NCBI GenBank assembly: GCA_002841625.1
Contig: PHAG01000010.1
Coordinates: forward strand, 60,135 to 124,134
DNA from: Firmicutes bacterium HGW-Firmicutes-1
GTDB lineage: Bacteria > Bacillota > Clostridia > Lachnospirales > Vallitaleaceae
Length of the DNA stretch: 64,000 nucleotides
Reading direction: 5' to 3'
The position numbers were made by a program, and so were the translations under genes. Below the pieces are notes generated by a model that was not told the DNA's origin, did no database searches, and saw only the letters and a program-made list of their open reading frames with translations. This document shows positions 1 through 64,000 of this stretch, piece by piece (within the stretch, counting starts at the first letter, position 1; each line of letters starts with the position of its first letter).

Positions 1-54
1 GGGAAAAGCGGCATAAAGTAAGCGAGAATTTTAAGTCTCAATAGCCGATTTTCC
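1..54. repeat. Dispersed hairpin repeat, copy A (cut by window edge)
   Basis: Starts with GGGAAAAGCGGCA and ends with AGCCGATTTTCC. The two ends pair as an imperfect stem of about 10 of 12 bases, around a core containing GAGAATTTTAAGT. A second copy follows directly and two more lie at 48941-49129. The leader (GAAAGTTCTGC) present in the other copies is probably lost beyond the left edge. Confidence 0.8.
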
Positions 55-63
55 TATTACGAT

Positions 64-3766
<3,703 letters not shown>

Positions 3767-3788
3767 AATTAAGTAAAAAAAGATATAA

Positions 3789-3823
3789 AAGACATAAGGC
3801 ACTTTGCCTTGTGTCTTTTTTTT
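3789..3823 (+). terminator. Rho-independent terminator of nifJ
   Basis: A 13-bp stem (AAGACATAAGGCA with TGCCTTGTGTCTT, one T-G pair) has a three-base loop and is followed by eight or more T residues. Confidence 0.92.
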
Positions 3824-3913
3824 GCCTTTTGGTATATCAGTTCTAAAATCAATTAATAGACATTAATTATAGGAAAAAGCCATATACATATAAAAAATCT
3901 ATGGTGTATTAAC

Positions 3914-4495
3914 ATGATAAATTATTTGTGGGCCATATTGATCATAGTTGGGGTGCTCTATGGTTCCGTGACGGGTACGTTAGGGCAAGTAACACAAGGT
4001 GCAATTGAAGAAGCTAAAGCAGCTGTGGCGTTAGGTGTGACTTTAATTGGCGTTATTGCTATGTGGACTGGACTTATGAAGATTGCTGAACGGGCTGGCG
4101 TAATTCAGGCCTTGACTCGGTATATGTCTCCCATTTTGAAATTTCTATTTCCTAATATTCCAGAGAGGCACCTAGCAAGGAAGCATATTGCCACCAATTT
4201 GATAGCGAATATGCTAGGACTAGGGTGGGCAGCAACACCAGCCGGGTTGAATGCTATGAAAGAGTTGCAAAAGTTAAACAAAGATAAGGAAGTAGCAAGT
4301 ATCGAAATGTGTACATTTTTAATTATTAACATTTCATCGGTTCAACTTATTTCAATAAATATGATTGCGTATAGAACACAATTTGGATCTGCGAATCCCA
4401 CTGAGATCATAGGTCCATCTCTAATTGCTACTATTGTTTCTACCGTTGCAGGTATACTATTTTGTAAATTTATGATGAAGGTGAAATCCCATTGA
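3914..4495 (+). CDS. spmA: Spore maturation protein A-like membrane protein
   Basis: Membrane protein of the nucleoside-recognition/Gate superfamily. In Bacillus subtilis SpmA and SpmB affect spore core dehydration; the molecular activity is not settled. The 193 residues contain several hydrophobic helices (about 3-20, 35-55, 130-150, 160-185). The family pattern GLGWAATPAGLNAM lies near residues 102-115. Length matches SpmA. It overlaps the spmB start by four bases, so the two are translationally coupled. The RBS before ATG 3914 is weak. No other spore genes are adjacent, so a sporulation role is inferred from family membership. Confidence 0.85.
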   Translation: MINYLWAILIIVGVLYGSVTGTLGQVTQGAIEEAKAAVALGVTLIGVIAMWTGLMKIAERAGVIQALTRYMSPILKFLFPNIPERHLARKHIATNLIANMLGLGWAATPAGLNAMKELQKLNKDKEVASIEMCTFLIINISSVQLISINMIAYRTQFGSANPTEIIGPSLIATIVSTVAGILFCKFMMKVKSH

Positions 4496-5019
4496 AAATG
4501 CTCATGCTGTTCTCGGATATTATGATTCCACTTATTTTTGTAACAATCATTTGTATAGGTATTTCAAAAAAAGTACCCGTCTTTGATACCTTTATTGAAG
4601 GAGCAAAGGAGGGCATTAAAATTGTAGTTGATATTTTGCCAACCTTGATTGGGTTAATGGTTGCGGTAGGTATTGTTAGTAGATCAGGACTTTTAGGGTT
4701 TCTAACAACGTCATTAAAACCTATTACTGATAAACTAGGATTTCCAGCGGCATTACTTCCAATAGCAATGATGAGGACTATTTCTGCGTCTGCTACGACA
4801 GGATTGGTTTTAGATATCTTTAAAACGTATGGACCAGATACCTTAGTAGGTCGTATGACGTCAATAATGATGGGCTGTACAGAAACAATATTTTATACAA
4901 TGACTATTTATTTCATGTCCATTAATATTAAAAAGACACGCTATACCTTATTTGGCGCGCTTTTAGTAACCTTAGTGGGCATAATCGCATCGGTAATCAT
5001 TACATATCGTGTATTTTGA
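4492..5019 (+). CDS. spmB: Spore maturation protein B-like membrane protein
   Basis: Second half of the SpmA/SpmB pair, a Gate-domain membrane protein of 175 residues. It has hydrophobic segments at about 8-23, 45-65, 92-110 and 150-172, and the SpmB-like stretch MMRTISASATTGLVLDIF. The likely start is TTG at 4492, overlapping the spmA stop, with AAGGTGA at 4478-4484 seven bases upstream. ATG at 4498 is the alternative. Probably acts together with SpmA in the membrane. Directly downstream is the promoter of a MarR gene. Confidence 0.85.
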   Translation: MKMLMLFSDIMIPLIFVTIICIGISKKVPVFDTFIEGAKEGIKIVVDILPTLIGLMVAVGIVSRSGLLGFLTTSLKPITDKLGFPAALLPIAMMRTISASATTGLVLDIFKTYGPDTLVGRMTSIMMGCTETIFYTMTIYFMSINIKKTRYTLFGALLVTLVGIIASVIITYRVF

Positions 5020-5020
5020 T

Positions 5021-5049
5021 TTGACAATAAAAAGCATTTGGTATATACT
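5021..5049 (+). promoter_or_regulatory. Promoter of the MarR-family gene
   Basis: TTGACA at 5021-5026, a 17-base spacer and TATACT at 5044-5049. It begins two bases after the spmB stop codon. Confidence 0.85.
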
Positions 5050-5066
5050 TTGATTATCAAAATATA
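5044..5066. promoter_or_regulatory. Palindromic operator overlapping the -10 box
   Basis: A 23-bp palindrome centred on T5055 has one mismatched pair; its core is TTTGATTATCAAA (5049-5061). It covers the -10 element of the MarR promoter, the expected place for an autorepressor site. Binding by the MarR protein is inferred. Confidence 0.7.
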
Positions 5067-5079
5067 TAAGGTGATTAAC

Positions 5080-5547
5080 TTGAATGATATGCAGAATTCC
5101 TTGAACCATTTATTAGTCAAAATGTTTAATGATATTCTTAAAATTGAAGAGCATGTATTGATTAATGACGAATATAAAGATATATCAATAACAGACATGC
5201 ATGTTATCGAAGCAATCAGTTATGATAGCTCAAGAAACATGTCATCAGTCGCAAAGGATTTAGGTGTTACTATGGGAACGTTGACCATTGCAATCAATAA
5301 TCTAGTAAAAAAAGAATATGTTAAAAGAACAAGAAGCATTAAAGATAGAAGGGTTGTTCTTATTTGTCTTACTCCAAAGGGCCAAAAGGCATATAAGCAC
5401 CATGAGCTGTTTCACGAAAAAATGATTATAGAAATAAAGAAACAAATGGATGAAGAGGAAGAAAAGGTATTGTTGAAAATGTTAAATTCAATTAACGAAT
5501 ATTTTTCTACTTTACTACCTACAATAGGCAACAACAAGCATCAATAA
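5080..5547 (+). CDS. MarR-family transcriptional regulator
   Basis: Dimeric winged-helix DNA-binding regulator of about 155 residues. The helix-turn-helix/wing region reads MSSVAKDLGVTMGTLTIAINNLVKKEYV, split here at SVAKDLGVT and TLTIAINNL, followed by the MarR wing signature RTRSIKDRRVVLICLT. Flanking helices form the dimer interface. The best start is TTG at 5080, six bases after AAGGTG (5068-5073). An upstream TTG at 5038 lies inside the promoter and is rejected. The gene has its own consensus promoter with an overlapping palindrome, which suggests autoregulation. It may also control neighbouring genes; the ligand is unknown. Confidence 0.88.
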   Translation: MNDMQNSLNHLLVKMFNDILKIEEHVLINDEYKDISITDMHVIEAISYDSSRNMSSVAKDLGVTMGTLTIAINNLVKKEYVKRTRSIKDRRVVLICLTPKGQKAYKHHELFHEKMIIEIKKQMDEEEEKVLLKMLNSINEYFSTLLPTIGNNKHQ

Positions 5548-5623
5548 ACAAGAATAAATACAGAAATAGATACACAAATAGCACTTCTAGTAACAAATAC
5601 TCAATTTCCATTGCTTTCATAAG

Positions 5624-5660
5624 AATCCCCGCTCTAACAATAAGTAGAGGGGATTTTTTT
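5624..5660 (+). terminator. Terminator after the MarR gene
   Basis: AATCCCC...GGGGATT stem, extended by TCTA/TAGA past a two-base bulge, followed by TTTTTTT. Confidence 0.85.
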
Positions 5661-5703
5661 ATGTATTAAGAAGGTGCAATACATTTGAATGAAAAAATTA
5701 TAA

Positions 5704-5732
5704 TTGAGGGTTAAATATGAATGTGGTATGAT
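5704..5732 (+). promoter_or_regulatory. Promoter of the binding protein-YesM-YesN operon
   Basis: TTGAGG (5704-5709), 17-base spacer, TATGAT (5727-5732), about 55 bases before the first gene of the operon. Confidence 0.65.
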
Positions 5733-5786
5733 GATGAATAAAGATTGTAGAATACGTCGGAATTTCATTAGAAGGGGTGAAAAGTT

Positions 5787-7115
5787 ATGAAAAAAACAAT
5801 CCTATTTGTTCTCATTTGTATTAGCTTATTGATGATATCGTGCAATAAGGCTGATATTCTGCAAAAGACTGAGGAAACGCAACCTATAGAAATTGAGTTT
5901 TGGTTTGGTTTAACTGGGGTGCAAGGAGATACGATGGAAGATTACATTCAAGCCTTCAATGAGAGCCAAAAAGAATATGTTGTAAAGGGGGTAGCCTTTG
6001 ACAGCTATGACGTGACGGCTAAAGCATTAGAAACAGCACTTGCAAAAGGGAAAGGACCATCCGTTGTTCTTCTTGAAGATTACCAGATGTATAAAGTTAC
6101 TGAAAAAGGTGGAATCAGGGCGATTGACGATTTAATTGAAAAAAGCGAGGACTTTAATATTGACGATATTATTCCTAAGTTTTTAAACCAAGTAGTTGTA
6201 GATGATCAAATATATGGGTTGCCAATTTATGGGACTACACAGGTTATGTACTATAGAAAAGACTTATTTGAACAAGAGGGAATTTACGTTGAGCAATTAA
6301 ATACCTGGGAAGACCTAGCGGCAGCAGCAAAAAAACTAACAAAAAAATCAGCAGAAGAAGTACTGGTATATGGATGGGAACCTATGCAGGGAAGAGAAAA
6401 TCTGATTGATGCAACAATTAATCGTGGGGGAAAGCTTCTGAATGAAGAGGGTACAAGGGTATTGATTGCTGAAGAACCGTGGATAGAAACCTGGGAGCAA
6501 TTTAGAATATGGATCCATGAGGATCAAATTATGAAAGTACACTATGGTGGTGAGGGTTGGCAGTATTGGTATGCAACAATTGATGATGTACTACAAGGAA
6601 GGTCTGGGGGGTATACGGGTTCTGCAGGAGATTTCAAAGAAATAGATTTTAATATTATAGGAGCACATATTCAACCTTATTGGGAAGGATATGAAGAGAA
6701 TCCATTAGGGGTATACAATGCACATACAATTTGTATTCCAGTTTTTACACCAGAGCGGGAAGCAACGGCAGCTTTTGAATGGATAAAATATTTTACGAGC
6801 ACGGAAATAACGAGCAAGTGGTCTATGGAAACCGGGTATCTACCTGTTAGATTATCGGCTATTGAAAGTAGAGAATACATTGAATTTATTGATAAGCATC
6901 CAAGCTTTAAAGTCACGTTAGAACAGATGAATAGAGCAACCAATATCAGTTACGATCCTACAGGAGGTGCTATTTATGAGGCCTTAAAGATTGCGGCGGA
7001 AAAGGTTGAAGTTCTTAATATTCCTGCGGATATTGCGTTAGAAGAAGCACGTAATTCAGCACAAAAAGCTTTGGATGAAGTGAGGATACTTGAAGGAGCA
7101 ATAAATGAGAATTAA
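5787..7115 (+). CDS. Extracellular solute-binding lipoprotein (ABC family 1)
   Basis: Surface lipoprotein of the family 1 carbohydrate-binding type (MalE-like), 442 residues. The signal peptide is followed by the lipobox MISC with C19 as the lipidated residue. The mature part shows the usual pattern, for example EIEFWFGLTG, QVVVDDQIYGLPIYGTTQV and the C-terminal EATAAFEWIKYFTS. It overlaps the sensor kinase gene by 11 bases. No permease or ATPase gene lies in the operon. It may therefore feed a transporter encoded elsewhere, or act as a ligand-binding accessory of the YesM kinase. A role in sensing is inferred from gene order only. The sugar is unknown. Confidence 0.87.
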   Translation: MKKTILFVLICISLLMISCNKADILQKTEETQPIEIEFWFGLTGVQGDTMEDYIQAFNESQKEYVVKGVAFDSYDVTAKALETALAKGKGPSVVLLEDYQMYKVTEKGGIRAIDDLIEKSEDFNIDDIIPKFLNQVVVDDQIYGLPIYGTTQVMYYRKDLFEQEGIYVEQLNTWEDLAAAAKKLTKKSAEEVLVYGWEPMQGRENLIDATINRGGKLLNEEGTRVLIAEEPWIETWEQFRIWIHEDQIMKVHYGGEGWQYWYATIDDVLQGRSGGYTGSAGDFKEIDFNIIGAHIQPYWEGYEENPLGVYNAHTICIPVFTPEREATAAFEWIKYFTSTEITSKWSMETGYLPVRLSAIESREYIEFIDKHPSFKVTLEQMNRATNISYDPTGGAIYEALKIAAEKVEVLNIPADIALEEARNSAQKALDEVRILEGAINEN

Positions 7116-8892
7116 ACACTTGAGAATAAAATTTGTTCTTTTCATTTCCCTTTTAACTGTTGGCGTTATAAGTATTTTAGGTACGATTACGGTATCATTT
7201 TTCTCGAATGCAATGCTTAAAGAGGTAAAAACGATAGCAGCACAAAAGATGCAGATTATAACGAGTGACTTAGAAGAAGAGCTTAAATATATATTTAATT
7301 TAAGCGAAAATATTAAAAACAATCAGGAACTTGAAAAGAATCTATATATAAACACTACGAATAGTGAAGAGCTGTATGAAAAAATGCGGTTAATTTCAAA
7401 TATAACTCGAGAATATGCCTATGCTGATGTAGCTATAAATTCTATTTTTGTGATTGACAAAGATAATCAGATATTTGATCCGTTTTATATGATGTCACCT
7501 TATAAAGAGATTGTAGAAAACTATGAAGAATTCCATAATTTCAATCGTTTAAAGACCTATTCAGCATTTTCTTTGCCTACAAACTTTCCGAGTAAGCTAG
7601 ATTCAGAGGAAGGAAGTAAAAGTACAATTACATATTTCGAAACCTATATATCGAAGGAAGATTATCAACCGATTGGAACAATATTAATTAATGTAAAGAT
7701 TGAATCCTTGTTTCAAAAATTTAAAAATGCATGTAAAGCTGAGTTTGATACAGCCTATATTGTTGACAAACAAGGCAATATAGTTTATAAAATTGAAGAA
7801 GAAGAGTCTAAAGCAATCGCGTATAAAGAGATAAATGATAAAGATTCTTCAAGCGGTATCTTTAATGTCAACAAAAAGGATTATTATTTTATTAAGAAAG
7901 ATCTTGAGGTTTATCCAGGCTGGAAAGTGATCGGTATTATGGAATATAATAACCTGAAAACAAACATTAATACAATTATGAAATACTTTTATGGGATTGC
8001 GTTTCTAAGTATCATCATAATTCTTATTTCATCCTTTGTATTTTCTAAAAAAATTACAAAGCCTATATTAAATTTGAAGGAGTCAATGGACATACTAGCA
8101 TCAGGTGAATGGCCAGAACCCTTAGTACCAACTACCCATGATGAGATTAGAGCACTCATAGAAGGTTATAATAATATGCTGGATGAACATCAAAAATTGA
8201 TAGAACAAATATATCATGAACAAGAAGAAAAGAAGAAAAAAGAAGTGGAAACAGTTCAATTAAAATTGGATTTGTTGCACTCTCAAATTAATCCTCATTT
8301 TATACATAATACATTGCATACAATGCAATATTTATTAAAAGCGAATAAGACAGAAGGTTTACTAGAAATGTTAATTTCATTTAATAGGCTATTACGTTTT
8401 AATATGTCTATTGAAAAGGATTTTATAACAATAGAGGAAGAAAAACTATGTATAGATAGCTTTATTAAGATACTTGAATACAGGTATGATTATAGCTTTA
8501 AGGTTGAATATACCATTCCAGAAGACATACTTGACTACTTAATACCAAAGTTGATCCTCCAACCACTTGTAGAAAATGCCATTTATCATGGAATCATTCC
8601 AAAGGGAGTGGAGGGTAAAGTACTCATAACAATGAAAGCCCAAGATGAAAACTTATTTATTGAAATTGAGGATAATGGTGTAGGAATTGAAAAGGATCTA
8701 ATTGACAGTATATTAAATAATAAGCAAGCTTCTAATGATAGTTCATTTAATCAAATCGGCGTTCACAATATCGACAAAAGACTTAAGCTTCTATTTGGAG
8801 CTGAGTCACGACTGACTATTACGAGCACCTTAAACATTGGAACGACTGTTGCCTTCTCGATCCCTCTGAGAAAACTCAATAGAAAAGCATGA
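7105..8892 (+). CDS. YesM/LytS-type sensor histidine kinase
   Basis: Membrane kinase of 595 residues. One transmembrane helix lies near residues 10-32 and a second near 292-314, enclosing a large extracellular sensor region (probably Cache-like). A HAMP segment follows to about 365. The His_kinase domain has the YesM motif QINPHFIHNTL with phospho-acceptor H398. The ATPase domain shows PLVENAIYHGI, DNGVGIE and IGVHNIDKRLKLLFG. Most relatives read QINPHFLYNTL, so the FIHNTL form is a mild variant. It is preceded by a binding protein and followed by its response regulator, so the three probably work as one carbohydrate-sensing module. Confidence 0.93.
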   Translation: MRIKHLRIKFVLFISLLTVGVISILGTITVSFFSNAMLKEVKTIAAQKMQIITSDLEEELKYIFNLSENIKNNQELEKNLYINTTNSEELYEKMRLISNITREYAYADVAINSIFVIDKDNQIFDPFYMMSPYKEIVENYEEFHNFNRLKTYSAFSLPTNFPSKLDSEEGSKSTITYFETYISKEDYQPIGTILINVKIESLFQKFKNACKAEFDTAYIVDKQGNIVYKIEEEESKAIAYKEINDKDSSSGIFNVNKKDYYFIKKDLEVYPGWKVIGIMEYNNLKTNINTIMKYFYGIAFLSIIIILISSFVFSKKITKPILNLKESMDILASGEWPEPLVPTTHDEIRALIEGYNNMLDEHQKLIEQIYHEQEEKKKKEVETVQLKLDLLHSQINPHFIHNTLHTMQYLLKANKTEGLLEMLISFNRLLRFNMSIEKDFITIEEEKLCIDSFIKILEYRYDYSFKVEYTIPEDILDYLIPKLILQPLVENAIYHGIIPKGVEGKVLITMKAQDENLFIEIEDNGVGIEKDLIDSILNNKQASNDSSFNQIGVHNIDKRLKLLFGAESRLTITSTLNIGTTVAFSIPLRKLNRKA

Positions 8893-8907
8893 TAGTAAGG
8901 AGCGAAA

Positions 8908-10509
8908 ATGAAGAAATCTATAATAATCGTAGACGATGAAATGCCATCAAGAGAAATGTTGAAAACCTTTGTTGATTGGGATAAAACTGAATATGAGATC
9001 GTTGAAGAATTTGTAAACGGAAAAGATGCATTAGATTTTATTATGAATAATAGGGTTGACTACGTTATAACAGATATCCAAATGCCCGTTATGAATGGTA
9101 TTGATTTAATTAAAGAAATTAAAAAAGCAAATCCTGGGCAAGCCCTAATTGTGTTAAGCTGTCATGAAAAATTTTCGTATGCGAGAGAAGCGATGAAATA
9201 TGGAGTGAAAGACTATTTGATAAAAGACATGTTAACACAAGAGGACTTATTAGAAGCATTATCACAAGCAGGAAGCAATTCTGCTACTGAATCTACAGCA
9301 CAAGCTGATGTATACGAGAATGAATTTGAGCAAAATTCACGAATTAGTTCCTTAGAAGAATTGTTGATTAATACCAGTGACCAGGGAGAACCAATAAAAA
9401 TAGATGTTTCAAAAAATGAATCTCATGTGCTTATGGTAGTTTTTTTTGAAATGAATAAGCAGTATGGAAGTGCTCTTTTTGAACATGAAAACGAATTAAT
9501 GTGTAATATTCAAAAAGAATTAACAAGTAAAACCAGTATAAAGAAAGAGTATGTAGTCTGGAAGCCTCCAGCTCAAATTATTATTTTATTAGAGGTTGAT
9601 CAGATTGCGAGTCAAATTAAATATATATATGATTGTCAAAAGATGGCATTAAAAATTAGAAGTATTATTAATACACTTTGTGGTTGCGAATTGACGATTG
9701 GAATTAGTAAAGGCTTTAATGGATATAAAGATATTACACTACGTTATGAAGAAGCGAAGAATGCATGTCACTATAGGGTGTTCTTAGGAGAAAATAAAAA
9801 CATATTTTACAATACTGTCTTTACCCAAATGACAAAATTCAATCCAAACAGGTTGGAGGAAGGCTTGAACAAGATTTATACTCTTTTGCTTACAGAAGAT
9901 TACAGTAAAGTTTTCGAAGCTATTAAGGCAATATATGAAGAGGATGTAAAAGGTTTTATGCAATATAACTATATCAAATATGTGAATGCAAGAATAATAT
10001 CTAGCATTATTCAATATATTAAAGACCATCCTTTTTCTTACGAAACGATTTTTGGTAAAGACTTCATACCGCTGAATGAATTAGATGATAGCAATTCAAT
10101 AGAAGATATTATAGAGTGGTTTCATATAGTGATTCAAAACATTGAGAAAGCCCATAATCCAAAGGAAACAATTTTATATTCCCTAAGAGTTATTCAAGCA
10201 CAAGGCTTAATAAAAGCACATTTTAGAGAAGGAATTGGCTTGCATGAAATTGCGGAACGTCTAGGTGTTCACAAGGTATATCTATCTCGAATATTTAAGG
10301 AGGAAACAGGAAAGAACATTACACAATATCTACAAGAGCTAAAGATTGAGGAAATCAAGAAATTATTAGAAACGACCAATAAATCAATAAGTGATATTGC
10401 AGAAGAACTAAATTATGCGCATTCCCAACAACTATCAGTAGCATTTAAACGGGAAACAAACATGTCACCAAAAGCCTATCGAAATACCCATTTTCAAAAA
10501 AAGAGTTAA
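8908..10509 (+). CDS. YesN-type response regulator (REC plus AraC HTH)
   Basis: Transcriptional regulator of 533 residues. The receiver domain (1-120) has acidic residues at D9/D10, phospho-acceptor D56 in VITDIQMPVMNG and the conserved lysine in VKDYLIKDM. The C-terminal AraC-type double helix-turn-helix (about 430-530) includes LHEIAERLGVHKVYLSRIFK and the signature SHSQ-like region near SQQLSVAFKRETNMSPKAYR. A less conserved middle region resembles those of other YesN proteins. It lies 15 bases after the kinase gene. Likely targets are carbohydrate genes, not visible directly downstream because a terminator ends the operon. Confidence 0.93.
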   Translation: MKKSIIIVDDEMPSREMLKTFVDWDKTEYEIVEEFVNGKDALDFIMNNRVDYVITDIQMPVMNGIDLIKEIKKANPGQALIVLSCHEKFSYAREAMKYGVKDYLIKDMLTQEDLLEALSQAGSNSATESTAQADVYENEFEQNSRISSLEELLINTSDQGEPIKIDVSKNESHVLMVVFFEMNKQYGSALFEHENELMCNIQKELTSKTSIKKEYVVWKPPAQIIILLEVDQIASQIKYIYDCQKMALKIRSIINTLCGCELTIGISKGFNGYKDITLRYEEAKNACHYRVFLGENKNIFYNTVFTQMTKFNPNRLEEGLNKIYTLLLTEDYSKVFEAIKAIYEEDVKGFMQYNYIKYVNARIISSIIQYIKDHPFSYETIFGKDFIPLNELDDSNSIEDIIEWFHIVIQNIEKAHNPKETILYSLRVIQAQGLIKAHFREGIGLHEIAERLGVHKVYLSRIFKEETGKNITQYLQELKIEEIKKLLETTNKSISDIAEELNYAHSQQLSVAFKRETNMSPKAYRNTHFQKKS

Positions 10510-10546
10510 ATTAACTTACAAAAGGTTAATCTTAGCTCTTTTTTTT
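10501..10546 (+). terminator. Terminator of the YesMN operon
   Basis: AAGAGTTAAATTAAC pairs with GTTAATCTTAGCTCTT (one bulge, one mismatch) and is followed by a T run. The left arm overlaps the yesN stop codon. Confidence 0.85.
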
Positions 10547-10596
10547 AATTTGATAAATGATATACTCGAACAAATTAAGAAATTAGGTGATAAGTG

Positions 10597-11466
10597 ATGA
10601 AATTTGAGGGTGCATTAGATGAAAGACTGAAAAGTGAACGAGTAATAGCATATGCAAATTCTAAAAATACTCATATTTGGAAAATACCAGCCTTTATTAT
10701 TTTAATTGTACTAACATTGGTCTCAGGCTTTATTGTGGTTATGAAGGTGCCAAGCATAAGCGTTTTAAACTATAGTCTGGATGCAGGTAATTTCTTTCAG
10801 AATATGTTTACAATATTATTAGCAAGCATTATAGGAAGTGTAATTGGCTGGGAAAGAGAAAACAAAAACCGACCCGCTGGTCTTAGAACTTATTCTCTAG
10901 TATGTATGGGTTCAGCATTGGTGATGATAACTTCCTACGAAATATTTAATAATTATCATACCCTTGGCAACTTTGATCCAGCAAGACTAGGGGCACAGGT
11001 TATTAGCGGCATTGGATTTTTAGGCGCAGGAACTATCATTCGCGATAAATTTTCTGTAAAGGGGTTAACAACTGCTGCAAGCTTATGGGTTGTAGCGTGT
11101 ATTGGTCTTACGGTTGGAGCGGGGATGTATGTTACGAGTATTATGATTAGTGCAATCGTATATTATGTGATGCACAATTTAAGATGTATGGATGATATAA
11201 AAGTAGAGATGATGAATTATGAAATCGTCATACGAATGAAAGAGCAAACGGGGCAAATACGAGAGGTACATAAGGTTTTAGATAAATATAGAATTAATGT
11301 AAGAGACATTAATATTAGCTATGGACAGAAAGGTTTATTAGAGGAAGAGAATGACGATTTGAATATTGTCATCCACGCATTAATTATGGATCAATTTGTT
11401 GATCAACTCATTATTGAGTTTAATAACATAAATGGAATTACTTCATTTTATTTTAGTGAGTTATGA
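10597..11466 (+). CDS. MgtC/SapB-family membrane protein
   Basis: Inner-membrane protein of about 289 residues. The MgtC core (about residues 65-185) has four to five helices and the family motifs SVIGWERENKNRPAGLRTY and GAQVISGIGFLGAGTIIRD, followed by GLTTAASLWVVACIGL. An extra N-terminal hydrophobic helix (about 27-48) precedes it and a soluble ACT-like C-terminal domain follows (about 200-289). MgtC proteins are linked to growth in low magnesium and to control of ATP synthase or phosphate uptake; which applies here is unknown. The start at ATG 10597 is placed by AGGTGAT at 10585-10591; GTG at 10594 is possible. Confidence 0.9.
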   Translation: MKFEGALDERLKSERVIAYANSKNTHIWKIPAFIILIVLTLVSGFIVVMKVPSISVLNYSLDAGNFFQNMFTILLASIIGSVIGWERENKNRPAGLRTYSLVCMGSALVMITSYEIFNNYHTLGNFDPARLGAQVISGIGFLGAGTIIRDKFSVKGLTTAASLWVVACIGLTVGAGMYVTSIMISAIVYYVMHNLRCMDDIKVEMMNYEIVIRMKEQTGQIREVHKVLDKYRINVRDINISYGQKGLLEEENDDLNIVIHALIMDQFVDQLIIEFNNINGITSFYFSEL

Positions 11467-11494
11467 TTTTAATCATTTTAAGGGAGGAAATATC

Positions 11495-12208
11495 ATGATT
11501 ATCGGACACAAAGGAACAGCAGTCTATGCACCAGAAAATACCATATCAGCAATTAACAAAGCTATTGAAATGGGATTAAATCATGTTGAGATTGATGTTC
11601 AGCTAAGCAAGGATGAGGAGGTAGTTGTTATTCATGATTATACCTTGGATAGAACTACAAATGGAAAGGGAGCTGTTAGAAATACAACCTTAGCAGATAT
11701 GAAATGTCTAAGTGCAGGAGGGTGGTTTGGTGAAGCCTATGAGGATGAAAAGATTCCTACACTAGATGAAGTACTTTGTGTGTTACCAGAAGACGTTACA
11801 TTAAATGTTGAGATTAAAAACATTGCAAGAGAAAGAGGAAATATTGAAGAACGGGTGCTAGAGTTGATTGAAAAACATAAAATTCAAGACCAAGTGATCA
11901 TTTCTTCTTTTGACCATGTAAGCTTAAAAAAAGTTAGAACTATGAATGAGACGATCCGAATTGGTGTTTTGATTTATGCGTATTGGCTTGATCCTTGGTC
12001 ACAGCTAGAGGTCTCTCGATTAAAACCATATAGTATTCACCCCGCTATTGAGTATTTAGATAAAGAATTTGTAATTGAAGCGAAGAAAAGGGGATATGCA
12101 ATATTTCCATATACAGTGAATAGCCGAGAGGAATATAGCTATTGTATAGAATTAGGAGTAGACGGGGTATTTAGTGACTATCCTAACCTAGTAGATTTAG
12201 AAGAATAA
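11495..12208 (+). CDS. Glycerophosphodiester phosphodiesterase (GDPD)
   Basis: Cytosolic TIM-barrel enzyme of 237 residues that hydrolyses glycerophosphodiesters to glycerol 3-phosphate and an alcohol such as choline or ethanolamine. Visible motifs are HKGTAVYAPENT (HRG in most relatives, here HKG), HVEIDVQLSKD with the metal-binding Glu and Asp, and VIHDYTLDRTTNG with the second catalytic His. The C-terminal VDGVFSDYPNLV is also typical. The start at ATG 11495 is set by AGGGAGG (11481-11487); the frame is open further upstream but overlaps the previous gene. Two BCCT carriers follow, which suggests use of choline-type headgroups, an inference from context. Confidence 0.9.
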   Translation: MIIGHKGTAVYAPENTISAINKAIEMGLNHVEIDVQLSKDEEVVVIHDYTLDRTTNGKGAVRNTTLADMKCLSAGGWFGEAYEDEKIPTLDEVLCVLPEDVTLNVEIKNIARERGNIEERVLELIEKHKIQDQVIISSFDHVSLKKVRTMNETIRIGVLIYAYWLDPWSQLEVSRLKPYSIHPAIEYLDKEFVIEAKKRGYAIFPYTVNSREEYSYCIELGVDGVFSDYPNLVDLEE

Positions 12209-12267
12209 TCTTAAAAGCAAGTTTCATCAATCATAATGAAATTGCAAATATAAAGGAGGAAGTTATT

Positions 12268-13848
12268 ATGAAAGTTTTATCCAAATTTAAAGAAGGACCA
12301 AAAATAGACAAAGCAATATATTGGCCTTCTGTTTTAATCACATTATTTTTAGCAGTTTATTTTGTGTTCAACCCAGAGAAAAGTCTTGTTAAGCTTAATA
12401 CAGTTTTTAACTATATGACGAACGAATTGGGATGGACATATATTTGGTTTACACTATTGGCTTTTGGTAGTGCGCTTTATTTGATTTTTGGTAAATTTGG
12501 AAACGTTATATTAGGATCACCAGGTGATAAGCCGGATTTTTCCACCTTTTCCTGGATTGGCATGATATTCACGGCATCCACAGGCTCATCGTTATTATAT
12601 TGGGGAACTATAGAGTGGATTTATTATTGGCAAGCACCACCTTTTGGAGCAGAAGTTGGATCGTGGGAAGCAGCAGAATGGGCTTCTGCATACGGTATGT
12701 TTCACTGGGGAGCTTCAGCTTGGGCGATGTATGCAGTTATATCAGTAGCAATTGCATATTCTTACCATGTAAGAAAGAAACCTATTTTAAGATTATCAGA
12801 AGCTTGTAGAGGGCTTTTAGGTGATCGAGTAGATGGTTGGATAGGTAAGCTAATTGATGTGTTTTTTGTATTTGGTTTAATTGGTGGGGTAACAACATCC
12901 ATGGGACTTGGCACACCAATGTTAACAGCAGGAATATGTAAATTAACAGGTATCGCACATACTAGAGAGCTAGAACTTATTATTATTACAGTTTGGACTT
13001 TATCCATAGGAATTACAGTGTTTTTAGGACTTGAAAAAGGGATACGTAAATTATCCGATTTAAATATATATTTGGCATTTGGTGTACTCGGATTTTTATT
13101 AGTCCTAGGAGGACATACGGTATTTATTCTCAACCAAACCACTTCATCAGTTGGATTAATGATACAAGAATTTGTACATATGAGCTTTTGGACAGATGCA
13201 GTTGGTCAGTCAAAGCATCCGCAATGGTGGACTATTTTCTATTGGGCATGGTGGGTTGTTTACGCACCAGCAATGGGATTATACATAGCAAAAATTTCTA
13301 AAGGAAGAAGCATTAAACAAGTAGTTCTAGGATCAGTTTTTTGGGGATCTCTAGGTTGCTGGATATTCTTCTCGATTTTAGGAAATTACTCCATGGGATT
13401 ACAATTGAGCTTTAACAACCCAGAATTATTTCCGGGTAGAGCTCTAGATGTTATTTCCATTTTCAATACATCCGGGCCAGCCTGGGCAGTAGTTGAGACC
13501 ATTGCTGCAGCACCCCTTGGAATGATTTTGCTTTTTGCATTTATTCTATTAGCATTCATTTCTATGGTTACAGGCCAAACTACAATTGCATTTACATTGG
13601 CAGCAGTAACTACAAAAGAGCTTAAAGAAACAGAAGAACCAGCAAGATGGAATTCCTTCTTGTGGGCGATAATATTAGGAGCAATTTCAATTTCCCTATT
13701 ATTATTTAATGCCTTGAAACCACTTCAGACTACATCAATTGTGGCTGCCTTCCCCCTAATGATTGTACTGATTATAGTGGCAATTTCTTTCTTTAAAATG
13801 TTAAAAGTAGATAAAGTTCTAGAAAAAATGCAAAATAAGCCTAAGTAA
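12268..13848 (+). CDS. BCCT transporter, CaiT-like
   Basis: Twelve-helix membrane carrier of the betaine/carnitine/choline family, 526 residues. The first signature region reads STGSSLLYWGTIEWIYYW, close to the CaiT form (SAAVLFWGSIEIYYY), not to the Na+-site form of BetP seen in the next gene. The central tryptophan motif is WWTIFYWAWWVVYAPAMGLY. This suggests a sodium-independent exchanger or a carrier of carnitine- or betaine-like trimethylamines. It starts after a strong AAAGGAGG site and ends at a perfect terminator, so its expression can be separate from the second BCCT gene. The substrate is not determined. Confidence 0.92.
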   Translation: MKVLSKFKEGPKIDKAIYWPSVLITLFLAVYFVFNPEKSLVKLNTVFNYMTNELGWTYIWFTLLAFGSALYLIFGKFGNVILGSPGDKPDFSTFSWIGMIFTASTGSSLLYWGTIEWIYYWQAPPFGAEVGSWEAAEWASAYGMFHWGASAWAMYAVISVAIAYSYHVRKKPILRLSEACRGLLGDRVDGWIGKLIDVFFVFGLIGGVTTSMGLGTPMLTAGICKLTGIAHTRELELIIITVWTLSIGITVFLGLEKGIRKLSDLNIYLAFGVLGFLLVLGGHTVFILNQTTSSVGLMIQEFVHMSFWTDAVGQSKHPQWWTIFYWAWWVVYAPAMGLYIAKISKGRSIKQVVLGSVFWGSLGCWIFFSILGNYSMGLQLSFNNPELFPGRALDVISIFNTSGPAWAVVETIAAAPLGMILLFAFILLAFISMVTGQTTIAFTLAAVTTKELKETEEPARWNSFLWAIILGAISISLLLFNALKPLQTTSIVAAFPLMIVLIIVAISFFKMLKVDKVLEKMQNKPK

Positions 13849-13868
13849 GAATTCCTAAATAATAGGGG

Positions 13869-13900
13869 AAAGCCATGGAGATTCTCCATGGCTTTTTATT
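13869..13900 (+). terminator. Terminator after the CaiT-like gene
   Basis: Perfect 12-bp stem AAAGCCATGGAG / CTCCATGGCTTT with loop ATT and a TTTTT tail. Confidence 0.95.
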
Positions 13901-13954
13901 TTATACTAATCGTGTTGTGATGATTCAATGGAAACTTAATAAGGGGATTGAAAG

Positions 13955-15472
13955 ATGCAAAATAAGAAGTTATTCATCTCAAGGAATCATATTGTTTTTG
14001 TGTTCTCAATAATAATCATTTTGTTTGTCGCATTTTGGGGCATTTTCTTCCCAAAGAATCTAGGAGATAAAGCCAGCGTAGCCTATAATCTACTGATTTC
14101 TAGATTTGGATGGGTGTACTTGCTATCAGTATCAATATTTTTGATTTTCTGTATTTATTTGATATTCAGTCCATATAAAAATATCAAATTGGGGAGTAAT
14201 GATTCAAAACCTCAATTTTCTACTTTTTCTTGGTTTGCAATGCTTTTTAGTGCAGGTATGGCAGTAGGATTGATTTTTTGGGGTGTGGCAGAGCCTTTAA
14301 GTCATTTTGTGAGTCCTCCACACGAGTTGGCTGGAGCAGGATCTCAAGAAGCAATTATGCTTTCGCTAAGATATTCTTTTTTTCATTGGGGGTTACATGC
14401 GTGGGCAAACTATGCATTATTTGCCCTTGCAATTGCATATTTTCAACTAAGAAAGGGCTATCCAGGTTTAGTTAGCAGTATTTTCATTCCATTAATTGGT
14501 GAAAAAAATGCCAGAGGATGGATGGGTATTATGATTGATTTATTAGCAATATTTGCAACAGTAACGGGTATAGCCACAGATTTAGGCTTAGGAACACTAC
14601 AAATTAACAGTGGTTTACATATGCTTTACAATATTCCAGAAAATATAACCGTACAAATTATCATTATTATTGTAGCAACTATTTGCTTTATGACTTCCGC
14701 CATTAGAGGACTAGAAAAAGGAATAAAGCTATTATCAAATATAAATTTATGGTTATCGATTATCTTGGTTATTTTGGCCATTATAGTTGGACCAAAGCTA
14801 ACAATAATCAGAAATTTAGTGGGAGGTTTATTTGCTTATGGGTCAAATATTATAGGCGATAGTCTACCAATAGGTTATTTATCTAGTGATAAAGAGTGGT
14901 TAGGAAATTGGACAATATTTTACTGGGCTTGGTGGATTGCTTGGACACCTTTTGTAGGAACATTTATTGCAAGAATATCTTGGGGTAGGACGATAAAAGA
15001 ATTTATTATGGGAGTGTTATTTGTTCCAGTAATAGGATCCATTATCTGGTTTTGTATATTTGGTACGTTAGGAATGTCACAGGGTGAAAACATAGCTACA
15101 TCAGCACTTAAATCAATACCAACAGCATATTTCACTATTATTGAACAATATCCTATGAGTGGTTTGATATCCTTTCTGACAGTAGTTTTGCTCTTTATAT
15201 TTTTTGTGACCTCTGCAGATTCATCAACATTTGTACTTGGAATGTTCTCATCAAATGGAGATCCAAACCCTTCGACAAAGAATAAAGCTGTATGGGGTAT
15301 AGTTCAATCATTACTAGCATTGGGGTTGTTGCTTGCAGGAGGGTTAGAGGTTTTACAAACGGCCAATATTGTTGCAGCATTTCCGTTTGCATTTGTTATG
15401 CTGTTTGCAATGATAGCATTAATGAAATCGTTAAAAGAAGAGACGTCAGTTGCTAATAAAATTTCAAAGTAA
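13955..15472 (+). CDS. BCCT transporter, BetP/OpuD-like
   Basis: Second betaine/carnitine/choline-family carrier, 505 residues, about 12 helices. It carries the classic Na+-coupled motif GMAVGLIFWGVAEPLSHF in helix 3 and the substrate-site tryptophans in WTIFYWAWWIAWTPFVGTF. The conserved FFVTSADSSTF follows in helix 10. It is thus expected to import glycine betaine or a similar osmolyte with sodium. The contrast with the CaiT-like neighbour suggests one importer and one exchanger for related quaternary amines. The RBS is GGGG-type (AAGGGGATTG) before ATG 13955. There is no long charged C-terminal tail like that of BetP. Confidence 0.93.
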   Translation: MQNKKLFISRNHIVFVFSIIIILFVAFWGIFFPKNLGDKASVAYNLLISRFGWVYLLSVSIFLIFCIYLIFSPYKNIKLGSNDSKPQFSTFSWFAMLFSAGMAVGLIFWGVAEPLSHFVSPPHELAGAGSQEAIMLSLRYSFFHWGLHAWANYALFALAIAYFQLRKGYPGLVSSIFIPLIGEKNARGWMGIMIDLLAIFATVTGIATDLGLGTLQINSGLHMLYNIPENITVQIIIIIVATICFMTSAIRGLEKGIKLLSNINLWLSIILVILAIIVGPKLTIIRNLVGGLFAYGSNIIGDSLPIGYLSSDKEWLGNWTIFYWAWWIAWTPFVGTFIARISWGRTIKEFIMGVLFVPVIGSIIWFCIFGTLGMSQGENIATSALKSIPTAYFTIIEQYPMSGLISFLTVVLLFIFFVTSADSSTFVLGMFSSNGDPNPSTKNKAVWGIVQSLLALGLLLAGGLEVLQTANIVAAFPFAFVMLFAMIALMKSLKEETSVANKISK

Positions 15473-15484
15473 TGCATATAACAA

Positions 15485-15525
15485 AAACGCAACAAATAAT
15501 TTATTTGCTGCGTTTCTGTTTTTGG
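15485..15525. terminator. Terminator between BCCT gene and pckA, probably bidirectional
   Basis: AAACGC..CAAATAA pairs with TTATTTG..GCGTTT. The plus strand continues CTGTTTTTGG. The minus strand gives GCGTTTTTGTT, so it can end both convergent transcripts. Confidence 0.75.
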
Positions 15526-15598
15526 TGGTGTTTGTTTTGTTTTTAAAGTTTCAAGATTAGAGGTTAATTAAAATAACCTCAGTGCTTCATTTAAGTTA

Positions 15599-17254
15599 TT
15601 AAGCTAATTCATTAACAACTTTTTTTAATGCTTCTAATGCTTCAGCTGGTAATTTATCGTAACCGCCTTTAGCAGTGTCTCTTGATTCAACATATTGCAC
15701 TCTGTCAAGCATACGAGCTTTTAATTGACCAACATATTCTGCGTCGCTCATATTAGGAACAAAGCCTTCAACTTCCATAATTTCTATGTCTGAGAAAGTT
15801 CCCCATTTTTTGAAGTTAGTATTTCCTTCAACGATAGCTTCTAATGCGCCTAATGTAATGGCTGGTGTTACTTTCTTGCCCATAAAGTCGCCAGTGTTTA
15901 AGATATAGCAATCAACATGGTTTTTTTCAAATAGTTGTTTAAACTTGTTGAAATCATCTTCTAATTTGTATGTTCTAAAAGGATTTGCATATGGTTCTAC
16001 TACTAATGCATTAGGGTCAACTCCTGGAGCCAAACGCTCTGCAGTTGTTCTTTTTGTTGCTAGTGTAGCACCCATAACTGAAGCCAATGCTGAACCACTT
16101 AACTTAATAACTGGAGGAAGAGTAGGATCCTTCATTAACCAGAAAATAGAATTGATTGGTTCTGCAAATTTGTCTAAACGGTTTGGTGACCAAAGCTTTG
16201 ATTTAACAGCTCGTCCATTTCCATTTCTGATGTCTTCAGGAACAATAACAACTCTACCATCTTCATCAACAGTTGCGCCGTTATTTTGAACTGTCATTAA
16301 GAATTTGTTATCTGGGTCTGAAGCTGGATAATCTTGAGTTTTATCAAAATAAGCAGGCTCAAGAGCTACAGATGAACCATCTTCAGTAGAAATGATGAAT
16401 GCATCATCATGTAATACTGTAATATCATATTTATCATTATGTTTTGCATGTGTAATAGTTGATTTACCTGAACCAGATAATCCAAATACACCTGCAACGT
16501 ATTTTTTGCCATCAGCAAGGTTATAACGTTTTTGTCCACCATGGCATGAAGCATAGCCATTTCTGTTAGCACAAGCCCAACCAAGAGTAAGAGTACCCTT
16601 TTTATGTTCTCCAAAATATCTCATGCCCAGTAGTGCAGCACAGTTATGGTTTGGATCAAAGAATGTAAGACCCATAGCATGATCAGCATGTGACCAATCA
16701 GGATCTGAGAAAATATAAATGTCACCTTCGTGATTATATTCTTTTGAAGCTTTATACATTTTTGTATATTCTTCATTAAGGTATTGGAAGTTAAGCATCC
16801 ATGAATACATAATGTTTTCATAACCTTCAGGGATTAAAAGATGAGCTTTTACCATGAAGTCAGGATCTAGACCTACAAATACTTCTGCATGATACATTGT
16901 TTTATATCTTGATTGAAAGATTGCTTCACTAATCTTTAAAGCGAATTCAGGTACGCTTACGCCTTCTTCCCCAAGAATTTTTCTTGCTGAAGCAGCACGA
17001 CCAGAAACTGCTCCATCATTGAAAAGTAATACCTTAGCGTCAGCATCTAGGCCTTGAGCTTCTGGCTCATAAACTGCCATATCTGTAATAACAGTCCCCG
17101 GTGAACCTGCTGCTAATTGATAAGCTTCCTTTAAGGAAGTTACATGAATTACATTGTTGCCATAAAATGGTGTTTCGATTGTTGTACGAATTTGAGATAA
17201 AATTGGGCTTTTTGGGCTAATTTCATTCAAATTGTAGCTACGTTTTGTTGCCAT
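15599..17254 (-). CDS. pckA: Phosphoenolpyruvate carboxykinase (ATP)
   Basis: Cytosolic enzyme interconverting oxaloacetate and PEP with ATP/ADP. In anaerobes it may run anaplerotically. The 551-residue protein has the kinase P-loop GLSGSGKSTITHAKH near residues 260-274, the PEPCK region ALLGMRYFGEHKKGTLTLGW before it and the metal-site segment LHDDAFIISTEDGS after it. Length fits the ATP-dependent family. AAAGGAGGT stands eight bases before the ATG. A perfect consensus promoter lies about 110 bases upstream on the same strand, leaving a long 5' leader with a small TCTCA/TGAGA hairpin that could have a regulatory role. Single-gene unit, convergent with the BCCT gene. Confidence 0.95.
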   Translation of the reverse strand: MATKRSYNLNEISPKSPILSQIRTTIETPFYGNNVIHVTSLKEAYQLAAGSPGTVITDMAVYEPEAQGLDADAKVLLFNDGAVSGRAASARKILGEEGVSVPEFALKISEAIFQSRYKTMYHAEVFVGLDPDFMVKAHLLIPEGYENIMYSWMLNFQYLNEEYTKMYKASKEYNHEGDIYIFSDPDWSHADHAMGLTFFDPNHNCAALLGMRYFGEHKKGTLTLGWACANRNGYASCHGGQKRYNLADGKKYVAGVFGLSGSGKSTITHAKHNDKYDITVLHDDAFIISTEDGSSVALEPAYFDKTQDYPASDPDNKFLMTVQNNGATVDEDGRVVIVPEDIRNGNGRAVKSKLWSPNRLDKFAEPINSIFWLMKDPTLPPVIKLSGSALASVMGATLATKRTTAERLAPGVDPNALVVEPYANPFRTYKLEDDFNKFKQLFEKNHVDCYILNTGDFMGKKVTPAITLGALEAIVEGNTNFKKWGTFSDIEIMEVEGFVPNMSDAEYVGQLKARMLDRVQYVESRDTAKGGYDKLPAEALEALKKVVNELA

Positions 17255-17362
17255 TGAATTACCTCCTTTAGATTGTATAGAATAATGTTTGTATATATAA
17301 ATTATCTCAGAATGAGAAATTTATGAACGGTTATATATCACTTCCAATTTTTCCCCATCTTA

Positions 17363-17391
17363 ATTATAGATTTTGTTTTTGCAAATGTCAA
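17363..17391 (-). promoter_or_regulatory. Consensus promoter of pckA
   Basis: On the minus strand TTGACA (complement of 17386-17391), 17-base spacer, TATAAT (complement of 17363-17368). A perfect match to the vegetative consensus. Confidence 0.92.
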
Positions 17392-17576
17392 CAGAAAAAT
17401 ATTTATGATTTAGACATTGCAAAGGGTCTCTTATGGTTATATGCTTTACCTTTCCCATAAGGGTTGTATTTTATTTAACTGCGTGATAAGATAGTTGTAA
17501 CTAATATATAAGCTTAAAGTAGAAAATATTGAAGTTGGTTTCAAGCAAGATTTTATTTGGGGAGTTGATAAAAACG

Positions 17577-18311
17577 ATGGCTTTGGGGCAGAAAGTGGTA
17601 AAGGAATTAAATACAGAGATTGGCTTCATTGAAGATTTACTTAAGGATTATGAGGAACAATCTTTTTTGCAATGTATTCATAAAATCGAAGCACATTTTG
17701 AAAGCTGTCCAAATACGATAAGCAAGAAACTAATTAGAAATATTTATTTGAATTGTTGTATGAAAGCTGCAATTAGCGCGAAAGCTGCTGGAGATTTTAG
17801 TACATCTAAGGAAATATACGACAAGCTATTAACATATGAGAGTGAATTGATCTTTGAGTCGGACGTTATTTTATATAATGTTTATAGCCAATTAGCAGAA
17901 GTGGTTAGCCAGCTTGATGCTGACGAGGATTTAAATATATATGATGAAAAGGCTAAATTGATAGTAAATAAAATGGTATCATCTAGAGTTATTCAAAGCA
18001 TTTACATCAGCTTTATAGAAGGTAATTATGACGAAGTAATTAAAAGAATAAGGGTCCTGAATGTTGATGATTTAGATCAATTTAACAAGGGAAGATACTA
18101 TATGATGATTGGTTCTGCTTATTATTATAAAGAGCATTATAAAGAAGCGATTGGTTATTTAGAAAATTCAATAATATACTACAAGGATAAGCCAAATAAC
18201 AGTGTGTTAGAACTTATTTTTGAAGAATTAAGTAAGTGCTACATGCATTTAGAAAAATATAAAGAAGGCTTTAAATACTTAAAATTAGCCCACAATAAAA
18301 TAAATATATAG
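17577..18311 (+). CDS. TPR-type helical repeat protein
   Basis: Soluble, probably all-helical protein of 244 residues, not recognised as a specific family. Tetratricopeptide-like pairs are visible at the C-terminus: GRYYMMIGSAYYYKEHYKEA, then LEELSKCYMHLEKYKEGFK-like sequence, with the small and aromatic residues in TPR spacing. The N-terminal half may hold degenerate repeats. The start at ATG 17577 fits GGGGAG at 17559-17564; the frame extends to a TTG at 17529 without a good RBS. The divergent pckA promoter lies upstream and metG downstream, but a metG link is not implied. Probable protein-protein interaction role. Confidence 0.7.
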   Translation: MALGQKVVKELNTEIGFIEDLLKDYEEQSFLQCIHKIEAHFESCPNTISKKLIRNIYLNCCMKAAISAKAAGDFSTSKEIYDKLLTYESELIFESDVILYNVYSQLAEVVSQLDADEDLNIYDEKAKLIVNKMVSSRVIQSIYISFIEGNYDEVIKRIRVLNVDDLDQFNKGRYYMMIGSAYYYKEHYKEAIGYLENSIIYYKDKPNNSVLELIFEELSKCYMHLEKYKEGFKYLKLAHNKINI

Positions 18312-18391
18312 CATCAAAAAACTTTGCATTTTTATATGTTTAAATATATAATATGGATAAGATTTAAGAAAGCTTGAACGGAGGAACGATA

Positions 18392-20359
18392 ATGGGTAAG
18401 AAACCCTACTATATTACAACAGCAATTGCTTACACATCCAAAACCCCTCATATTGGAAATACTTATGAAGCGGTATTAACAGATAGTATAGCAAGATTTA
18501 AAAGACTATCAGGTTATGATGTATTTTTTTTAACTGGAACAGATGAACATGGTCAAAAAATTCAATTACAAGCAGAACAAGAAGGCATAACTCCAAAAGA
18601 GCTTGTAGATAAAATTGCAGGTGAAGTAAAAACCATTTGGGATTTTATGAATACCAGTTATGATAAATTTATCAGGACTACTGATGCAGAGCATGAAGAT
18701 ATCGTTGGTAGAATTTTTAAGAGATTATATGATCAAGGTGATATTTATAAAGGTAGCTATGAAGGCTGGTACTGTACACCTTGTGAATCATTTTTCACAG
18801 AATCTCAAGTTGTTCAGGGCAATTGTCCAGATTGCGGTAGCCAAGTACAAAAGGCAAGCGAAGAAGCATATTTCTTTAAATTAAGTAAATATGAAAAAAA
18901 GTTAATGCAACATATCGAAGATAATCCTGATTTTATTCAACCGGAGTCAAGAAAAAATGAAATGGTTAACAATTTTATTAAACAAGGCTTACAGGATTTG
19001 TGTGTTTCAAGAACTACATTTAATTGGGGTATTCCCGTTTCATTTGACGATAAACATGTAATTTATGTTTGGATAGATGCGTTATCAAATTATATAACGG
19101 CACTTGGCTATAATCCTAATGGAGAAAGTGGCGAGCTATTTAATCGCTATTGGCCAGCTGATGTACATTTAATTGGTAAAGATATTTTAAGATTTCATAC
19201 TATTTATTGGCCAATTATGCTAATGGCTTTAGACGTAGAGTTACCGAAAAAGGTTTTTGGGCATCCTTGGTTAATGGTTGGTGAGGATAAGATGTCTAAA
19301 TCTAAGGGTAATGTTATATATGCGAAACAACTAGTTGATTTTTTCGGTGTAGATGCCGTTAGATATTATGTATTACATGAAATGCCATTTGCTCAAGATG
19401 GCACATTAACCTATGAATTATTAATAGCAAGAATAAACTCTGATTTAGCAAATATTCTTGGCAATCTTGTGAATAGAACTGTTGCAATGGTTCATAAGTA
19501 CTTTGATGGTATCATCTTGCCGCCAAGTAAGGGAGAAGCTATTGATGAAGAATTAATTAACATGGCATTATCTCTAAAAGGTAAAGTTGAAGTCAAAATG
19601 GATGACCTTAAGGTGGCCGAGTCTATAGATGAAATTTGGACCCTCTTAAGAAGAAGCAATAAGTATATAGATGAAACCTGCCCGTGGGTATTGGCAAAGG
19701 ATGAAAGCAATAAGGAACGTTTGGCTACGGTGCTTTTCAACCTTATAGAAAGTATTCGATTTGCCTCTGTTTTATTGAGTGCATTTATGCCAGAAACAGC
19801 AGAAAAAATCCAAAAGCAAATTAATGCTACAAATGTTAGCCTAGAATCTCTAGATTCATTTGATGGAACAACGCCTGGAACTAAAGTTGGCACTGCTGAG
19901 GTTTTATTTGCAAGAATTGATGAAAAGAAAATGCTAGAAGAAATAAATAATGAAAATGAAGCTATGAAAGCGACTGGGAAACAGGATGTAGGAATAGCAG
20001 CAAAATCAGAAGGAATTGCAACAAAAGACGAAGAGACAATTCTTATAGATGATTTCGCCAAAATCAATATTAAAGTTGGAGAAATTATTGAATGTGAAAA
20101 AGTAGAAGGTTCTGATAAATTATTGGTGTCAAAGGTTCAGGTTGGCAATGAAACGAGACAAATTGTTTCCGGTATTGCTAAGAATTACGTACCAGCAGAG
20201 TTAATTGGTAAAAAAGTGTTAGTAATTACGAATTTAAAACCCGTAAAGCTTAGAGGCGTACTTTCAGAAGGAATGCTCTTGGCAGCATCAGATGAAGAAG
20301 GCAATCTTAAGCTTGCAACGGTAGATGGTGATATTAATACAGGATCAACTGTAAAATAG
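18392..20359 (+). CDS. metG: Methionyl-tRNA synthetase
   Basis: Cytosolic class I synthetase that charges tRNA-Met. The 655 residues contain the HIGH-box variant KTPHIGNTYEA near residue 20, TGTDEHGQKIQ, a zinc-knuckle region with cysteines in CTPCESF and GNCPDCG, and the KMSKS loop in GEDKMSKSKGNV near residue 297. A helical anticodon-binding domain follows, then a C-terminal tRNA-binding (EMAP II-like) domain from about 550 (FAKINIKVGEI), which drives dimerisation. The start at ATG 18392 follows CGGAGGA; TTG at 18374 is rejected. No T-box leader is visible in the short upstream gap. tatD follows after 20 bases, a common arrangement in Firmicutes. Confidence 0.96.
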   Translation: MGKKPYYITTAIAYTSKTPHIGNTYEAVLTDSIARFKRLSGYDVFFLTGTDEHGQKIQLQAEQEGITPKELVDKIAGEVKTIWDFMNTSYDKFIRTTDAEHEDIVGRIFKRLYDQGDIYKGSYEGWYCTPCESFFTESQVVQGNCPDCGSQVQKASEEAYFFKLSKYEKKLMQHIEDNPDFIQPESRKNEMVNNFIKQGLQDLCVSRTTFNWGIPVSFDDKHVIYVWIDALSNYITALGYNPNGESGELFNRYWPADVHLIGKDILRFHTIYWPIMLMALDVELPKKVFGHPWLMVGEDKMSKSKGNVIYAKQLVDFFGVDAVRYYVLHEMPFAQDGTLTYELLIARINSDLANILGNLVNRTVAMVHKYFDGIILPPSKGEAIDEELINMALSLKGKVEVKMDDLKVAESIDEIWTLLRRSNKYIDETCPWVLAKDESNKERLATVLFNLIESIRFASVLLSAFMPETAEKIQKQINATNVSLESLDSFDGTTPGTKVGTAEVLFARIDEKKMLEEINNENEAMKATGKQDVGIAAKSEGIATKDEETILIDDFAKINIKVGEIIECEKVEGSDKLLVSKVQVGNETRQIVSGIAKNYVPAELIGKKVLVITNLKPVKLRGVLSEGMLLAASDEEGNLKLATVDGDINTGSTVK

Positions 20360-20379
20360 GTTGCAATAGGGGTGAAAAA

Positions 20380-21159
20380 ATGTTTTTTGAAAGTCATGCA
20401 CATTATGATGATTTAAAGTTTGAGCAAGATAGAGATACTATATTAAGTAGTGTGAAGGAACAAAACATAACTAAAGTCATTAATGTCGCTGCAAATATGG
20501 CATCTAGCTTACACTGCATAGAGCTTGCGAAAAAATATGACTTTATATATGCAACAGTTGGGGTACACCCTCATGATGTAGGAGCAATGTTAGAAGATGA
20601 TTTAGAAACCTTAATTGGTTTGTCTGCGTATGATAAAGTTGTAGCTATAGGAGAAATTGGCTTAGATTATTATTACGAAAACTCTCCAAAAGAAGTTCAA
20701 AGGCTATGGTTTAGAGAACAGATTAACATTGCGAAGGATATTGGGTTGCCGATTATTGTTCATAGTAGAGATGCTTCAAAAGAAACCTATGAGCTCATAA
20801 AAGACTCTAGAGGATATGAGGTTGGTGGCGTAATCCATTGCTTTTCAGGGAGCAAAGAAATGGCTCAAGCTTATGTAGATATGGGTTTTTATATTGGAGT
20901 AGGGGGCGTTGTAACCTATGACAATGCAAAAACCTTACAGGAAGTAGTAAGGGCAATCCCGCTAAAAAACATATTAATTGAGACGGATTCACCATACTTG
21001 TCTCCAGTGCCAAATAGAGGAAAGCGCAATGATTCAAGGAACCTTCAATATGTTGTAAAAGCAATAGCAAAGTTAAAAGAAATATCTGAGGAAGAAGTGA
21101 TTAAGACAACTTACGATAATGGCCTTAAGCTATTTATGGGTAATAGTTCAAATAATTAG
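20380..21159 (+). CDS. tatD: TatD-family metal-dependent deoxyribonuclease
   Basis: TIM-barrel hydrolase of 259 residues, related to YabD in Bacillus, which follows metS there too. Metal ligands are visible as HAH in FESHAHYDD, E in AIGEIGLDYY, H in IVHSRDA, H in VIHCFSGS and D in IETDSPYL. TatD enzymes act as 3'-5' exonucleases or DNases in the cytosol. It is co-transcribed with metG and ends at a terminator. The assignment to family is firm; the cellular substrate is not known here. Confidence 0.94.
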   Translation: MFFESHAHYDDLKFEQDRDTILSSVKEQNITKVINVAANMASSLHCIELAKKYDFIYATVGVHPHDVGAMLEDDLETLIGLSAYDKVVAIGEIGLDYYYENSPKEVQRLWFREQINIAKDIGLPIIVHSRDASKETYELIKDSRGYEVGGVIHCFSGSKEMAQAYVDMGFYIGVGGVVTYDNAKTLQEVVRAIPLKNILIETDSPYLSPVPNRGKRNDSRNLQYVVKAIAKLKEISEEEVIKTTYDNGLKLFMGNSSNN

Positions 21160-21178
21160 CTTGAAAAATGAATTTATA

Positions 21179-21205
21179 AAAAGGGCGATTAACACGCCCT
21201 TTTAT
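21179..21205 (+). terminator. Terminator of metG-tatD
   Basis: AAAAGGGCG / CGCCCTTTT nine-base stem with a seven-base loop, followed by ATT. A second small inverted repeat (GGAAAGT/ACTTTCC) lies at about 21216-21231. Confidence 0.85.
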
Positions 21206-21327
21206 TATCCCAGTAGGAAAGTTTACTTTCCATGAAGAAGAATAGAATAAAGAATTGAATAGTATAAAAGGTATGGAACGTAGGGACGAGCACTTGAGCA
21301 CTTTATTCTTATATAAAGGTGATGACT

Positions 21328-22356
21328 ATGAAGAAAAGCGTAATAAAGATAGCTATCATAACACTAGTTTCTATATTTATTATTGCCGCAGTTTTATCAA
21401 TAAAATATATAACAGAAATTAGTGATGAGCTTAACGAAACCAATTCGGAAAATAAGGATAAAAAGTTGCCGCAATATCATTTTATGATTATTGCGAATGA
21501 ACTAAACTTTTCATCAGGAAAGGCATTTATAAATGGTGTCAATTTAGCGTGTGAGGATTATAATTCCGTTGTAGAAATCAATGAATATAAACGAGAAAAT
21601 ATTGACCAACAAATAAAAAACATTGCAATTGCTGTGGCTTCAAAAGTAGATGGTATTATTGTTCAAGTAACAGATCAAGAGTTGTTTGTTGATGAAATAA
21701 ACAAAGCAATTGATGAAGGTATCCCTGTAATAACTATTTTTGAAGATTCAGCAAAGAGTAAAAGATTGAGCTTTATAGGCGTTAATTCTTATGAATTAGG
21801 TAAGCGAGCGAGTGAATTGGCTGCCAATGCGGTTGATAGCAAAGGGGAAATGGCAATTATATTTGATGGATTAGAAGAAAAGAATTTTGATACTTCTAAG
21901 AATTTAATAGAAGAAGGAGTTCGAGATGGCTTGGTTACTAGTCCACAATTAACCATTAAAAAAATTGATATATCCACAACAGGTATACTGGGTGCAGGCG
22001 ATATTGCAAAGGAAATTATTAGAGATCATCGGGGAATCAATGTTATATTTTGCACTAGTGCCAAGACAACACTTGGTGTTGCTGAGGCAATCGTTGATTT
22101 GAACATGGTTGGAAAGATAAAGATTGTTGGATATGGTGATGATCATGATATATTACAATTCATAGATCGGAATGTCATTGACGCATCATTGGTAAGTGAT
22201 ACGAAAAGCATTGGTTATCAAAGCATTGAGTCTGCTTATAAATATTTAGAGGAAGGTAGTATTTCGGATTTTGAAGATACAGGAATATATGTGATTGATG
22301 AAACAAATATAGATTATTATATTGAAAAACTTAAAGAGGAAGGTGACGACTCTTGA
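21328..22356 (+). CDS. Membrane-anchored periplasmic-type sugar-binding protein
   Basis: Protein of 342 residues with the type I (RbsB-like) binding fold. The N-terminus has one uncleaved-looking transmembrane helix (about residues 5-27) and no lipobox cysteine. The fold shows in ASKVDGIIVQVTD, GIPVITIFED, LSFIGVNSYELGKRASELA, VNVIFCTS-like sequence and KIVGYGDDHDIL. It overlaps the kinase gene (TTGA overlap), so the two are coupled. In Clostridium beijerinckii an anchored binding protein, XylFII, signals D-xylose to a LytS kinase. A matching role is inferred here. A second anchored binding protein ends this signalling operon, so one may sense a different ligand. GTG 21319 is an alternative start. 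Confidence 0.85.
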   Translation: MKKSVIKIAIITLVSIFIIAAVLSIKYITEISDELNETNSENKDKKLPQYHFMIIANELNFSSGKAFINGVNLACEDYNSVVEINEYKRENIDQQIKNIAIAVASKVDGIIVQVTDQELFVDEINKAIDEGIPVITIFEDSAKSKRLSFIGVNSYELGKRASELAANAVDSKGEMAIIFDGLEEKNFDTSKNLIEEGVRDGLVTSPQLTIKKIDISTTGILGAGDIAKEIIRDHRGINVIFCTSAKTTLGVAEAIVDLNMVGKIKIVGYGDDHDILQFIDRNVIDASLVSDTKSIGYQSIESAYKYLEEGSISDFEDTGIYVIDETNIDYYIEKLKEEGDDS

Positions 22357-23873
22357 AAAACCTTCTTATTGATAAAATTTTTAATATAGCTACGATAAGA
22401 ACAAAAATGATAGCATATTTTTTTGCTACAGTAATCCTGTTGAGCTTTCTAACCATTTATACGTTTTATGTGTCTCAACAATCCCTTAATCAAATGGATG
22501 AAATGTATGAGAAAAATTTGTATCTAGTTGATATTTCTAACAAATTATCTCAAGCAAATGACAATTTATTAAATTTTTTAACTGTGAAAAGCTCAGATAG
22601 CTTTATTGCTTTTCAAAGGTCTGGTGAGGAAATTAAGGGTGTTATCGAAGCTACAAATAGAGATTTGAGCTATAATCCCTCACAACTACTGTTTGTTGAT
22701 GTTTCTAATATGATTTATGTTTATTTTTCATATGCGGATTCTGCTATAAATGCAAAGAGGGGTCGAAACGACGATGAAACAAACCAATCATATACGAAAG
22801 CAACTGAAATTGAGGGATATATTCAAGAATATATTGCAAAAATACAACTAAATCAAATTAAAGAAAATGCTACAAGATATCAAATTGTAAAAGACAAAGT
22901 ATCAGAATTACAAAAAACAAATGTTGTATTAATTGTTGACGTTATGTTGTTTTCAATATTAATCATCATTATTTTAACGTATAGGATGACTGAGCCAATT
23001 ATAAGGCTTGCTCATTCGGCAGACGAAATTTCTAGTGGGAACTTTGAGATTGATGAAATTGTGGTAGATTCTGAAGACGAAATTAAAGTTATGGCAACAG
23101 CCTTTAATAAAATGAGAGAAAATATAAAAAATTATATTGAAGAACTTAAAAACAAGGCAGAGACAGAGGCTAAGCTTATGGATCAGGAGCTACAAAATAT
23201 TAAGATGCAAAGCTTGTTGAATAAGGCGGAGCTTGAAGCTCTACAGTCTCAGATTAATCCCCATTTCTTATTCAATACGATAAATACTGGCGTGCAGTTG
23301 GCTATGATGGAAGGTGCAGATGTTACTTCGGAATTTCTTGAAAATATGTCTGCGATATTTAGATATAACATTAAGAATTTGAAGAAGCCGGTTACGCTAG
23401 GAGAAGAGATAGATAATATTAAGGCATATGCTATGCTTTTAAAGGTTAGGTTTGGAGAGTTTTTAAAGTTTGAGTTTGATATTGAAGACGGCATTAATGA
23501 AATCAATATGCCACCACTTATCTTGCAACCATTGGTTGAAAATGCATGTATCCATGGGATTGGAGACCTCGAAGAAGGCGGCGTTATTCGTATTACTACA
23601 AAGAAGGATGCAGATATGGTTCATATTACTATTGAGGACGATGGCGTAGGTATGGATCAAGAATATATTGATAAGGTTCTCTATCATACAAACGAAGAAG
23701 ATCTTTTTAAAAAGCCAAAAAAAAGTCATACTACAGGAATTGGCCTAGCAAATGTTATTCATCGGTTACGTTTATTTAGTCAGAATGAAGATGCAATTGA
23801 AATAAGCAGTGATAAATCTAATGGAACCAAAATAATAATTCACCTTCCAATCTGTGAGGAGGCAATGTTATGA
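22353..23873 (+). CDS. LytS/YesM-type sensor histidine kinase
   Basis: Membrane kinase of 506 residues, probably sensing sugar through its binding-protein partners. Helices lie near residues 20-40 and 192-212, enclosing a helical extracellular domain of about 150 residues. HAMP and a coiled coil run to about 295. QINPHFLFNTI carries phospho-acceptor H304. The ATPase domain has PLVENACIHGIG, DDGVGMD and GIGLANVIHRLRLF. It starts with TTG at 22353, eight bases after GAGGAAGGTG, and overlaps the regulator gene by four bases. The first YesM kinase in this window has a larger Cache-like sensor, so the two are not recent duplicates. Confidence 0.94.
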   Translation: MKNLLIDKIFNIATIRTKMIAYFFATVILLSFLTIYTFYVSQQSLNQMDEMYEKNLYLVDISNKLSQANDNLLNFLTVKSSDSFIAFQRSGEEIKGVIEATNRDLSYNPSQLLFVDVSNMIYVYFSYADSAINAKRGRNDDETNQSYTKATEIEGYIQEYIAKIQLNQIKENATRYQIVKDKVSELQKTNVVLIVDVMLFSILIIIILTYRMTEPIIRLAHSADEISSGNFEIDEIVVDSEDEIKVMATAFNKMRENIKNYIEELKNKAETEAKLMDQELQNIKMQSLLNKAELEALQSQINPHFLFNTINTGVQLAMMEGADVTSEFLENMSAIFRYNIKNLKKPVTLGEEIDNIKAYAMLLKVRFGEFLKFEFDIEDGINEINMPPLILQPLVENACIHGIGDLEEGGVIRITTKKDADMVHITIEDDGVGMDQEYIDKVLYHTNEEDLFKKPKKSHTTGIGLANVIHRLRLFSQNEDAIEISSDKSNGTKIIIHLPICEEAML

Positions 23874-25450
23874 AATATAGATTAGTTGTAGTAGATGATG
23901 AAGAAATTGTAATTAACGCAGTGAAATTTATTGTAGAAAAGAATATGGAAAATGTGGAAATAATTGGTACTGCTAAGAACGGTAGAGAAGCAATAGAAGC
24001 CGCGATAAGACTAAATCCAGATATTATGCTGATGGATATTACAATGCCTGGAATCAATGGAGTGGATGCTATTAAAGAAATTATTGAACATAACAGTAAA
24101 ATTAAATTTGTTATACTATCGGCATATGAACAATTTGAGTATGCCAAGGAGGCTGTCGGTTTAGGTGTTCAAGATTATTTGCTGAAACCAATCAATAGAT
24201 ATAAACTAATTGATGCTTTGAATGAAGTAATCAAAACCCTTGAGATAGAGCATAGTAAGCGTATAAAAGAAATTGAAAACATGGAAAAGCTTCAAAATGT
24301 TTTGCCTATTTTAGAACAAGGGTTTATATACTCGATACTCATGAATAGAGATTATGAAGATGAAATATCAAAATACAAAGAGCTATTTGAATTAAAGGAA
24401 GAAGGGGGATATCTCTTAGTAATTGAATTTGGAGAATATGATAGCAGCACGTTGAAAAATAAAATTGGTTCAGGTGTGAAGTTACAAAAATCATACAACC
24501 TAATTCGAGATAGCTTAAAGTTCAAATATAAATGCCTAGTCGGGCCAGCGATTATAAATCGGATTATTGTATTTGTTTCGAAAGACCATCCTTCAGATGA
24601 GTATGAATTTAGGCTTGAAACGATTGAAATGGCAGAATACATAGCCGAAACTGCTATGAAAAAGACTGGGGTTGAATGTTATATTGGTATAGGAGGCTAT
24701 TACCATTTAAAGGAATTGCCCTATTCATATGAAGAAGCTTTGAAAGCACTTCGAGATAGCAATGGCCAAGCAGTAACGCATATTAAAGATGTAAAAAATG
24801 AAAATCGAATGGAATTAGACGTATACAATACAATAGGAAAAGAATTGTTGGTGGCCTTTGAATCGGGGAATGAGGAAAAAACTTTAGTTTATTTGAATAA
24901 AATTTATGATGCTATTTCTTGTCTTCCAACACATGATCAACCCAATAAATGTATTGAGATTATGGTTTTGATCTACAGAAAGGCATATGAAATGGATGTG
25001 AAAAGTGATACGGTGATCAACTACTCTTCTTATCTAGAAGAAATCATCGGTCAAGATAAAGAAGAGCTGCAAAGATGGAGCATAAGAAAGGTGAAATACT
25101 TTGTTTCTAGGATTAGTGAAATGAATAAAAATAAAGTGAGCAAAGCTGTACTAGAAGCAAAAAATTATATTGATATTCACTATAGTAAGGAATTAACCTT
25201 AGAAGAAATATCAAGAGTTGTAAGTGTCAGTCCACAATACTTTAGTAAACTTTTTAAGGAAGAAACTGGGTTTAATTTTATAGAATATTTAACCAATAGT
25301 CGTATTGAAAAAGCAAAAGAATTGATTAAAAACTCTCAAATGACCATGAAGGAAGTATGCTTTGAAGTAGGGTACAATGATCCGAATTACTTTAGTCGGC
25401 TCTTTAAAAAGATTGTTGGCGTTTCACCAACAGATTATTTAAGAAAGTAG
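23870..25450 (+). CDS. YesN-type response regulator (REC plus AraC HTH)
   Basis: Regulator of 526 residues partnered with the overlapping LytS/YesM kinase. The receiver domain has D9/D10, phospho-acceptor D56 in LMDITMPGINGVD and lysine in DYLLKPINRY. The C-terminal AraC-type DNA-binding domain (about 430-526) includes LTLEEISRVVSVSPQYFSK and GYNDPNYFSRLFKKIVGVSP. By analogy with the clostridial XylFII-LytS/YesN system it should activate the xylFGH operon about 1.3 kb downstream. That target is inference. Three tandem TTAATCA-like heptamers stand just before xylF. Confidence 0.94.
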   Translation: MKYRLVVVDDEEIVINAVKFIVEKNMENVEIIGTAKNGREAIEAAIRLNPDIMLMDITMPGINGVDAIKEIIEHNSKIKFVILSAYEQFEYAKEAVGLGVQDYLLKPINRYKLIDALNEVIKTLEIEHSKRIKEIENMEKLQNVLPILEQGFIYSILMNRDYEDEISKYKELFELKEEGGYLLVIEFGEYDSSTLKNKIGSGVKLQKSYNLIRDSLKFKYKCLVGPAIINRIIVFVSKDHPSDEYEFRLETIEMAEYIAETAMKKTGVECYIGIGGYYHLKELPYSYEEALKALRDSNGQAVTHIKDVKNENRMELDVYNTIGKELLVAFESGNEEKTLVYLNKIYDAISCLPTHDQPNKCIEIMVLIYRKAYEMDVKSDTVINYSSYLEEIIGQDKEELQRWSIRKVKYFVSRISEMNKNKVSKAVLEAKNYIDIHYSKELTLEEISRVVSVSPQYFSKLFKEETGFNFIEYLTNSRIEKAKELIKNSQMTMKEVCFEVGYNDPNYFSRLFKKIVGVSPTDYLRK

Positions 25451-25474
25451 CAAAATACTAGGGGGTATTTACTG

Positions 25475-26542
25475 ATGAAAGGAAGAAATTGGGTAGTACT
25501 TATTGTGGTAGCATGTGGTCTATTAATCCTCGTAAAGGTTCTATTCGGGGACAAAGATTCAAAGGAAAACCTTCCGTCTGAAAAAGATGATGGAATCGTG
25601 ATTGGGTTCTCATTAAGTTCTATTGTGATTGACAGGTGGCAGAGAGATAGAGACGTATTTGTAGCAACAGCAAAAGAACTAGGTGCAGAGGTTATTGTAC
25701 AAACAGCAAATGAAGACAAGGAAACTCAAATAAAACAAATTGAGTATCTGATGAAGGAAGGGGTCGATGTTCTAGTCATTAACCCAGATGATAAGGATGG
25801 ATTGTCAGACGTTGTTAGACGAGCAAAGGCCCAAGGAATTAAGGTGATTGCGTATGATAGAAGCATTAGTAATGCGGATGTAGATGTTTATGTTTCCTTT
25901 GATAATCAAAAATTGGGAAGATTAATGGGGGAAACGATGCTAGAATATGTTCCTACAGGCAATTATGTAATTATTAATGGATCCTTAAAGGATAATAATA
26001 GCATCATGTATAATGTGGGCTTTCATGAAGCAATTGATGAAGCAGTAGAAAATAAGGATATTACCATTATTAAAGAGGTTTGGGGTGAAGATTGGGGAGA
26101 AGAAATTGCCTATACCTCTATGGAAGAAGTTATCCAAAGCGGTGAAAAGGTCGATGGTGTCATTGCTGCAAATGATCGCTTTGCAGAAGCGGCTATAAGA
26201 GTTCTAGCAGAAAACAGACAAGCGGGAGATGTGGTGGTAATTGGCCATGACGCTGAATTATCTGCATGTCAAAGAATTGTAGAAGGAACTCAAAAAGCAA
26301 CTATTTATAAATCCATTACAGATATGGCTGAAGGTGCGGCAAGACTTGCCATAGATTTAGCGAATGGTAAGGAAATTAATTTCCAATCTACATATGATGA
26401 TGGCACGTATGAAGTACCTAGAATAATGTACGATGTATTCATCGTTACAAACGACAATATGGTGGATATTATCGTGAACAAGGGTTTTCATAGATTAGAA
26501 GATATCTATCAAAACGTACCTAAAGAGCAATGGCCAAAGTAA
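25475..26542 (+). CDS. Membrane-anchored xylose-type binding protein (XylFII-like)
   Basis: Protein of 355 residues of the XylF/ChvE-like binding family. One N-terminal helix (about residues 6-24) has no lipobox cysteine placed for cleavage, so it probably stays anchored. The mature domain reads VIGFSLSSIVIDRWQRDRDV, GVDVLVINPDDKDG, GIKVIAYDRSISNADVDVYV and VIGHDAELSACQRIVEGTQ, closely parallel to the XylF protein encoded next. It ends the signalling operon (anchored binding protein, kinase, regulator, anchored binding protein). Similarity to XylF makes it the better XylFII candidate of the two. A weak terminator separates it from xylF. Confidence 0.85.
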   Translation: MKGRNWVVLIVVACGLLILVKVLFGDKDSKENLPSEKDDGIVIGFSLSSIVIDRWQRDRDVFVATAKELGAEVIVQTANEDKETQIKQIEYLMKEGVDVLVINPDDKDGLSDVVRRAKAQGIKVIAYDRSISNADVDVYVSFDNQKLGRLMGETMLEYVPTGNYVIINGSLKDNNSIMYNVGFHEAIDEAVENKDITIIKEVWGEDWGEEIAYTSMEEVIQSGEKVDGVIAANDRFAEAAIRVLAENRQAGDVVVIGHDAELSACQRIVEGTQKATIYKSITDMAEGAARLAIDLANGKEINFQSTYDDGTYEVPRIMYDVFIVTNDNMVDIIVNKGFHRLEDIYQNVPKEQWPK

Positions 26543-26648
26543 GCGTCAAAACACAGGCCATGGAAATATTTAATGCATAATATAATGCTATACAAAGCAT
26601 ACTATAGAAAAAGAGACTAATTAAAGTAAGGATATGATAATATATTCT

Positions 26649-26671
26649 AGAGCTAAATAGGCTCTTTTTTT
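26649..26671 (+). terminator. Terminator of the sugar-sensing operon
   Basis: Short AGAGC/GCTCT stem with a seven-base loop and a TTTTTTT tail. The stem is weak, so some read-through into xylF is possible. Confidence 0.6.
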
Positions 26672-26743
26672 ATATAATCATAACTGTAGTGAAACAGCGG
26701 TGCCGTGATTAGATAGGGTGAATTTAAGAACGACATTGGCAAC

Positions 26744-26764
26744 TTAATCATTAATCATTAATTA
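26744..26764. promoter_or_regulatory. Three tandem TTAATCA-type heptamers before xylF
   Basis: TTAATCA at 26744, TTAATCA at 26751 and TTAATTA at 26758 run without gaps and end four bases before the GGAGGG RBS. Perfect 7-base periodicity suggests a protein-binding or translational site. Function not shown. Confidence 0.5.
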
Positions 26765-26782
26765 TTTGGAGGGTTATGCAAA

Positions 26783-27823
26783 ATGAAAAAATTAGTAACA
26801 TTATTTTTAGTTTTAGTAATGATGACATCCGTATTTGCTGGATGTGCTAAAAAAGAAGCTCCAGCAACTGATACACCAGCAACTGATGCTCCAGCAGCAG
26901 ATGCAAAAATTAGAGTAGGTATTTCATTACCAACTCAAAGAGAAGAAAGATGGGTAAGAGACAAAGAACAAATGATCGCAGAAGCTGCAAAACTTGGCGT
27001 TGAGCTAGTAGTAAAAGTTGCAGATGCTGACACTCAAGAACAAATCCAACAAGTTGAAGCTATCTTAACAGAAGGCGTAGACGTATTAATTTTAGCTCCA
27101 AACGATGCATCAGCATCAGCTTCATTAGTTGACATGGCTAAAGAAGAAGGCGTACCAGTTATCGCTTATGACAGATTAATTACTGGAACTGCTAATTTAG
27201 ATTATTATATTTCTTTTGATAATACTGAAGTAGGTAGAGTTCAAGGTAAATTTATCACTGATTTAGTTCCAGAAGGAAACTATATCATTATGTCAGGTGC
27301 ACCAACAGATAATAATGCAAAATTATTCAAAGAAGGCGCTATGGAATACCTTCAACCACTTATTGACTCTGGAAAAATCAAAGTTGTTGCTGAACAAGCA
27401 GTTGAAAACTGGGAACCAGAAAATGCTCTTAAAATCGTAGAAGCAGCTTTACTTTCAAGTAACAACGAAGTAGATGCAATTCTTTCTCCAAACGATGGTT
27501 GTGCTGGTGGCGCTATCCAAGCATTAGCAGCTCAAGGTTTAGACGGTCAAGTTCCAATCACTGGACAAGATGCTGAACTTGCAGCAGCTCAAAGAATCGT
27601 AGCTGGAACACAAACTATGACAGTATTTAAAGACACTAGAGATCTTGCTTCAAAATCAATTCAAATGGCTATGGCTCTTGCAAAGGGTGAAGCAGTTGAA
27701 ACGAATGGTGAAGTAGAAGGCGTTCCTTCAGTACTAATGGCAGTTAAGATTGTAACTAAAGATAATGTGAAAGAAGTTTTAGTAGACAGCGGATACTTAA
27801 AAGAAGCTGACGTATTTAAATAA
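26783..27823 (+). CDS. xylF: Xylose-type ABC transporter substrate-binding lipoprotein
   Basis: Extracellular sugar-binding lipoprotein of 346 residues. The signal peptide ends in the lipobox FAGC with C21 as lipid site, followed by a linker rich in Ala, Pro, Thr and Asp. The binding domain has GISLPTQREERWVRDKEQM, DYYISFDNTEVGRVQGKF, VDAILSPNDGCAGGA and ITGQDAELAAAQRIVAGTQ, the XylF/ChvE pattern. Codon choice is noticeably more uniform than in its neighbours, in line with high expression. It is first in xylFGH; a stable hairpin separates it from xylG. The sugar is likely xylose or a related aldose, an inference from family. Confidence 0.92.
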   Translation: MKKLVTLFLVLVMMTSVFAGCAKKEAPATDTPATDAPAADAKIRVGISLPTQREERWVRDKEQMIAEAAKLGVELVVKVADADTQEQIQQVEAILTEGVDVLILAPNDASASASLVDMAKEEGVPVIAYDRLITGTANLDYYISFDNTEVGRVQGKFITDLVPEGNYIIMSGAPTDNNAKLFKEGAMEYLQPLIDSGKIKVVAEQAVENWEPENALKIVEAALLSSNNEVDAILSPNDGCAGGAIQALAAQGLDGQVPITGQDAELAAAQRIVAGTQTMTVFKDTRDLASKSIQMAMALAKGEAVETNGEVEGVPSVLMAVKIVTKDNVKEVLVDSGYLKEADVFK

Positions 27824-27854
27824 GATACGAAACAAGTAACATATTTTAAGCAGA

Positions 27855-27875
27855 GAAGTAGCGATAAGCTACTTC
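27855..27875 (+). other. Intercistronic hairpin between xylF and xylG
   Basis: Perfect 8-bp stem GAAGTAGC / GCTACTTC with loop GATAA and no long T run after it. Such hairpins after binding-protein genes usually stabilise the upstream message or partly terminate, giving more binding protein than transporter. Confidence 0.75.
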
Positions 27876-27905
27876 CCTGTTTGTTATAAGAAAGGCGGTG
27901 TAATC

Positions 27906-29426
27906 ATGAACGAGTGCATATTGGAAATGCAAAATATAGTTAAAGAGTTTTCAGGAATAAGAGCATTAGATGATGTTACTTTCAAGGTAAAACGTGGTGA
28001 AATACACGCCTTAGTGGGTGAAAATGGTGCGGGGAAATCAACACTCATGAAGGTTTTAAGTGGAGTTTATCCTCATGGTGATTATTCAGGGAAGATTATT
28101 ATCAATGATAAAGAGATGGCATTTGGCCATATAAAAGACTCTGAAAAAGCGGGAGTCGCAATTATATATCAAGAACTTGCATTAGTTAAGCAAATGAATA
28201 TTGCTGAAAATATTTTCTTGGGTAATGAATTACGAGGAAAAGTTGGAATAGATTGGAATCAAGCGATTTCCAGAACAGAAAAGCTTCTTAAAGATGTTGG
28301 ATTAGAAGATAATCCACTTACCAAGATCTATCAGCTTGGAATTGGAAAGCAACAACTAATCGAGATTGCAAAAGCAATCGCTAAAGACGTTAGCCTTCTC
28401 ATTTTAGATGAACCAACAGCAGCGCTTACAGAAACTGAGAGTGATAATCTGCTTACCATCTTAAGAGCATTGAGAGAAAAAGGTGTTACATGTGTTTATA
28501 TTTCCCACAAACTTAATGAAGTGCTTGAGATTGCAGACACAATAACAGTTCTTAGGGATGGTAAAACAATCTGTACCATGGATAATGATGATCAAATGTC
28601 AGAGGACGTCATCATAACTAGAATGGTTGGTAGAGAATTAACGAATAGATTTCCAAGGGTAGAACATAAAGCCGGTAAAGTTGTATTAGAAGTAGAAAAT
28701 TGGACTGTTCCACATCCTGAAATACTAGGTAAAAATATTATTAGCAATGTGTCTTTTCAAGCAAGGCAAGGTGAGATACTAGGGATTGCAGGTCTTATGG
28801 GTGCAGGTAGAACAGAGCTTGCAATGAGTTTGTTTGGTGCATATGGCGAAGGAATCACAGGTACTCTTAAACTTGAGGGCGTAGAACAACGCTTCAACAA
28901 TCCAAGGCAAGCAATTCAAGCAGGATTTTGTTACTTAACAGAGGATCGAAAAAAAACAGGTCTTGTCCTAATGATGGACATCAAAAAGAACATAACGCTT
29001 TCGAGTTTGAATAGCATTACCAAAAACTTTTCAATTAATGCAAATGAAGAAATAAAAGTATCAAATGAGTATGTGTCAGCTCTTAAAATTAAAGCTGCCT
29101 CTATAGAACAAACTGTTGATCATTTATCAGGTGGTAACCAACAAAAGGTAGCCATTGCAAAGTGGTTAATGGCAAAGCCTAAAGTATTAATACTAGACGA
29201 ACCAACGCGTGGTATTGACGTAGGTGCAAAATATGAAATTTATAATCTAATGAACAAGTTAGTAGAAGAGGGTGTCTGTATTATTATGATTTCATCTGAA
29301 TTACCTGAAGTATTAGGTATGAGTGATCGTGTCATAGTAATAAAAGACGGAAAGATTACTGGAGATGTTGATTTTAAAGAAGCTGACCAAAAAACCATTA
29401 TGTACTATGCTACAGGTGGCAAGTAA
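27906..29426 (+). CDS. xylG: Sugar ABC transporter ATPase, double-domain
   Basis: Cytosolic ATPase of 506 residues with two fused nucleotide-binding domains, typical of RbsA/XylG/MglA. The first domain has Walker A GENGAGKST (about residues 39-47), the signature region YQLGIGKQQLIEIAKAIA and Walker B LLILDEPTAAL. The second has the degenerate Walker A region AGLMGAGRTELA, signature LSGGNQQKVAIAKWL and Walker B LILDEPTRGIDVGAKYE. The degenerate second site is normal in this family. The RBS is AAAGGCGGTG. xylH follows 20 bases later. Confidence 0.94.
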   Translation: MNECILEMQNIVKEFSGIRALDDVTFKVKRGEIHALVGENGAGKSTLMKVLSGVYPHGDYSGKIIINDKEMAFGHIKDSEKAGVAIIYQELALVKQMNIAENIFLGNELRGKVGIDWNQAISRTEKLLKDVGLEDNPLTKIYQLGIGKQQLIEIAKAIAKDVSLLILDEPTAALTETESDNLLTILRALREKGVTCVYISHKLNEVLEIADTITVLRDGKTICTMDNDDQMSEDVIITRMVGRELTNRFPRVEHKAGKVVLEVENWTVPHPEILGKNIISNVSFQARQGEILGIAGLMGAGRTELAMSLFGAYGEGITGTLKLEGVEQRFNNPRQAIQAGFCYLTEDRKKTGLVLMMDIKKNITLSSLNSITKNFSINANEEIKVSNEYVSALKIKAASIEQTVDHLSGGNQQKVAIAKWLMAKPKVLILDEPTRGIDVGAKYEIYNLMNKLVEEGVCIIMISSELPEVLGMSDRVIVIKDGKITGDVDFKEADQKTIMYYATGGK

Positions 29427-29446
29427 AATGAAAGGATGTGTATATT

Positions 29447-30643
29447 ATGGAAGATAATAAAATCAGTAAGTCACAAATTAAAATTATGATTAAAAATAAT
29501 ATTAGACAATATACAATGTTTATTGCACTAATAAGTATTATGTTGATTTTTTCAGTTATTGAATCAAAATTTTTATCTCCAAGAAATATCTCTACTTTGT
29601 TTTTGCAAACAGGATATATTGCAATTTTAACGTGTGGAGTTGTACTAATTATAGTAGCAGGACATATCGACTTATCCATTGGCGCAGTAGTAGGACTTAC
29701 AGGAGCAATTGCTGCTAGGCTTATGGTTACAATGGGGCTACCAATGTGGTTAGCCATTATACTTACTTTAGTAGCAGGACTTATAATTGGTATATGGCAA
29801 GGTGCTTGGGTAGCTTATGGAAATGTCCCAGGATTTATCGTAACTTTGGCAGGTATGTTGATTTTTAATGGACTCTTGTTATTGGTTACAAAAGGTGGAG
29901 TTACCATTAACTTTCCTCAAGAATTTAAACTTATTGGTCAAGGATATATTCCAACGTTGTTTATGGAAAACAATGTAAAAGATATGATTCCACATGATAC
30001 AACGATGATTATCTTGGTATTGTCTTTAGTGGGCTTTGTATTATTTGAAATGAAAAAAAGAGCGGATAGAAAGAAATACAATTTCCATGTTTTATCTACA
30101 AAGCTTTTTATTGCGAAACTATTTGGTGTTTCAGCATTAATTTCGGCGGTATTAGGCGTAATGGCATTATACAAAGGTATGCCATACTCAATCCTTATAG
30201 TTATTATTATTGCAGGCTTTTATACATTCTTAACGAATAACACAGCCTTTGGTAGACATGTATATGCTATTGGAGGAAATAAAGAAGCAGCAAAATTATC
30301 TGGTATTAACATTAAGCTCAGAACATTAATGATATTTGCTTCAATGGGTGTTTTAAGTGCTGCTGGTGGTATCGTATATGGAGCAAGAGTTGGTTCTGCA
30401 AGCTCATCTGCAGGAGCAGGTATGGAGCTAGATGTAATTGCTGCAGCCATTATCGGTGGTACTAGTACCATGGGTGGTGAAGGTACGATCATTGGAGCTG
30501 TTATCGGGGCACTAGTTATGGGAACCTTGGAAAATGGTTTACTCTTAGTAGGGGTATCCACAGAAGCAAGAATGATTATTAAAGGTTTGGTATTACTTCT
30601 TGCAGTATTTGTTGACATTAAAACAAGAAAAAATAAAAGCTAA
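29447..30643 (+). CDS. xylH: Sugar ABC transporter permease
   Basis: Integral membrane permease of 398 residues with about ten helices. The family signatures are GHIDLSIGAVVGLTGAIAA, YGNVPGFIVTLAGMLIF, YAIGGNKEAAKLSGINI and the late glycine-rich loop GGTSTMGGEGTIIGAVIGAL. The longer-than-usual middle loop with charged residues (about 205-225) is a feature of XylH versus RbsC. ATG 29447 follows AAAGGA by ten bases; GTG 29438 is possible but poorly spaced. It completes the xylFGH importer. Confidence 0.93.
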   Translation: MEDNKISKSQIKIMIKNNIRQYTMFIALISIMLIFSVIESKFLSPRNISTLFLQTGYIAILTCGVVLIIVAGHIDLSIGAVVGLTGAIAARLMVTMGLPMWLAIILTLVAGLIIGIWQGAWVAYGNVPGFIVTLAGMLIFNGLLLLVTKGGVTINFPQEFKLIGQGYIPTLFMENNVKDMIPHDTTMIILVLSLVGFVLFEMKKRADRKKYNFHVLSTKLFIAKLFGVSALISAVLGVMALYKGMPYSILIVIIIAGFYTFLTNNTAFGRHVYAIGGNKEAAKLSGINIKLRTLMIFASMGVLSAAGGIVYGARVGSASSSAGAGMELDVIAAAIIGGTSTMGGEGTIIGAVIGALVMGTLENGLLLVGVSTEARMIIKGLVLLLAVFVDIKTRKNKS

Positions 30644-30661
30644 TTAAAATAATATGGTAAC

Positions 30662-30690
30662 CATGTCCCACCTTTCGGGGTGGGAACATG
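30662..30690 (+). terminator. Probable terminator hairpin of xylFGH
   Basis: CATGT-CCCACC pairs with GGTGGGA-ACATG around TTTCGG. It is GC-rich and stable but has no clear T tract, so termination strength is uncertain. Confidence 0.55.
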
Positions 30691-30817
30691 TATGTCTTAC
30701 CTTAATGGGTATTTTAACTAAATATGGTAGATTGTTTTACTGGTATAAATGCAACCCGCATGAGAAAATGGAGAAAAGCGGAAGTTGGTTTTTGAGAACT
30801 TGGGTAAAAGGAGCCTT

Positions 30818-32587
30818 ATGATGAAAAAATTAAGTTTAAAAGTTATGATCCTTTTAATTAGTGTTTCAACGTTTATTTTTGCAACCTTAATTGGCTTAAA
30901 TTTATATTCAATTAATGAGTATAAATTAAAAACAAAAGAGTTATACACTAAAGGCATTCAAACTCAATTTGACAACGGACTAGTATATGAGGTAGATACC
31001 GTAGCAGCGCTCCTCAAGAATTATAATTTTAAAATTGTTAGTGGTGAATATACACTAGAAGAGGCAAAAGCACAAGCTATAAAGGATATTAGTAGTATAT
31101 CCTACGCAGGGATCAGTGGTTTTTGGATATTCTCATCAGATGGGACGTGTCTATTATATTCGCTTGATCATAGTTTAGAAGGAAGTAATCAATTAGGTTA
31201 TAAAGACGCACAGGGAAAACCAGTTTTTAGTGACCTTATCAATAGTGCAAAATCAGGTGGGGGATTTGTTGATTTTAATGCTGTATGGTCTAAAAATGTA
31301 CCAGAACCAGTAAATATTCGTGCTTACGCTAAGAAATACGAAGCATTCGATTGGGTTATTGCAACAGGCTTAACCTATGATAAAATTGACAGTAATTTTA
31401 CTACTTTTAACAATATTTCCGATCAGTATGTTACGAAGTTAACTAGAAGTTCAATAATACTTGCAATCATTTTATTAAGTATCGTTATTGGGATTGCAAT
31501 CATTTCTGGGTTCAAGCTGACGAAGCCAATTATACAGATTACTCGCGCTTCGGCACTTTTGGCAAAAGGAGATTTAACAACGCATGTACAAGTGAAGTCA
31601 AAGGATGAAACTAAGAAGTTGGCAGATTCCTTTAATGAAAGCATTTCTAGCTTAAATATACTTGTTAAAGATGCGCTATCTGTATCAACAAGAGTAAAGA
31701 ATTATGCTGAAATTACCAATGCCTCTATGAGAGAATTAGCAGTTGGAACTACTCAAATTTCAAGTACGATTCAAGATCTAAGCATTGGAGTAAGTAAACA
31801 AACAACTTCAGTGGAATCTATACATAATCGTTCGACAGACATTTTAACACGTTTATTAATGATCAATGATGAAATGACACAGTCTAGCGACATTTCAGCG
31901 GCAACAAAGGAAATAGTGGCAAATGGCACACAGACTATTGAATTTCAAAAAAATAAAATGGATGAAAATAAGAGAGCATCTGAATCAACAGTTATTTCAA
32001 TAACGAATTTATCAAAGATTTCTAGTGAAATAGCAAACATCATTACGGTAATTGAAAACATCTCTTCACAAACTACATTACTAGCATTGAATGCAAGTAT
32101 TGAAGCAGCTCGTGCAGGTGAACATGGTAAAGGCTTTGCAGTTGTAGCTGATGAAATTAGAAAATTGGCAGATGAGACAGTGAACTCAACTGGAAAAATT
32201 ACCCATATTATTTCTGATGTAAATGGTGCAGTAAATGAAGCTGTTAAAACAATAAAAATCTCACAAACTGCAGTTGCTGAACAAGAAACATCACTCATGC
32301 AAACGGCTAATGTTTTCGAAGATGTCACTTCAGCAGTAACACAAGCATATAACAATGCGATCACAGTAAAAGAAGCGACTTTAGCGTTAACTGTTAATGT
32401 TGAGAAAATAAATGATGAAATTAGCGAAATATCTTCAATATCCCAGGAATCTGCGGCATCCTTTGAAGAAGTATCAGCTACAAATGAAGAACAAACTGCA
32501 AGCTTTGAAGAAATTACAGCATCAATTGATGAATTAACGAATCTAGCAGAAGAGCTTAATAATAACTTGCAGAAATTTAAAGTATAG
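30818..32587 (+). CDS. Methyl-accepting chemotaxis protein with Cache domain
   Basis: Membrane chemoreceptor of about 589 residues. A helix near residues 8-28 and another near 212-235 flank an extracellular single Cache domain (sCache_2 type) with ISGFWIFSSDGTCLLY and the AFDWVIATGLTYDKID end. HAMP follows, then the cytoplasmic signalling hairpin tip near ALNASIEAARAGEHGKGFAV and VADEIRKLADET. C-terminal glutamate pairs suit methylation. The start is ATG 30818 or 30821, after AAGGAG. Placement after xylFGH suggests chemotaxis to the same sugars, but the Cache domain may bind a different small molecule. Confidence 0.9.
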   Translation: MMKKLSLKVMILLISVSTFIFATLIGLNLYSINEYKLKTKELYTKGIQTQFDNGLVYEVDTVAALLKNYNFKIVSGEYTLEEAKAQAIKDISSISYAGISGFWIFSSDGTCLLYSLDHSLEGSNQLGYKDAQGKPVFSDLINSAKSGGGFVDFNAVWSKNVPEPVNIRAYAKKYEAFDWVIATGLTYDKIDSNFTTFNNISDQYVTKLTRSSIILAIILLSIVIGIAIISGFKLTKPIIQITRASALLAKGDLTTHVQVKSKDETKKLADSFNESISSLNILVKDALSVSTRVKNYAEITNASMRELAVGTTQISSTIQDLSIGVSKQTTSVESIHNRSTDILTRLLMINDEMTQSSDISAATKEIVANGTQTIEFQKNKMDENKRASESTVISITNLSKISSEIANIITVIENISSQTTLLALNASIEAARAGEHGKGFAVVADEIRKLADETVNSTGKITHIISDVNGAVNEAVKTIKISQTAVAEQETSLMQTANVFEDVTSAVTQAYNNAITVKEATLALTVNVEKINDEISEISSISQESAASFEEVSATNEEQTASFEEITASIDELTNLAEELNNNLQKFKV

Positions 32588-32617
32588 CTTATCCTCCCTC
32601 CCCATATAGATAATGTT

Positions 32618-32674
32618 AGAAAAAGGGCGATTCATTAATCCATTAACCATGGGCTAGAGAACCGTTCTTTTTCT
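32618..32674 (+). terminator. Terminator-like hairpin after the chemoreceptor
   Basis: AGAAAAAGGGCGATTC pairs with GAACCGTTCTTTTTCT (G-T pairs and one mismatch) across a 25-base loop. Confidence 0.6.
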
Positions 32675-32752
32675 ATCCCTTGATAACTACTGCTTGATTA
32701 TAAAATTCTTTTATTCTATACTATAATAAATATTTCGGAGGGAGCTATTAAA

Positions 32753-34039
32753 ATGAATCAAAATTGGAAACTAGAAACCAAAGCAGTACAAAGTGGATAT
32801 TCACCAAAAAACGGGGAACCTAGAGTACTACCAATTTATCAAAGTACAACCTACAGATACGATACATGTGAGGAGGTAGCTAATTTATTTGACCTTAAAA
32901 CAGTAGGTCACATGTATACTAGAATTAGTAATCCCACGGTAGCAGCATTTGAAGAAAAGATTGCACAGCTTGAAGGCGGCATAGGGGCCATGGCTACTGC
33001 TTCTGGACAATCAGCTACCCTTTTATCAATCATGAATATTTGTCAGGCAGGAGAACATATATTATCTGTTAGTTCATTATATGGTGGTACCTACTCTTTA
33101 TTAAAAACAACGCTTAAAAAGTTTGGCATTGAAGTAACCTTTGTTGATCCAGACCTTGCACAAGAAGTGTTGCAGACCTATATTAGAGATAATACAAAAG
33201 CAGTTTTTGCAGAAAGTATTGGAAATCCAGGACTAAATGTTTTGGACTTTGAAAAATTTACTGACTTGGCACATAAGAATAATCTACCACTCATAGTTGA
33301 TAATACTTTTCCTACACCATTTTTATTAAGGCCATTTGATTATGGGGTAGATATTGTAATACACTCAGGAACCAAGTATATTGATGGGCATGCGACAAGT
33401 GTAGGAGGAATTATAGTTGATAGCGGTAAGTTTAATTGGTCAAATGGTAAGTTTCCGGAAATGACTACACCAGATGACAGCTACCATGGTGTTGTTTATA
33501 CCCAAGATTTTGGTAATGCAGCTTATATTACAAAAGCAAGGGTACAGCTATTAAGAGACACTGGTGCGGCAATTAGTCCTATGAATGCTTTTTTGATGAA
33601 TCTTGGACTGGAAACACTTCATTTAAGAATGGAACGTCACTGTGAGAATGCGCTTAAGATTGCTCAGTGGTTACAACAACAAGATGAAGTTGAATGGGTA
33701 AACTATCCAGGACTACCTAATCACCCTTCTTATGAATTAGGCAAGAAGTACTTACCGAAAGGCTGTAGTGGTGTACTAACTTTCGGACTAAAGGGTGGAA
33801 GATTAGCTGGAGAAAAGTTCATTGATAGTTTAAAATTGATAGCGCTAGTTGTTCACGTTGCAGATGTTAGGTCTTCGGTATTACATCCAGCAAGTACAAC
33901 GCATAGACAGCTTACGGAGGCTGAGCAAATTGCATCCGGCGTTAAACCAGAGTTGATTCGTTTCTCAGTTGGAATTGAAAATAGGTTGGATATTATTGAT
34001 GATTTGAGACAAGCATTAGATCAAGTTGCAAACGCTTAA
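32753..34039 (+). CDS. O-acetylhomoserine sulfhydrylase
   Basis: PLP enzyme of 428 residues that makes homocysteine from O-acetylhomoserine and sulfide. The Cys/Met metabolism fold shows in IYQSTTYRYDT, TRISNPTVAAFEEK and VDNTFPTPFLLRPFDYGVD. The PLP lysine lies in HSGTKYIDGH. The insertion after it (about residues 220-245) and the total length mark the MET17/CysD type, not cystathionine synthases of about 380 residues. RBS GGAGGG. No S-box riboswitch could be recognised upstream. It works in methionine synthesis with the two shorter PLP enzymes at 45-47 kb. Confidence 0.92.
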   Translation: MNQNWKLETKAVQSGYSPKNGEPRVLPIYQSTTYRYDTCEEVANLFDLKTVGHMYTRISNPTVAAFEEKIAQLEGGIGAMATASGQSATLLSIMNICQAGEHILSVSSLYGGTYSLLKTTLKKFGIEVTFVDPDLAQEVLQTYIRDNTKAVFAESIGNPGLNVLDFEKFTDLAHKNNLPLIVDNTFPTPFLLRPFDYGVDIVIHSGTKYIDGHATSVGGIIVDSGKFNWSNGKFPEMTTPDDSYHGVVYTQDFGNAAYITKARVQLLRDTGAAISPMNAFLMNLGLETLHLRMERHCENALKIAQWLQQQDEVEWVNYPGLPNHPSYELGKKYLPKGCSGVLTFGLKGGRLAGEKFIDSLKLIALVVHVADVRSSVLHPASTTHRQLTEAEQIASGVKPELIRFSVGIENRLDIIDDLRQALDQVANA

Positions 34040-34173
34040 CCTCTGTGAACTTCACATGTTTTCAGGTGTTCATGTTGGCTAAAAACATATAGACAAACAG
34101 GCATACAAATGCTATATTATGGTTATATCAAAATGAGATATATATTTTTACATATAGGGCAAGGTGAAGCAGG

Positions 34174-35070
34174 ATGATGTTGTACATTTCAGCGTTAGGA
34201 TTTAGTGCGTATAATACAAAAGAAAAAGCCGAGGGAATCGTAAGCGATATAATTGCAAATCCCAATACAAGATACATCTCAAATTATAAATCAGATGAAA
34301 TAAAGGTAGAATATTACAAGGAATATGGTACAGAATTTGGGCTAATCGTTAGAGGTGCCCTGAGTCAAGATGAAGAACTGACTGTATATTCCTTAATTCC
34401 ATATGCTATTGGTAGTGTGATTACTGATACACACGAAATAGATGTAGTTAAAGGTGAAAAAACAGACGTATACAATGCTTTTTGTGAAGAAAGTCGATCT
34501 GGCACGCCAGTGTCTTTTTTTCTTCAAAATGTAATAGATTATTTAGAAATTGAAGACCAAGAGGATATTTATATTGAAGGTGTTCGATTTGTTGCTTTTT
34601 CTGTTGAGGGCACGGTAATACTTCCAATTGATAAAGATGAAACGGATATATTACTTGAAGAAGAAGAAGATGTCTTTAGAGAAGAATTATTAGAAAAAGC
34701 AAGGCAGGGAGATGAAGAAGCCATGCAAATTCTTGAAGAAGAAGCATTGGAATCTTCGGAAATTCTTCAAGAAAGATTAAAGGATGAAGACCTTCTTAGT
34801 ATACTTGAAGGTTTTTTTGTCCCACTTGGCGATAGTGAGGACATCTATTCATTTTTAGGTACGATTGAGGAAGTAGCTGAAACAGTTAATAAAATGACAG
34901 AAGAAAGAATATATATATTAAGTATTAAATGTATGAGTTTATATATTGATGTATATATTAATGCAGCTAACATTATTGGAATTCCAAGTGTGGGAATGCG
35001 ATTTAAGGGCACATGTTGGGTTCATGGTCTTATTGAATTTGAATTTAATGGCGCCTATGAAGAAGAATAA
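34174..35070 (+). CDS. DUF3881-family protein
   Basis: Hypothetical cytosolic protein of 298 residues. The N-terminus (YISALGFSAYNTKEKAEGIV, then YYKEYGTEFGLIVRGALSQD) matches my recollection of the clostridial DUF3881 family. The central part is very acidic, with clusters of Glu at about residues 165-210. The C-terminus (TCWVHGLIEFEF) is also typical. No catalytic motif, signal peptide or membrane helix is visible. Function is unknown. It stands alone between the sulfhydrylase gene and a long non-coding region. Confidence 0.7.
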   Translation: MMLYISALGFSAYNTKEKAEGIVSDIIANPNTRYISNYKSDEIKVEYYKEYGTEFGLIVRGALSQDEELTVYSLIPYAIGSVITDTHEIDVVKGEKTDVYNAFCEESRSGTPVSFFLQNVIDYLEIEDQEDIYIEGVRFVAFSVEGTVILPIDKDETDILLEEEEDVFREELLEKARQGDEEAMQILEEEALESSEILQERLKDEDLLSILEGFFVPLGDSEDIYSFLGTIEEVAETVNKMTEERIYILSIKCMSLYIDVYINAANIIGIPSVGMRFKGTCWVHGLIEFEFNGAYEEE

Positions 35071-35186
35071 TCATTGAAAGCAATTAAATTGAGAATGAAA
35101 AAAATCACTGAATGTGTCAAGCATTTTTGAAAATGTCCCAATAAATCCAAGATATAAGCAATAGTTATAGTGGTGCTCAGACTGTC

Positions 35187-35328
35187 GACAAAAGCATTTT
35201 TTCTGATTGGTGTATTCCATTATTGGGCAGTAAGTGTTCATTTTTCTGGCCTTTCTCTTCGACCGGTCGGGCGAAAAATGAACACTTACTGCCTTTTATA
35301 TTTATCTTGAAGAAAAAATGCTTTTGTC
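35187..35328. repeat. Large nested perfect inverted repeat
   Basis: Two perfect inverted repeats are nested. Outer arms of 18 bp lie at 35187-35204 (GACAAAAGCATTTTTTCT) and 35311-35328. Inner arms of 21 bp lie at 35226-35246 (starting GGCAGTAAGTGTTC) and 35273-35293. The 26-base centre contains the palindrome GACCGGTC. The unpaired segments between the arms are 21 and 17 bases. No protein on either strand is convincing. It could be a MITE-like element, an ncRNA or a very strong transcript structure. Confidence 0.85.
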
Positions 35329-35444
35329 TCTGTTTCGTTAATTGAGTGGTTATCACCTCGATGTTAATATTCATGAGGGTATATTATAAACCATTGATTT
35401 GAAATGGGACATAATCAAATGTGGTATACTAGGACATGATCATA

Positions 35445-35472
35445 TGTGAATCAGACAGGTGTGAATCAGACA
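35445..35472. repeat. Tandem pair of TGTGAATCAGACA
   Basis: The 13-mer occurs at 35445-35457 and 35460-35472 (15-base period). The second copy also makes a GGTGT/ACACC hairpin. It lies about 25 bases before the tRNA-Arg promoter. Confidence 0.65.
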
Positions 35473-35496
35473 CCAAGCAGATTTTCTGAATACTAC

Positions 35497-35524
35497 TTGA
35501 CATCAGCTTGAAACATGATAAAAT
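35497..35524 (+). promoter_or_regulatory. Promoter of tRNA-Arg
   Basis: TTGACA (35497-35502), 16-base spacer, TAAAAT (35519-35524), about 50 bases before the tRNA. Confidence 0.75.
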
Positions 35525-35574
35525 GTTAATGCAATCAAAATATACATGATTGAGTTAATGGTAGTAATGTGAAT

Positions 35575-35648
35575 GTTTTCGTAGCTCAGTAGGATAGAGC
35601 GATCGCCTCCTAAGCGATAGGCCGTGGGTTCGAATCCCGCCGAGAACA
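35575..35648 (+). tRNA. tRNA-Arg (anticodon CCT)
   Basis: Full cloverleaf. The acceptor arm GTTTTCG/CGAGAAC has one T-G pair, the D stem is GCTC/GAGC and the anticodon stem ATCGC/GCGAT has loop CTCCTAA. The T arm is GTGGG-TTCGAAT-CCCGC. The anticodon CCT reads AGG. CCA is not encoded. Confidence 0.97.
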
Positions 35649-35690
35649 CTAAAGTACTGTGGTTTTAAGGCGTAAGAAATATAGTTATTA

Positions 35691-35735
35691 CAAGGCTTTG
35701 AAGTGTTAATAGCACTTAGAAGCCTTGTTTTTGTT
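35691..35735 (+). terminator. Terminator of tRNA-Arg
   Basis: CAAGGCTT/AAGCCTTG outer stem with AGTG/CACT inner pairing and a TTTTTGTTT tail. Confidence 0.9.
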
Positions 35736-35955
35736 TATGAGTATACTTTGAGAGGTTGATACATTCTATCGGATTAAAAATTTAATTGTTTTGTTGCAAC
35801 CCATGACTTAGAGCTAACACAAACATTAATAAAACATAGAAATTATCATATTTGACAAGTTTACAATGAGTGATCTTTTTTCACGCTGCTTCAAAAATAG
35901 CAAGTCAAATCATTGCGAATATAATATATAAAGTAAACAAGAAAAGAGGTGTGAA

Positions 35956-36693
35956 ATGGAAATAACAACGCAAATAAAAACTCTATTAATACCATCGGGT
36001 ACAAAAAGAAGAAGTGGAATCAAAATGAACAAGGTTGAATTCTTTGTAGACCATGATACAGGAAATGCTAATTCGACTGCACAAAATAATGTCTCCTACT
36101 TCATTAGATCTGCAAACACCTTGTCAGCATCCGCTCATGTGTTTGTTGATGATAAAGAGGCAATCATGTGTATTCCTTGCATGGACAACCCCGAAAAAGC
36201 ATGGCATGTGCTATATGACAAAGTAAAGGATAATGAATTATTTGGTGGAGATGCCAATGATATTGCTATCGGTCTAGAGTTATGTTATTTTCCAAATGAT
36301 AAAAAGCGGTCACTTAAAGCATATGAAAACTATGTGCAAATCGCAGCTTATTTATCAAAATACCATAATGTAAATCCATCAAAGAGACTTGGACATTTTG
36401 AATTAGATCCAGATCGAAGAACGGATCCCAATAATGCCTTGAAGTATATAGGTAAAACGTACTTAGATATGAAAAGCGATATCTTAATAAAATACAAAGA
36501 GCTTATTAGTGAGGAGGAACCGATAGTGGATGAACCAACGAATGGTACAGAAGATGTAGCTGATTGGGCAAAAGATGCCCAAGCCTGGGTAATACAAAAT
36601 CATGTAAGTGATGGAACGAATCCCAAGAATAATGTATCTCGGGAAGAGGTCTGGACAATGCTGTATAGAGCATATCAACTAGGTAAAAGCTAA
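35956..36693 (+). CDS. N-acetylmuramoyl-L-alanine amidase (endolysin-like)
   Basis: Peptidoglycan hydrolase of 245 residues, amidase_2 type, cutting the bond between MurNAc and L-Ala. Zinc-site elements are FFVDHDTGNANSTAQN (first His), SASAHVFVDDKEA (second His region) and LGHFELDPDRRTDPNN with the late His and Asp. There is no signal peptide, as in phage endolysins that depend on a holin. A short C-terminal SLH-like wall-binding segment (about 205-245, VADWAKDAQAWVIQNH) follows a Glu/Pro linker. RBS AGAGGTG. A holin-like gene follows 12 bases later, so the pair looks like a phage lysis cassette. No other phage genes adjoin it. Confidence 0.88.
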   Translation: MEITTQIKTLLIPSGTKRRSGIKMNKVEFFVDHDTGNANSTAQNNVSYFIRSANTLSASAHVFVDDKEAIMCIPCMDNPEKAWHVLYDKVKDNELFGGDANDIAIGLELCYFPNDKKRSLKAYENYVQIAAYLSKYHNVNPSKRLGHFELDPDRRTDPNNALKYIGKTYLDMKSDILIKYKELISEEEPIVDEPTNGTEDVADWAKDAQAWVIQNHVSDGTNPKNNVSREEVWTMLYRAYQLGKS

Positions 36694-36705
36694 GGAGGTG
36701 TTATT

Positions 36706-36975
36706 ATGGAAGCATGTATTATTTGCACCATAATCTTCCTATTTGTACTGACTCTAGCGGTTCTGTGGTTTAAAGGAAAGAAAAAGCTAGTTAAAAAAAT
36801 TATTTTAGAATTGGTCGCATTAGCTGAAGAAAAATATGGCTCAGGTACAGGTGAAATTAAATTAGCCTCAGTTTTATTAGAAATTTATCAGGAGTATCCT
36901 TGGTTGGAATACCTTGAGACATGGGTCATCAAATGGATAAACGAAGCAGTAAAGTTCATGAACAAAAGTCAATAG
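36706..36975 (+). CDS. Small holin-like membrane protein (LLH family)
   Basis: Protein of 89 residues. One N-terminal transmembrane helix (about residues 3-22) is followed by a basic stretch (KGKKKLVKK) and amphipathic helices. The pattern AEEKYGSGTGEIKLASVL matches the C-terminal part of LLH-type phage holins. It would let the neighbouring amidase through the membrane. AAGGAGGTG precedes the start. A terminator follows, so amidase and holin form a two-gene unit. A non-lytic cell-wall role in the host is also possible. Confidence 0.75.
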   Translation: MEACIICTIIFLFVLTLAVLWFKGKKKLVKKIILELVALAEEKYGSGTGEIKLASVLLEIYQEYPWLEYLETWVIKWINEAVKFMNKSQ

Positions 36976-36988
36976 TTTCAAACTATTT

Positions 36989-37021
36989 TCACCTGTCTGT
37001 TGTTGAGACAGGTGATTTCTT
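36989..37021 (+). terminator. Terminator of the lysis pair
   Basis: Perfect 10-bp stem TCACCTGTCT / AGACAGGTGA with a seven-base loop and TTTCTT. Confidence 0.88.
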
Positions 37022-37054
37022 AATCTACTAGTTGAGGTAGTCAATTTTCTTTTA

Positions 37055-37084
37055 TTGAAAAGTTCTAATCAATTGTGTTATCAT
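37055..37084 (+). promoter_or_regulatory. Putative promoter of the 64-residue protein gene
   Basis: TTGAAA (37055-37060), 18-base spacer, TATCAT (37079-37084), about 42 bases before the GTG start. Confidence 0.5.
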
Positions 37085-37126
37085 TAATGTAGATAAACAA
37101 ATCAAAATAAAAAAGGAGATACAAAG

Positions 37127-37321
37127 GTGAGTATATTTAAGGTTAAAGATTTGAAGCGAATAGTTGATGTACTTGTTCAAGATGGTATAGAATTAGTTGA
37201 AATTGAACTTTTTGATAGAGATGAGATCGAAGGCGAGCTTATTGGCGCATCGATAGAATTTAATGGTTGCAGTGACGATGAAGATGGAATTGATTATGGT
37301 TGTATTGAAGAGTTTATTTAA
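37127..37321 (+). CDS. Small acidic hypothetical protein
   Basis: Protein of 64 residues with a good RBS (AAAAGGAG at 37111-37118) before a GTG start. It is strongly acidic. The N-terminal part IFKVKDLKRIVDVLVQDGIE could be a helix; the C-terminus is rich in Asp and Glu with two cysteines. No family was recognised. A putative promoter lies upstream. It could be a small regulatory or protein-binding factor; the call as a real gene rests on RBS, promoter and codon pattern. Confidence 0.6.
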   Translation: MSIFKVKDLKRIVDVLVQDGIELVEIELFDRDEIEGELIGASIEFNGCSDDEDGIDYGCIEEFI

Positions 37322-37413
37322 GAATATAGTGAAGCGTAATATTGAGAATAATCAGCAAAGTAGTTCATAAAATCAATTGTAGCAGATAATGATTTACACA
37401 TTATAAGATATTG

Positions 37414-37486
37414 GCTGGCGTAGCTCAGTAGGCAGAGCAGCTCACTCGTAATGAGCAGGTCGGGGGTTCGAATCCCCCCATCAGCT
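37414..37486 (+). tRNA. tRNA-Thr (anticodon CGT)
   Basis: Acceptor GCTGGCG/CATCAGC has one C-A mismatch and one G-T pair. The D stem is GCTC/GAGC, anticodon stem GCTCA/TGAGC with loop CTCGTAA, and T arm GGGGG-TTCGAAT-CCCCC. CGT reads ACG. CCA is not encoded. Confidence 0.93.
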
Positions 37487-37511
37487 TATTTAATATCCAA
37501 AAAGGAGATAA

Positions 37512-40500
37512 GTGGATATGAATATCATAAATGCGAAATTTAGCCCAACCATCTTAGGAGAAGACTACATCATTAGAACTAAGCTATTAAGTGATATGAA
37601 GAAAAACAAGAATGTTATTTTCATTACTGGACCTGCTGGCTATGGTAAAACGACACTCCTAGCGCAGTATCATAAGGCTGTTGATGAAAATGTAATGTGG
37701 TACCATCTAGATAGATATGATGATGAGATAGGAACCTTTATTACATATTTTACAAAGGGTATTAGTAGGTTTTTGGAAAAAAGGGATGTAAATATACCAG
37801 GCATATCAGATGAGCTACTTATAGAAGTAGAAATAAAATCCTTGGTTGCAGAGATGTTGAACTATCTAACAATTAACTGCAAGGAAAAGCTTACTATCAT
37901 TTTAGATGATTTTCATTATATTTCTAATACACAGATTCTTGAAATGGTAAACACATTTTTAAAATATATGCCTTCAAATATTTGCTTTATTTTAGCATCA
38001 AGAACAAAGCCAAACCTAGATAGTGATTACCTAATTACGAATGATCGTTTTTTGGAGATAAACATAGATAGCTTGAAGTTTACTAATGAGGAAGAGCAGG
38101 AGTATATTGACGCAGTTAAATCTACCTACAAGGTTTGCTCTATTGGGAAGGACACCATTCGTAAAAATAATGGATGGCCCTTTGGACTTAACCTTTTGCA
38201 ACATGCTGTAAGAGAAAACCTTGTTGGTGACTATGAAATAAATGATTTGTATAAAAAATGTTTTGACAATATATATGAGCTTTCTGATGATAAAGAGTTT
38301 TTAATATCTACTTGCATGCTTGACGTACTTGACATAGAGGCTTGTAACTTTATAGCAATTAGAAACAATACAAATGAAATTTTAAATAGATTATCAAATA
38401 AAGGGCTTTTTATAAGCAAGACACATAATGGTGTATATAAGTATCATGATTTATTTAAGGATTATTTAATTAATAAAGTAGATGATAAAAAAACTATTTA
38501 CGCGAAGATAGCGGATTATTACATTTCTAAAAAGAATTATATTGAGGCAATCGATTATTTGCTACTAAGTGAAGCATACAAAAAGGTTGAAGCAATATTA
38601 AAAAGAGATAGTTATAAATATATATCTATTACATATTATTCTAAGGTATATAATTGGGATAAAAAGATTTCTAAAAAACAGGTAAATAAATATGGAGGGT
38701 TAAGTCTTATAAAAGCGATAATAGCCCTTAAGGATTTAGATGTAGACGGGGGCACTCATTATATTTTAAATGCAAGGGAGCTATTTGTAAAAAATAATGA
38801 CAAAGACGGCCAATTAAAAGCCGACATTATATGGGTAAAGGCGTTAAGAATGCAACAAAAATTTTCAGAGGCATACGAATTAGCAACTACAATATATGAT
38901 AAGCTTGTCGATAGAGACCTAGATGAAAAAATAGATATCATGACCGAAAAATTACATTCAGGTGCATTTTTATGCAAGGTTCAAGAGGAATATAAGTCTT
39001 TAAAGAAAGAGGTTAAAGGCATTGATGAAAAAAACATTAAAAATCATGAGGTACAAGCTCTTGCCTTACTTGAATATGCTAGCTATTTAATTGGTGAATA
39101 TAAAACTGCCATGGAAATTCAGTCTAAATATAGAAACCGAATTTCTCCATTGAATTCAATTTTATATACAATTAGAATTTATGTTGTATGGGGACAATTA
39201 GAAGAAGGAAAAGAACAGATTCAGTATGAAATTGAAAATGCCAAAAAATTTAGACTTTCTTCAAACCTTCCAGAGCTATATGCAATTTTAGCAGAGATTG
39301 AATTTCATAGGGGAAGATATAGCCTGGCAGAGAAGTATTTTAAGGAAGCCATCGATTTATTTGAAGATAACAAAAACAATCTATTTCATTTGTGTGTCTT
39401 TACTTATATTCATTTTTTAGTGTTTATTGGAAGAAAAGAGGAAGGCTTAGAATTGATTGTGAAAAGTTATAACAATATTCCGAAAGAAAGTTATTGGGGA
39501 TATATGATGGCTGATATGATGCTTTCACAAACTTATTTATTATTGGGAAACTACACCAAAGCAATATCATATTCCGAAAAAGCTATGATTCCTTCTGAGG
39601 AATTTGGTACTAAGCTATATATTGCTACACTTAGTGCTGTTCTTGCTACAAGCTATTTAGCACTTGGGTATGAAGAAAAAGCATTCATTTATGCTAAAAG
39701 AAGTATGGCGTTGTCAGAAAGAGGTAACTATATTCAAGACTTTATTACAAATTATGAATTTTATAAACCACTATATGATTTTTGTTTATTAAAAAATATA
39801 AATAAAGAATTTATTGACCAAATTGTAGATAGATCTTCAAAAAATGATCCATCTTATCATGAGCTAGAAAAACCTAAGCTATATGTGCAGTTTTTTGGCG
39901 ATAATATTGTAAAGTCTGTAGGAAAGTTAATAAGATGGAGAACAAGTAAGGCGAAAAACATTTTTTATTATTTGGTGTATAATGGAAAGACGGGTGTAAC
40001 GAAAGATAAGCTGATAGATACATTTTTTGAAAATTATGATTTAGATAAAGCCCAAGGTAATTTGAGAACTACACTTACATATATTAGAAAAGCATTGTTA
40101 GAAGTTGGATTTAAAGATATAATATGGACTGCTAACGGTAGGTATTTTATTAATGACAAAAATATTATGACTGATTTATCAATATTTGAGGACATCATTA
40201 CTAAGATAAATAGTAATCATGATTCCAGCACAGTACTATGTCAAGAGTTATGTAAAGTGTATAGAGGAAGTTTTTGTGAAGATATTGACCTCTACGATTT
40301 TACTTTGGAAAGAGAGCGGTATTCAAATATTTTTGAAAAAGCGATACTAAATACAATTTCTTATTTAGATATAAAGGGGAGCTATAAAGAAGCCATAGTT
40401 TTTATAAATATTCTACTCAAACACAAAAAGTTCCATGAGGAGTATTATCAAATGAAAGAGCAGCTCTACAAAAAACTAGGAGATTCTGCTATGGTTAAAA

Positions 40501-40538
40501 AGACACAAGAGGAAAGTCTTCTTACGGAGCTAATATAA
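37512..40538 (+). CDS. Large MalT/SARP-type transcriptional regulator
   Basis: Protein of 1008 residues. An STAND-type ATPase domain opens with P-loop GPAGYGKTT (about residues 40-48) and Walker B-like LTIILDDFHYI near 131. A long series of TPR-like helices runs from about 330 to 760. The C-terminus is not LuxR-type. It has a SARP-like winged helix (about 790-880, RWRTSKAKNIFYYLVYNG) followed by a bacterial transcriptional activator domain (about 900-1005). Such proteins integrate a ligand and ATP state to activate transcription. The target is unknown; the SLH-lipase gene downstream is a candidate. GTG 37512 and ATG 37518 both suit the AAAGGAG site. tRNA-Thr lies 25 bases upstream. Confidence 0.88.
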   Translation: MDMNIINAKFSPTILGEDYIIRTKLLSDMKKNKNVIFITGPAGYGKTTLLAQYHKAVDENVMWYHLDRYDDEIGTFITYFTKGISRFLEKRDVNIPGISDELLIEVEIKSLVAEMLNYLTINCKEKLTIILDDFHYISNTQILEMVNTFLKYMPSNICFILASRTKPNLDSDYLITNDRFLEINIDSLKFTNEEEQEYIDAVKSTYKVCSIGKDTIRKNNGWPFGLNLLQHAVRENLVGDYEINDLYKKCFDNIYELSDDKEFLISTCMLDVLDIEACNFIAIRNNTNEILNRLSNKGLFISKTHNGVYKYHDLFKDYLINKVDDKKTIYAKIADYYISKKNYIEAIDYLLLSEAYKKVEAILKRDSYKYISITYYSKVYNWDKKISKKQVNKYGGLSLIKAIIALKDLDVDGGTHYILNARELFVKNNDKDGQLKADIIWVKALRMQQKFSEAYELATTIYDKLVDRDLDEKIDIMTEKLHSGAFLCKVQEEYKSLKKEVKGIDEKNIKNHEVQALALLEYASYLIGEYKTAMEIQSKYRNRISPLNSILYTIRIYVVWGQLEEGKEQIQYEIENAKKFRLSSNLPELYAILAEIEFHRGRYSLAEKYFKEAIDLFEDNKNNLFHLCVFTYIHFLVFIGRKEEGLELIVKSYNNIPKESYWGYMMADMMLSQTYLLLGNYTKAISYSEKAMIPSEEFGTKLYIATLSAVLATSYLALGYEEKAFIYAKRSMALSERGNYIQDFITNYEFYKPLYDFCLLKNINKEFIDQIVDRSSKNDPSYHELEKPKLYVQFFGDNIVKSVGKLIRWRTSKAKNIFYYLVYNGKTGVTKDKLIDTFFENYDLDKAQGNLRTTLTYIRKALLEVGFKDIIWTANGRYFINDKNIMTDLSIFEDIITKINSNHDSSTVLCQELCKVYRGSFCEDIDLYDFTLERERYSNIFEKAILNTISYLDIKGSYKEAIVFINILLKHKKFHEEYYQMKEQLYKKLGDSAMVKKTQEESLLTELI

Positions 40539-40569
40539 AAACAACTTCAAAAATTCTATTATTAAAAAG

Positions 40570-40600
40570 CATACATTACAATTAAAATGTATGTTTTTTT
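40570..40600 (+). terminator. Terminator of the large regulator gene
   Basis: CATACATT / AATGTATG stem with an eight-base loop and TTTTTTT. Confidence 0.88.
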
Positions 40601-40650
40601 AGTTGTGAGGATTTTTGCACAGGGTAAGTTTTTAACTATTTGTTTATTAT

Positions 40651-40680
40651 TTGTTAACGGGGACTTGCTATCATTATAAA
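40651..40680 (+). promoter_or_regulatory. Putative promoter of the SLH-lipase gene
   Basis: TTGTTA (40651-40656), 18-base spacer, TATAAA (40675-40680), about 90 bases before the start. Confidence 0.5.
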
Positions 40681-40771
40681 TGAATGACAAATTCAAGTTT
40701 GATTGGAAGGTGATGGTTAAAGTAGTTAGTAGGGTACCAATTAGAGATATCATAAAAGGAGGCGTAAAGAA

Positions 40772-42139
40772 ATGAAGTATTTTCAAAAATTTGCAAGAAA
40801 ACTAATTGCTTTTGTTTTAACATTGGCAATTAGTATACCGTTATTTACGGTGGGTGTTTTAGCGGAATCGGATATAACAAATCATTGGGCGGGGAATACG
40901 ATCAAGGAGTGGTTAGAGAAAGGCATAGCAAGTGGCTATGGGGATGGCACTTTTAAGCCGGAAAATAGTATTACTAGGGCGGAGTTTATGAACCTTGTTA
41001 ACAATGCGTTAGGGTATACAAAAGAATCAATGATCCAATTTAAAGATGTTACAGAAGGTAAATGGTATTATAATGTTATCCAAAAAGCAGTAGCAGCAGG
41101 ATATATAGCGGGTTATGTGGATGGAACAATGAAACCTAATAGCCCAATAACAAGACAAGAAGTAGCTGTTATTATTTGTAAGATTAAAAACGCTGAACAA
41201 AGTCCAGATAGTAGTAAGCATTTAACAGATGAAAATAAAATAGAAACATGGAGTAAAGGTTATATAGGTGCAGTTGTAAGAGATGGTTATATGGGGGGAT
41301 ATACAGATGGTAGCTTTAAGGCTACAGCTCAAATTAAACGTGGTGAAGCAATTACTGTATTAAATAACGTGATTTCTACAGTAACATATAATAAGCCAGG
41401 TACATATGGGCCAGCTACGGGAACCGAAATAATCAAGACGAATGTAATTGTAAAAGCAGATGGTGTCATACTTCAAAATATTCATATCAAAGGTAATTTG
41501 ACGATTGCTGAAGAAGTTGGGAAAGGAAATGTTACGCTCAATAACGTAACTGTTGATGGAGAAACGTTCATAAGAGGTGGCGGGAAGGATAGTATCCATA
41601 TTAATGGAGGTCAATATCATAAAATTACTGTTCAAAAGACCTCAAGTGGGCAAGTGCGTATTGTAGCTATTGATGTCAAAGGAACAGAAGTTATCATTTC
41701 AGAACAAGCGGCGGGAGAAACGATAATACTAGAAGGAAAGTTCGATAGTGTAAAAGTTGATGCTGATAATGTAGAAATTAAAACGCAAGGTAATACACAA
41801 ATAAGTGAAATGAAAGTTGGAAAGGAAGCACAGGGATGTAAAATTAACCTGGAGGCAGGTACTAAGGTAACAAAGTTAATATTAGAAGTAACAACGGACG
41901 TGAAAGGTAACGGCACGATAACGGAGGCAATTGTATCAGAGGGTGTAAAACCCCCAAGCATAACTCCAACTATTACTACATCAGCTGGAGGAGGGTCATC
42001 ACAACCATTAACACAAGTTATTTCTGGAACATTAACTGTTTCAGCAGGAGTACCGGATTTAACAGCAGCAACAATCCAATTGAAAAAGGCCAACGTTAAT
42101 GTTGGAGCACCAATTCATCCAGCATTACAGCGAACTTAA
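40772..42139 (+). CDS. SLH-domain surface protein, N-terminal part of a frameshifted gene
   Basis: Exported protein of 455 residues up to the present stop. A signal peptide (about 1-31, ending VGVLA-E) is followed by three S-layer homology domains (about 32-210: SDITNHWAG, GYVDGTMKPNSPITRQEV, GYTDGSFKATAQIKRGEA). A parallel-beta-like region (about 215-385) and a Thr/Ser-rich linker follow. The last domain begins GTLTVSAGVPDLTAATIQLK and stops abruptly. The same domain continues in another frame from about 42118 (ITANLNGYYEFSTALFDVV), so a one-base loss near 42110-42125 has split one gene. The intact product would be an SLH-anchored esterase of about 900 residues. Confidence 0.87.
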   Translation: MKYFQKFARKLIAFVLTLAISIPLFTVGVLAESDITNHWAGNTIKEWLEKGIASGYGDGTFKPENSITRAEFMNLVNNALGYTKESMIQFKDVTEGKWYYNVIQKAVAAGYIAGYVDGTMKPNSPITRQEVAVIICKIKNAEQSPDSSKHLTDENKIETWSKGYIGAVVRDGYMGGYTDGSFKATAQIKRGEAITVLNNVISTVTYNKPGTYGPATGTEIIKTNVIVKADGVILQNIHIKGNLTIAEEVGKGNVTLNNVTVDGETFIRGGGKDSIHINGGQYHKITVQKTSSGQVRIVAIDVKGTEVIISEQAAGETIILEGKFDSVKVDADNVEIKTQGNTQISEMKVGKEAQGCKINLEAGTKVTKLILEVTTDVKGNGTITEAIVSEGVKPPSITPTITTSAGGGSSQPLTQVISGTLTVSAGVPDLTAATIQLKKANVNVGAPIHPALQRT

Positions 42140-42165
42140 ATGGATACTATGAGTTTTCAACTGCA

Positions 42166-43500
42166 TTGTTTGATGTAGTGAATGGTACCAATATCTCTGG
42201 GAAAAATCTTGAAATAGCGAGAAAAGAACCGATCATTACAACACAGACTTCAACAACTGTAACAAAAGGTACAGATGGAGTGAGTATTGCAATTGATTTA
42301 ACCTCAGGGAAAGATTATCCAGCACAGGTTTTGAATTTAGGTCATACGTTTGCAGACAATGCAACGGTCACAAACCTTAACAATTGGACTGTAAATACAG
42401 GAACAACCGGATTAACCTTTTCATCCATTACCAAAAATAGCGATACGCAAGTAACGCTTAACTTTACAGGATTAACAACAAATGCAAGAGCCTTTACAGT
42501 TCAAGCAGAGGCAGCCGCAATATCGGGTAATTATTCATTTGATAGTAACGTATTGGCTTTTAGTGTAGTACAGGATGATTTGATTACCGACTCAACTGGT
42601 GGTATGCAAATCTACTATGCAAAAAATACGGATGTCCAAGATATGAGAGCTGTTGTAGTCATGGTACATGGACTTGCTGAGCATTTAGGTAGGTATAATG
42701 AGTCGGCAGAGGCGCTAAATGCGGCAGGATATGGAGTCTATAGACTTGATAACAAGGGACATGGTAAAACGGGTGTTGCAAATGGAGATCAAGGATATGT
42801 TGAAGACTTCAGCGAATACTATGAAGACATTGATTTAGTAGTTGATATAGCAAAGGCAGAAAACCCTGGCAAACCAGTCTATATGCTAGGACATAGTATG
42901 GGAGGCTTACTTACAGCAATGTACGGAGTAACCTATACAAGCAAGCTTGATGGCCAAATAATATCAGGTGGTGCAACAGGACCTTATTACTTATCCTTTG
43001 GGTTAGATGATGCAGCATTTTATACGGCAGTAGGGGGAGCAAATTCGCTTGTACCAAACAGTTTAACGAGTACAGTATGTAGGTATCCAGCAATTCAATC
43101 CTATTATTATGTTGATCCATTACGACTAACGTCGTATACAAGAAAGCTTCAATGGGAGACCTTTGGTGCAGGATCAAAATATTTAGAGGATCAAATAACG
43201 GCAGGGAATTATACATATCCAGTATTTATTATTCATGGTGGAGACGATAGAATTGTATCTAAGGCATTTTCAGAAAGCCTAAACAACAATATTGATTCAG
43301 TTGATAAGACCCTCACCATTTATCCGGGCTTATACCATGAATCACTTAATGAAAGAAATGAAAAGGTAGTAGTTACAGAAGATATTATCTTAGATCAATT
43401 ACTAACAATAACCAGCTATTTTCGGATTTTAGTCGAAAAGGCTGGTTTTTTGTTTAATAATACTCGTATAAAATCAAGAGATAAGCTTTATATTATATAA
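42166..43500 (+). CDS. Alpha/beta hydrolase (monoacylglycerol lipase-like), C-terminal part of the frameshifted gene
   Basis: The fragment is 444 residues from a TTG with no RBS, so it is probably not started independently. It begins with the rest of the beta domain of the upstream part, then an Ig-like domain (about residues 20-130). A hydrolase domain follows with oxyanion/HG motif VVMVHGLAEHLGRY, nucleophile elbow GHSMGG, acid in IIHGGDDRIVSK and the catalytic His in GLYHESLNE. This is the monoacylglycerol lipase/lysophospholipase pattern, so the intact protein would be a cell-surface lipase. The last 30 codons run through a terminator hairpin and look non-native, hinting at another disruption near the end. 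Confidence 0.82.
   Translation: MFDVVNGTNISGKNLEIARKEPIITTQTSTTVTKGTDGVSIAIDLTSGKDYPAQVLNLGHTFADNATVTNLNNWTVNTGTTGLTFSSITKNSDTQVTLNFTGLTTNARAFTVQAEAAAISGNYSFDSNVLAFSVVQDDLITDSTGGMQIYYAKNTDVQDMRAVVVMVHGLAEHLGRYNESAEALNAAGYGVYRLDNKGHGKTGVANGDQGYVEDFSEYYEDIDLVVDIAKAENPGKPVYMLGHSMGGLLTAMYGVTYTSKLDGQIISGGATGPYYLSFGLDDAAFYTAVGGANSLVPNSLTSTVCRYPAIQSYYYVDPLRLTSYTRKLQWETFGAGSKYLEDQITAGNYTYPVFIIHGGDDRIVSKAFSESLNNNIDSVDKTLTIYPGLYHESLNERNEKVVVTEDIILDQLLTITSYFRILVEKAGFLFNNTRIKSRDKLYII
43410..43451 (+). terminator. Terminator inside the last codons of the lipase frame
   Basis: AACCAGC..TTTTCG pairs with CGAAAAGGCTGGTT, followed by TTTTTTG. It lies within the open frame, so the original stop was probably before it. 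Confidence 0.75.
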
Positions 43501-43563
43501 GGAATATGATATCATTATTTATAATAACGATAGGATTACTATTTTAAGGAGATATAAAAAAAC

Positions 43564-44316
43564 ATGCTTCATGAATTTTCAAGAACAGAACTACTTATAG
43601 GAAAACAAGGTATAGAGAAGCTAAAGAATGCAAAGGTTGCTATATTTGGTATCGGTGGAGTAGGAACTTTTGTGGTTGAAGGCCTAGTTCGTTCAGGTGT
43701 TGGTAAATTTGTTTTAATTGATGACGATTGCATTTGTTTAACAAATATAAATAGACAACTTCATGCTACAAGAAAGACGGTAGGAAAACCTAAGGTTGAA
43801 GCTATGAAAGAAAGGATTCTAGATATTAATCCGAAAGCAGAAGTAGAAACCATTCAGAGCTTTTATATGCCAGACAATGCGGATGAAATGTTACAGGATG
43901 ATTATGACTATATTGTTGATGCTATAGATACAGTAACGGCAAAGATAGATTTGATTTTACAAGCAAACAAAAGAAACATACCGATAATTAGTTGTATGGG
44001 GGCTGGGAATAAGCTTGATCCAACTAAATTTGAAGTGACAGATATTTATAAAACCTCTGTTTGTCCGCTTGCTAAGGTTATGAGAAAAGAGCTCAAACGA
44101 AGAGGCGTTAAAAAGCTAAAGGTAGTTTACTCGAAGGAAACTCCTATGAAACCCCTTGAAGAAGATGATTCAAGTTGTAGTAACAATTGTATTTGCCCCT
44201 CAGGAACAACAAGAAAATGCACTGTAAGGCGTCAAATCCCAGGTAGCATTTCTTTCGTTCCCTCAGTGGCAGGACTTATTATAAGCGGAGAAGTAATCAA
44301 AGATATGATACGATAG
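43564..44316 (+). CDS. tcdA: tRNA threonylcarbamoyladenosine dehydratase
   Basis: ThiF/E1-like enzyme of 250 residues that uses ATP to cyclise t6A at position 37 of tRNA. The Rossmann motif is AIFGIGGVGTFVVEGL, with the E1 residues in LIDDDCICLTNINRQ. Cysteines in SSCSNNCICPSGTTRKC (about residues 203-219) form a metal or loop region usual for the clostridial form. RBS AAGGAG. It is followed 12 bases later by an Rrf2 gene. In Bacillus and clostridia the tcdA-like gene often sits beside cymR and cysteine genes, as here. Confidence 0.9.
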   Translation: MLHEFSRTELLIGKQGIEKLKNAKVAIFGIGGVGTFVVEGLVRSGVGKFVLIDDDCICLTNINRQLHATRKTVGKPKVEAMKERILDINPKAEVETIQSFYMPDNADEMLQDDYDYIVDAIDTVTAKIDLILQANKRNIPIISCMGAGNKLDPTKFEVTDIYKTSVCPLAKVMRKELKRRGVKKLKVVYSKETPMKPLEEDDSSCSNNCICPSGTTRKCTVRRQIPGSISFVPSVAGLIISGEVIKDMIR

Positions 44317-44328
44317 GAGGTAAGATCT

Positions 44329-44781
44329 ATGAAGATATCAACAAAAGGCAGATACGCGCTTGAGGCTGTACTGGATTTAGCAGTTCACTCCCAAACGGAG
44401 GTAGAGAATTTAAATAACATTTCTGAAAGATTGAAAATATCAAAAAACTATTTAGAGCAATTATTTAGTGTACTTAGAAAAAAAGAGCTTATTAATAGCG
44501 TTCGAGGTGCCCAAGGTGGATATAGGTTAGCCAGAAGTGCAGATAAAATTACTGCGGGTGAGGTCATACGTGCAGTAGAAGGACCATTATCACCAGTTAA
44601 TTGTATAGAAGAAGGTAAATGTGATGATCCGTGCAATGATTACTCTACATGTGTAACTAGATTAATGTGGCTAAGAATGATGGATGAAATCAACAAGGCC
44701 GCGGATAGTGTTACAATTAGTGACTTAGTGGACGCATATGGAAAAATGAAGAAAAAAGACATTATCGAATATTTTATTTAA
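44329..44781 (+). CDS. Rrf2-family regulator with cysteine cluster (IscR-like)
   Basis: DNA-binding regulator of 150 residues. The winged helix is LNNISERLKISKNYLEQLFS with wing INSVRGAQGGYRLARS. After it come cysteines in NCIEEGKCDDPCNDYSTC, the position of Fe-S or nitric-oxide sensing cysteines in IscR/NsrR. That suggests a cluster-sensing role in iron-sulfur or sulfur control. It is not the CymR form, which lacks the cysteines; that form is encoded next. RBS AGGAGGT. Co-transcribed with tcdA. Confidence 0.88.
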   Translation: MKISTKGRYALEAVLDLAVHSQTEVENLNNISERLKISKNYLEQLFSVLRKKELINSVRGAQGGYRLARSADKITAGEVIRAVEGPLSPVNCIEEGKCDDPCNDYSTCVTRLMWLRMMDEINKAADSVTISDLVDAYGKMKKKDIIEYFI

Positions 44782-44805
44782 TTAATCAACAAGAGGTGTA
44801 GAGAT

Positions 44806-45252
44806 ATGAAAATTTCAACAAAAGGTCGATATGGACTAAGAGCAATGATTGACTTAGCAGTATATTCAAATGGAACACATGTATCACTGTTTAGCATTGC
44901 AGAAAGACAAGGTATCTCAGGAATATATTTAGAGCAGGTTTTTGCTACTCTAAGAAAAGCGGGTCTTGTAAAAAGTGTTAAGGGAGCACAAGGAGGATAT
45001 TTGTTGTGCGACAGACCAGAAAACATTAAAGTTGGCCAAATAATTCGTTCGCTCGAAGGAGATTTATCTGTTATAGATGAACAAGAATCCGACAAAACGG
45101 ATTACAGTTTAATATCAGCATGTGTAAAAGAAAATGTTTGGGACAAAATAGATGATAATATTAATAAACTCGTCGATGGTATCACACTTGAGGATTTGGT
45201 AATAGAACAAAACAAATTAAATGATGATTCCGGTTCTATGTTTCATATTTAA
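44806..45252 (+). CDS. Rrf2-family regulator, CymR-like
   Basis: DNA-binding protein of 148 residues, sister of the preceding gene (both begin MKISTKGRY). The winged helix is SLFSIAERQGISGIYLEQVF with wing KSVKGAQGGYLL. It lacks the clustered cysteines of the first, as does CymR, the master repressor of cysteine metabolism that senses through O-acetylserine sulfhydrylase. The two PLP enzymes for Cys/Met metabolism directly downstream are probable targets. RBS AAGAGGTG. Confidence 0.87.
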   Translation: MKISTKGRYGLRAMIDLAVYSNGTHVSLFSIAERQGISGIYLEQVFATLRKAGLVKSVKGAQGGYLLCDRPENIKVGQIIRSLEGDLSVIDEQESDKTDYSLISACVKENVWDKIDDNINKLVDGITLEDLVIEQNKLNDDSGSMFHI

Positions 45253-45267
45253 TCTAATAATAAGTAG

Positions 45268-45296
45268 TTGACAGTGAATTTGAATAAGTGTAGTAT
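45268..45296 (+). promoter_or_regulatory. Promoter of the Cys/Met PLP enzyme pair
   Basis: TTGACA (45268-45273), 17-base spacer, TAGTAT (45291-45296). It leaves a leader of about 80 bases before the coding frame. No CymR box was recognised with confidence. Confidence 0.7.
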
Positions 45297-45381
45297 AAGA
45301 TTACATAACCGCTTAATTATATAGGATTAATAAGGTATCGCTGGCGGTGCTCAATAAATTAAAAAGAAGGGACTGATTTTC

Positions 45382-46533
45382 ATTGGGAATGTAAAAAATC
45401 AAAGCATAGAAACAAAGGTTGTACACGGAGACAAGGGTTATGACCCACATACAGGAGCTATAAGCTATCCAATATATCAAAGCGCAACCTTTAGGCATCC
45501 AGGGCTAAATCAATCTACAGGATATGATTATTCGAGGCTTCAAAATCCAACAAGAGAAGAGCTGGAAAATACACTAGCAATCTTAGAAAATGGGAAACGA
45601 GGCTTTGCTTTTTCTAGTGGTATGGCAGCAATATCAACGGTACTTAAGCTTTTTTCGCCAGGAGCACATATCGTAGTTTCAGATGATATGTATGGAGGAA
45701 CCTATAGACTATTTGAAGAAATTTATAAAGGCTATGGATTAGAATTTAGCTATGTTGATACGAGTATAATCAAGGATGTTAAAGAAGCTATTAAAGATAA
45801 TACAGTAGCACTTTTTATTGAAACACCAACAAATCCATTAATGAAAGTATCCGATCTAAAAGCTCTTTCTGATTTGGCTAAGGAAAAAGGGCTATTGACT
45901 ATAGTCGATAATACTTTTCTTACGCCTTATTATCAGCGACCGTTAGAGCTTGGTGCAAATATTGTTGTTCATAGTGGTACGAAATACTTAGGTGGTCATA
46001 ATGATACACTAGCTGGATTTGTAATAATGAGTGATGATAAACTGATTGATAAAATTCAATTAATCCAAAAATCAGAAGGCGCAATGCTTGCACCATTTGA
46101 TAGCTGGCTTATTTTAAGAGGAATTAAGACGTTAGGAGTTAGGCTTAATAAACAACAAGAAAACGCCATTAAAATTGCAAATTGGCTAAGTAACCACGAA
46201 GCAGTTGAAAAGGTTTATTATGTTGGATTACCAGAGCATTTAGGCTATGAGATCAGTAAAAAGCAAGCCTCAGGCTTTGGAGCTATGATTTCTTTTACAG
46301 TAAAAGACATTAAATTCATTCCCCAAGTTCTAGAAAGAGTACAGATTATTTTATTTGCTGAAAGCTTAGGTGGAGTAGAGAGTCTCATTACTTATCCAAT
46401 TGTGCAAACGCATTCAGCTATACCTGAAGAAATGAGAAAAAGAGTAGGGGTGACAGATAAGTTACTAAGACTATCAGTTGGAATTGAGGCCGCAGAGGAT
46501 CTAATCATGGATCTTGAGCAAGCTTTGAAATAA
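45382..46533 (+). CDS. Cystathionine gamma-lyase/synthase-type PLP enzyme, unusual start
   Basis: PLP enzyme of the Cys/Met family, about 383 residues. Family residues begin well before the first ATG at 45622: SIETKVVHGDKGYDPHTGA and SYPIYQSATFRHPG are essential N-terminal parts. In this frame no ATG, GTG or TTG lies between the upstream stop (45355-45357) and 45622. An AAGAAGGGA site at 45364-45372 points to ATT at 45382 as start. PLP lysine is in HSGTKYLGGH, with VDNTFLTPYYQRPLELG before it. It acts in transsulfuration or homocysteine/cysteine interconversion; synthase and lyase cannot be separated from sequence. Either AUU is used, or the start codon has mutated. Confidence 0.85.
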   Translation: MGNVKNQSIETKVVHGDKGYDPHTGAISYPIYQSATFRHPGLNQSTGYDYSRLQNPTREELENTLAILENGKRGFAFSSGMAAISTVLKLFSPGAHIVVSDDMYGGTYRLFEEIYKGYGLEFSYVDTSIIKDVKEAIKDNTVALFIETPTNPLMKVSDLKALSDLAKEKGLLTIVDNTFLTPYYQRPLELGANIVVHSGTKYLGGHNDTLAGFVIMSDDKLIDKIQLIQKSEGAMLAPFDSWLILRGIKTLGVRLNKQQENAIKIANWLSNHEAVEKVYYVGLPEHLGYEISKKQASGFGAMISFTVKDIKFIPQVLERVQIILFAESLGGVESLITYPIVQTHSAIPEEMRKRVGVTDKLLRLSVGIEAAEDLIMDLEQALK

Positions 46534-46562
46534 ATAGAAAATATATACAAGGAGGGAACCTC

Positions 46563-47699
46563 ATGAGGTTTGGAACTAAATTAATCCATAATAAGCATGC
46601 CATAGATAAAAATACTGGAGCGTTAAGCATACCTATTTATCAAGTATCCACCTATCATCAGGAGGATATTGACTTAAATCAAGAATATCAATACTCAAGG
46701 TCAGAAAACCCTACTAGGAAAGCATTAGAAGAAACGATTGCATTACTTGAAGGAGGCGAAAGAGGTTTTGCATTTTCTTCTGGTATGGCAGCAACATCAT
46801 CAGTGCTTTCAATATTTTCAGCTAGAGACCATATCATTGTTTGTGAAGATGTATATGGTGGTACATATAGAATTGCAAATAATTTCTTCACTCGATTTGA
46901 TTTTGAAATAAGCTTTGTGGATGCAACAAATGTAGATGCAATCAAACAAGCCATAAAATCAAATACGAAAGGAATTTATTTGGAATCCCCATCAAACCCA
47001 ACGTTAAAGATTACTGATATTAAAGCGATTAGCGCGATTGCGAATGAAAACAACATCATAGTCATGGTAGACAACACATTTATGTCACCCTACCTTCAGA
47101 GACCTTTAGAGCTTGGTGCACATATCGTTATTCATAGCGCTACAAAATTTATCGGTGGACACAGTGATGTGATCGCTGGCTTAGTTGTTGCAAAGGAACC
47201 TGATTTATGTAACAGGATTTATGCAGTTCAAAATGGATTTGGTGCTATCTTGGGCCCACAAGATTCCTGGCTATTATTAAGAGGTCTTAAAACCTTGAAG
47301 GTTAGAATGGACTATCAGCAAAATAACGCCAGACTACTTGCGCAATGGCTCAGTCTTCAACCCGAAGTCAAAACTGTATATTACCCAGAGCTACATTCAC
47401 ATCCCGGATCCCAAATTCATATGTCACAGTCTGATGGACCAGGTGCCGTCCTATCCTTCGAAACCCATGATGAAGACCTTGCTCGACACTTTATGAAAAA
47501 CGTAACCACTGCTGCAGTAGCAGTCAGCCTTGGTGGCGTCGAAACAATCGTATCCTACCCCGCTAAAATGTCTCACGCTTCCATGCCAAAACCCGAACGT
47601 GAAAAACGAGGCATATCCGACGCCCTAATACGAATCTCACTAGGACTTGAAGATATCGAAGACATCCTTGAGGACTTTAAAAACGCACTAAAAAAATAA
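46563..47699 (+). CDS. Cystathionine beta/gamma-lyase-type PLP enzyme
   Basis: Second enzyme of the Cys/Met PLP family, 378 residues, homologous throughout to the preceding one. Motifs are PIYQVSTYHQED, YSRSENPTRKALEE, VDNTFMSPYLQRPLELG and the PLP lysine in HSATKFIGGHSD. It is 30 bases after the first gene, with AAGGAGGG. Together they could make both transsulfuration steps (synthase plus lyase), but which does what is unclear. The last 300 bases show more C and C-ending codons than the rest; 47521-47640 has 39 C and 22 G. Confidence 0.9.
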   Translation: MRFGTKLIHNKHAIDKNTGALSIPIYQVSTYHQEDIDLNQEYQYSRSENPTRKALEETIALLEGGERGFAFSSGMAATSSVLSIFSARDHIIVCEDVYGGTYRIANNFFTRFDFEISFVDATNVDAIKQAIKSNTKGIYLESPSNPTLKITDIKAISAIANENNIIVMVDNTFMSPYLQRPLELGAHIVIHSATKFIGGHSDVIAGLVVAKEPDLCNRIYAVQNGFGAILGPQDSWLLLRGLKTLKVRMDYQQNNARLLAQWLSLQPEVKTVYYPELHSHPGSQIHMSQSDGPGAVLSFETHDEDLARHFMKNVTTAAVAVSLGGVETIVSYPAKMSHASMPKPEREKRGISDALIRISLGLEDIEDILEDFKNALKK

Positions 47700-47759
47700 G
47701 CAACCCCATGTACATACTTCTCAAAAAGAAGATTTAACTTTCAAATATAAAAATCAAAT

Positions 47760-47822
47760 ATCCCCTTATAGTATCTACATTGATTAAGCATTTCATTTTC
47801 AATGTTTTTACCCTAAGGGGAT
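47760..47822. other. Nested inverted repeat between convergent genes
   Basis: ATCCCCTTA (47760-47768) pairs with TAAGGGGAT (47814-47822) and ACATTGA (47777-47783) with TCAATGT (47799-47805). It may end transcription in either direction, although no long T run adjoins. Confidence 0.55.
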
Positions 47823-47963
47823 TACTTTATCTTCATTTCGATATTTTCTTTTTCTTTCAAAACTCCCACAAGTACGGCGCCCGATTGACCTTATTTCTTG
47901 GTTCCTAAAAATTTTACAATACAGACCTCTTTGTCGACAACCTACAAACGCTTCTAATCAATC

Positions 47964-48824
47964 CTACCGCATCGGCTCCCTAGTACAATAAGCAATACCT
48001 AAAGTCCCAGGACCAACATGTGTCCCAATAACAGCCCCTATCGAAATAATCTCAGGAGCACTACCTATCAACTCCGCAACATCCTTCGAAAATTCATTGG
48101 CCTCATTTGGACAATGAATATGATGTACAATCACATTCCCGTACCCATATTCCTTAATATCGTCACTAAATACTTGAAGCATATAATCCAATGCCTTCTT
48201 TTGAGTTCTTATCTTAGCCAATGTAGTTGTAAAGCCTTCCTTTACGGTTAAAACTGGTTTGATTTTTAAAATATCAGCTAGAAGTGAGCTTGCATTGCCG
48301 ATCCTTCCGCCTTTTTTTAAAAACTCTAAAGTACTAGGAGCAAATATAAAACGTGTACAGTTCATAGTCTTACGAGCTATTTGTAGCACATCATTCATAG
48401 GTTGGTCATCTATAGCTGCTTTAGCTGCAGCAATTGCAACAAATCCCATTTCCATACAATTTGTTCTTGAATCAATTAGCTCTATGATCGCATCTGGAAA
48501 TTCTTCTAAAATCATACCCTTAACTAATTGGGATGTGGAAAATGTTCCGCTCATTTCAGAAGATAAAAAGATTCCAACAACAGAATTGCCGTTCATAATA
48601 TGCTTTTTAAAGGTATTGTACATATCTTCAGTAGATGGCTGAGAAGAGGTTGGTAGCTTATCTAATTTAGATAGCTTTCCATAAAACATTGATAAATCCA
48701 ATTCGGTTTCAAGGTAACTTGTCTCTTCAAAAACAACGCTTAAGGATACAAGAGAAATGTCAAGTGCCTTTAAGGTGTTTTGAGGTATGTAAGAGGTACT
48801 GTCAGTAACAATTTTTATAGCCAT
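47964..48824 (-). CDS. DegV-family fatty-acid-binding protein
   Basis: Protein of 286 residues. DegV/FakB proteins bind fatty acids and present them to the kinase FakA for phospholipid synthesis. Motifs are IKIVTDSTSYIP at the N-terminus, KLPTSSQPSTEDMY (fatty-acid head-group region), SSEMSGTFSTSQLV and VIGTHVGPGTLGIAY at the C-terminus. No fakA gene is nearby. The plus-strand C bias noted at the end of the previous gene continues over its 3' end. Single-gene unit on the minus strand. Confidence 0.9.
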   Translation of the reverse strand: MAIKIVTDSTSYIPQNTLKALDISLVSLSVVFEETSYLETELDLSMFYGKLSKLDKLPTSSQPSTEDMYNTFKKHIMNGNSVVGIFLSSEMSGTFSTSQLVKGMILEEFPDAIIELIDSRTNCMEMGFVAIAAAKAAIDDQPMNDVLQIARKTMNCTRFIFAPSTLEFLKKGGRIGNASSLLADILKIKPVLTVKEGFTTTLAKIRTQKKALDYMLQVFSDDIKEYGYGNVIVHHIHCPNEANEFSKDVAELIGSAPEIISIGAVIGTHVGPGTLGIAYCTREPMR

Positions 48825-48940
48825 ATTAGTCTCCGTTTGATTTTTACTTATTGTTTTGTTTTATAATGTATAAATAATTAGAAAATCGTTCGTAGTATAT
48901 AATCAATGTAACGCGCTGACAAGCGTGTTGTTCTTAATAA

Positions 48941-49045
48941 GGAAAGTTCTGCATAAGTAATTGGAAAAGCGGCAGGAAGACGAGAATTTTAACTCGGCGT
49001 ATAAATAACAAAGTTCTTTAACGCTGCGCAGCCGATTTTCTTGTC
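48941..49045. repeat. Dispersed hairpin repeat, copy C (with insert)
   Basis: GGAAAGTTCTGCATAAG, TTGGAAAAGCGGCAG, core GAGAATTTTAA and end AGCCGATTTTCTTGTC. Compared with copy D it has about 30 extra bases after the core, which include a second AAGTTCTTTAACGCTGCG segment. It lies in the 440-base gap between divergent degV and the UPF0303 gene. Confidence 0.82.
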
Positions 49046-49050
49046 TACTA

Positions 49051-49129
49051 GGAAAGTTCTGCATAAGCAATTGGAAAAGCGGCAGGAAGGTAACGAGAAT
49101 TTTAACGCTGCGCAGCCGATTTTCTTGTC
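49051..49129. repeat. Dispersed hairpin repeat, copy D
   Basis: Almost identical to copy C without the insert, starting five bases after it. It contains the palindrome GCTGCGCAGC before the terminal CCGATTTTC. The ends pair as in copies A and B. Confidence 0.82.
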
Positions 49130-49264
49130 TTTATCATTATTAATTAGTATATCAGAAAATAAAATATTTTAATATGTTTTTTTATTAATACTCATTCAGT
49201 TGAAAAACTACGATACAAGTGATATTATTAAAAAAAGATTTGTTACATTAGGAGGTAAGGCTAA

Positions 49265-49744
49265 ATGAGTCAATATAGTTCTTTATTAGACGAACTTATA
49301 GAACAAGAAAAGGAATTGCAATTCAAAAAATTTAACAGTGAGACAGCATTCACTCTTGGGATATTATTAGTAGAAAAAGCCAAAGAAGGCAATAAAAATG
49401 TTGCAATAGATATTACATTCAATGGGCATCAATTATTTCATTATGCCTTCGAAGGTACTTCGCCTGATAATGGGGAGTGGATTAAAAGAAAATCTAGAGT
49501 AGTAAATCGATTTCATACTAGCTCATATAGAATGGGTATTAAGTTGAAAATTGACAATGTATCTATAGAAGACAAATACTTTGTTAATCCGATGGAATAT
49601 GCACCTCATGGAGGAAGCTTTCCAATCATTATTAAAGAAGTAGGATATGTGGGTACAATCACCGTATCAGGCCTACCACAAGAAGAAGATCACCAAATGG
49701 TAGTCGAAGCGATTAGAGAATATCTCGAAAATTTAGAAAGCTAG
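49265..49744 (+). CDS. UPF0303-family (heme-degrading-domain-like) protein
   Basis: Protein of 159 residues matching UPF0303 (related to yeast YBR137W and the HbpS/GlcG fold). Typical segments are NVAIDITFNGHQLFHYAFEG, a central RKSRVVNRFHTSSYRMG and APHGGSFPIII near residue 115. The biochemical role of these bacterial proteins is not well established. RBS TAGGAGGTAAG. The HIS6-like gene follows after 11 bases and aroK after that, so all three may be one operon. Confidence 0.85.
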   Translation: MSQYSSLLDELIEQEKELQFKKFNSETAFTLGILLVEKAKEGNKNVAIDITFNGHQLFHYAFEGTSPDNGEWIKRKSRVVNRFHTSSYRMGIKLKIDNVSIEDKYFVNPMEYAPHGGSFPIIIKEVGYVGTITVSGLPQEEDHQMVVEAIREYLENLES

Positions 49745-49755
49745 AGGGAAAAAAC

Positions 49756-50508
49756 ATGTTTAGACCATGTATTGATTTGCATAATGGACAAGTGAAACAA
49801 ATTGTTGGAGGCACCTTAACAGATTCAGGTCAAGGTATGATCGAGAACTTCGTTTCTGAAAAGGATTCTACTTATTATGCCAATCTCTTTAAAGCCGATG
49901 GGCTAAAAGGCGGACACGTAATTATGCTTGGGAGTGGCAATGAAAAAGCTGCAACTGAGGCACTTCAAGCATATCCAAATGGACTGCAAGTTGGAGGTGG
50001 AATAAATCCCGAAAATGCTAGCATTTATTTGGAGAAGGGTGCAAGTCATGTTATAGTCACTTCCTATGTATTCAACAATGGACAAATAGTGTTTGAACAT
50101 TTAGAAAAAATGGTCAAAGCCATTTCTAAAGAAAAATTGGTACTTGATCTAAGTTGCAGACAAAAATCAGGAAAATATTATGTTGTAACTGACCGATGGC
50201 AGAAATTCACTGAGTATGAGGTCAATCAAGAGCATTTAAGGCTGCTAGAAAGCTATTGCGATGAGTTCCTTATACATGGAGTAGATGTAGAAGGCAAACA
50301 ACAAGGAATTGCCCTTCAATTGGTTGAAGATATTTCTAAGTGGATTCAAATCCCGGTTACATATGCGGGAGGTATTCGATCCTTTGAAGATATAAAAACA
50401 ATCAATCGAATTGGACAAGGCAGAGTACATTATACCATTGGTAGTGCGCTTGATATATTTGGTGGGCAAATGAGCTATAGAGAGGTCGTTAATAATCAAG
50501 AAAATTAA
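49756..50508 (+). CDS. ProFAR isomerase of the eukaryotic HIS6 type
   Basis: TIM-barrel isomerase of 250 residues for histidine synthesis (ProFAR to PRFAR). The sequence follows the fungal/plant HIS6 form, not the usual bacterial HisA: FRPCIDLHNGQVKQIVGGTL, ENFVSEKDSTYYANLFK, GLQVGGGINPENA, LVLDLSCRQK and VTYAGGIRSFEDI. The catalytic Asp of the first strand (D7 in CIDLH) is present. No other his genes adjoin; the neighbours are a UPF0303 gene and shikimate kinase. Histidine biosynthesis is therefore inferred from family only. Confidence 0.88.
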   Translation: MFRPCIDLHNGQVKQIVGGTLTDSGQGMIENFVSEKDSTYYANLFKADGLKGGHVIMLGSGNEKAATEALQAYPNGLQVGGGINPENASIYLEKGASHVIVTSYVFNNGQIVFEHLEKMVKAISKEKLVLDLSCRQKSGKYYVVTDRWQKFTEYEVNQEHLRLLESYCDEFLIHGVDVEGKQQGIALQLVEDISKWIQIPVTYAGGIRSFEDIKTINRIGQGRVHYTIGSALDIFGGQMSYREVVNNQEN

Positions 50509-50518
50509 GGGGATAGGT

Positions 50519-51010
50519 ATGAACATTATTCTTATTGGTATGCCAGGAGCTGGTAAAAGTACAGTAGGTGTAGTGCTTGCTAAAGCATTGGGATTTCAAT
50601 TCATTGATACGGATCTGATTATTCAAGAACGAGAGCAAGAACTACTACATATGATTATCCAAGAAAAAGGCATGGAAGCATTCCTAGCTTTGGAGGAGAA
50701 GGCAATTCTGACCCTTACAGGTGATAATAAGGTTATTGCTACAGGAGGGAGCGTTATTTATAAAGAAGCAGGTATGAACCACTTGAAAAAACTTGGTATA
50801 GTGGTGTATTTGAATACTCATTATAAAATTCTAGAAAAACGCATTCGTAATATGGAAACCAGAGGGATTGCTATGGGTAAAAATAACACGCTCAAAGACA
50901 TATATTGGGAAAGAAAAGCACTATACGAAAGATATGCAGACCTTACAGTTACATGTAAAGGAAAAACAGTTGAAAAAATTGTTAAATTAATCAAAAAACA
51001 ACTACAGTAA
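50519..51010 (+). CDS. aroK: Shikimate kinase
   Basis: Cytosolic P-loop kinase of 163 residues, phosphorylating shikimate in the aromatic amino acid pathway. Walker A is GMPGAGKSTVG (about residues 7-17). FIDTDLIIQERE has the shikimate-binding Asp, and VIATGGSVIYKE the GGG-like region (here GGS). The lid segment near ETRGIAMG replaces the usual RPLL, a form seen in some clostridial enzymes. It sits 10 bases after the HIS6-like gene. A long gap with a possible short transcript follows. Confidence 0.85.
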   Translation: MNIILIGMPGAGKSTVGVVLAKALGFQFIDTDLIIQEREQELLHMIIQEKGMEAFLALEEKAILTLTGDNKVIATGGSVIYKEAGMNHLKKLGIVVYLNTHYKILEKRIRNMETRGIAMGKNNTLKDIYWERKALYERYADLTVTCKGKTVEKIVKLIKKQLQ

Positions 51011-51155
51011 TAGAATAAAATATTTACAAAGTGAACGAAAATTTGCATCAAACAGACAAAAATAACCCAAAAAATTCTAACAATTACAAATATTTAACAA
51101 CAAAAACACACAAATGAAATAAAAAAGACACAATTTGGACACGATACCGTGTTAT

Positions 51156-51250
51156 TATAATAAAGTAATAACTATCCCCCCCTTTTATTATATAATCTAA
51201 TAGGCAAAATCCTACCTTTACATAGCTAGATCTTAGGTAGGTCTTTTTTT
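51156..51250 (+). ncRNA. Candidate short transcript in the aroK-trmB gap
   Basis: A TATAAT at 51156-51161, preceded by an ACACG/CGTGT inverted repeat (51139-51152), is followed within 50-90 bases by a terminator at 51211-51250. The transcript would be about 80 bases, with a CCCCCCCC run near the start and no ORF. The -35 region is weak. No known RNA family was recognised. Confidence 0.35.
51211..51250 (+). terminator. Terminator in the aroK-trmB gap
   Basis: CCTACCT (51211-51217) pairs with AGGTAGG (51235-51241), followed by TCTTTTTTTG. Confidence 0.8.
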
Positions 51251-51363
51251 GCCCAAAAATGATATAGTTTACCAGAAATAGTCGCTTTGACTACGAATGT
51301 CATCTATGGTAAAATAAAAACAGAATATGGCAAATTACCACGTACGAAATGGAGCAGACCTAA

Positions 51364-52002
51364 ATGAGACATCGGAACGTAAAAGACGCATACCAAAGAC
51401 TGGAATTGCATCCTATAGTTATTCAAGACCCAATAGAATATAAAGGTAGTTGGAATAAAAGATTTAACAATGAAAACCCAATATATATTGAAATCGGTAT
51501 GGGCAAAGGACAGTTTATTATTGAACATGCTATCAGGAATCCCAATATCAACTTTATCGGATTCGAAAAGTTCTCGGCAGTGCTTGCAAAAGCATTAGAA
51601 AAGGTTGACCAACATCAAGGATTAAATAATCTTTTGGTTATTAGAGAAGATGCTGATCGAATAACCAAATTTTTTGAAGAAGGTGAGTTAGACCGACTAT
51701 ACTTAAACTTCTCAGATCCGTGGCCGAAAGAAAGACATGAAAAGAGAAGACTCACCTACATAAGCTTTTTAGAAAAGTATTCATTTATTTTAAAAAAAGA
51801 AAGTAGCATTATTTTCAAAACAGATAATAGTAAGCTTTTTGAATTTAGCGTAGCGCAAATGAAGAAATTTGGATATGATGTAAAAGAAGTAATTTATGAT
51901 CTTCAATCTAGCCACTATGCACAAGATAATATTATGACGGAATACGAAACAAAGTTTGTTTCGCAAGGTTTGAAAATCTATTTAACACATGCGATAGTAT
52001 AA
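51364..52002 (+). CDS. trmB: tRNA (guanine-N7)-methyltransferase
   Basis: SAM-dependent enzyme of 212 residues that makes m7G46 in tRNA. Motif I is YIEIGMGKGQFIIEHA. NFIGFEKFSAVLAKALEK follows, then the TrmB signature LNFSDPWPKERHEKRRLTY and FKTDNSKLFEFS. Length fits the bacterial family. RBS GGAGC-like, nine bases before ATG. A hypothetical gene follows after 24 bases. Confidence 0.94.
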   Translation: MRHRNVKDAYQRLELHPIVIQDPIEYKGSWNKRFNNENPIYIEIGMGKGQFIIEHAIRNPNINFIGFEKFSAVLAKALEKVDQHQGLNNLLVIREDADRITKFFEEGELDRLYLNFSDPWPKERHEKRRLTYISFLEKYSFILKKESSIIFKTDNSKLFEFSVAQMKKFGYDVKEVIYDLQSSHYAQDNIMTEYETKFVSQGLKIYLTHAIV

Positions 52003-52026
52003 ATTAATGAGAGTATAGGAGTAGGT

Positions 52027-52566
52027 ATGAAATATAAAGTCATTAAAGACAAGAAAAATGGGGAAACTCGAATTGACTATTTCAAGGTAGCAAATAAAAA
52101 CACTTTTCGATGGGATGCTTTGAAGAAACTGATGTGTGAAAAAGAGATGATGATTAGAATAGATACTAATTTAGTGAACTCTGAAGCAAAGGATATCGAT
52201 ATCTCAAAATCATTTGAAGAGTACTTTGAGATGCATAACATTCCATATCAAGTATTACCAACAGAAAAAAACAAGTTTAAAAAAATATTAGGCATTAATC
52301 TCAAAATGACTCGAGAAAATGCCTATATAATTCTATTTCATATAAAAGAAGAAGATATGACAAACGATTTCTTTAAGCAATACTTAGAAAATTGTGATCT
52401 AGATATTGGTATCACGCCTAAAAGATCCTTCGAAGAAATCTACAAAGAGTTACAAAAGGGTTACTTTACTTCTTTTTTTGGTTGTGAATATTTTGAAGAA
52501 GCTATTTATGATTCGAATTATATTGGAAGCATGAGAATTTCACCAGGTATAGAGGTTGATGTATAA
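52027..52566 (+). CDS. Hypothetical protein downstream of trmB
   Basis: Protein of 179 residues, not recognised. It is soluble and mixed alpha/beta with no signal or membrane segment. It has aromatic and acidic clusters (SKSFEEYFEMHNIPYQVLP, then KKILGINLKMT). The C-terminus ends GSMRISPGIEVDV. It starts 24 bases after trmB with AGGAGTAGG as RBS and is convergent with the CPBP gene only eight bases beyond its stop. Co-transcription with trmB is likely. Confidence 0.7.
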   Translation: MKYKVIKDKKNGETRIDYFKVANKNTFRWDALKKLMCEKEMMIRIDTNLVNSEAKDIDISKSFEEYFEMHNIPYQVLPTEKNKFKKILGINLKMTRENAYIILFHIKEEDMTNDFFKQYLENCDLDIGITPKRSFEEIYKELQKGYFTSFFGCEYFEEAIYDSNYIGSMRISPGIEVDV

Positions 52567-52573
52567 TTTATTC

Positions 52574-53575
52574 TCACGCCAATGCCTTTGTAAGGATTGG
52601 AAATAATAGTTCAAATATAACAACAAAACCAACAAATAACGATACACTAATAATAAAGGCAGGCGTGACAATTTTTTCATTGACCACCTGAAGGCCATTG
52701 TCATTTGATAAGTTTAAAACCTCGGAAGTAGTAAGTCGATCCTTAAGAATATTTTCTTTTTTATTATACTTCATTAAACCGTATATGATTAATATTGCAA
52801 TCGGAGTAATCACTATGCAGGCTATCCCCATAAAGATACTCGCTTGAATTAAAGAGGCAGTTGGATTTAAAGTAGCTTGTTCTATTTGTTTCGCATAGTC
52901 AGGATTTATTTTAGTTAAGTACTCCTGTAAAAACAAACTCCCCTTAGCCAATATGAGACTAGTTGCATTAATTGTAAAATGCATAATCATTGATGATAAA
53001 ATGGAACCTGTTAAATGAACTACAAAGCACATAATGACGCCCATAACAAAAGCATATAGAAATTGATTTACATTCATATGGAACATACCAAAAAAGAAAC
53101 CACTAATCAGACAGGTTGTTAAAACTGGTTTGCTACGATAATTGCTCGTTATGATACCTCTCATTGCAAGTTCTTCTATAAATGCAGGTGTAGCAGCCAT
53201 AAGTAGAAGAGAAAACCACAGAGGCTTTTCAGCTATTTCAAGGACAGCATCAGAAATTTGATTTTCTACAAAAAATTGTGATATAACATTTATTAAGGAT
53301 AGCAGAGGAATAATAGCCCCAGCCAATAAAAAACTGAACAAAGCATTGAGTGGTTTAAGCTTCCTAAATAATAGAGTCTCTTTTATTGGAGACTTCGTAA
53401 TGATAAAATAAAAAATAATTGGAATAAAAACAATACCCCACTGAGAAATGATTATTTGAAGTGATATGCCCATTTCACCTGTTATGGCAACAAGTATACC
53501 TAGTAATATACTACCAAGTAAAAAGGTTGTTATTGTTACAAGAAAGTATCTGTTTCCCCGTTTGATTGAGTACAA
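52574..53575 (-). CDS. CPBP-family intramembrane metalloprotease
   Basis: Membrane protein of 333 residues with about eight helices. The CPBP (Abi/Rce1-like) motifs are EELAMRGIIT with the paired glutamates (about residues 137-146), FFFGMFHMNVNQF with the first metal-binding His, and a late conserved Asn region in MHFTINATSLIL. Family members process lipoproteins or bacteriocin-related peptides; substrate unknown. Minus strand, with GGAGG before ATG. Divergent from the SLH-transglutaminase gene, sharing about 118 bases of upstream DNA. Confidence 0.87.
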   Translation of the reverse strand: MYSIKRGNRYFLVTITTFLLGSILLGILVAITGEMGISLQIIISQWGIVFIPIIFYFIITKSPIKETLLFRKLKPLNALFSFLLAGAIIPLLSLINVISQFFVENQISDAVLEIAEKPLWFSLLLMAATPAFIEELAMRGIITSNYRSKPVLTTCLISGFFFGMFHMNVNQFLYAFVMGVIMCFVVHLTGSILSSMIMHFTINATSLILAKGSLFLQEYLTKINPDYAKQIEQATLNPTASLIQASIFMGIACIVITPIAILIIYGLMKYNKKENILKDRLTTSEVLNLSNDNGLQVVNEKIVTPAFIISVSLFVGFVVIFELLFPILTKALA

Positions 53576-53693
53576 AATATTTAACCTCCTAAAGTCATTG
53601 ATGTCGTAATATACATCTTATCACATCGGAAAAAAAAGAAAAAGAGATAAAACATTATTTTGACAAAAGATTAAATCTCAATAAGGAGCGCTT

Positions 53694-55307
53694 ATGATGA
53701 ATAATTTAAAAAAATCACTTGTTTGCATTTGTCTAATTGTATTTCTTGGATTTAGCACAGTAGTAAATGGTGCGGAAGAAGAAAATGTCCCACTTGCCGA
53801 TTATTTATATGATATGGGATTGTTTAAAGGTACAGGGCAAGGATATGATTTAGATGAAATAACAACTAGAGCCCATGGAGCAGTCATGGTTGTTAGATTG
53901 CTTGGGAAAGAACAGGAAGCTTTGTCAATGAAATACGCACATCCTTTTTTAGATGTGCCACCCTGGGCTAGTCCATATATTGGATATATGTGGAAGAATA
54001 ATATTACAAAAGGAATAGACGAAACTACATATGGTGCCGACAAGCTCATTAATGCATCAGAATATATGACGTTTTTAATTAGAGTCCTCGGCTACGATGA
54101 CTCACAGGGTGATTTTTCATGGGATAAAAGTCTTCAAAAAGCTAGTTCTCTTGGGATTATTACTTCTAATGAGTATTCGTCCTTTCAAAAGAAAATATCT
54201 TTTCTAAGAGATGACATGGTATTTATTTCATATGCAGTATTAGAGACAGATTTAAAGAATGGTATGGGTATTTCGCTATTAAGAAAGTTGATGGATGAAG
54301 GCGCAGTACCGCAAACAGCCATGCTTGATTACAAATATGCGCCGTACCTTTTGGAGGAAAGAAACTTTAAACCCAAAGACAACGAAGAGCTTCAACAGGC
54401 AGTAATAGAAAGTATACTTGCATTTGATGAACAGGTTATTTTAGATATAAGTGAAAGTTCAATATCTCCGGAAAGAATTCAAGAGAATATCGACCAAGCA
54501 ATTGATTCCTTGATTGATCTGCCAGGTTATTTTGGAAATGTTGATTCTTGGAATGGGACAATAGGGAGCAATCAAATTATATTATATTTTGACTACAAGA
54601 TTTCTAAAAGTCGTTTTAATCAATCTGTTCATGTTGCTAAAAGTGTAGCTAGTCAAATTATTACCAACGATATGACGGACTATGAAAGAGAGCTAGCTAT
54701 TCATGATTACATTGTTGATGGCACGAAATACTATTTAGGTGATAATTTAGAAATATATACAATGTATGGTGTTTTGGTTGATAAAAAGGCTGTATGCCAA
54801 GGGTATGCTGAAGCATTTCTTTATCTTAGTACTTTAGCAGGATTGGATTCAGAGATGGTTATTGGAGATGGGTTATCAAATGGTACCTCCATTCCGCATG
54901 CATGGAATACGGTAGAGATAGAAGGTGAATGGTACCAAGTAGACACAACTTGGGATGATCCAGTGTCCCCAGATGGAAAGAATATTAAGACATATGAGTA
55001 CTTTAATATTACCAATCAAGAAATGGCCCTTGATCATGTTTGGGATACCCTTGATTATAGGATTGGAACCGGAACCAAATACAATTACTATGTTTTCAAT
55101 AACAAAATTGTTAACGGACAGGAAGGTTTAAAACTTGCCTTACAAGAAGGTTTTAATAATAGAAAAGAAAATATGGATTTTAAAGTTATTGGAGAAAAGA
55201 TAAGTGCAAATCAATTTTCAAATATACTAAATGGATACAATGTTAGTTGTTCCTATAGGATAGATGAGGATAAAGGAATTGTAGAAATATCGAAAATATC
55301 TTATTAA
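53694..55307 (+). CDS. SLH-like and transglutaminase-domain exported protein
   Basis: Exported protein of 537 residues. The signal peptide (about 1-27) ends VVNGA. Two to three S-layer-homology-like units (about 30-205) include YDMGLFKGTGQGYDLDEITT and MWKNNITKGIDETTYG, a form with weaker consensus than classical SLH. The transglutaminase-like domain (about 335-440) has nucleophile Cys in KKAVCQGYAEAF, His in IPHAWNTVEI and Asp in WYQVDTTWDDP. It may crosslink, deamidate or cleave wall-associated proteins; the real activity is unknown. Strong RBS AAGGAGCG. Confidence 0.87.
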   Translation: MMNNLKKSLVCICLIVFLGFSTVVNGAEEENVPLADYLYDMGLFKGTGQGYDLDEITTRAHGAVMVVRLLGKEQEALSMKYAHPFLDVPPWASPYIGYMWKNNITKGIDETTYGADKLINASEYMTFLIRVLGYDDSQGDFSWDKSLQKASSLGIITSNEYSSFQKKISFLRDDMVFISYAVLETDLKNGMGISLLRKLMDEGAVPQTAMLDYKYAPYLLEERNFKPKDNEELQQAVIESILAFDEQVILDISESSISPERIQENIDQAIDSLIDLPGYFGNVDSWNGTIGSNQIILYFDYKISKSRFNQSVHVAKSVASQIITNDMTDYERELAIHDYIVDGTKYYLGDNLEIYTMYGVLVDKKAVCQGYAEAFLYLSTLAGLDSEMVIGDGLSNGTSIPHAWNTVEIEGEWYQVDTTWDDPVSPDGKNIKTYEYFNITNQEMALDHVWDTLDYRIGTGTKYNYYVFNNKIVNGQEGLKLALQEGFNNRKENMDFKVIGEKISANQFSNILNGYNVSCSYRIDEDKGIVEISKISY

Positions 55308-55396
55308 TACCTTTAGGTTAGTTGCATCAATCGATAGAAAAATGGTATACTAATAATTACTAGTAATGATAGTAATCAAAAAAGACTTGATAGTAC

Positions 55397-55425
55397 TTGA
55401 CTATATTGATAAAACGTAATATAAT
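55397..55425 (+). promoter_or_regulatory. Promoter of the thioredoxin gene
   Basis: TTGACT (55397-55402), 17-base spacer, TATAAT (55420-55425). Confidence 0.88.
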
Positions 55426-55460
55426 AATATTAAGATATTGACTGATAAGGAGGAATGGAT

Positions 55461-55778
55461 ATGGCATTAGCATTTACAGATATTAATTTCGAAAATGAGG
55501 TTTTAAATTCAACAGTTCCAGTTTTAGTCGATTTTTATGCCGACTGGTGTGGACCTTGCAAGATGATGGCTCCAGTAATAGAGGAACTTTCAACTCAATA
55601 TGAAGGTAAGGCAAAGATTGGTAAGCTTGATGTGGATCAAAATGGTGCAACAGCACAAAAATATAAAGTTATGAGTATACCAACAATTTTACTCATTAAG
55701 GATGGTCAAGTTGTAGAAACAGTAGTTGGAGCAGTACCAAAACAACAACTTGAAGCTAAGATAAAAGCAGTACTGTAA
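55461..55778 (+). CDS. trxA: Thioredoxin
   Basis: Cytosolic disulfide reductase of 105 residues. The active site is ADWCGPCKMM, with FYADW before it and cis-proline in MSIPTILLIKDG after it. Length is standard. The start at ATG 55461 is chosen because AAGGAGG (55447-55453) is seven bases away; ATG 55455 would be too close. It stands alone between a consensus promoter and a strong terminator. No trxB adjoins. Confidence 0.95.
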   Translation: MALAFTDINFENEVLNSTVPVLVDFYADWCGPCKMMAPVIEELSTQYEGKAKIGKLDVDQNGATAQKYKVMSIPTILLIKDGQVVETVVGAVPKQQLEAKIKAVL

Positions 55779-55796
55779 AAATGATAGAGATATTTA

Positions 55797-55827
55797 TGAA
55801 AACACCTCATTATGAGGTGTTTTTTTA
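55797..55827 (+). terminator. Terminator of trxA
   Basis: ACACCTCA-TTA-TGAGGTGT stem flanked by A and T runs, TTTTTTT tail. Confidence 0.92.
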
Positions 55828-55989
55828 ATTTAGGAGTAATCGGTAAACCGACAGATAGGTAGCAAAGGTTGTCTATTAGCAAAGCCAACACGATTTATAA
55901 AGTCAAATTTCTTGTTTTTAGTTGAAAAAAACTTCACATGCTATATAATAGTAGTTATAAGTTTAACAAAAAGCCGTAGGAGATCTTAG

Positions 55990-56463
55990 ATGAAACAGTC
56001 GATTATCGTACTTTTTGAAGAATTAATGCAATTAGAGGAAAATTTTTCAACCCTGTACAAAAACATTTCTATTTTGGAAGGGAAGTTTGACATGTCCATT
56101 AAAAATGTTTCTAGTGTTTTGAGCAGAGAGGAATTAAGACATGTTGAAATCTATCAAAAACTTATCGAGGATTTAAAAAGTAAAGAACCGATTCTAATAG
56201 ACGTTACATTAATAAATGATGCAAGAGGCTATCTTTTGATGTTCAAGCAAAATTTAAATTATACTATGCTCAAATCAGCCAATGAAATTCTTGTATTTGC
56301 ACTTGATCTTGAAAATAAGAATGGGTTTATTTTAAAACAAATATTAGAATTATTATTAAAAGATGAAAATGAAAATAGTAAACAATTGATTGCTATATTC
56401 GAAGAACTCATTATAGAAGAACAAAAACATGCATTGAACTTACAGAAAGTAATTAAATACTAG
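55990..56463 (+). CDS. Ferritin-like four-helix protein
   Basis: All-helical protein of 157 residues. Candidate di-iron ligands are spaced as in rubrerythrin-like domains: ELMQLEENF, SREELRHVEIYQ (ExxRH), ALDLENKNG and EELIIEEQKHALN (ExxKH). No C-terminal rubredoxin domain is present. This suggests a small ferritin-like oxygen or peroxide protein, or a structural relative without metal. The neighbouring thioredoxin gene is separated by a terminator. RBS GTAGGAGAT. Confidence 0.65.
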   Translation: MKQSIIVLFEELMQLEENFSTLYKNISILEGKFDMSIKNVSSVLSREELRHVEIYQKLIEDLKSKEPILIDVTLINDARGYLLMFKQNLNYTMLKSANEILVFALDLENKNGFILKQILELLLKDENENSKQLIAIFEELIIEEQKHALNLQKVIKY

Positions 56464-56490
56464 TTAGTGGATGGAGCTAAAGGAGAAATT

Positions 56491-57378
56491 ATGATTAAAA
56501 AAGCAATTATTCCAGCAGCAGGTCTTGGAACGAGATTTTTACCTGCAACAAAAGCGCAACCAAAGGAAATGCTACCAATAGTGGACAAGCCAACGATACA
56601 ATATATTGTTGAAGAGGCTATAAACTCCGGTATAGAAGATATCATAATTGTTACAGGTAGAAATAAGCGCTCGATAGAGGATCATTTTGATAGATCTGTT
56701 GAATTAGAAATGATGCTAGAGCAAAAAGGGCAAAACGAACTTTTGGAAATTGCAAAATCAGTATCTAATCTTGCTAATATTCATTATATTAGACAAAAAG
56801 AACCAAGAGGTCTAGGGCATGCAGTCTTAGTAGCTAAAAACTTTATTGGGAATGAACCCTTTGCAGTACTTCTCGGAGATGATATTGTAATATCTAAAAA
56901 GCCTTGTTTACAACAAATGATAGAAGTATATAACGAGTATAAAACAAGCATCTTAGGAGTCCAACAAGTTGCTTACGAAAATGTTAATAAATATGGTATT
57001 GTTAAATGTAAGAACATTGAAGGCAGAGTTTATAAGGTTCAAGATATGGTTGAAAAACCTAAGGCAGAAGATGCACCTTCAAACATAGCGATCTTAGGAA
57101 GATATATTATTACACCACGTATTTTTAAATATCTTGAAACGCAAGGTGAAGGTGCCGGTGGTGAGATTCAATTAACAGACGCATTAAGAAGGCTAGCTGA
57201 AGATGAAGCTATGTATGCCTACGATTTTCTCGGCAAAAGATATGATGTAGGAAACGTTCAAGGTTATCTTGAAGCATCTGTTGAATTTGCACTTAGAAGA
57301 GATGATCTTAAAGTTGACTTTTTAGAGTATCTAAAAAGAGTAGTTGCAGATACAGAGCAGTTTACATATTTCGATTAA
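56491..57378 (+). CDS. galU: UTP-glucose-1-phosphate uridylyltransferase
   Basis: Cytosolic nucleotidyltransferase of 295 residues making UDP-glucose for cell-wall polymers and glycolipids. Motifs are [49 protein letters not shown] and [12 protein letters not shown]. The C-terminal [16 protein letters not shown] is typical. ATG 56491 follows AAAGGAG; GTG 56467 is rejected. It overlaps no neighbour and ends at a bidirectional terminator. Confidence 0.95.
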
Positions 57379-57381
57379 AGG

Positions 57382-57409
57382 TAAAGACAGAGCCAAAGCT
57401 CTGTCTTTA
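57382..57409. terminator. Bidirectional terminator between galU and the AI-2E gene
   Basis: Perfect 12-bp stem TAAAGACAGAGC / GCTCTGTCTTTA with loop CAAA. It includes the stop codon of the minus-strand gene. Confidence 0.85.
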
Positions 57410-58573
57410 GTGTTTAGTTGTATTCATTTTCTTGTTATATCTATTATCAAGATAGCCTTCTATTAGCGTTTTAATAATGCTGAAGAAGGGTGCCCCAAAG
57501 AGCATGCCGATAAAACCAAATATATTTCCAAATAATAGGATAGAAAATATGATCCAAAAAGGTGATAAGCCTATGGAACCCCCTAATATTTTAGGCCCTA
57601 AGATGTTTCCATCAAATTGCTGTAGCAAAAAGATAATAACAAGAAACCAGACTGCCTTTACAGGATTAACGATTAATAGAAATGCAAATCCGATACCTCC
57701 TCCGATAAATGGTCCAAAATAAGGGATTAAATTAGTAAGAGTAATCAGAGAGCTAATCAATATAGCAAAGGGCATTTTTACAATTAATAGAATGATAAAG
57801 CATAAGATTCCAATGATAAGAGCGTCTAATAGAGTACCTATAAAAAAGCGAGAGAAGACTGTATGGGAATATGCAAGTACTCCTAGAATTGAGCAAGCGG
57901 TTTTTTGGGGGAATATTGATACGATGGCTTTTTTTGATTTTTCTGTGCTGGATTCCTTGCTGTTTAATAAATAGATGGAGATTATGATTGCAATGAAGAC
58001 ATTTAAGAGACCAAATGCAAAGTTCTTCGTTATTCTAATCAAATTTGGAACAAGCTCGGTGACCATTGTTGACAGTTGATCTACATTATTTGGTAGCTGT
58101 TCACTTAAAAAGGTATCCACATTGTTGGGATCAAAATAATAGATAGAGCCATTGATATTAAAGGTAAGACTGTCAAAATAGGCGATCAATCTAGAAATAT
58201 AATCTGGAAATTCATTTATAAGCTGGAGTAAGCTACCAATGAGCTGTGGTAGGATAAAAGTAAGCATTAATACAATAAGAGCGAAAACTGTAATGTAGGA
58301 AAGAAAGATTGATAGCAAACGAGTGATCGTTTTCGATTTAAGAGGTTTGATAAGAGGCAATACGCGCTTTTCAAGTGCACTCACAATAAAGTTCATGAAG
58401 TATGCAATTAACATGCCGAGTAAAAATGGAAAGAACACGGACTTAACATTTGAGAAGAAGGTTTTTGTATCTGACCAGCTATCTGTAAGCTTATAGATGA
58501 TGAGACATATAATGAAAACAATAACAGCATATATGCTGATCGTGGTGTATTTTTTATTCCAATCTATTCTCAT
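57407..58573 (-). CDS. AI-2E-family transporter
   Basis: Membrane protein of 388 residues with about eight helices, of the AI-2 exporter/TqsA-YtvI family. The C-terminal family region is VSLTNLIPYFGPFIGG-like (here ITLTNLIPYFGPFIGGGIG), then QFDGNILGPKILGGSIGLSP and FGAPFFSIIKTL. Members include possible quorum-signal exporters and Na+/H+ antiporters, so substrate is open. Start at ATG (minus) 58573, ten bases after TGGAGG; the frame extends to TTG 58591. Confidence 0.87.
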   Translation of the reverse strand: MRIDWNKKYTTISIYAVIVFIICLIIYKLTDSWSDTKTFFSNVKSVFFPFLLGMLIAYFMNFIVSALEKRVLPLIKPLKSKTITRLLSIFLSYITVFALIVLMLTFILPQLIGSLLQLINEFPDYISRLIAYFDSLTFNINGSIYYFDPNNVDTFLSEQLPNNVDQLSTMVTELVPNLIRITKNFAFGLLNVFIAIIISIYLLNSKESSTEKSKKAIVSIFPQKTACSILGVLAYSHTVFSRFFIGTLLDALIIGILCFIILLIVKMPFAILISSLITLTNLIPYFGPFIGGGIGFAFLLIVNPVKAVWFLVIIFLLQQFDGNILGPKILGGSIGLSPFWIIFSILLFGNIFGFIGMLFGAPFFSIIKTLIEGYLDNRYNKKMNTTKH

Positions 58574-58741
58574 ATATATACGGGCCTCCAAAGTAATTTA
58601 GGTTTATTTGCTTATTAGAGTATAATACCCAAATTCAGGCAGGTTATTTTGATAATATATAAAGACTTTTATTGAAATAGAAAATTTCACTTGATTTATT
58701 GAGTTATACGTATTATAATTTATTTTGCTGTTACATAATAT

Positions 58742-58815
58742 GCGCTACTAGCTCAGTTGGTTAGAGCACCTGACTCTTAATCAGGGTGTCCCCGGTTCGA
58801 ACCCGGGGTGGCGTA
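58742..58815 (+). tRNA. tRNA-Lys (anticodon CTT)
   Basis: Acceptor GCGCTAC/GTGGCGT has G-T pairs. The D stem is GCTC/GAGC, anticodon stem CCTGA/TCAGG with loop CTCTTAA, and T arm CCCGG-TTCGAAC-CCGGG. CTT reads AAG. It is the last host gene before IS and phage DNA, a common integration site. Confidence 0.96.
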
Positions 58816-58855
58816 CTAGAAAAAACCCAGTAAAATAGAGGGTTGTAGGTGAAAA

Positions 58856-58882
58856 AAAGAGAGGGCGATTGCTCTCTCTTTT
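58856..58882 (+). terminator. Terminator of tRNA-Lys
   Basis: AAAGAGAG..GC / GC..CTCTCTTT stem around GATT, TTTT tail. Confidence 0.88.
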
Positions 58883-58890
58883 GCGTTGCG

Positions 58891-58974
58891 TTCACATATC
58901 GTGCACACAATATATTTAATTAAAAATTTAAGCGTTCTAGAGCTTCTCTTTTTTTGTCTAAGTCGATATGTGAA
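58891..58974. repeat. Inverted repeat TTCACATATCG / CGATATGTGAA
   Basis: Perfect 11-bp arms at 58891-58901 and 58964-58974, between the tRNA-Lys terminator and istB. They may be part of the multiple end-binding sites of an IS21 element or a remnant of the prophage end. Confidence 0.6.
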
Positions 58975-59044
58975 TAGGTTGTATATGTCAAGCGAAAAGT
59001 CGGCCATCCGCTCATTGAATTCTAGTCCACTTTTATTAAAAAAT

Positions 59045-59785
59045 TTAGCCCTTTCGAGCTAGTGTTTCTCTAAGCCGATATGATTCGCCTTGCATATTTA
59101 CGATATGAGCCTTATGCGTAAGTCGATCTACCATAGCTCTAGTGATTACTGGATCACCAAATATCTCATCCCATCTGTCAAAAGCTAGGTTGGTTGTGAT
59201 AATAATAGATTTTCTTGAAGCTCTAAGTGACAGGTTGGTAAATAATAATCCGGATCCCTGTTTATCAAAAGAGATGTATCCGAGTTCGTCTGCAATTACA
59301 AGGTCATACTTTTCGAAGCGTCTCTCAAAGTATGTTAGCGTTTTTTGACTTTTACACTCTTTGAGTTGTGTTATGAGTAATGGTATTGTTGTATAAAGAA
59401 CTTTATATCCTTGGATACATGCTTTGATACCAAGCCCTATACTAATATGTGTTTTTCCCGTGCCAGGATTACCAGATAAGATAATATTCTGTCCCTTTTC
59501 TATAAAATCCAGTGTGTTAAATAAGGGCAACTTATCCTGAACACCTTCTGGTAAATAAGGAATCTCTAAGTCATCTAGATATTTCTTATACGGAAATTTT
59601 GCAATACGTATGCGACAGTCAACCGCTCGTTGATCTTTCATGTCGATTTCTTTTTCTAGTATCTTATGTAGGAAATCTTCATAATCCTTGGCATCATTCA
59701 TGGTATCTTCAAAGGTATCCTGTATGCCTTTAAGCTTTAAAATGCGGCAATATTCTTTGATTTCTTCATTCAGTTTTACGTTCAT
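59045..59785 (-). CDS. istB: IS21-family helper ATPase IstB
   Basis: ATPase of 246 residues that helps the IstA transposase select target DNA. Walker A is SGNPGTGKTHIS (about residues 105-114), Walker B LVIADELGYISF, and SIIITTNLAFDRW the sensor region. It overlaps the istA stop by TAATG sharing, the usual translational coupling. Length is normal, so istB is intact while its partner is broken. The C-terminal SYRLRETLARKG is also typical. Confidence 0.95.
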   Translation of the reverse strand: MNVKLNEEIKEYCRILKLKGIQDTFEDTMNDAKDYEDFLHKILEKEIDMKDQRAVDCRIRIAKFPYKKYLDDLEIPYLPEGVQDKLPLFNTLDFIEKGQNIILSGNPGTGKTHISIGLGIKACIQGYKVLYTTIPLLITQLKECKSQKTLTYFERRFEKYDLVIADELGYISFDKQGSGLLFTNLSLRASRKSIIITTNLAFDRWDEIFGDPVITRAMVDRLTHKAHIVNMQGESYRLRETLARKG

Positions 59786-60273
59786 TATACAGCCTCCTTA
59801 TGTTTAACGATTGTACTAATTCCACCTAATTGGTTGTACTGATATAATGTCTGCTTGGATTTTAAAGACAGTTCATCAGTATAGAAGCTTACATGACCAG
59901 CTTCCTGTTCTTTGGTATGATCACAGATGGAGCTAACTTTATCCGAGCTCATATCAAGAGGTGAAATTTGTTCCAACCGTTTTAAGGCTGCATCAACTGC
60001 ATCGACACCTTTTTCATAGATTATTTCTAAGACCTCTAGAAATATCTTGGCATCTTTGTTATAATAACATTCGTAGATGTTCTTAATCTTGGTGTCCGCT
60101 TGTAGCATTGCTGTGCTATTTGTTAGGACACCTGGTTTTTTATAGAGAGTTTTTAAGTAGTGCTTTAAATCTATTGTCCATGTGTGGAGTTTATAGCTTC
60201 TATCATGAGTAGCCATAATAGCTTTATCATGATATAAATGAATTTTGTTAGTATATATTTTTGCAAGAAGCAT
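59785..60273 (-). pseudogene. istA: Truncated IS21-family transposase IstA (C-terminal part)
   Basis: About 162 residues remain of a protein of about 500. Visible are YTNKIHLYHDKAIMATHDRS and TWTIDLKHYLKTLYKKPGVL, the conserved C-terminal beta and HYL/KPG segments of IstA. Homology appears to begin slightly upstream of the ATG (LVGQ before MLLAK), so this ATG is internal and not a real start. The DDE catalytic domain is missing. Junction with phage DNA lies near 60285-60295. Confidence 0.9.
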
Positions 60274-60292
60274 TTGTCCTACTAGATTAGAG

Positions 60293-60613
60293 GTGGTTGG
60301 CGTTGAAAGCGATGACTCAACGGAAGAAGATGAGTACGTTATTCAATTTGAGAAGCCGTTTATGTTTGAAGGTAATACATATGCAGAAATTGATTTATCA
60401 GGTATAGAAGAATTAACGACTTCGCAGTTAAAAACAGCTGAAAAAATCTATACTAAAAAAGGAAAGGTATCTGCTGCACCTGAAATGAGTACAGCATATG
60501 CTTGTATCGTTGCTCATATGGTTTCGAGCAGACCTATTGAATTTTTTGATAGACTACCAGCTAAAGAGGGTATGAAAATAAAAAACTTGTTAATCGGCTA
60601 TTTATACAACTAG
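60293..60613 (+). CDS. Phage tail assembly chaperone (0-frame product), 5' end uncertain
   Basis: About 107 residues of a Mu gp41/TAC_7-like tail assembly chaperone: EYVIQFEKPFMFEGNTYAEI and DLSGIEELTTSQLKTAEKIY. The chaperone coats the tape measure during tail assembly. The frame is open upstream to 60245, but that part is antisense to istA. The true start was probably lost at the IS junction or is GTG 60293. Just before its stop, the gene has A AAA AAC in register at 60580-60586, leading to a -1 frameshift product (next entry). The tape-measure gene follows, as expected. Confidence 0.75.
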   Translation: MVGVESDDSTEEDEYVIQFEKPFMFEGNTYAEIDLSGIEELTTSQLKTAEKIYTKKGKVSAAPEMSTAYACIVAHMVSSRPIEFFDRLPAKEGMKIKNLLIGYLYN

Positions 60614-60768
60614 GTTTAAGGCAAGGTGATGGAGAGATACTGCAAAAAGTAGCCATCAACCTTGCCTTAAATACTTTTACTAGCATTGAATTCTATCTGA
60701 ATCTTTCAATAGGAGAATTTGTAAGGGTAGCCGAAGAGATCAGTGAGGTGAGTAAAAAGCATGGCTAA
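60580..60768 (+). CDS. -1 frameshift extension of the tail chaperone (GT-type)
   Basis: After slippage on A AAA AAC (60580-60586, zero-frame codons ATA AAA AAC), the -1 frame stays open for 60 codons from CTT 60586 to the stop at 60766-60768. The encoded part contains LALNTFTSIEFYLNLSIGEF and VRVAEEISEVSKKHG and has no start of its own. It overlaps the tape-measure start by eight bases. This is the known G/GT arrangement of tailed phages. A stem-loop at 60615-60671 (TTTAAGGCAAGG.. with ..CCTTGCCTTAAA, one bulge) follows the slip site. Confidence 0.8.
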   Translation, partial: KKLVNRLFIQLGLRQGDGEILQKVAINLALNTFTSIEFYLNLSIGEFVRVAEEISEVSKKHG

Positions 60769-62976
60769 GAAAACAACATACGAAACCATTCTTGCCATTG
60801 GTGGTAAAGTTCAATCATCAATGGGAAAAGCTTTTTCTCAAGCTCAAAAAAACATTGCTGGACTTGAAAAACAAACGAAAGCAGCAAACGCAACGAATAA
60901 GGGATTTGCTGTTGGATTAAAAACTATTATCGGTGGAGCAATGACCTATAAAGCGTTTAGTTCTGCAAAGAGTTATTTGGATGAATCAGTTGAAGCTGCT
61001 AAGGTACAGATAGAAGTTGAGACAAAGCTAGCAACAGTATTAAAACAAAGAACTAATGCAACAGAAACTCAGATATAATCGATAATAAACTTAGCAAGTG
61101 CACAAGAGCAATTAGGTGTTATTGAAGGAGATGTACAGATTGCTGGAGCTCAGCAATTATCGACATTTGTAAACCAGACATCGTCAGTGGAAACTTTGAT
61201 TCCAGCAATGAATAATTTAATTGCACAGCAGAAAGGACTTTCTGCTACTACAGGTGATGCAGTTAATATTGGGAATTTAATGGGTAAAGTATTAAATGGA
61301 CAAACGGGGTCTCTGACAAGAGTTGGAATCTCGTTTTCTGCTGCTCAAGAGAAAGTACTTAAGTATGGTAATGAACAAGAAAGGCTGCTATGTTGGCACA
61401 AGTAATTAATGAAAATGTTGGTCAGATGAATAAAGCCCTTGCAGAAACTGATCAAGGTAAAATAAAACAAGCAAATAATGTGCTTGGTGAGATGCAAGAA
61501 ACTATTGGGAGAAAAATACTCCCCATACAAGCTAAATTTTATGGGTGGTTTGCTGGTAAAATACCTAAGATTCAAAACTTTATATCAGGCCTTATTGATA
61601 AGACCTCAAAAGGTATTAGCTTTATAAGTAATTCATTATCTAAGCTGAAACCATATGTAACTTCTGCAGTTACTAAATTTGGGCTTTTCAAACCAACAAT
61701 TGACAATATAATCCAGAAAATAATATGGTTTAAGGGTGTTGCAGTTGATTCTTTTAATAAGATAAAAGGGGTAATCACAGAGAATATTCCAATCTTAGCT
61801 AGTATTAAAGACAGGATTGTAGAGGTAGCAACTAATATTCAGGAAAAGCTTAACGGAGCATTTTCAACAGCGCAGCCTATAATAGAATGGATGTTTAGTA
61901 ATGCACTTCCTCAGGTCGTATCAGCGTTATTTTTAGTAGCTGATAAAGCAACACTCGTCTATGATGTTATTGTTAATAACTGGGCAGTCATTGAACCAAT
62001 AGTTTACGGTATAATTGGCGCATTTGTGGCTTTTAAAGTGATTACTGGAATCATGACAGCCTATTCTATTATTATGGGGATAGCATCTGGCGTTACTACA
62101 GCATTTGGAGCAGCAGTTGCTTTCGTAACTTCTCCAATTGGGGTTGTTGTAATAGCAATTGGTGCATTGATTGCGATAGGTATGCTCCTTTATAAGAATT
62201 GGGACAAAGTTAAAGCATTTATGATAAGGATTGTAACAGGTATCAAAGATGGAATTGTAAATGCCTTTAATAACGTGGTTGCATTCTTTAAAGAATGGGG
62301 TCCAAAAGTTCTTATTGCTCTTACAGGACCATTTGGAATTGCAGTTTCATTAATAGTTCAAAACTGGGATACAATAAAGGTCTTTTTTAGTAATGTATGG
62401 ATAGCGATTCAGGAGATATTTGCAAATGTAGGAACATGGTTTTCAGAAAAGTTTACAGCTGCAGTTGAAGGAATAAAAACTGTATTTTCAGGAATCGGAG
62501 AATTCTTTGGTGGTATTTTTGATACAGTTATAGGAACATTTAAAGGCAATATTAATATGATTATTGGTCTTATTAACTTTATGATTGATAAGATCAATGG
62601 AATTAGTATTGAGGTACCAGAATGGGTGCCAGAAATAGGTGGAAAGACAATCGGGTTAAGTATTTCTAATATACCACAGCTTGCAAATGGTGCGTATGTT
62701 AAGCATACACCAGGAGGAGTTCTTGCAAATATTGGTGAGGGTAATCATGACGAAGCAGTTATTCCACTCGGCAGCAGGCTTGAAAAAATATTTGGCAAGT
62801 TAGTAGGCAATAAAACATCAAACGAGAGCGTGTCTTTTACTTATTCACCTAAAATCATTATTCAAGGTAATGCTGATGAAAGTGTAGTTAGAAAAGCAAT
62901 AGAAGATGATCAAAGGGCTTTTGAAAAAAGAATGAACACATGGTTATCAAACAACAAAAGATTGAAATTTTCATAA
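60761..62976 (+). pseudogene. Phage tail tape-measure protein, broken by nonsense and frameshift
   Basis: The reading frame would be about 738 residues, setting tail length. Three pieces remain. Piece 1 (60761-61078) starts TYETILAIGGKVQSSMGKAF and ends at TAA 61076-61078. Piece 2 continues in the same frame to 61405 (NLASAQEQLGVIEGDVQIAG), so the TAA is a nonsense change, for example CAA to TAA. Piece 3 (from about 61388 to 62976) lies in another frame; one base is missing near 61383 (GAAAGGCTGCT, expected AGGGCTGCT). Piece 3 has long hydrophobic helices (about 62010-62190) and ends with the typical GGVLANIGEGNHDEAVIPLG. No tape measure can be made. Confidence 0.9.
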
Positions 62977-62989
62977 GTAGGTGGATACT

Positions 62990-63344
62990 TTGGCTACATA
63001 TATTACAGTTTTAGGCGATACATGGGATAAAATATCCTATAATCAATATGGAACAAGTAAATTCATAAAAGAGTTAATGGAAGCCAACTACAGGAAAAAT
63101 TCATTTTCAAACGGGAGAAGCAGAAGGAGATCTTTTACCTCATGTTTATCCAGTAGGTACATTATTATGGACAGAAATTCCATTCGGAACAATGGCAACA
63201 AAAAAACTGATTTCTATTGATCCGATTAGCAAATTTCCAGTGTTTGAAGATTTGCCAATCGTTCAAACAGAATCGGAAAGAATTGAAGAACTTGAAAACC
63301 AACTATTAATGCAAGCTGACGAAATGATTGGGGGTATTTTATAA
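62990..63344 (+). pseudogene. Tail protein X fused by deletion to a distal tail protein end
   Basis: The first 30 or so residues (ATYITVLGDTWDKISYNQYG, FIKELMEAN) are the start of phage tail protein X (LysM-like), from TTG 62990 after TAGGTGG. From about 63080 the homologous frame changes: the frame with stop 63342-63344 encodes GKIHFQTGEAEGDLL and WTEIPFGTMATKKLISIDP, ending in a coiled-coil like segment (ESERIEELENQLLMQADEM). That resembles the end of a distal tail or fibre accessory protein. Genes normally lying between the two (late control D, baseplate V/W/J, I, fibre) are absent. A deletion fusion out of frame is the simplest reading. Confidence 0.78.
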
Positions 63345-63502
63345 TGGTAAACATGACAATTGTAAAAATTATTGCAAACAGAATTTTAACTGATGGAATT
63401 AACCCTAAAACAGGTAATGTATATGTTATTGAAGACATAACAAACCAAGATTACCGGGTTGCGGTTGAGAATTATATCCTTGAAAATACAGCAGGGGTAT
63501 AA
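63344..63502 (+). CDS. Small phage protein, XkdX-like position
   Basis: Protein of 52 residues beginning MVNMTIVKIIANRILTDGIN and ending AVENYILENTAGV. The ATG shares its first base with the upstream stop (TAATG), indicating translational coupling. Size and place after the tail-fibre end fit the XkdX group of short phage proteins, but the usual motif is not clear. Function unknown. Confidence 0.65.
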   Translation: MVNMTIVKIIANRILTDGINPKTGNVYVIEDITNQDYRVAVENYILENTAGV

Positions 63503-63588
63503 CTACATATGGAACATATTACGCACTAAATAATTAATTACCAGGGGGCTGCTAAGGCTCTCTTTTTAATGGGGAAAGGAGATGAAAC

Positions 63589-63813
63589 ATGAATGAGTTG
63601 TCAAGCGAATTTTGGATACAAATGGTTATTTACGGTGCAACATTTGGAACCGTTTTTGGCGCATTTAAAAACAGGCTTAAAGAACTTGAAAAGAAAATGG
63701 ACAAGCATAACAATATTGTAGAACGACTGACAATTTGTGAGCAGTCAACCAAGTCAGCGCATCACAGAATAGATGAACACAAAGATGATGATGCAAACTT
63801 AAATAGGAGATGA
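63589..63813 (+). CDS. Phage XhlA-like membrane/coiled-coil protein
   Basis: Protein of 74 residues. A hydrophobic N-terminal segment (about residues 8-25, FWIQMVIYGATFGTVFGAF) is followed by a coiled-coil region (KNRLKELEKKMDKHNNIVER) and a His-rich tail (SAHHRIDEHKDDD). This matches the hemolysin XhlA/holin-associated type found just before endolysins. RBS AAAGGAGATG. It would act with the following hydrolase in lysis. Confidence 0.7.
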   Translation: MNELSSEFWIQMVIYGATFGTVFGAFKNRLKELEKKMDKHNNIVERLTICEQSTKSAHHRIDEHKDDDANLNRR

Positions 63814-63820
63814 TGATACA

Positions 63821-64000
63821 ATGTTAACAAATATTAAATTAGTGGAATTTGCAAAAAAGGCTTTGAGTGAAAATTGGGGATATTGTTTAGGTAGTTTTGG
63901 CAACATTTTAACTCCTGTATTTCTTAAACAGAAGATGAAACAAGGATATGGTGTTGGTGAGTATAATACTAAGCACAAGTCATATCTTGATAAATTTATA
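63821..64000 (+). CDS. Phage cell-wall hydrolase, partial at window end
   Basis: The first 60 codons are visible. NIKLVEFAKKALSENWGYCL and GSFGNILTPVFLKQKM match the N-terminus of clostridial phage endolysins of the NlpC/P60-like amidohydrolase type, in which the catalytic Cys comes later. It starts seven bases after the XhlA-like stop, with AGGAGATGATG as RBS. The catalytic part lies beyond the window, so integrity is unknown. Confidence 0.75.
   Translation, partial: MLTNIKLVEFAKKALSENWGYCLGSFGNILTPVFLKQKMKQGYGVGEYNTKHKSYLDKFI

Follow-up and report, generated by a model that had tools for sequence, protein, structure and literature searches.

A probable G/GT-type frameshift cassette in a Firmicutes prophage with a displaced slip site and a selected, non-canonical hairpin

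A prophage remnant in the genome of Firmicutes bacterium HGW-Firmicutes-1 carries a tail assembly chaperone gene with the heptamer A AAA AAC close to its end, a start-less -1 frame running from there into the start of the tape-measure gene, and a long stem-loop within that frame. Does this arrangement specify a programmed -1 frameshift, and what is the role of a stem-loop located so far from the slip site? The locus was pointed out in an earlier note on a stretch of 64,000 nucleotides (contig PHAG01000010.1, positions 60,135 to 124,134; hereafter the window, to which all coordinates refer unless another contig is named). Our main reading, to which we assign a probability of about 0.7, is that the locus represents a cassette for programmed -1 frameshifting of the G/GT type from a contractile-tail prophage, whose slip site has moved and whose hairpin has been selected for a non-canonical role.

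The chaperone, its two frames and the second copy

The slippery heptamer A AAA AAC is found at 60580-60586 on the plus strand and lies exactly in the zero frame (ATA AAA AAC TTG), as the earlier note had read it. The zero frame terminates at TAG (60611-60613, plus strand), a stop read from both the sequence and the homologs. The -1 frame extension (60586-60768, plus strand) is open for 60 codons up to TAA at 60766-60768, aligns with the T domains of the homologs, and overlaps at its end the tape-measure ATG at 60761. The same note had described this frame as start-less and ending in the tape-measure start, and we found it to contain neither ATG nor TTG and a single GTG six codons ahead of its stop.

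The fused product matched the tail assembly chaperone profile phrog_3140 with an E value of 6e-25 (profile positions 121-271 of 274), while the match of the zero-frame part alone was weaker (E 3e-22). Phage_TAC_7 (PF10109) scored 13.2 bits, under the curated cut-off of 25, and a PF10109 search of the genome itself yielded no match at E <= 0.001. When joined at the slip site, the zero-frame and -1 parts align with the homologs as a single continuous protein. Altogether, the programmed -1 frameshift proposed earlier for the tail chaperone is supported at the sequence level by the phrog_3140 match and by the conservation, in dozens of homologs, of the slip motif, of a -1 frame with no start and of the T domain.

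The chaperone gene in the window (60289-60613, plus strand; the G-like product, phrog_3140 E 2.9e-22) is a 5'-truncated remnant. DNA homology to a second copy in the same genome starts near 60289, and the truncated gene is adjoined by an IS21-like remnant (59045-60273) with istB on the minus strand (PF01695, E 7e-64) and a 162-aa minus-strand ORF bearing a weak transposase match (phrog_1157, E 3e-4). The start of the tape-measure gene (60761-61078, plus strand) is broken as well: a stop interrupts the gene at 61076-61078, and its frame breaks near 61390. With the chaperone cut at its 5' end by the IS21 remnant and the tape gene disrupted, we regard the window copy as vestigial, and its cassette is probably non-functional.

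The second copy (L002) resides on another contig, C2, at approximately 219,951-220,483, is 85% identical over the cassette, and keeps the heptamer, the TAG and the core of the stem. The surrounding region (C2, approximately 218,507-222,018) retains the gene order sheath, tube, chaperone and tape, and its tape gene is open for at least 513 codons, being unbroken over the first 513. The chaperone directly precedes the tape-measure gene in L002, as it does the broken tape gene in the window. Near-identical relatives of the C2 copy were detected in the IMG/VR contig 3300038336_000066 (L014) and the MAG contig PGXM01000015.1 (L025). The less damaged C2 copy is likely the working cassette of this genome.

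Displacement of the slip site within the family

A profile search gave 80 homologous loci from IMG/VR, and a class search added more from genomes. The 82 loci possessing both a slip site and a -1 frame were reduced to 66 non-redundant ones, in most of which the -1 frame ends overlapping the tape start. A standard-type slip site (T TTT TTN, G GGT TTT, A AAT TTT or similar) was found in 62 of the 66, and A AAA AAC, placed on a conserved KN codon pair, in four. The latter heptamer stands at the homologous place in L002, L014, L025, L005, L015, L028, L039 and L145. The standard sites lie 9-15 nt beyond the conserved KN codon pair and 15-18 nt downstream of the A-type position. The A-type loci no longer have the standard site, and they share the position of the zero-frame stop, 31 nt from where the heptamer begins. 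In the window, the place of the standard site (T TTT TTN; 60598-60604, plus strand) is degraded to C TAT TTA, the sequence there being GGC TAT TTA. A AAA AAC is far commoner in the loci lacking a standard site (Fisher P 7e-4, from a hand-counted 2 x 2 table of related loci).

These comparisons show that the window clade lost the standard slip site and has A AAA AAC 18 nt upstream in its stead; the slip site thus moved, with the stem staying put. L145, which carries both slip sites, is possibly an intermediate in this relocation. In the tree, the A-type loci fall in a poorly resolved region together with the loci of hairpin class I (see below), and both a single origin and several origins of the A-type site are possible. 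An SD-like element, AAAGAGGG (60563-60570, plus strand), lies 9 nt upstream of the heptamer with an anti-SD duplex of -6.3 kcal/mol, and is a possible upstream stimulator of slippage. We considered this element as the cause of the relocation and rejected the idea: loci that slip elsewhere have an equally strong one at the corresponding position (P 0.94), and it is thus not specially selected.

Several loci depart from the common pattern. L082 has a T-like domain in the +1 frame near the zero-frame stop (TGC TTT CTG TAA), suggesting a +1 or -2 shift. L074, L078, L080 and L110 possess no X XXY YYZ heptamer and carry a shorter T run in the slip region (TTT CTG, GTT TTC) with a hairpin close behind. 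In L006/L008 and L016 we noted a single open frame with two chaperone-domain matches (G060, 245 aa) and, in Faecalibacterium phage Toutatis, a long fused product with two domain-like halves.

A selected hairpin in the T segment

In the 66 loci, the 132 nt after the slip site were compared with synonymous recodings of the -1 frame, giving a mean z of -3.02 with 36 loci below -3 (the loci are related, so that shuffle numbers are not strict probabilities), against -0.53 for the zero frame upstream and -0.27 for the start of the tape gene. A structure profile over +/-1200 nt displayed one peak, located at +25 to +100 after the slip site, with a mean z of -1.31 at +50 versus -0.19 +/- 0.13. Judged from sequence data, the T-segment hairpin is an RNA element selected at the nucleotide level.

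The hairpins were sorted by their place into class I (near +22), class III (near +48) and class II (near +72); class III occupies the same protein position as class I but after a 27-nt insertion. Covariation in class II was strong and amounted to 0.399 versus 0.164 +/- 0.017, with slid controls reaching at most 0.158 and 87% of the cells paired. The signal was weaker in the two classes of nine sequences each, at 0.201 versus 0.160 in class I (11/500) and 0.323 versus 0.242 in class III (4/500). At the homologous protein site, the register of pairing differs among the window clade, class I, class III and L028, which suggests that the hairpin was re-invented repeatedly. Two further ideas were abandoned. 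The excess of G-U over A-C (69 to 16) cannot serve as proof of a sense-strand RNA, as the slid controls are biased too (0.51-0.79), and no clean pattern of mutual exclusion between proximal and distal hairpins emerged in a local-fold scan that missed some hairpins, e.g., that of L004.

The window stem pairs a 5' arm at 60615-60632 with a 3' arm at 60653-60671, both on the plus strand. The earlier note had described 17-18 pairs with one bulged T just past the zero-frame stop; the position and the pairing, here 18 pairs, hold, and the bulge is instead an A in the 3' arm (60658/60659). A conserved core of 14 pairs (60619-60632 with 60653-60667) is kept in all three close relatives. The stem folds at -30.7 kcal/mol versus -17.7 +/- 3.1 for dinucleotide shuffles, none of 200 being as low. 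Under synonymous recoding of the -1 frame, the z values were -6.1 for the window, -4.6 for L002 and -5.6 for L015, with none of 2000 recodings as stable in each case. No clear hairpin was seen in L005/L039 (L005 z -1.5). Variability in the arms of the window stem is only slightly below that of the rest (P 0.03-0.10). The homolog alignment proposed in that note as a check bears out the conservation of the slip motif and the -1 frame and, in class II, the covariation of the stem; the window, L002 and L015 have diverged too little to reveal compensatory change in the window's own stem. A search of Rfam over 60200-61000 returned no match with E up to 1.

Role of the hairpin and comparison with known systems

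The spacer between heptamer and stem is 28 nt, the gap that the earlier note had rightly singled out as unusually long, or effectively 32 nt when counted to the conserved core. Usual stimulator spacers are 5-9 nt (PMC7618472), and in the window no stimulatory structure of the bipartite -1 signal type lies 5-9 nt after the heptamer. In the window clade, the 28-nt gap is largely a consequence of the relocation of the slip site 18 nt upstream. In bacteria, the mRNA channel takes up 11 nt, counted from the first base of the P site, and A-site binding is inhibited by stem-loops placed 11-12 nt from the P-site codon (PMC7282821); counted in the same way, with AAA in the P site, the window stem begins only after 34-38 nt. 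Across the family, the hairpins lie mostly 20-75 nt past the slip site and do not follow it, and stop-proximal hairpins displayed no selection (mean z +0.29), so that the stop-proximal mini-hairpins of several relatives (e.g., L060 and L073) were rejected as a selected element. Thus, these hairpins are unlikely to be ordinary stimulators, and the earlier description of the stem simply as the stimulator does not stand against a family hairpin that stays fixed when the slip site moves. Canonical use of the hairpin is possible in some members of the family via outer stems, which begin 3-12 nt after the slip site in L024, L034, L035, L050, L058 and L076 of class I.

We propose that most ribosomes would translate the chaperone as far as the TAG at 60611. 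On a small fraction, probably no more than a few percent, tRNA-Lys and tRNA-Asn would shift their pairing on A AAA AAC back by one base, and the slipped ribosomes would read through the T-like domain to yield a long chaperone ending over the tape-measure start. Both the occurrence of slippage and its rate are inferred. Termination of the zero frame at 60611 would leave about 150 nt with few ribosomes before the tape start, and a hairpin in this ribosome-poor stretch may protect, process or attenuate the mRNA and thereby set the output of the tape-measure gene. We favor such control of tape-gene expression over indirect stimulation of frameshifting, as it fits best with the tolerance of the hairpin to distance, and put the likelihood of this role at just short of even. 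On a broader and somewhat more tentative view, the T-segment hairpin would exert its effect a long way from the slip site, would have arisen in differing registers and positions in different phage lineages, and would link or balance frameshifting with tape expression, slip sites and hairpins being able to move independently of each other.

The hairpin could instead stimulate frameshifting from a distance, through a pseudoknot with the spacer or another tertiary fold, a bound phage or host protein, or a queue in which a stalled leading ribosome makes those behind it pause on the heptamer. The restriction of the hairpins to the segment right after the slip sites and the extended stems 3-12 nt from the slip site in some relatives are in line with this possibility. 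So is a cardiovirus stem-loop 13-14 nt away that stimulates once protein 2A binds (PMC7618472). A possible pseudoknot arm, GGCUAUUU (60597-60604, plus strand), could pair weakly with AAGUAGCC (60647-60654), with 8 pairs in the window and L002 and 5 in L015. However, this pairing is absent in L005/L039, L028 and L145, the spacing varies from 20 to 75 nt and is not maintained when the slip site moves, and the hairpin is out of reach of a ribosome at the slip site. Stimulation from a distance, the main rival reading, is possible but, in our estimation, doubtful.

One form of expression control would be a transcription attenuator or RNA-processing site lowering the tape gene and later genes, which we consider unlikely. 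The location between a high-copy and a low-copy product, the T run after class II hairpins and the terminator-like call for L075 speak for it, but the scan that made that call found no more sites in L075 than chance would give (1 found, 0.8 expected), and a large part of the T run codes for a conserved residue. The terminator scan made no call at the window stem, which has no terminator-like T run, and the class I stems lack a T run as well.

Slippage of RNA polymerase on the A6 or T6 run in place of a ribosomal shift is very improbable: homopolymer runs do occur at the shift site, but they are just six bases long, and A AAA AAC and T TTT TTN retain the tandem-slip pattern and the codon phase. 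Finally, a plain A-run deletion in a decaying prophage, or a sequencing error, is scarcely credible and was rejected, for although the prophage has decayed (truncated chaperone, broken tape gene) and one added A would join the frames, the identical break occurs in the C2 copy and in homologs from IMG/VR, MAG sequences and other genera, the combination of slip site and -1 frame recurs throughout the family, and the zero-frame tail beyond the heptamer likewise aligns with homologs.

The frameshift itself is of the known G/GT kind, and frameshifting in tail chaperones is very common in tailed phages. What this large family adds is a hairpin under strong nucleotide-level selection within a segment translated only after frameshifting, beyond the working distance of the standard model. 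This leaves two possibilities: stimulation over long distances does occur in bacteria, or the cassettes impose an additional level of control on the tape-measure protein, the determinant of tail length. In the literature that we searched, in which few subscription papers were covered, selected hairpins far from the slip site were not described for tail-chaperone cassettes.

The cassette resembles cardiovirus 2A-dependent frameshifting in having a stem-loop too distant to act alone (PMC7618472), but the spacer there is 13-14 nt, the ribosome is eukaryotic and the protein factor is known, whereas no factor is known here. With the E. coli dnaX and IS3-type signals it shares a slip heptamer and a hairpin, along with an SD-like element, here 9 nt upstream and not specially selected; the stem lies 28-32 nt off here, while theirs is effective within a few bases. 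A AAA AAC is a proven natural bacterial -1 site with no established stimulator in the IS cluster A_AAA_AAC_1, where the product is a transposase and no distant selected hairpin was reported (PMC4066793). It is also a low-efficiency motif in E. coli (PMC4066793), which counts against the frameshift-cassette reading. In the E. coli survey, predicted hairpins were judged relevant in just one phage cluster (PMC4066793), and according to a review some tailed-phage frameshifts appear to lack stimulators (PMC5009743).

The closest counterparts are lambda G/GT and P2 E/E+E', which share the chaperone before the tape gene, a -1 slip near the 3' end and a start-less -1 frame overlapping the tape start. 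The slip site of P2 is T TTT TTG, the kind mostly used in the present family, whereas the window clade would slip on A AAA AAC, 18 nt ahead of the place where the family has T TTT TTN. The T segment here bears a strong, selected hairpin, whereas that of P2 is less well supported. In P2 (L130, 679-856), a hairpin CTGATGGCGG...CCGCCATCAG lies about 51 nt after T TTT TTG with a z of -2.6 against synonymous recoding (lambda, -2.0), and it is kept in several relatives and lost in L136 and L138. As a general case the P2 hairpin is only suggestive, and this laboratory phage may represent a weaker example of the distant hairpin.
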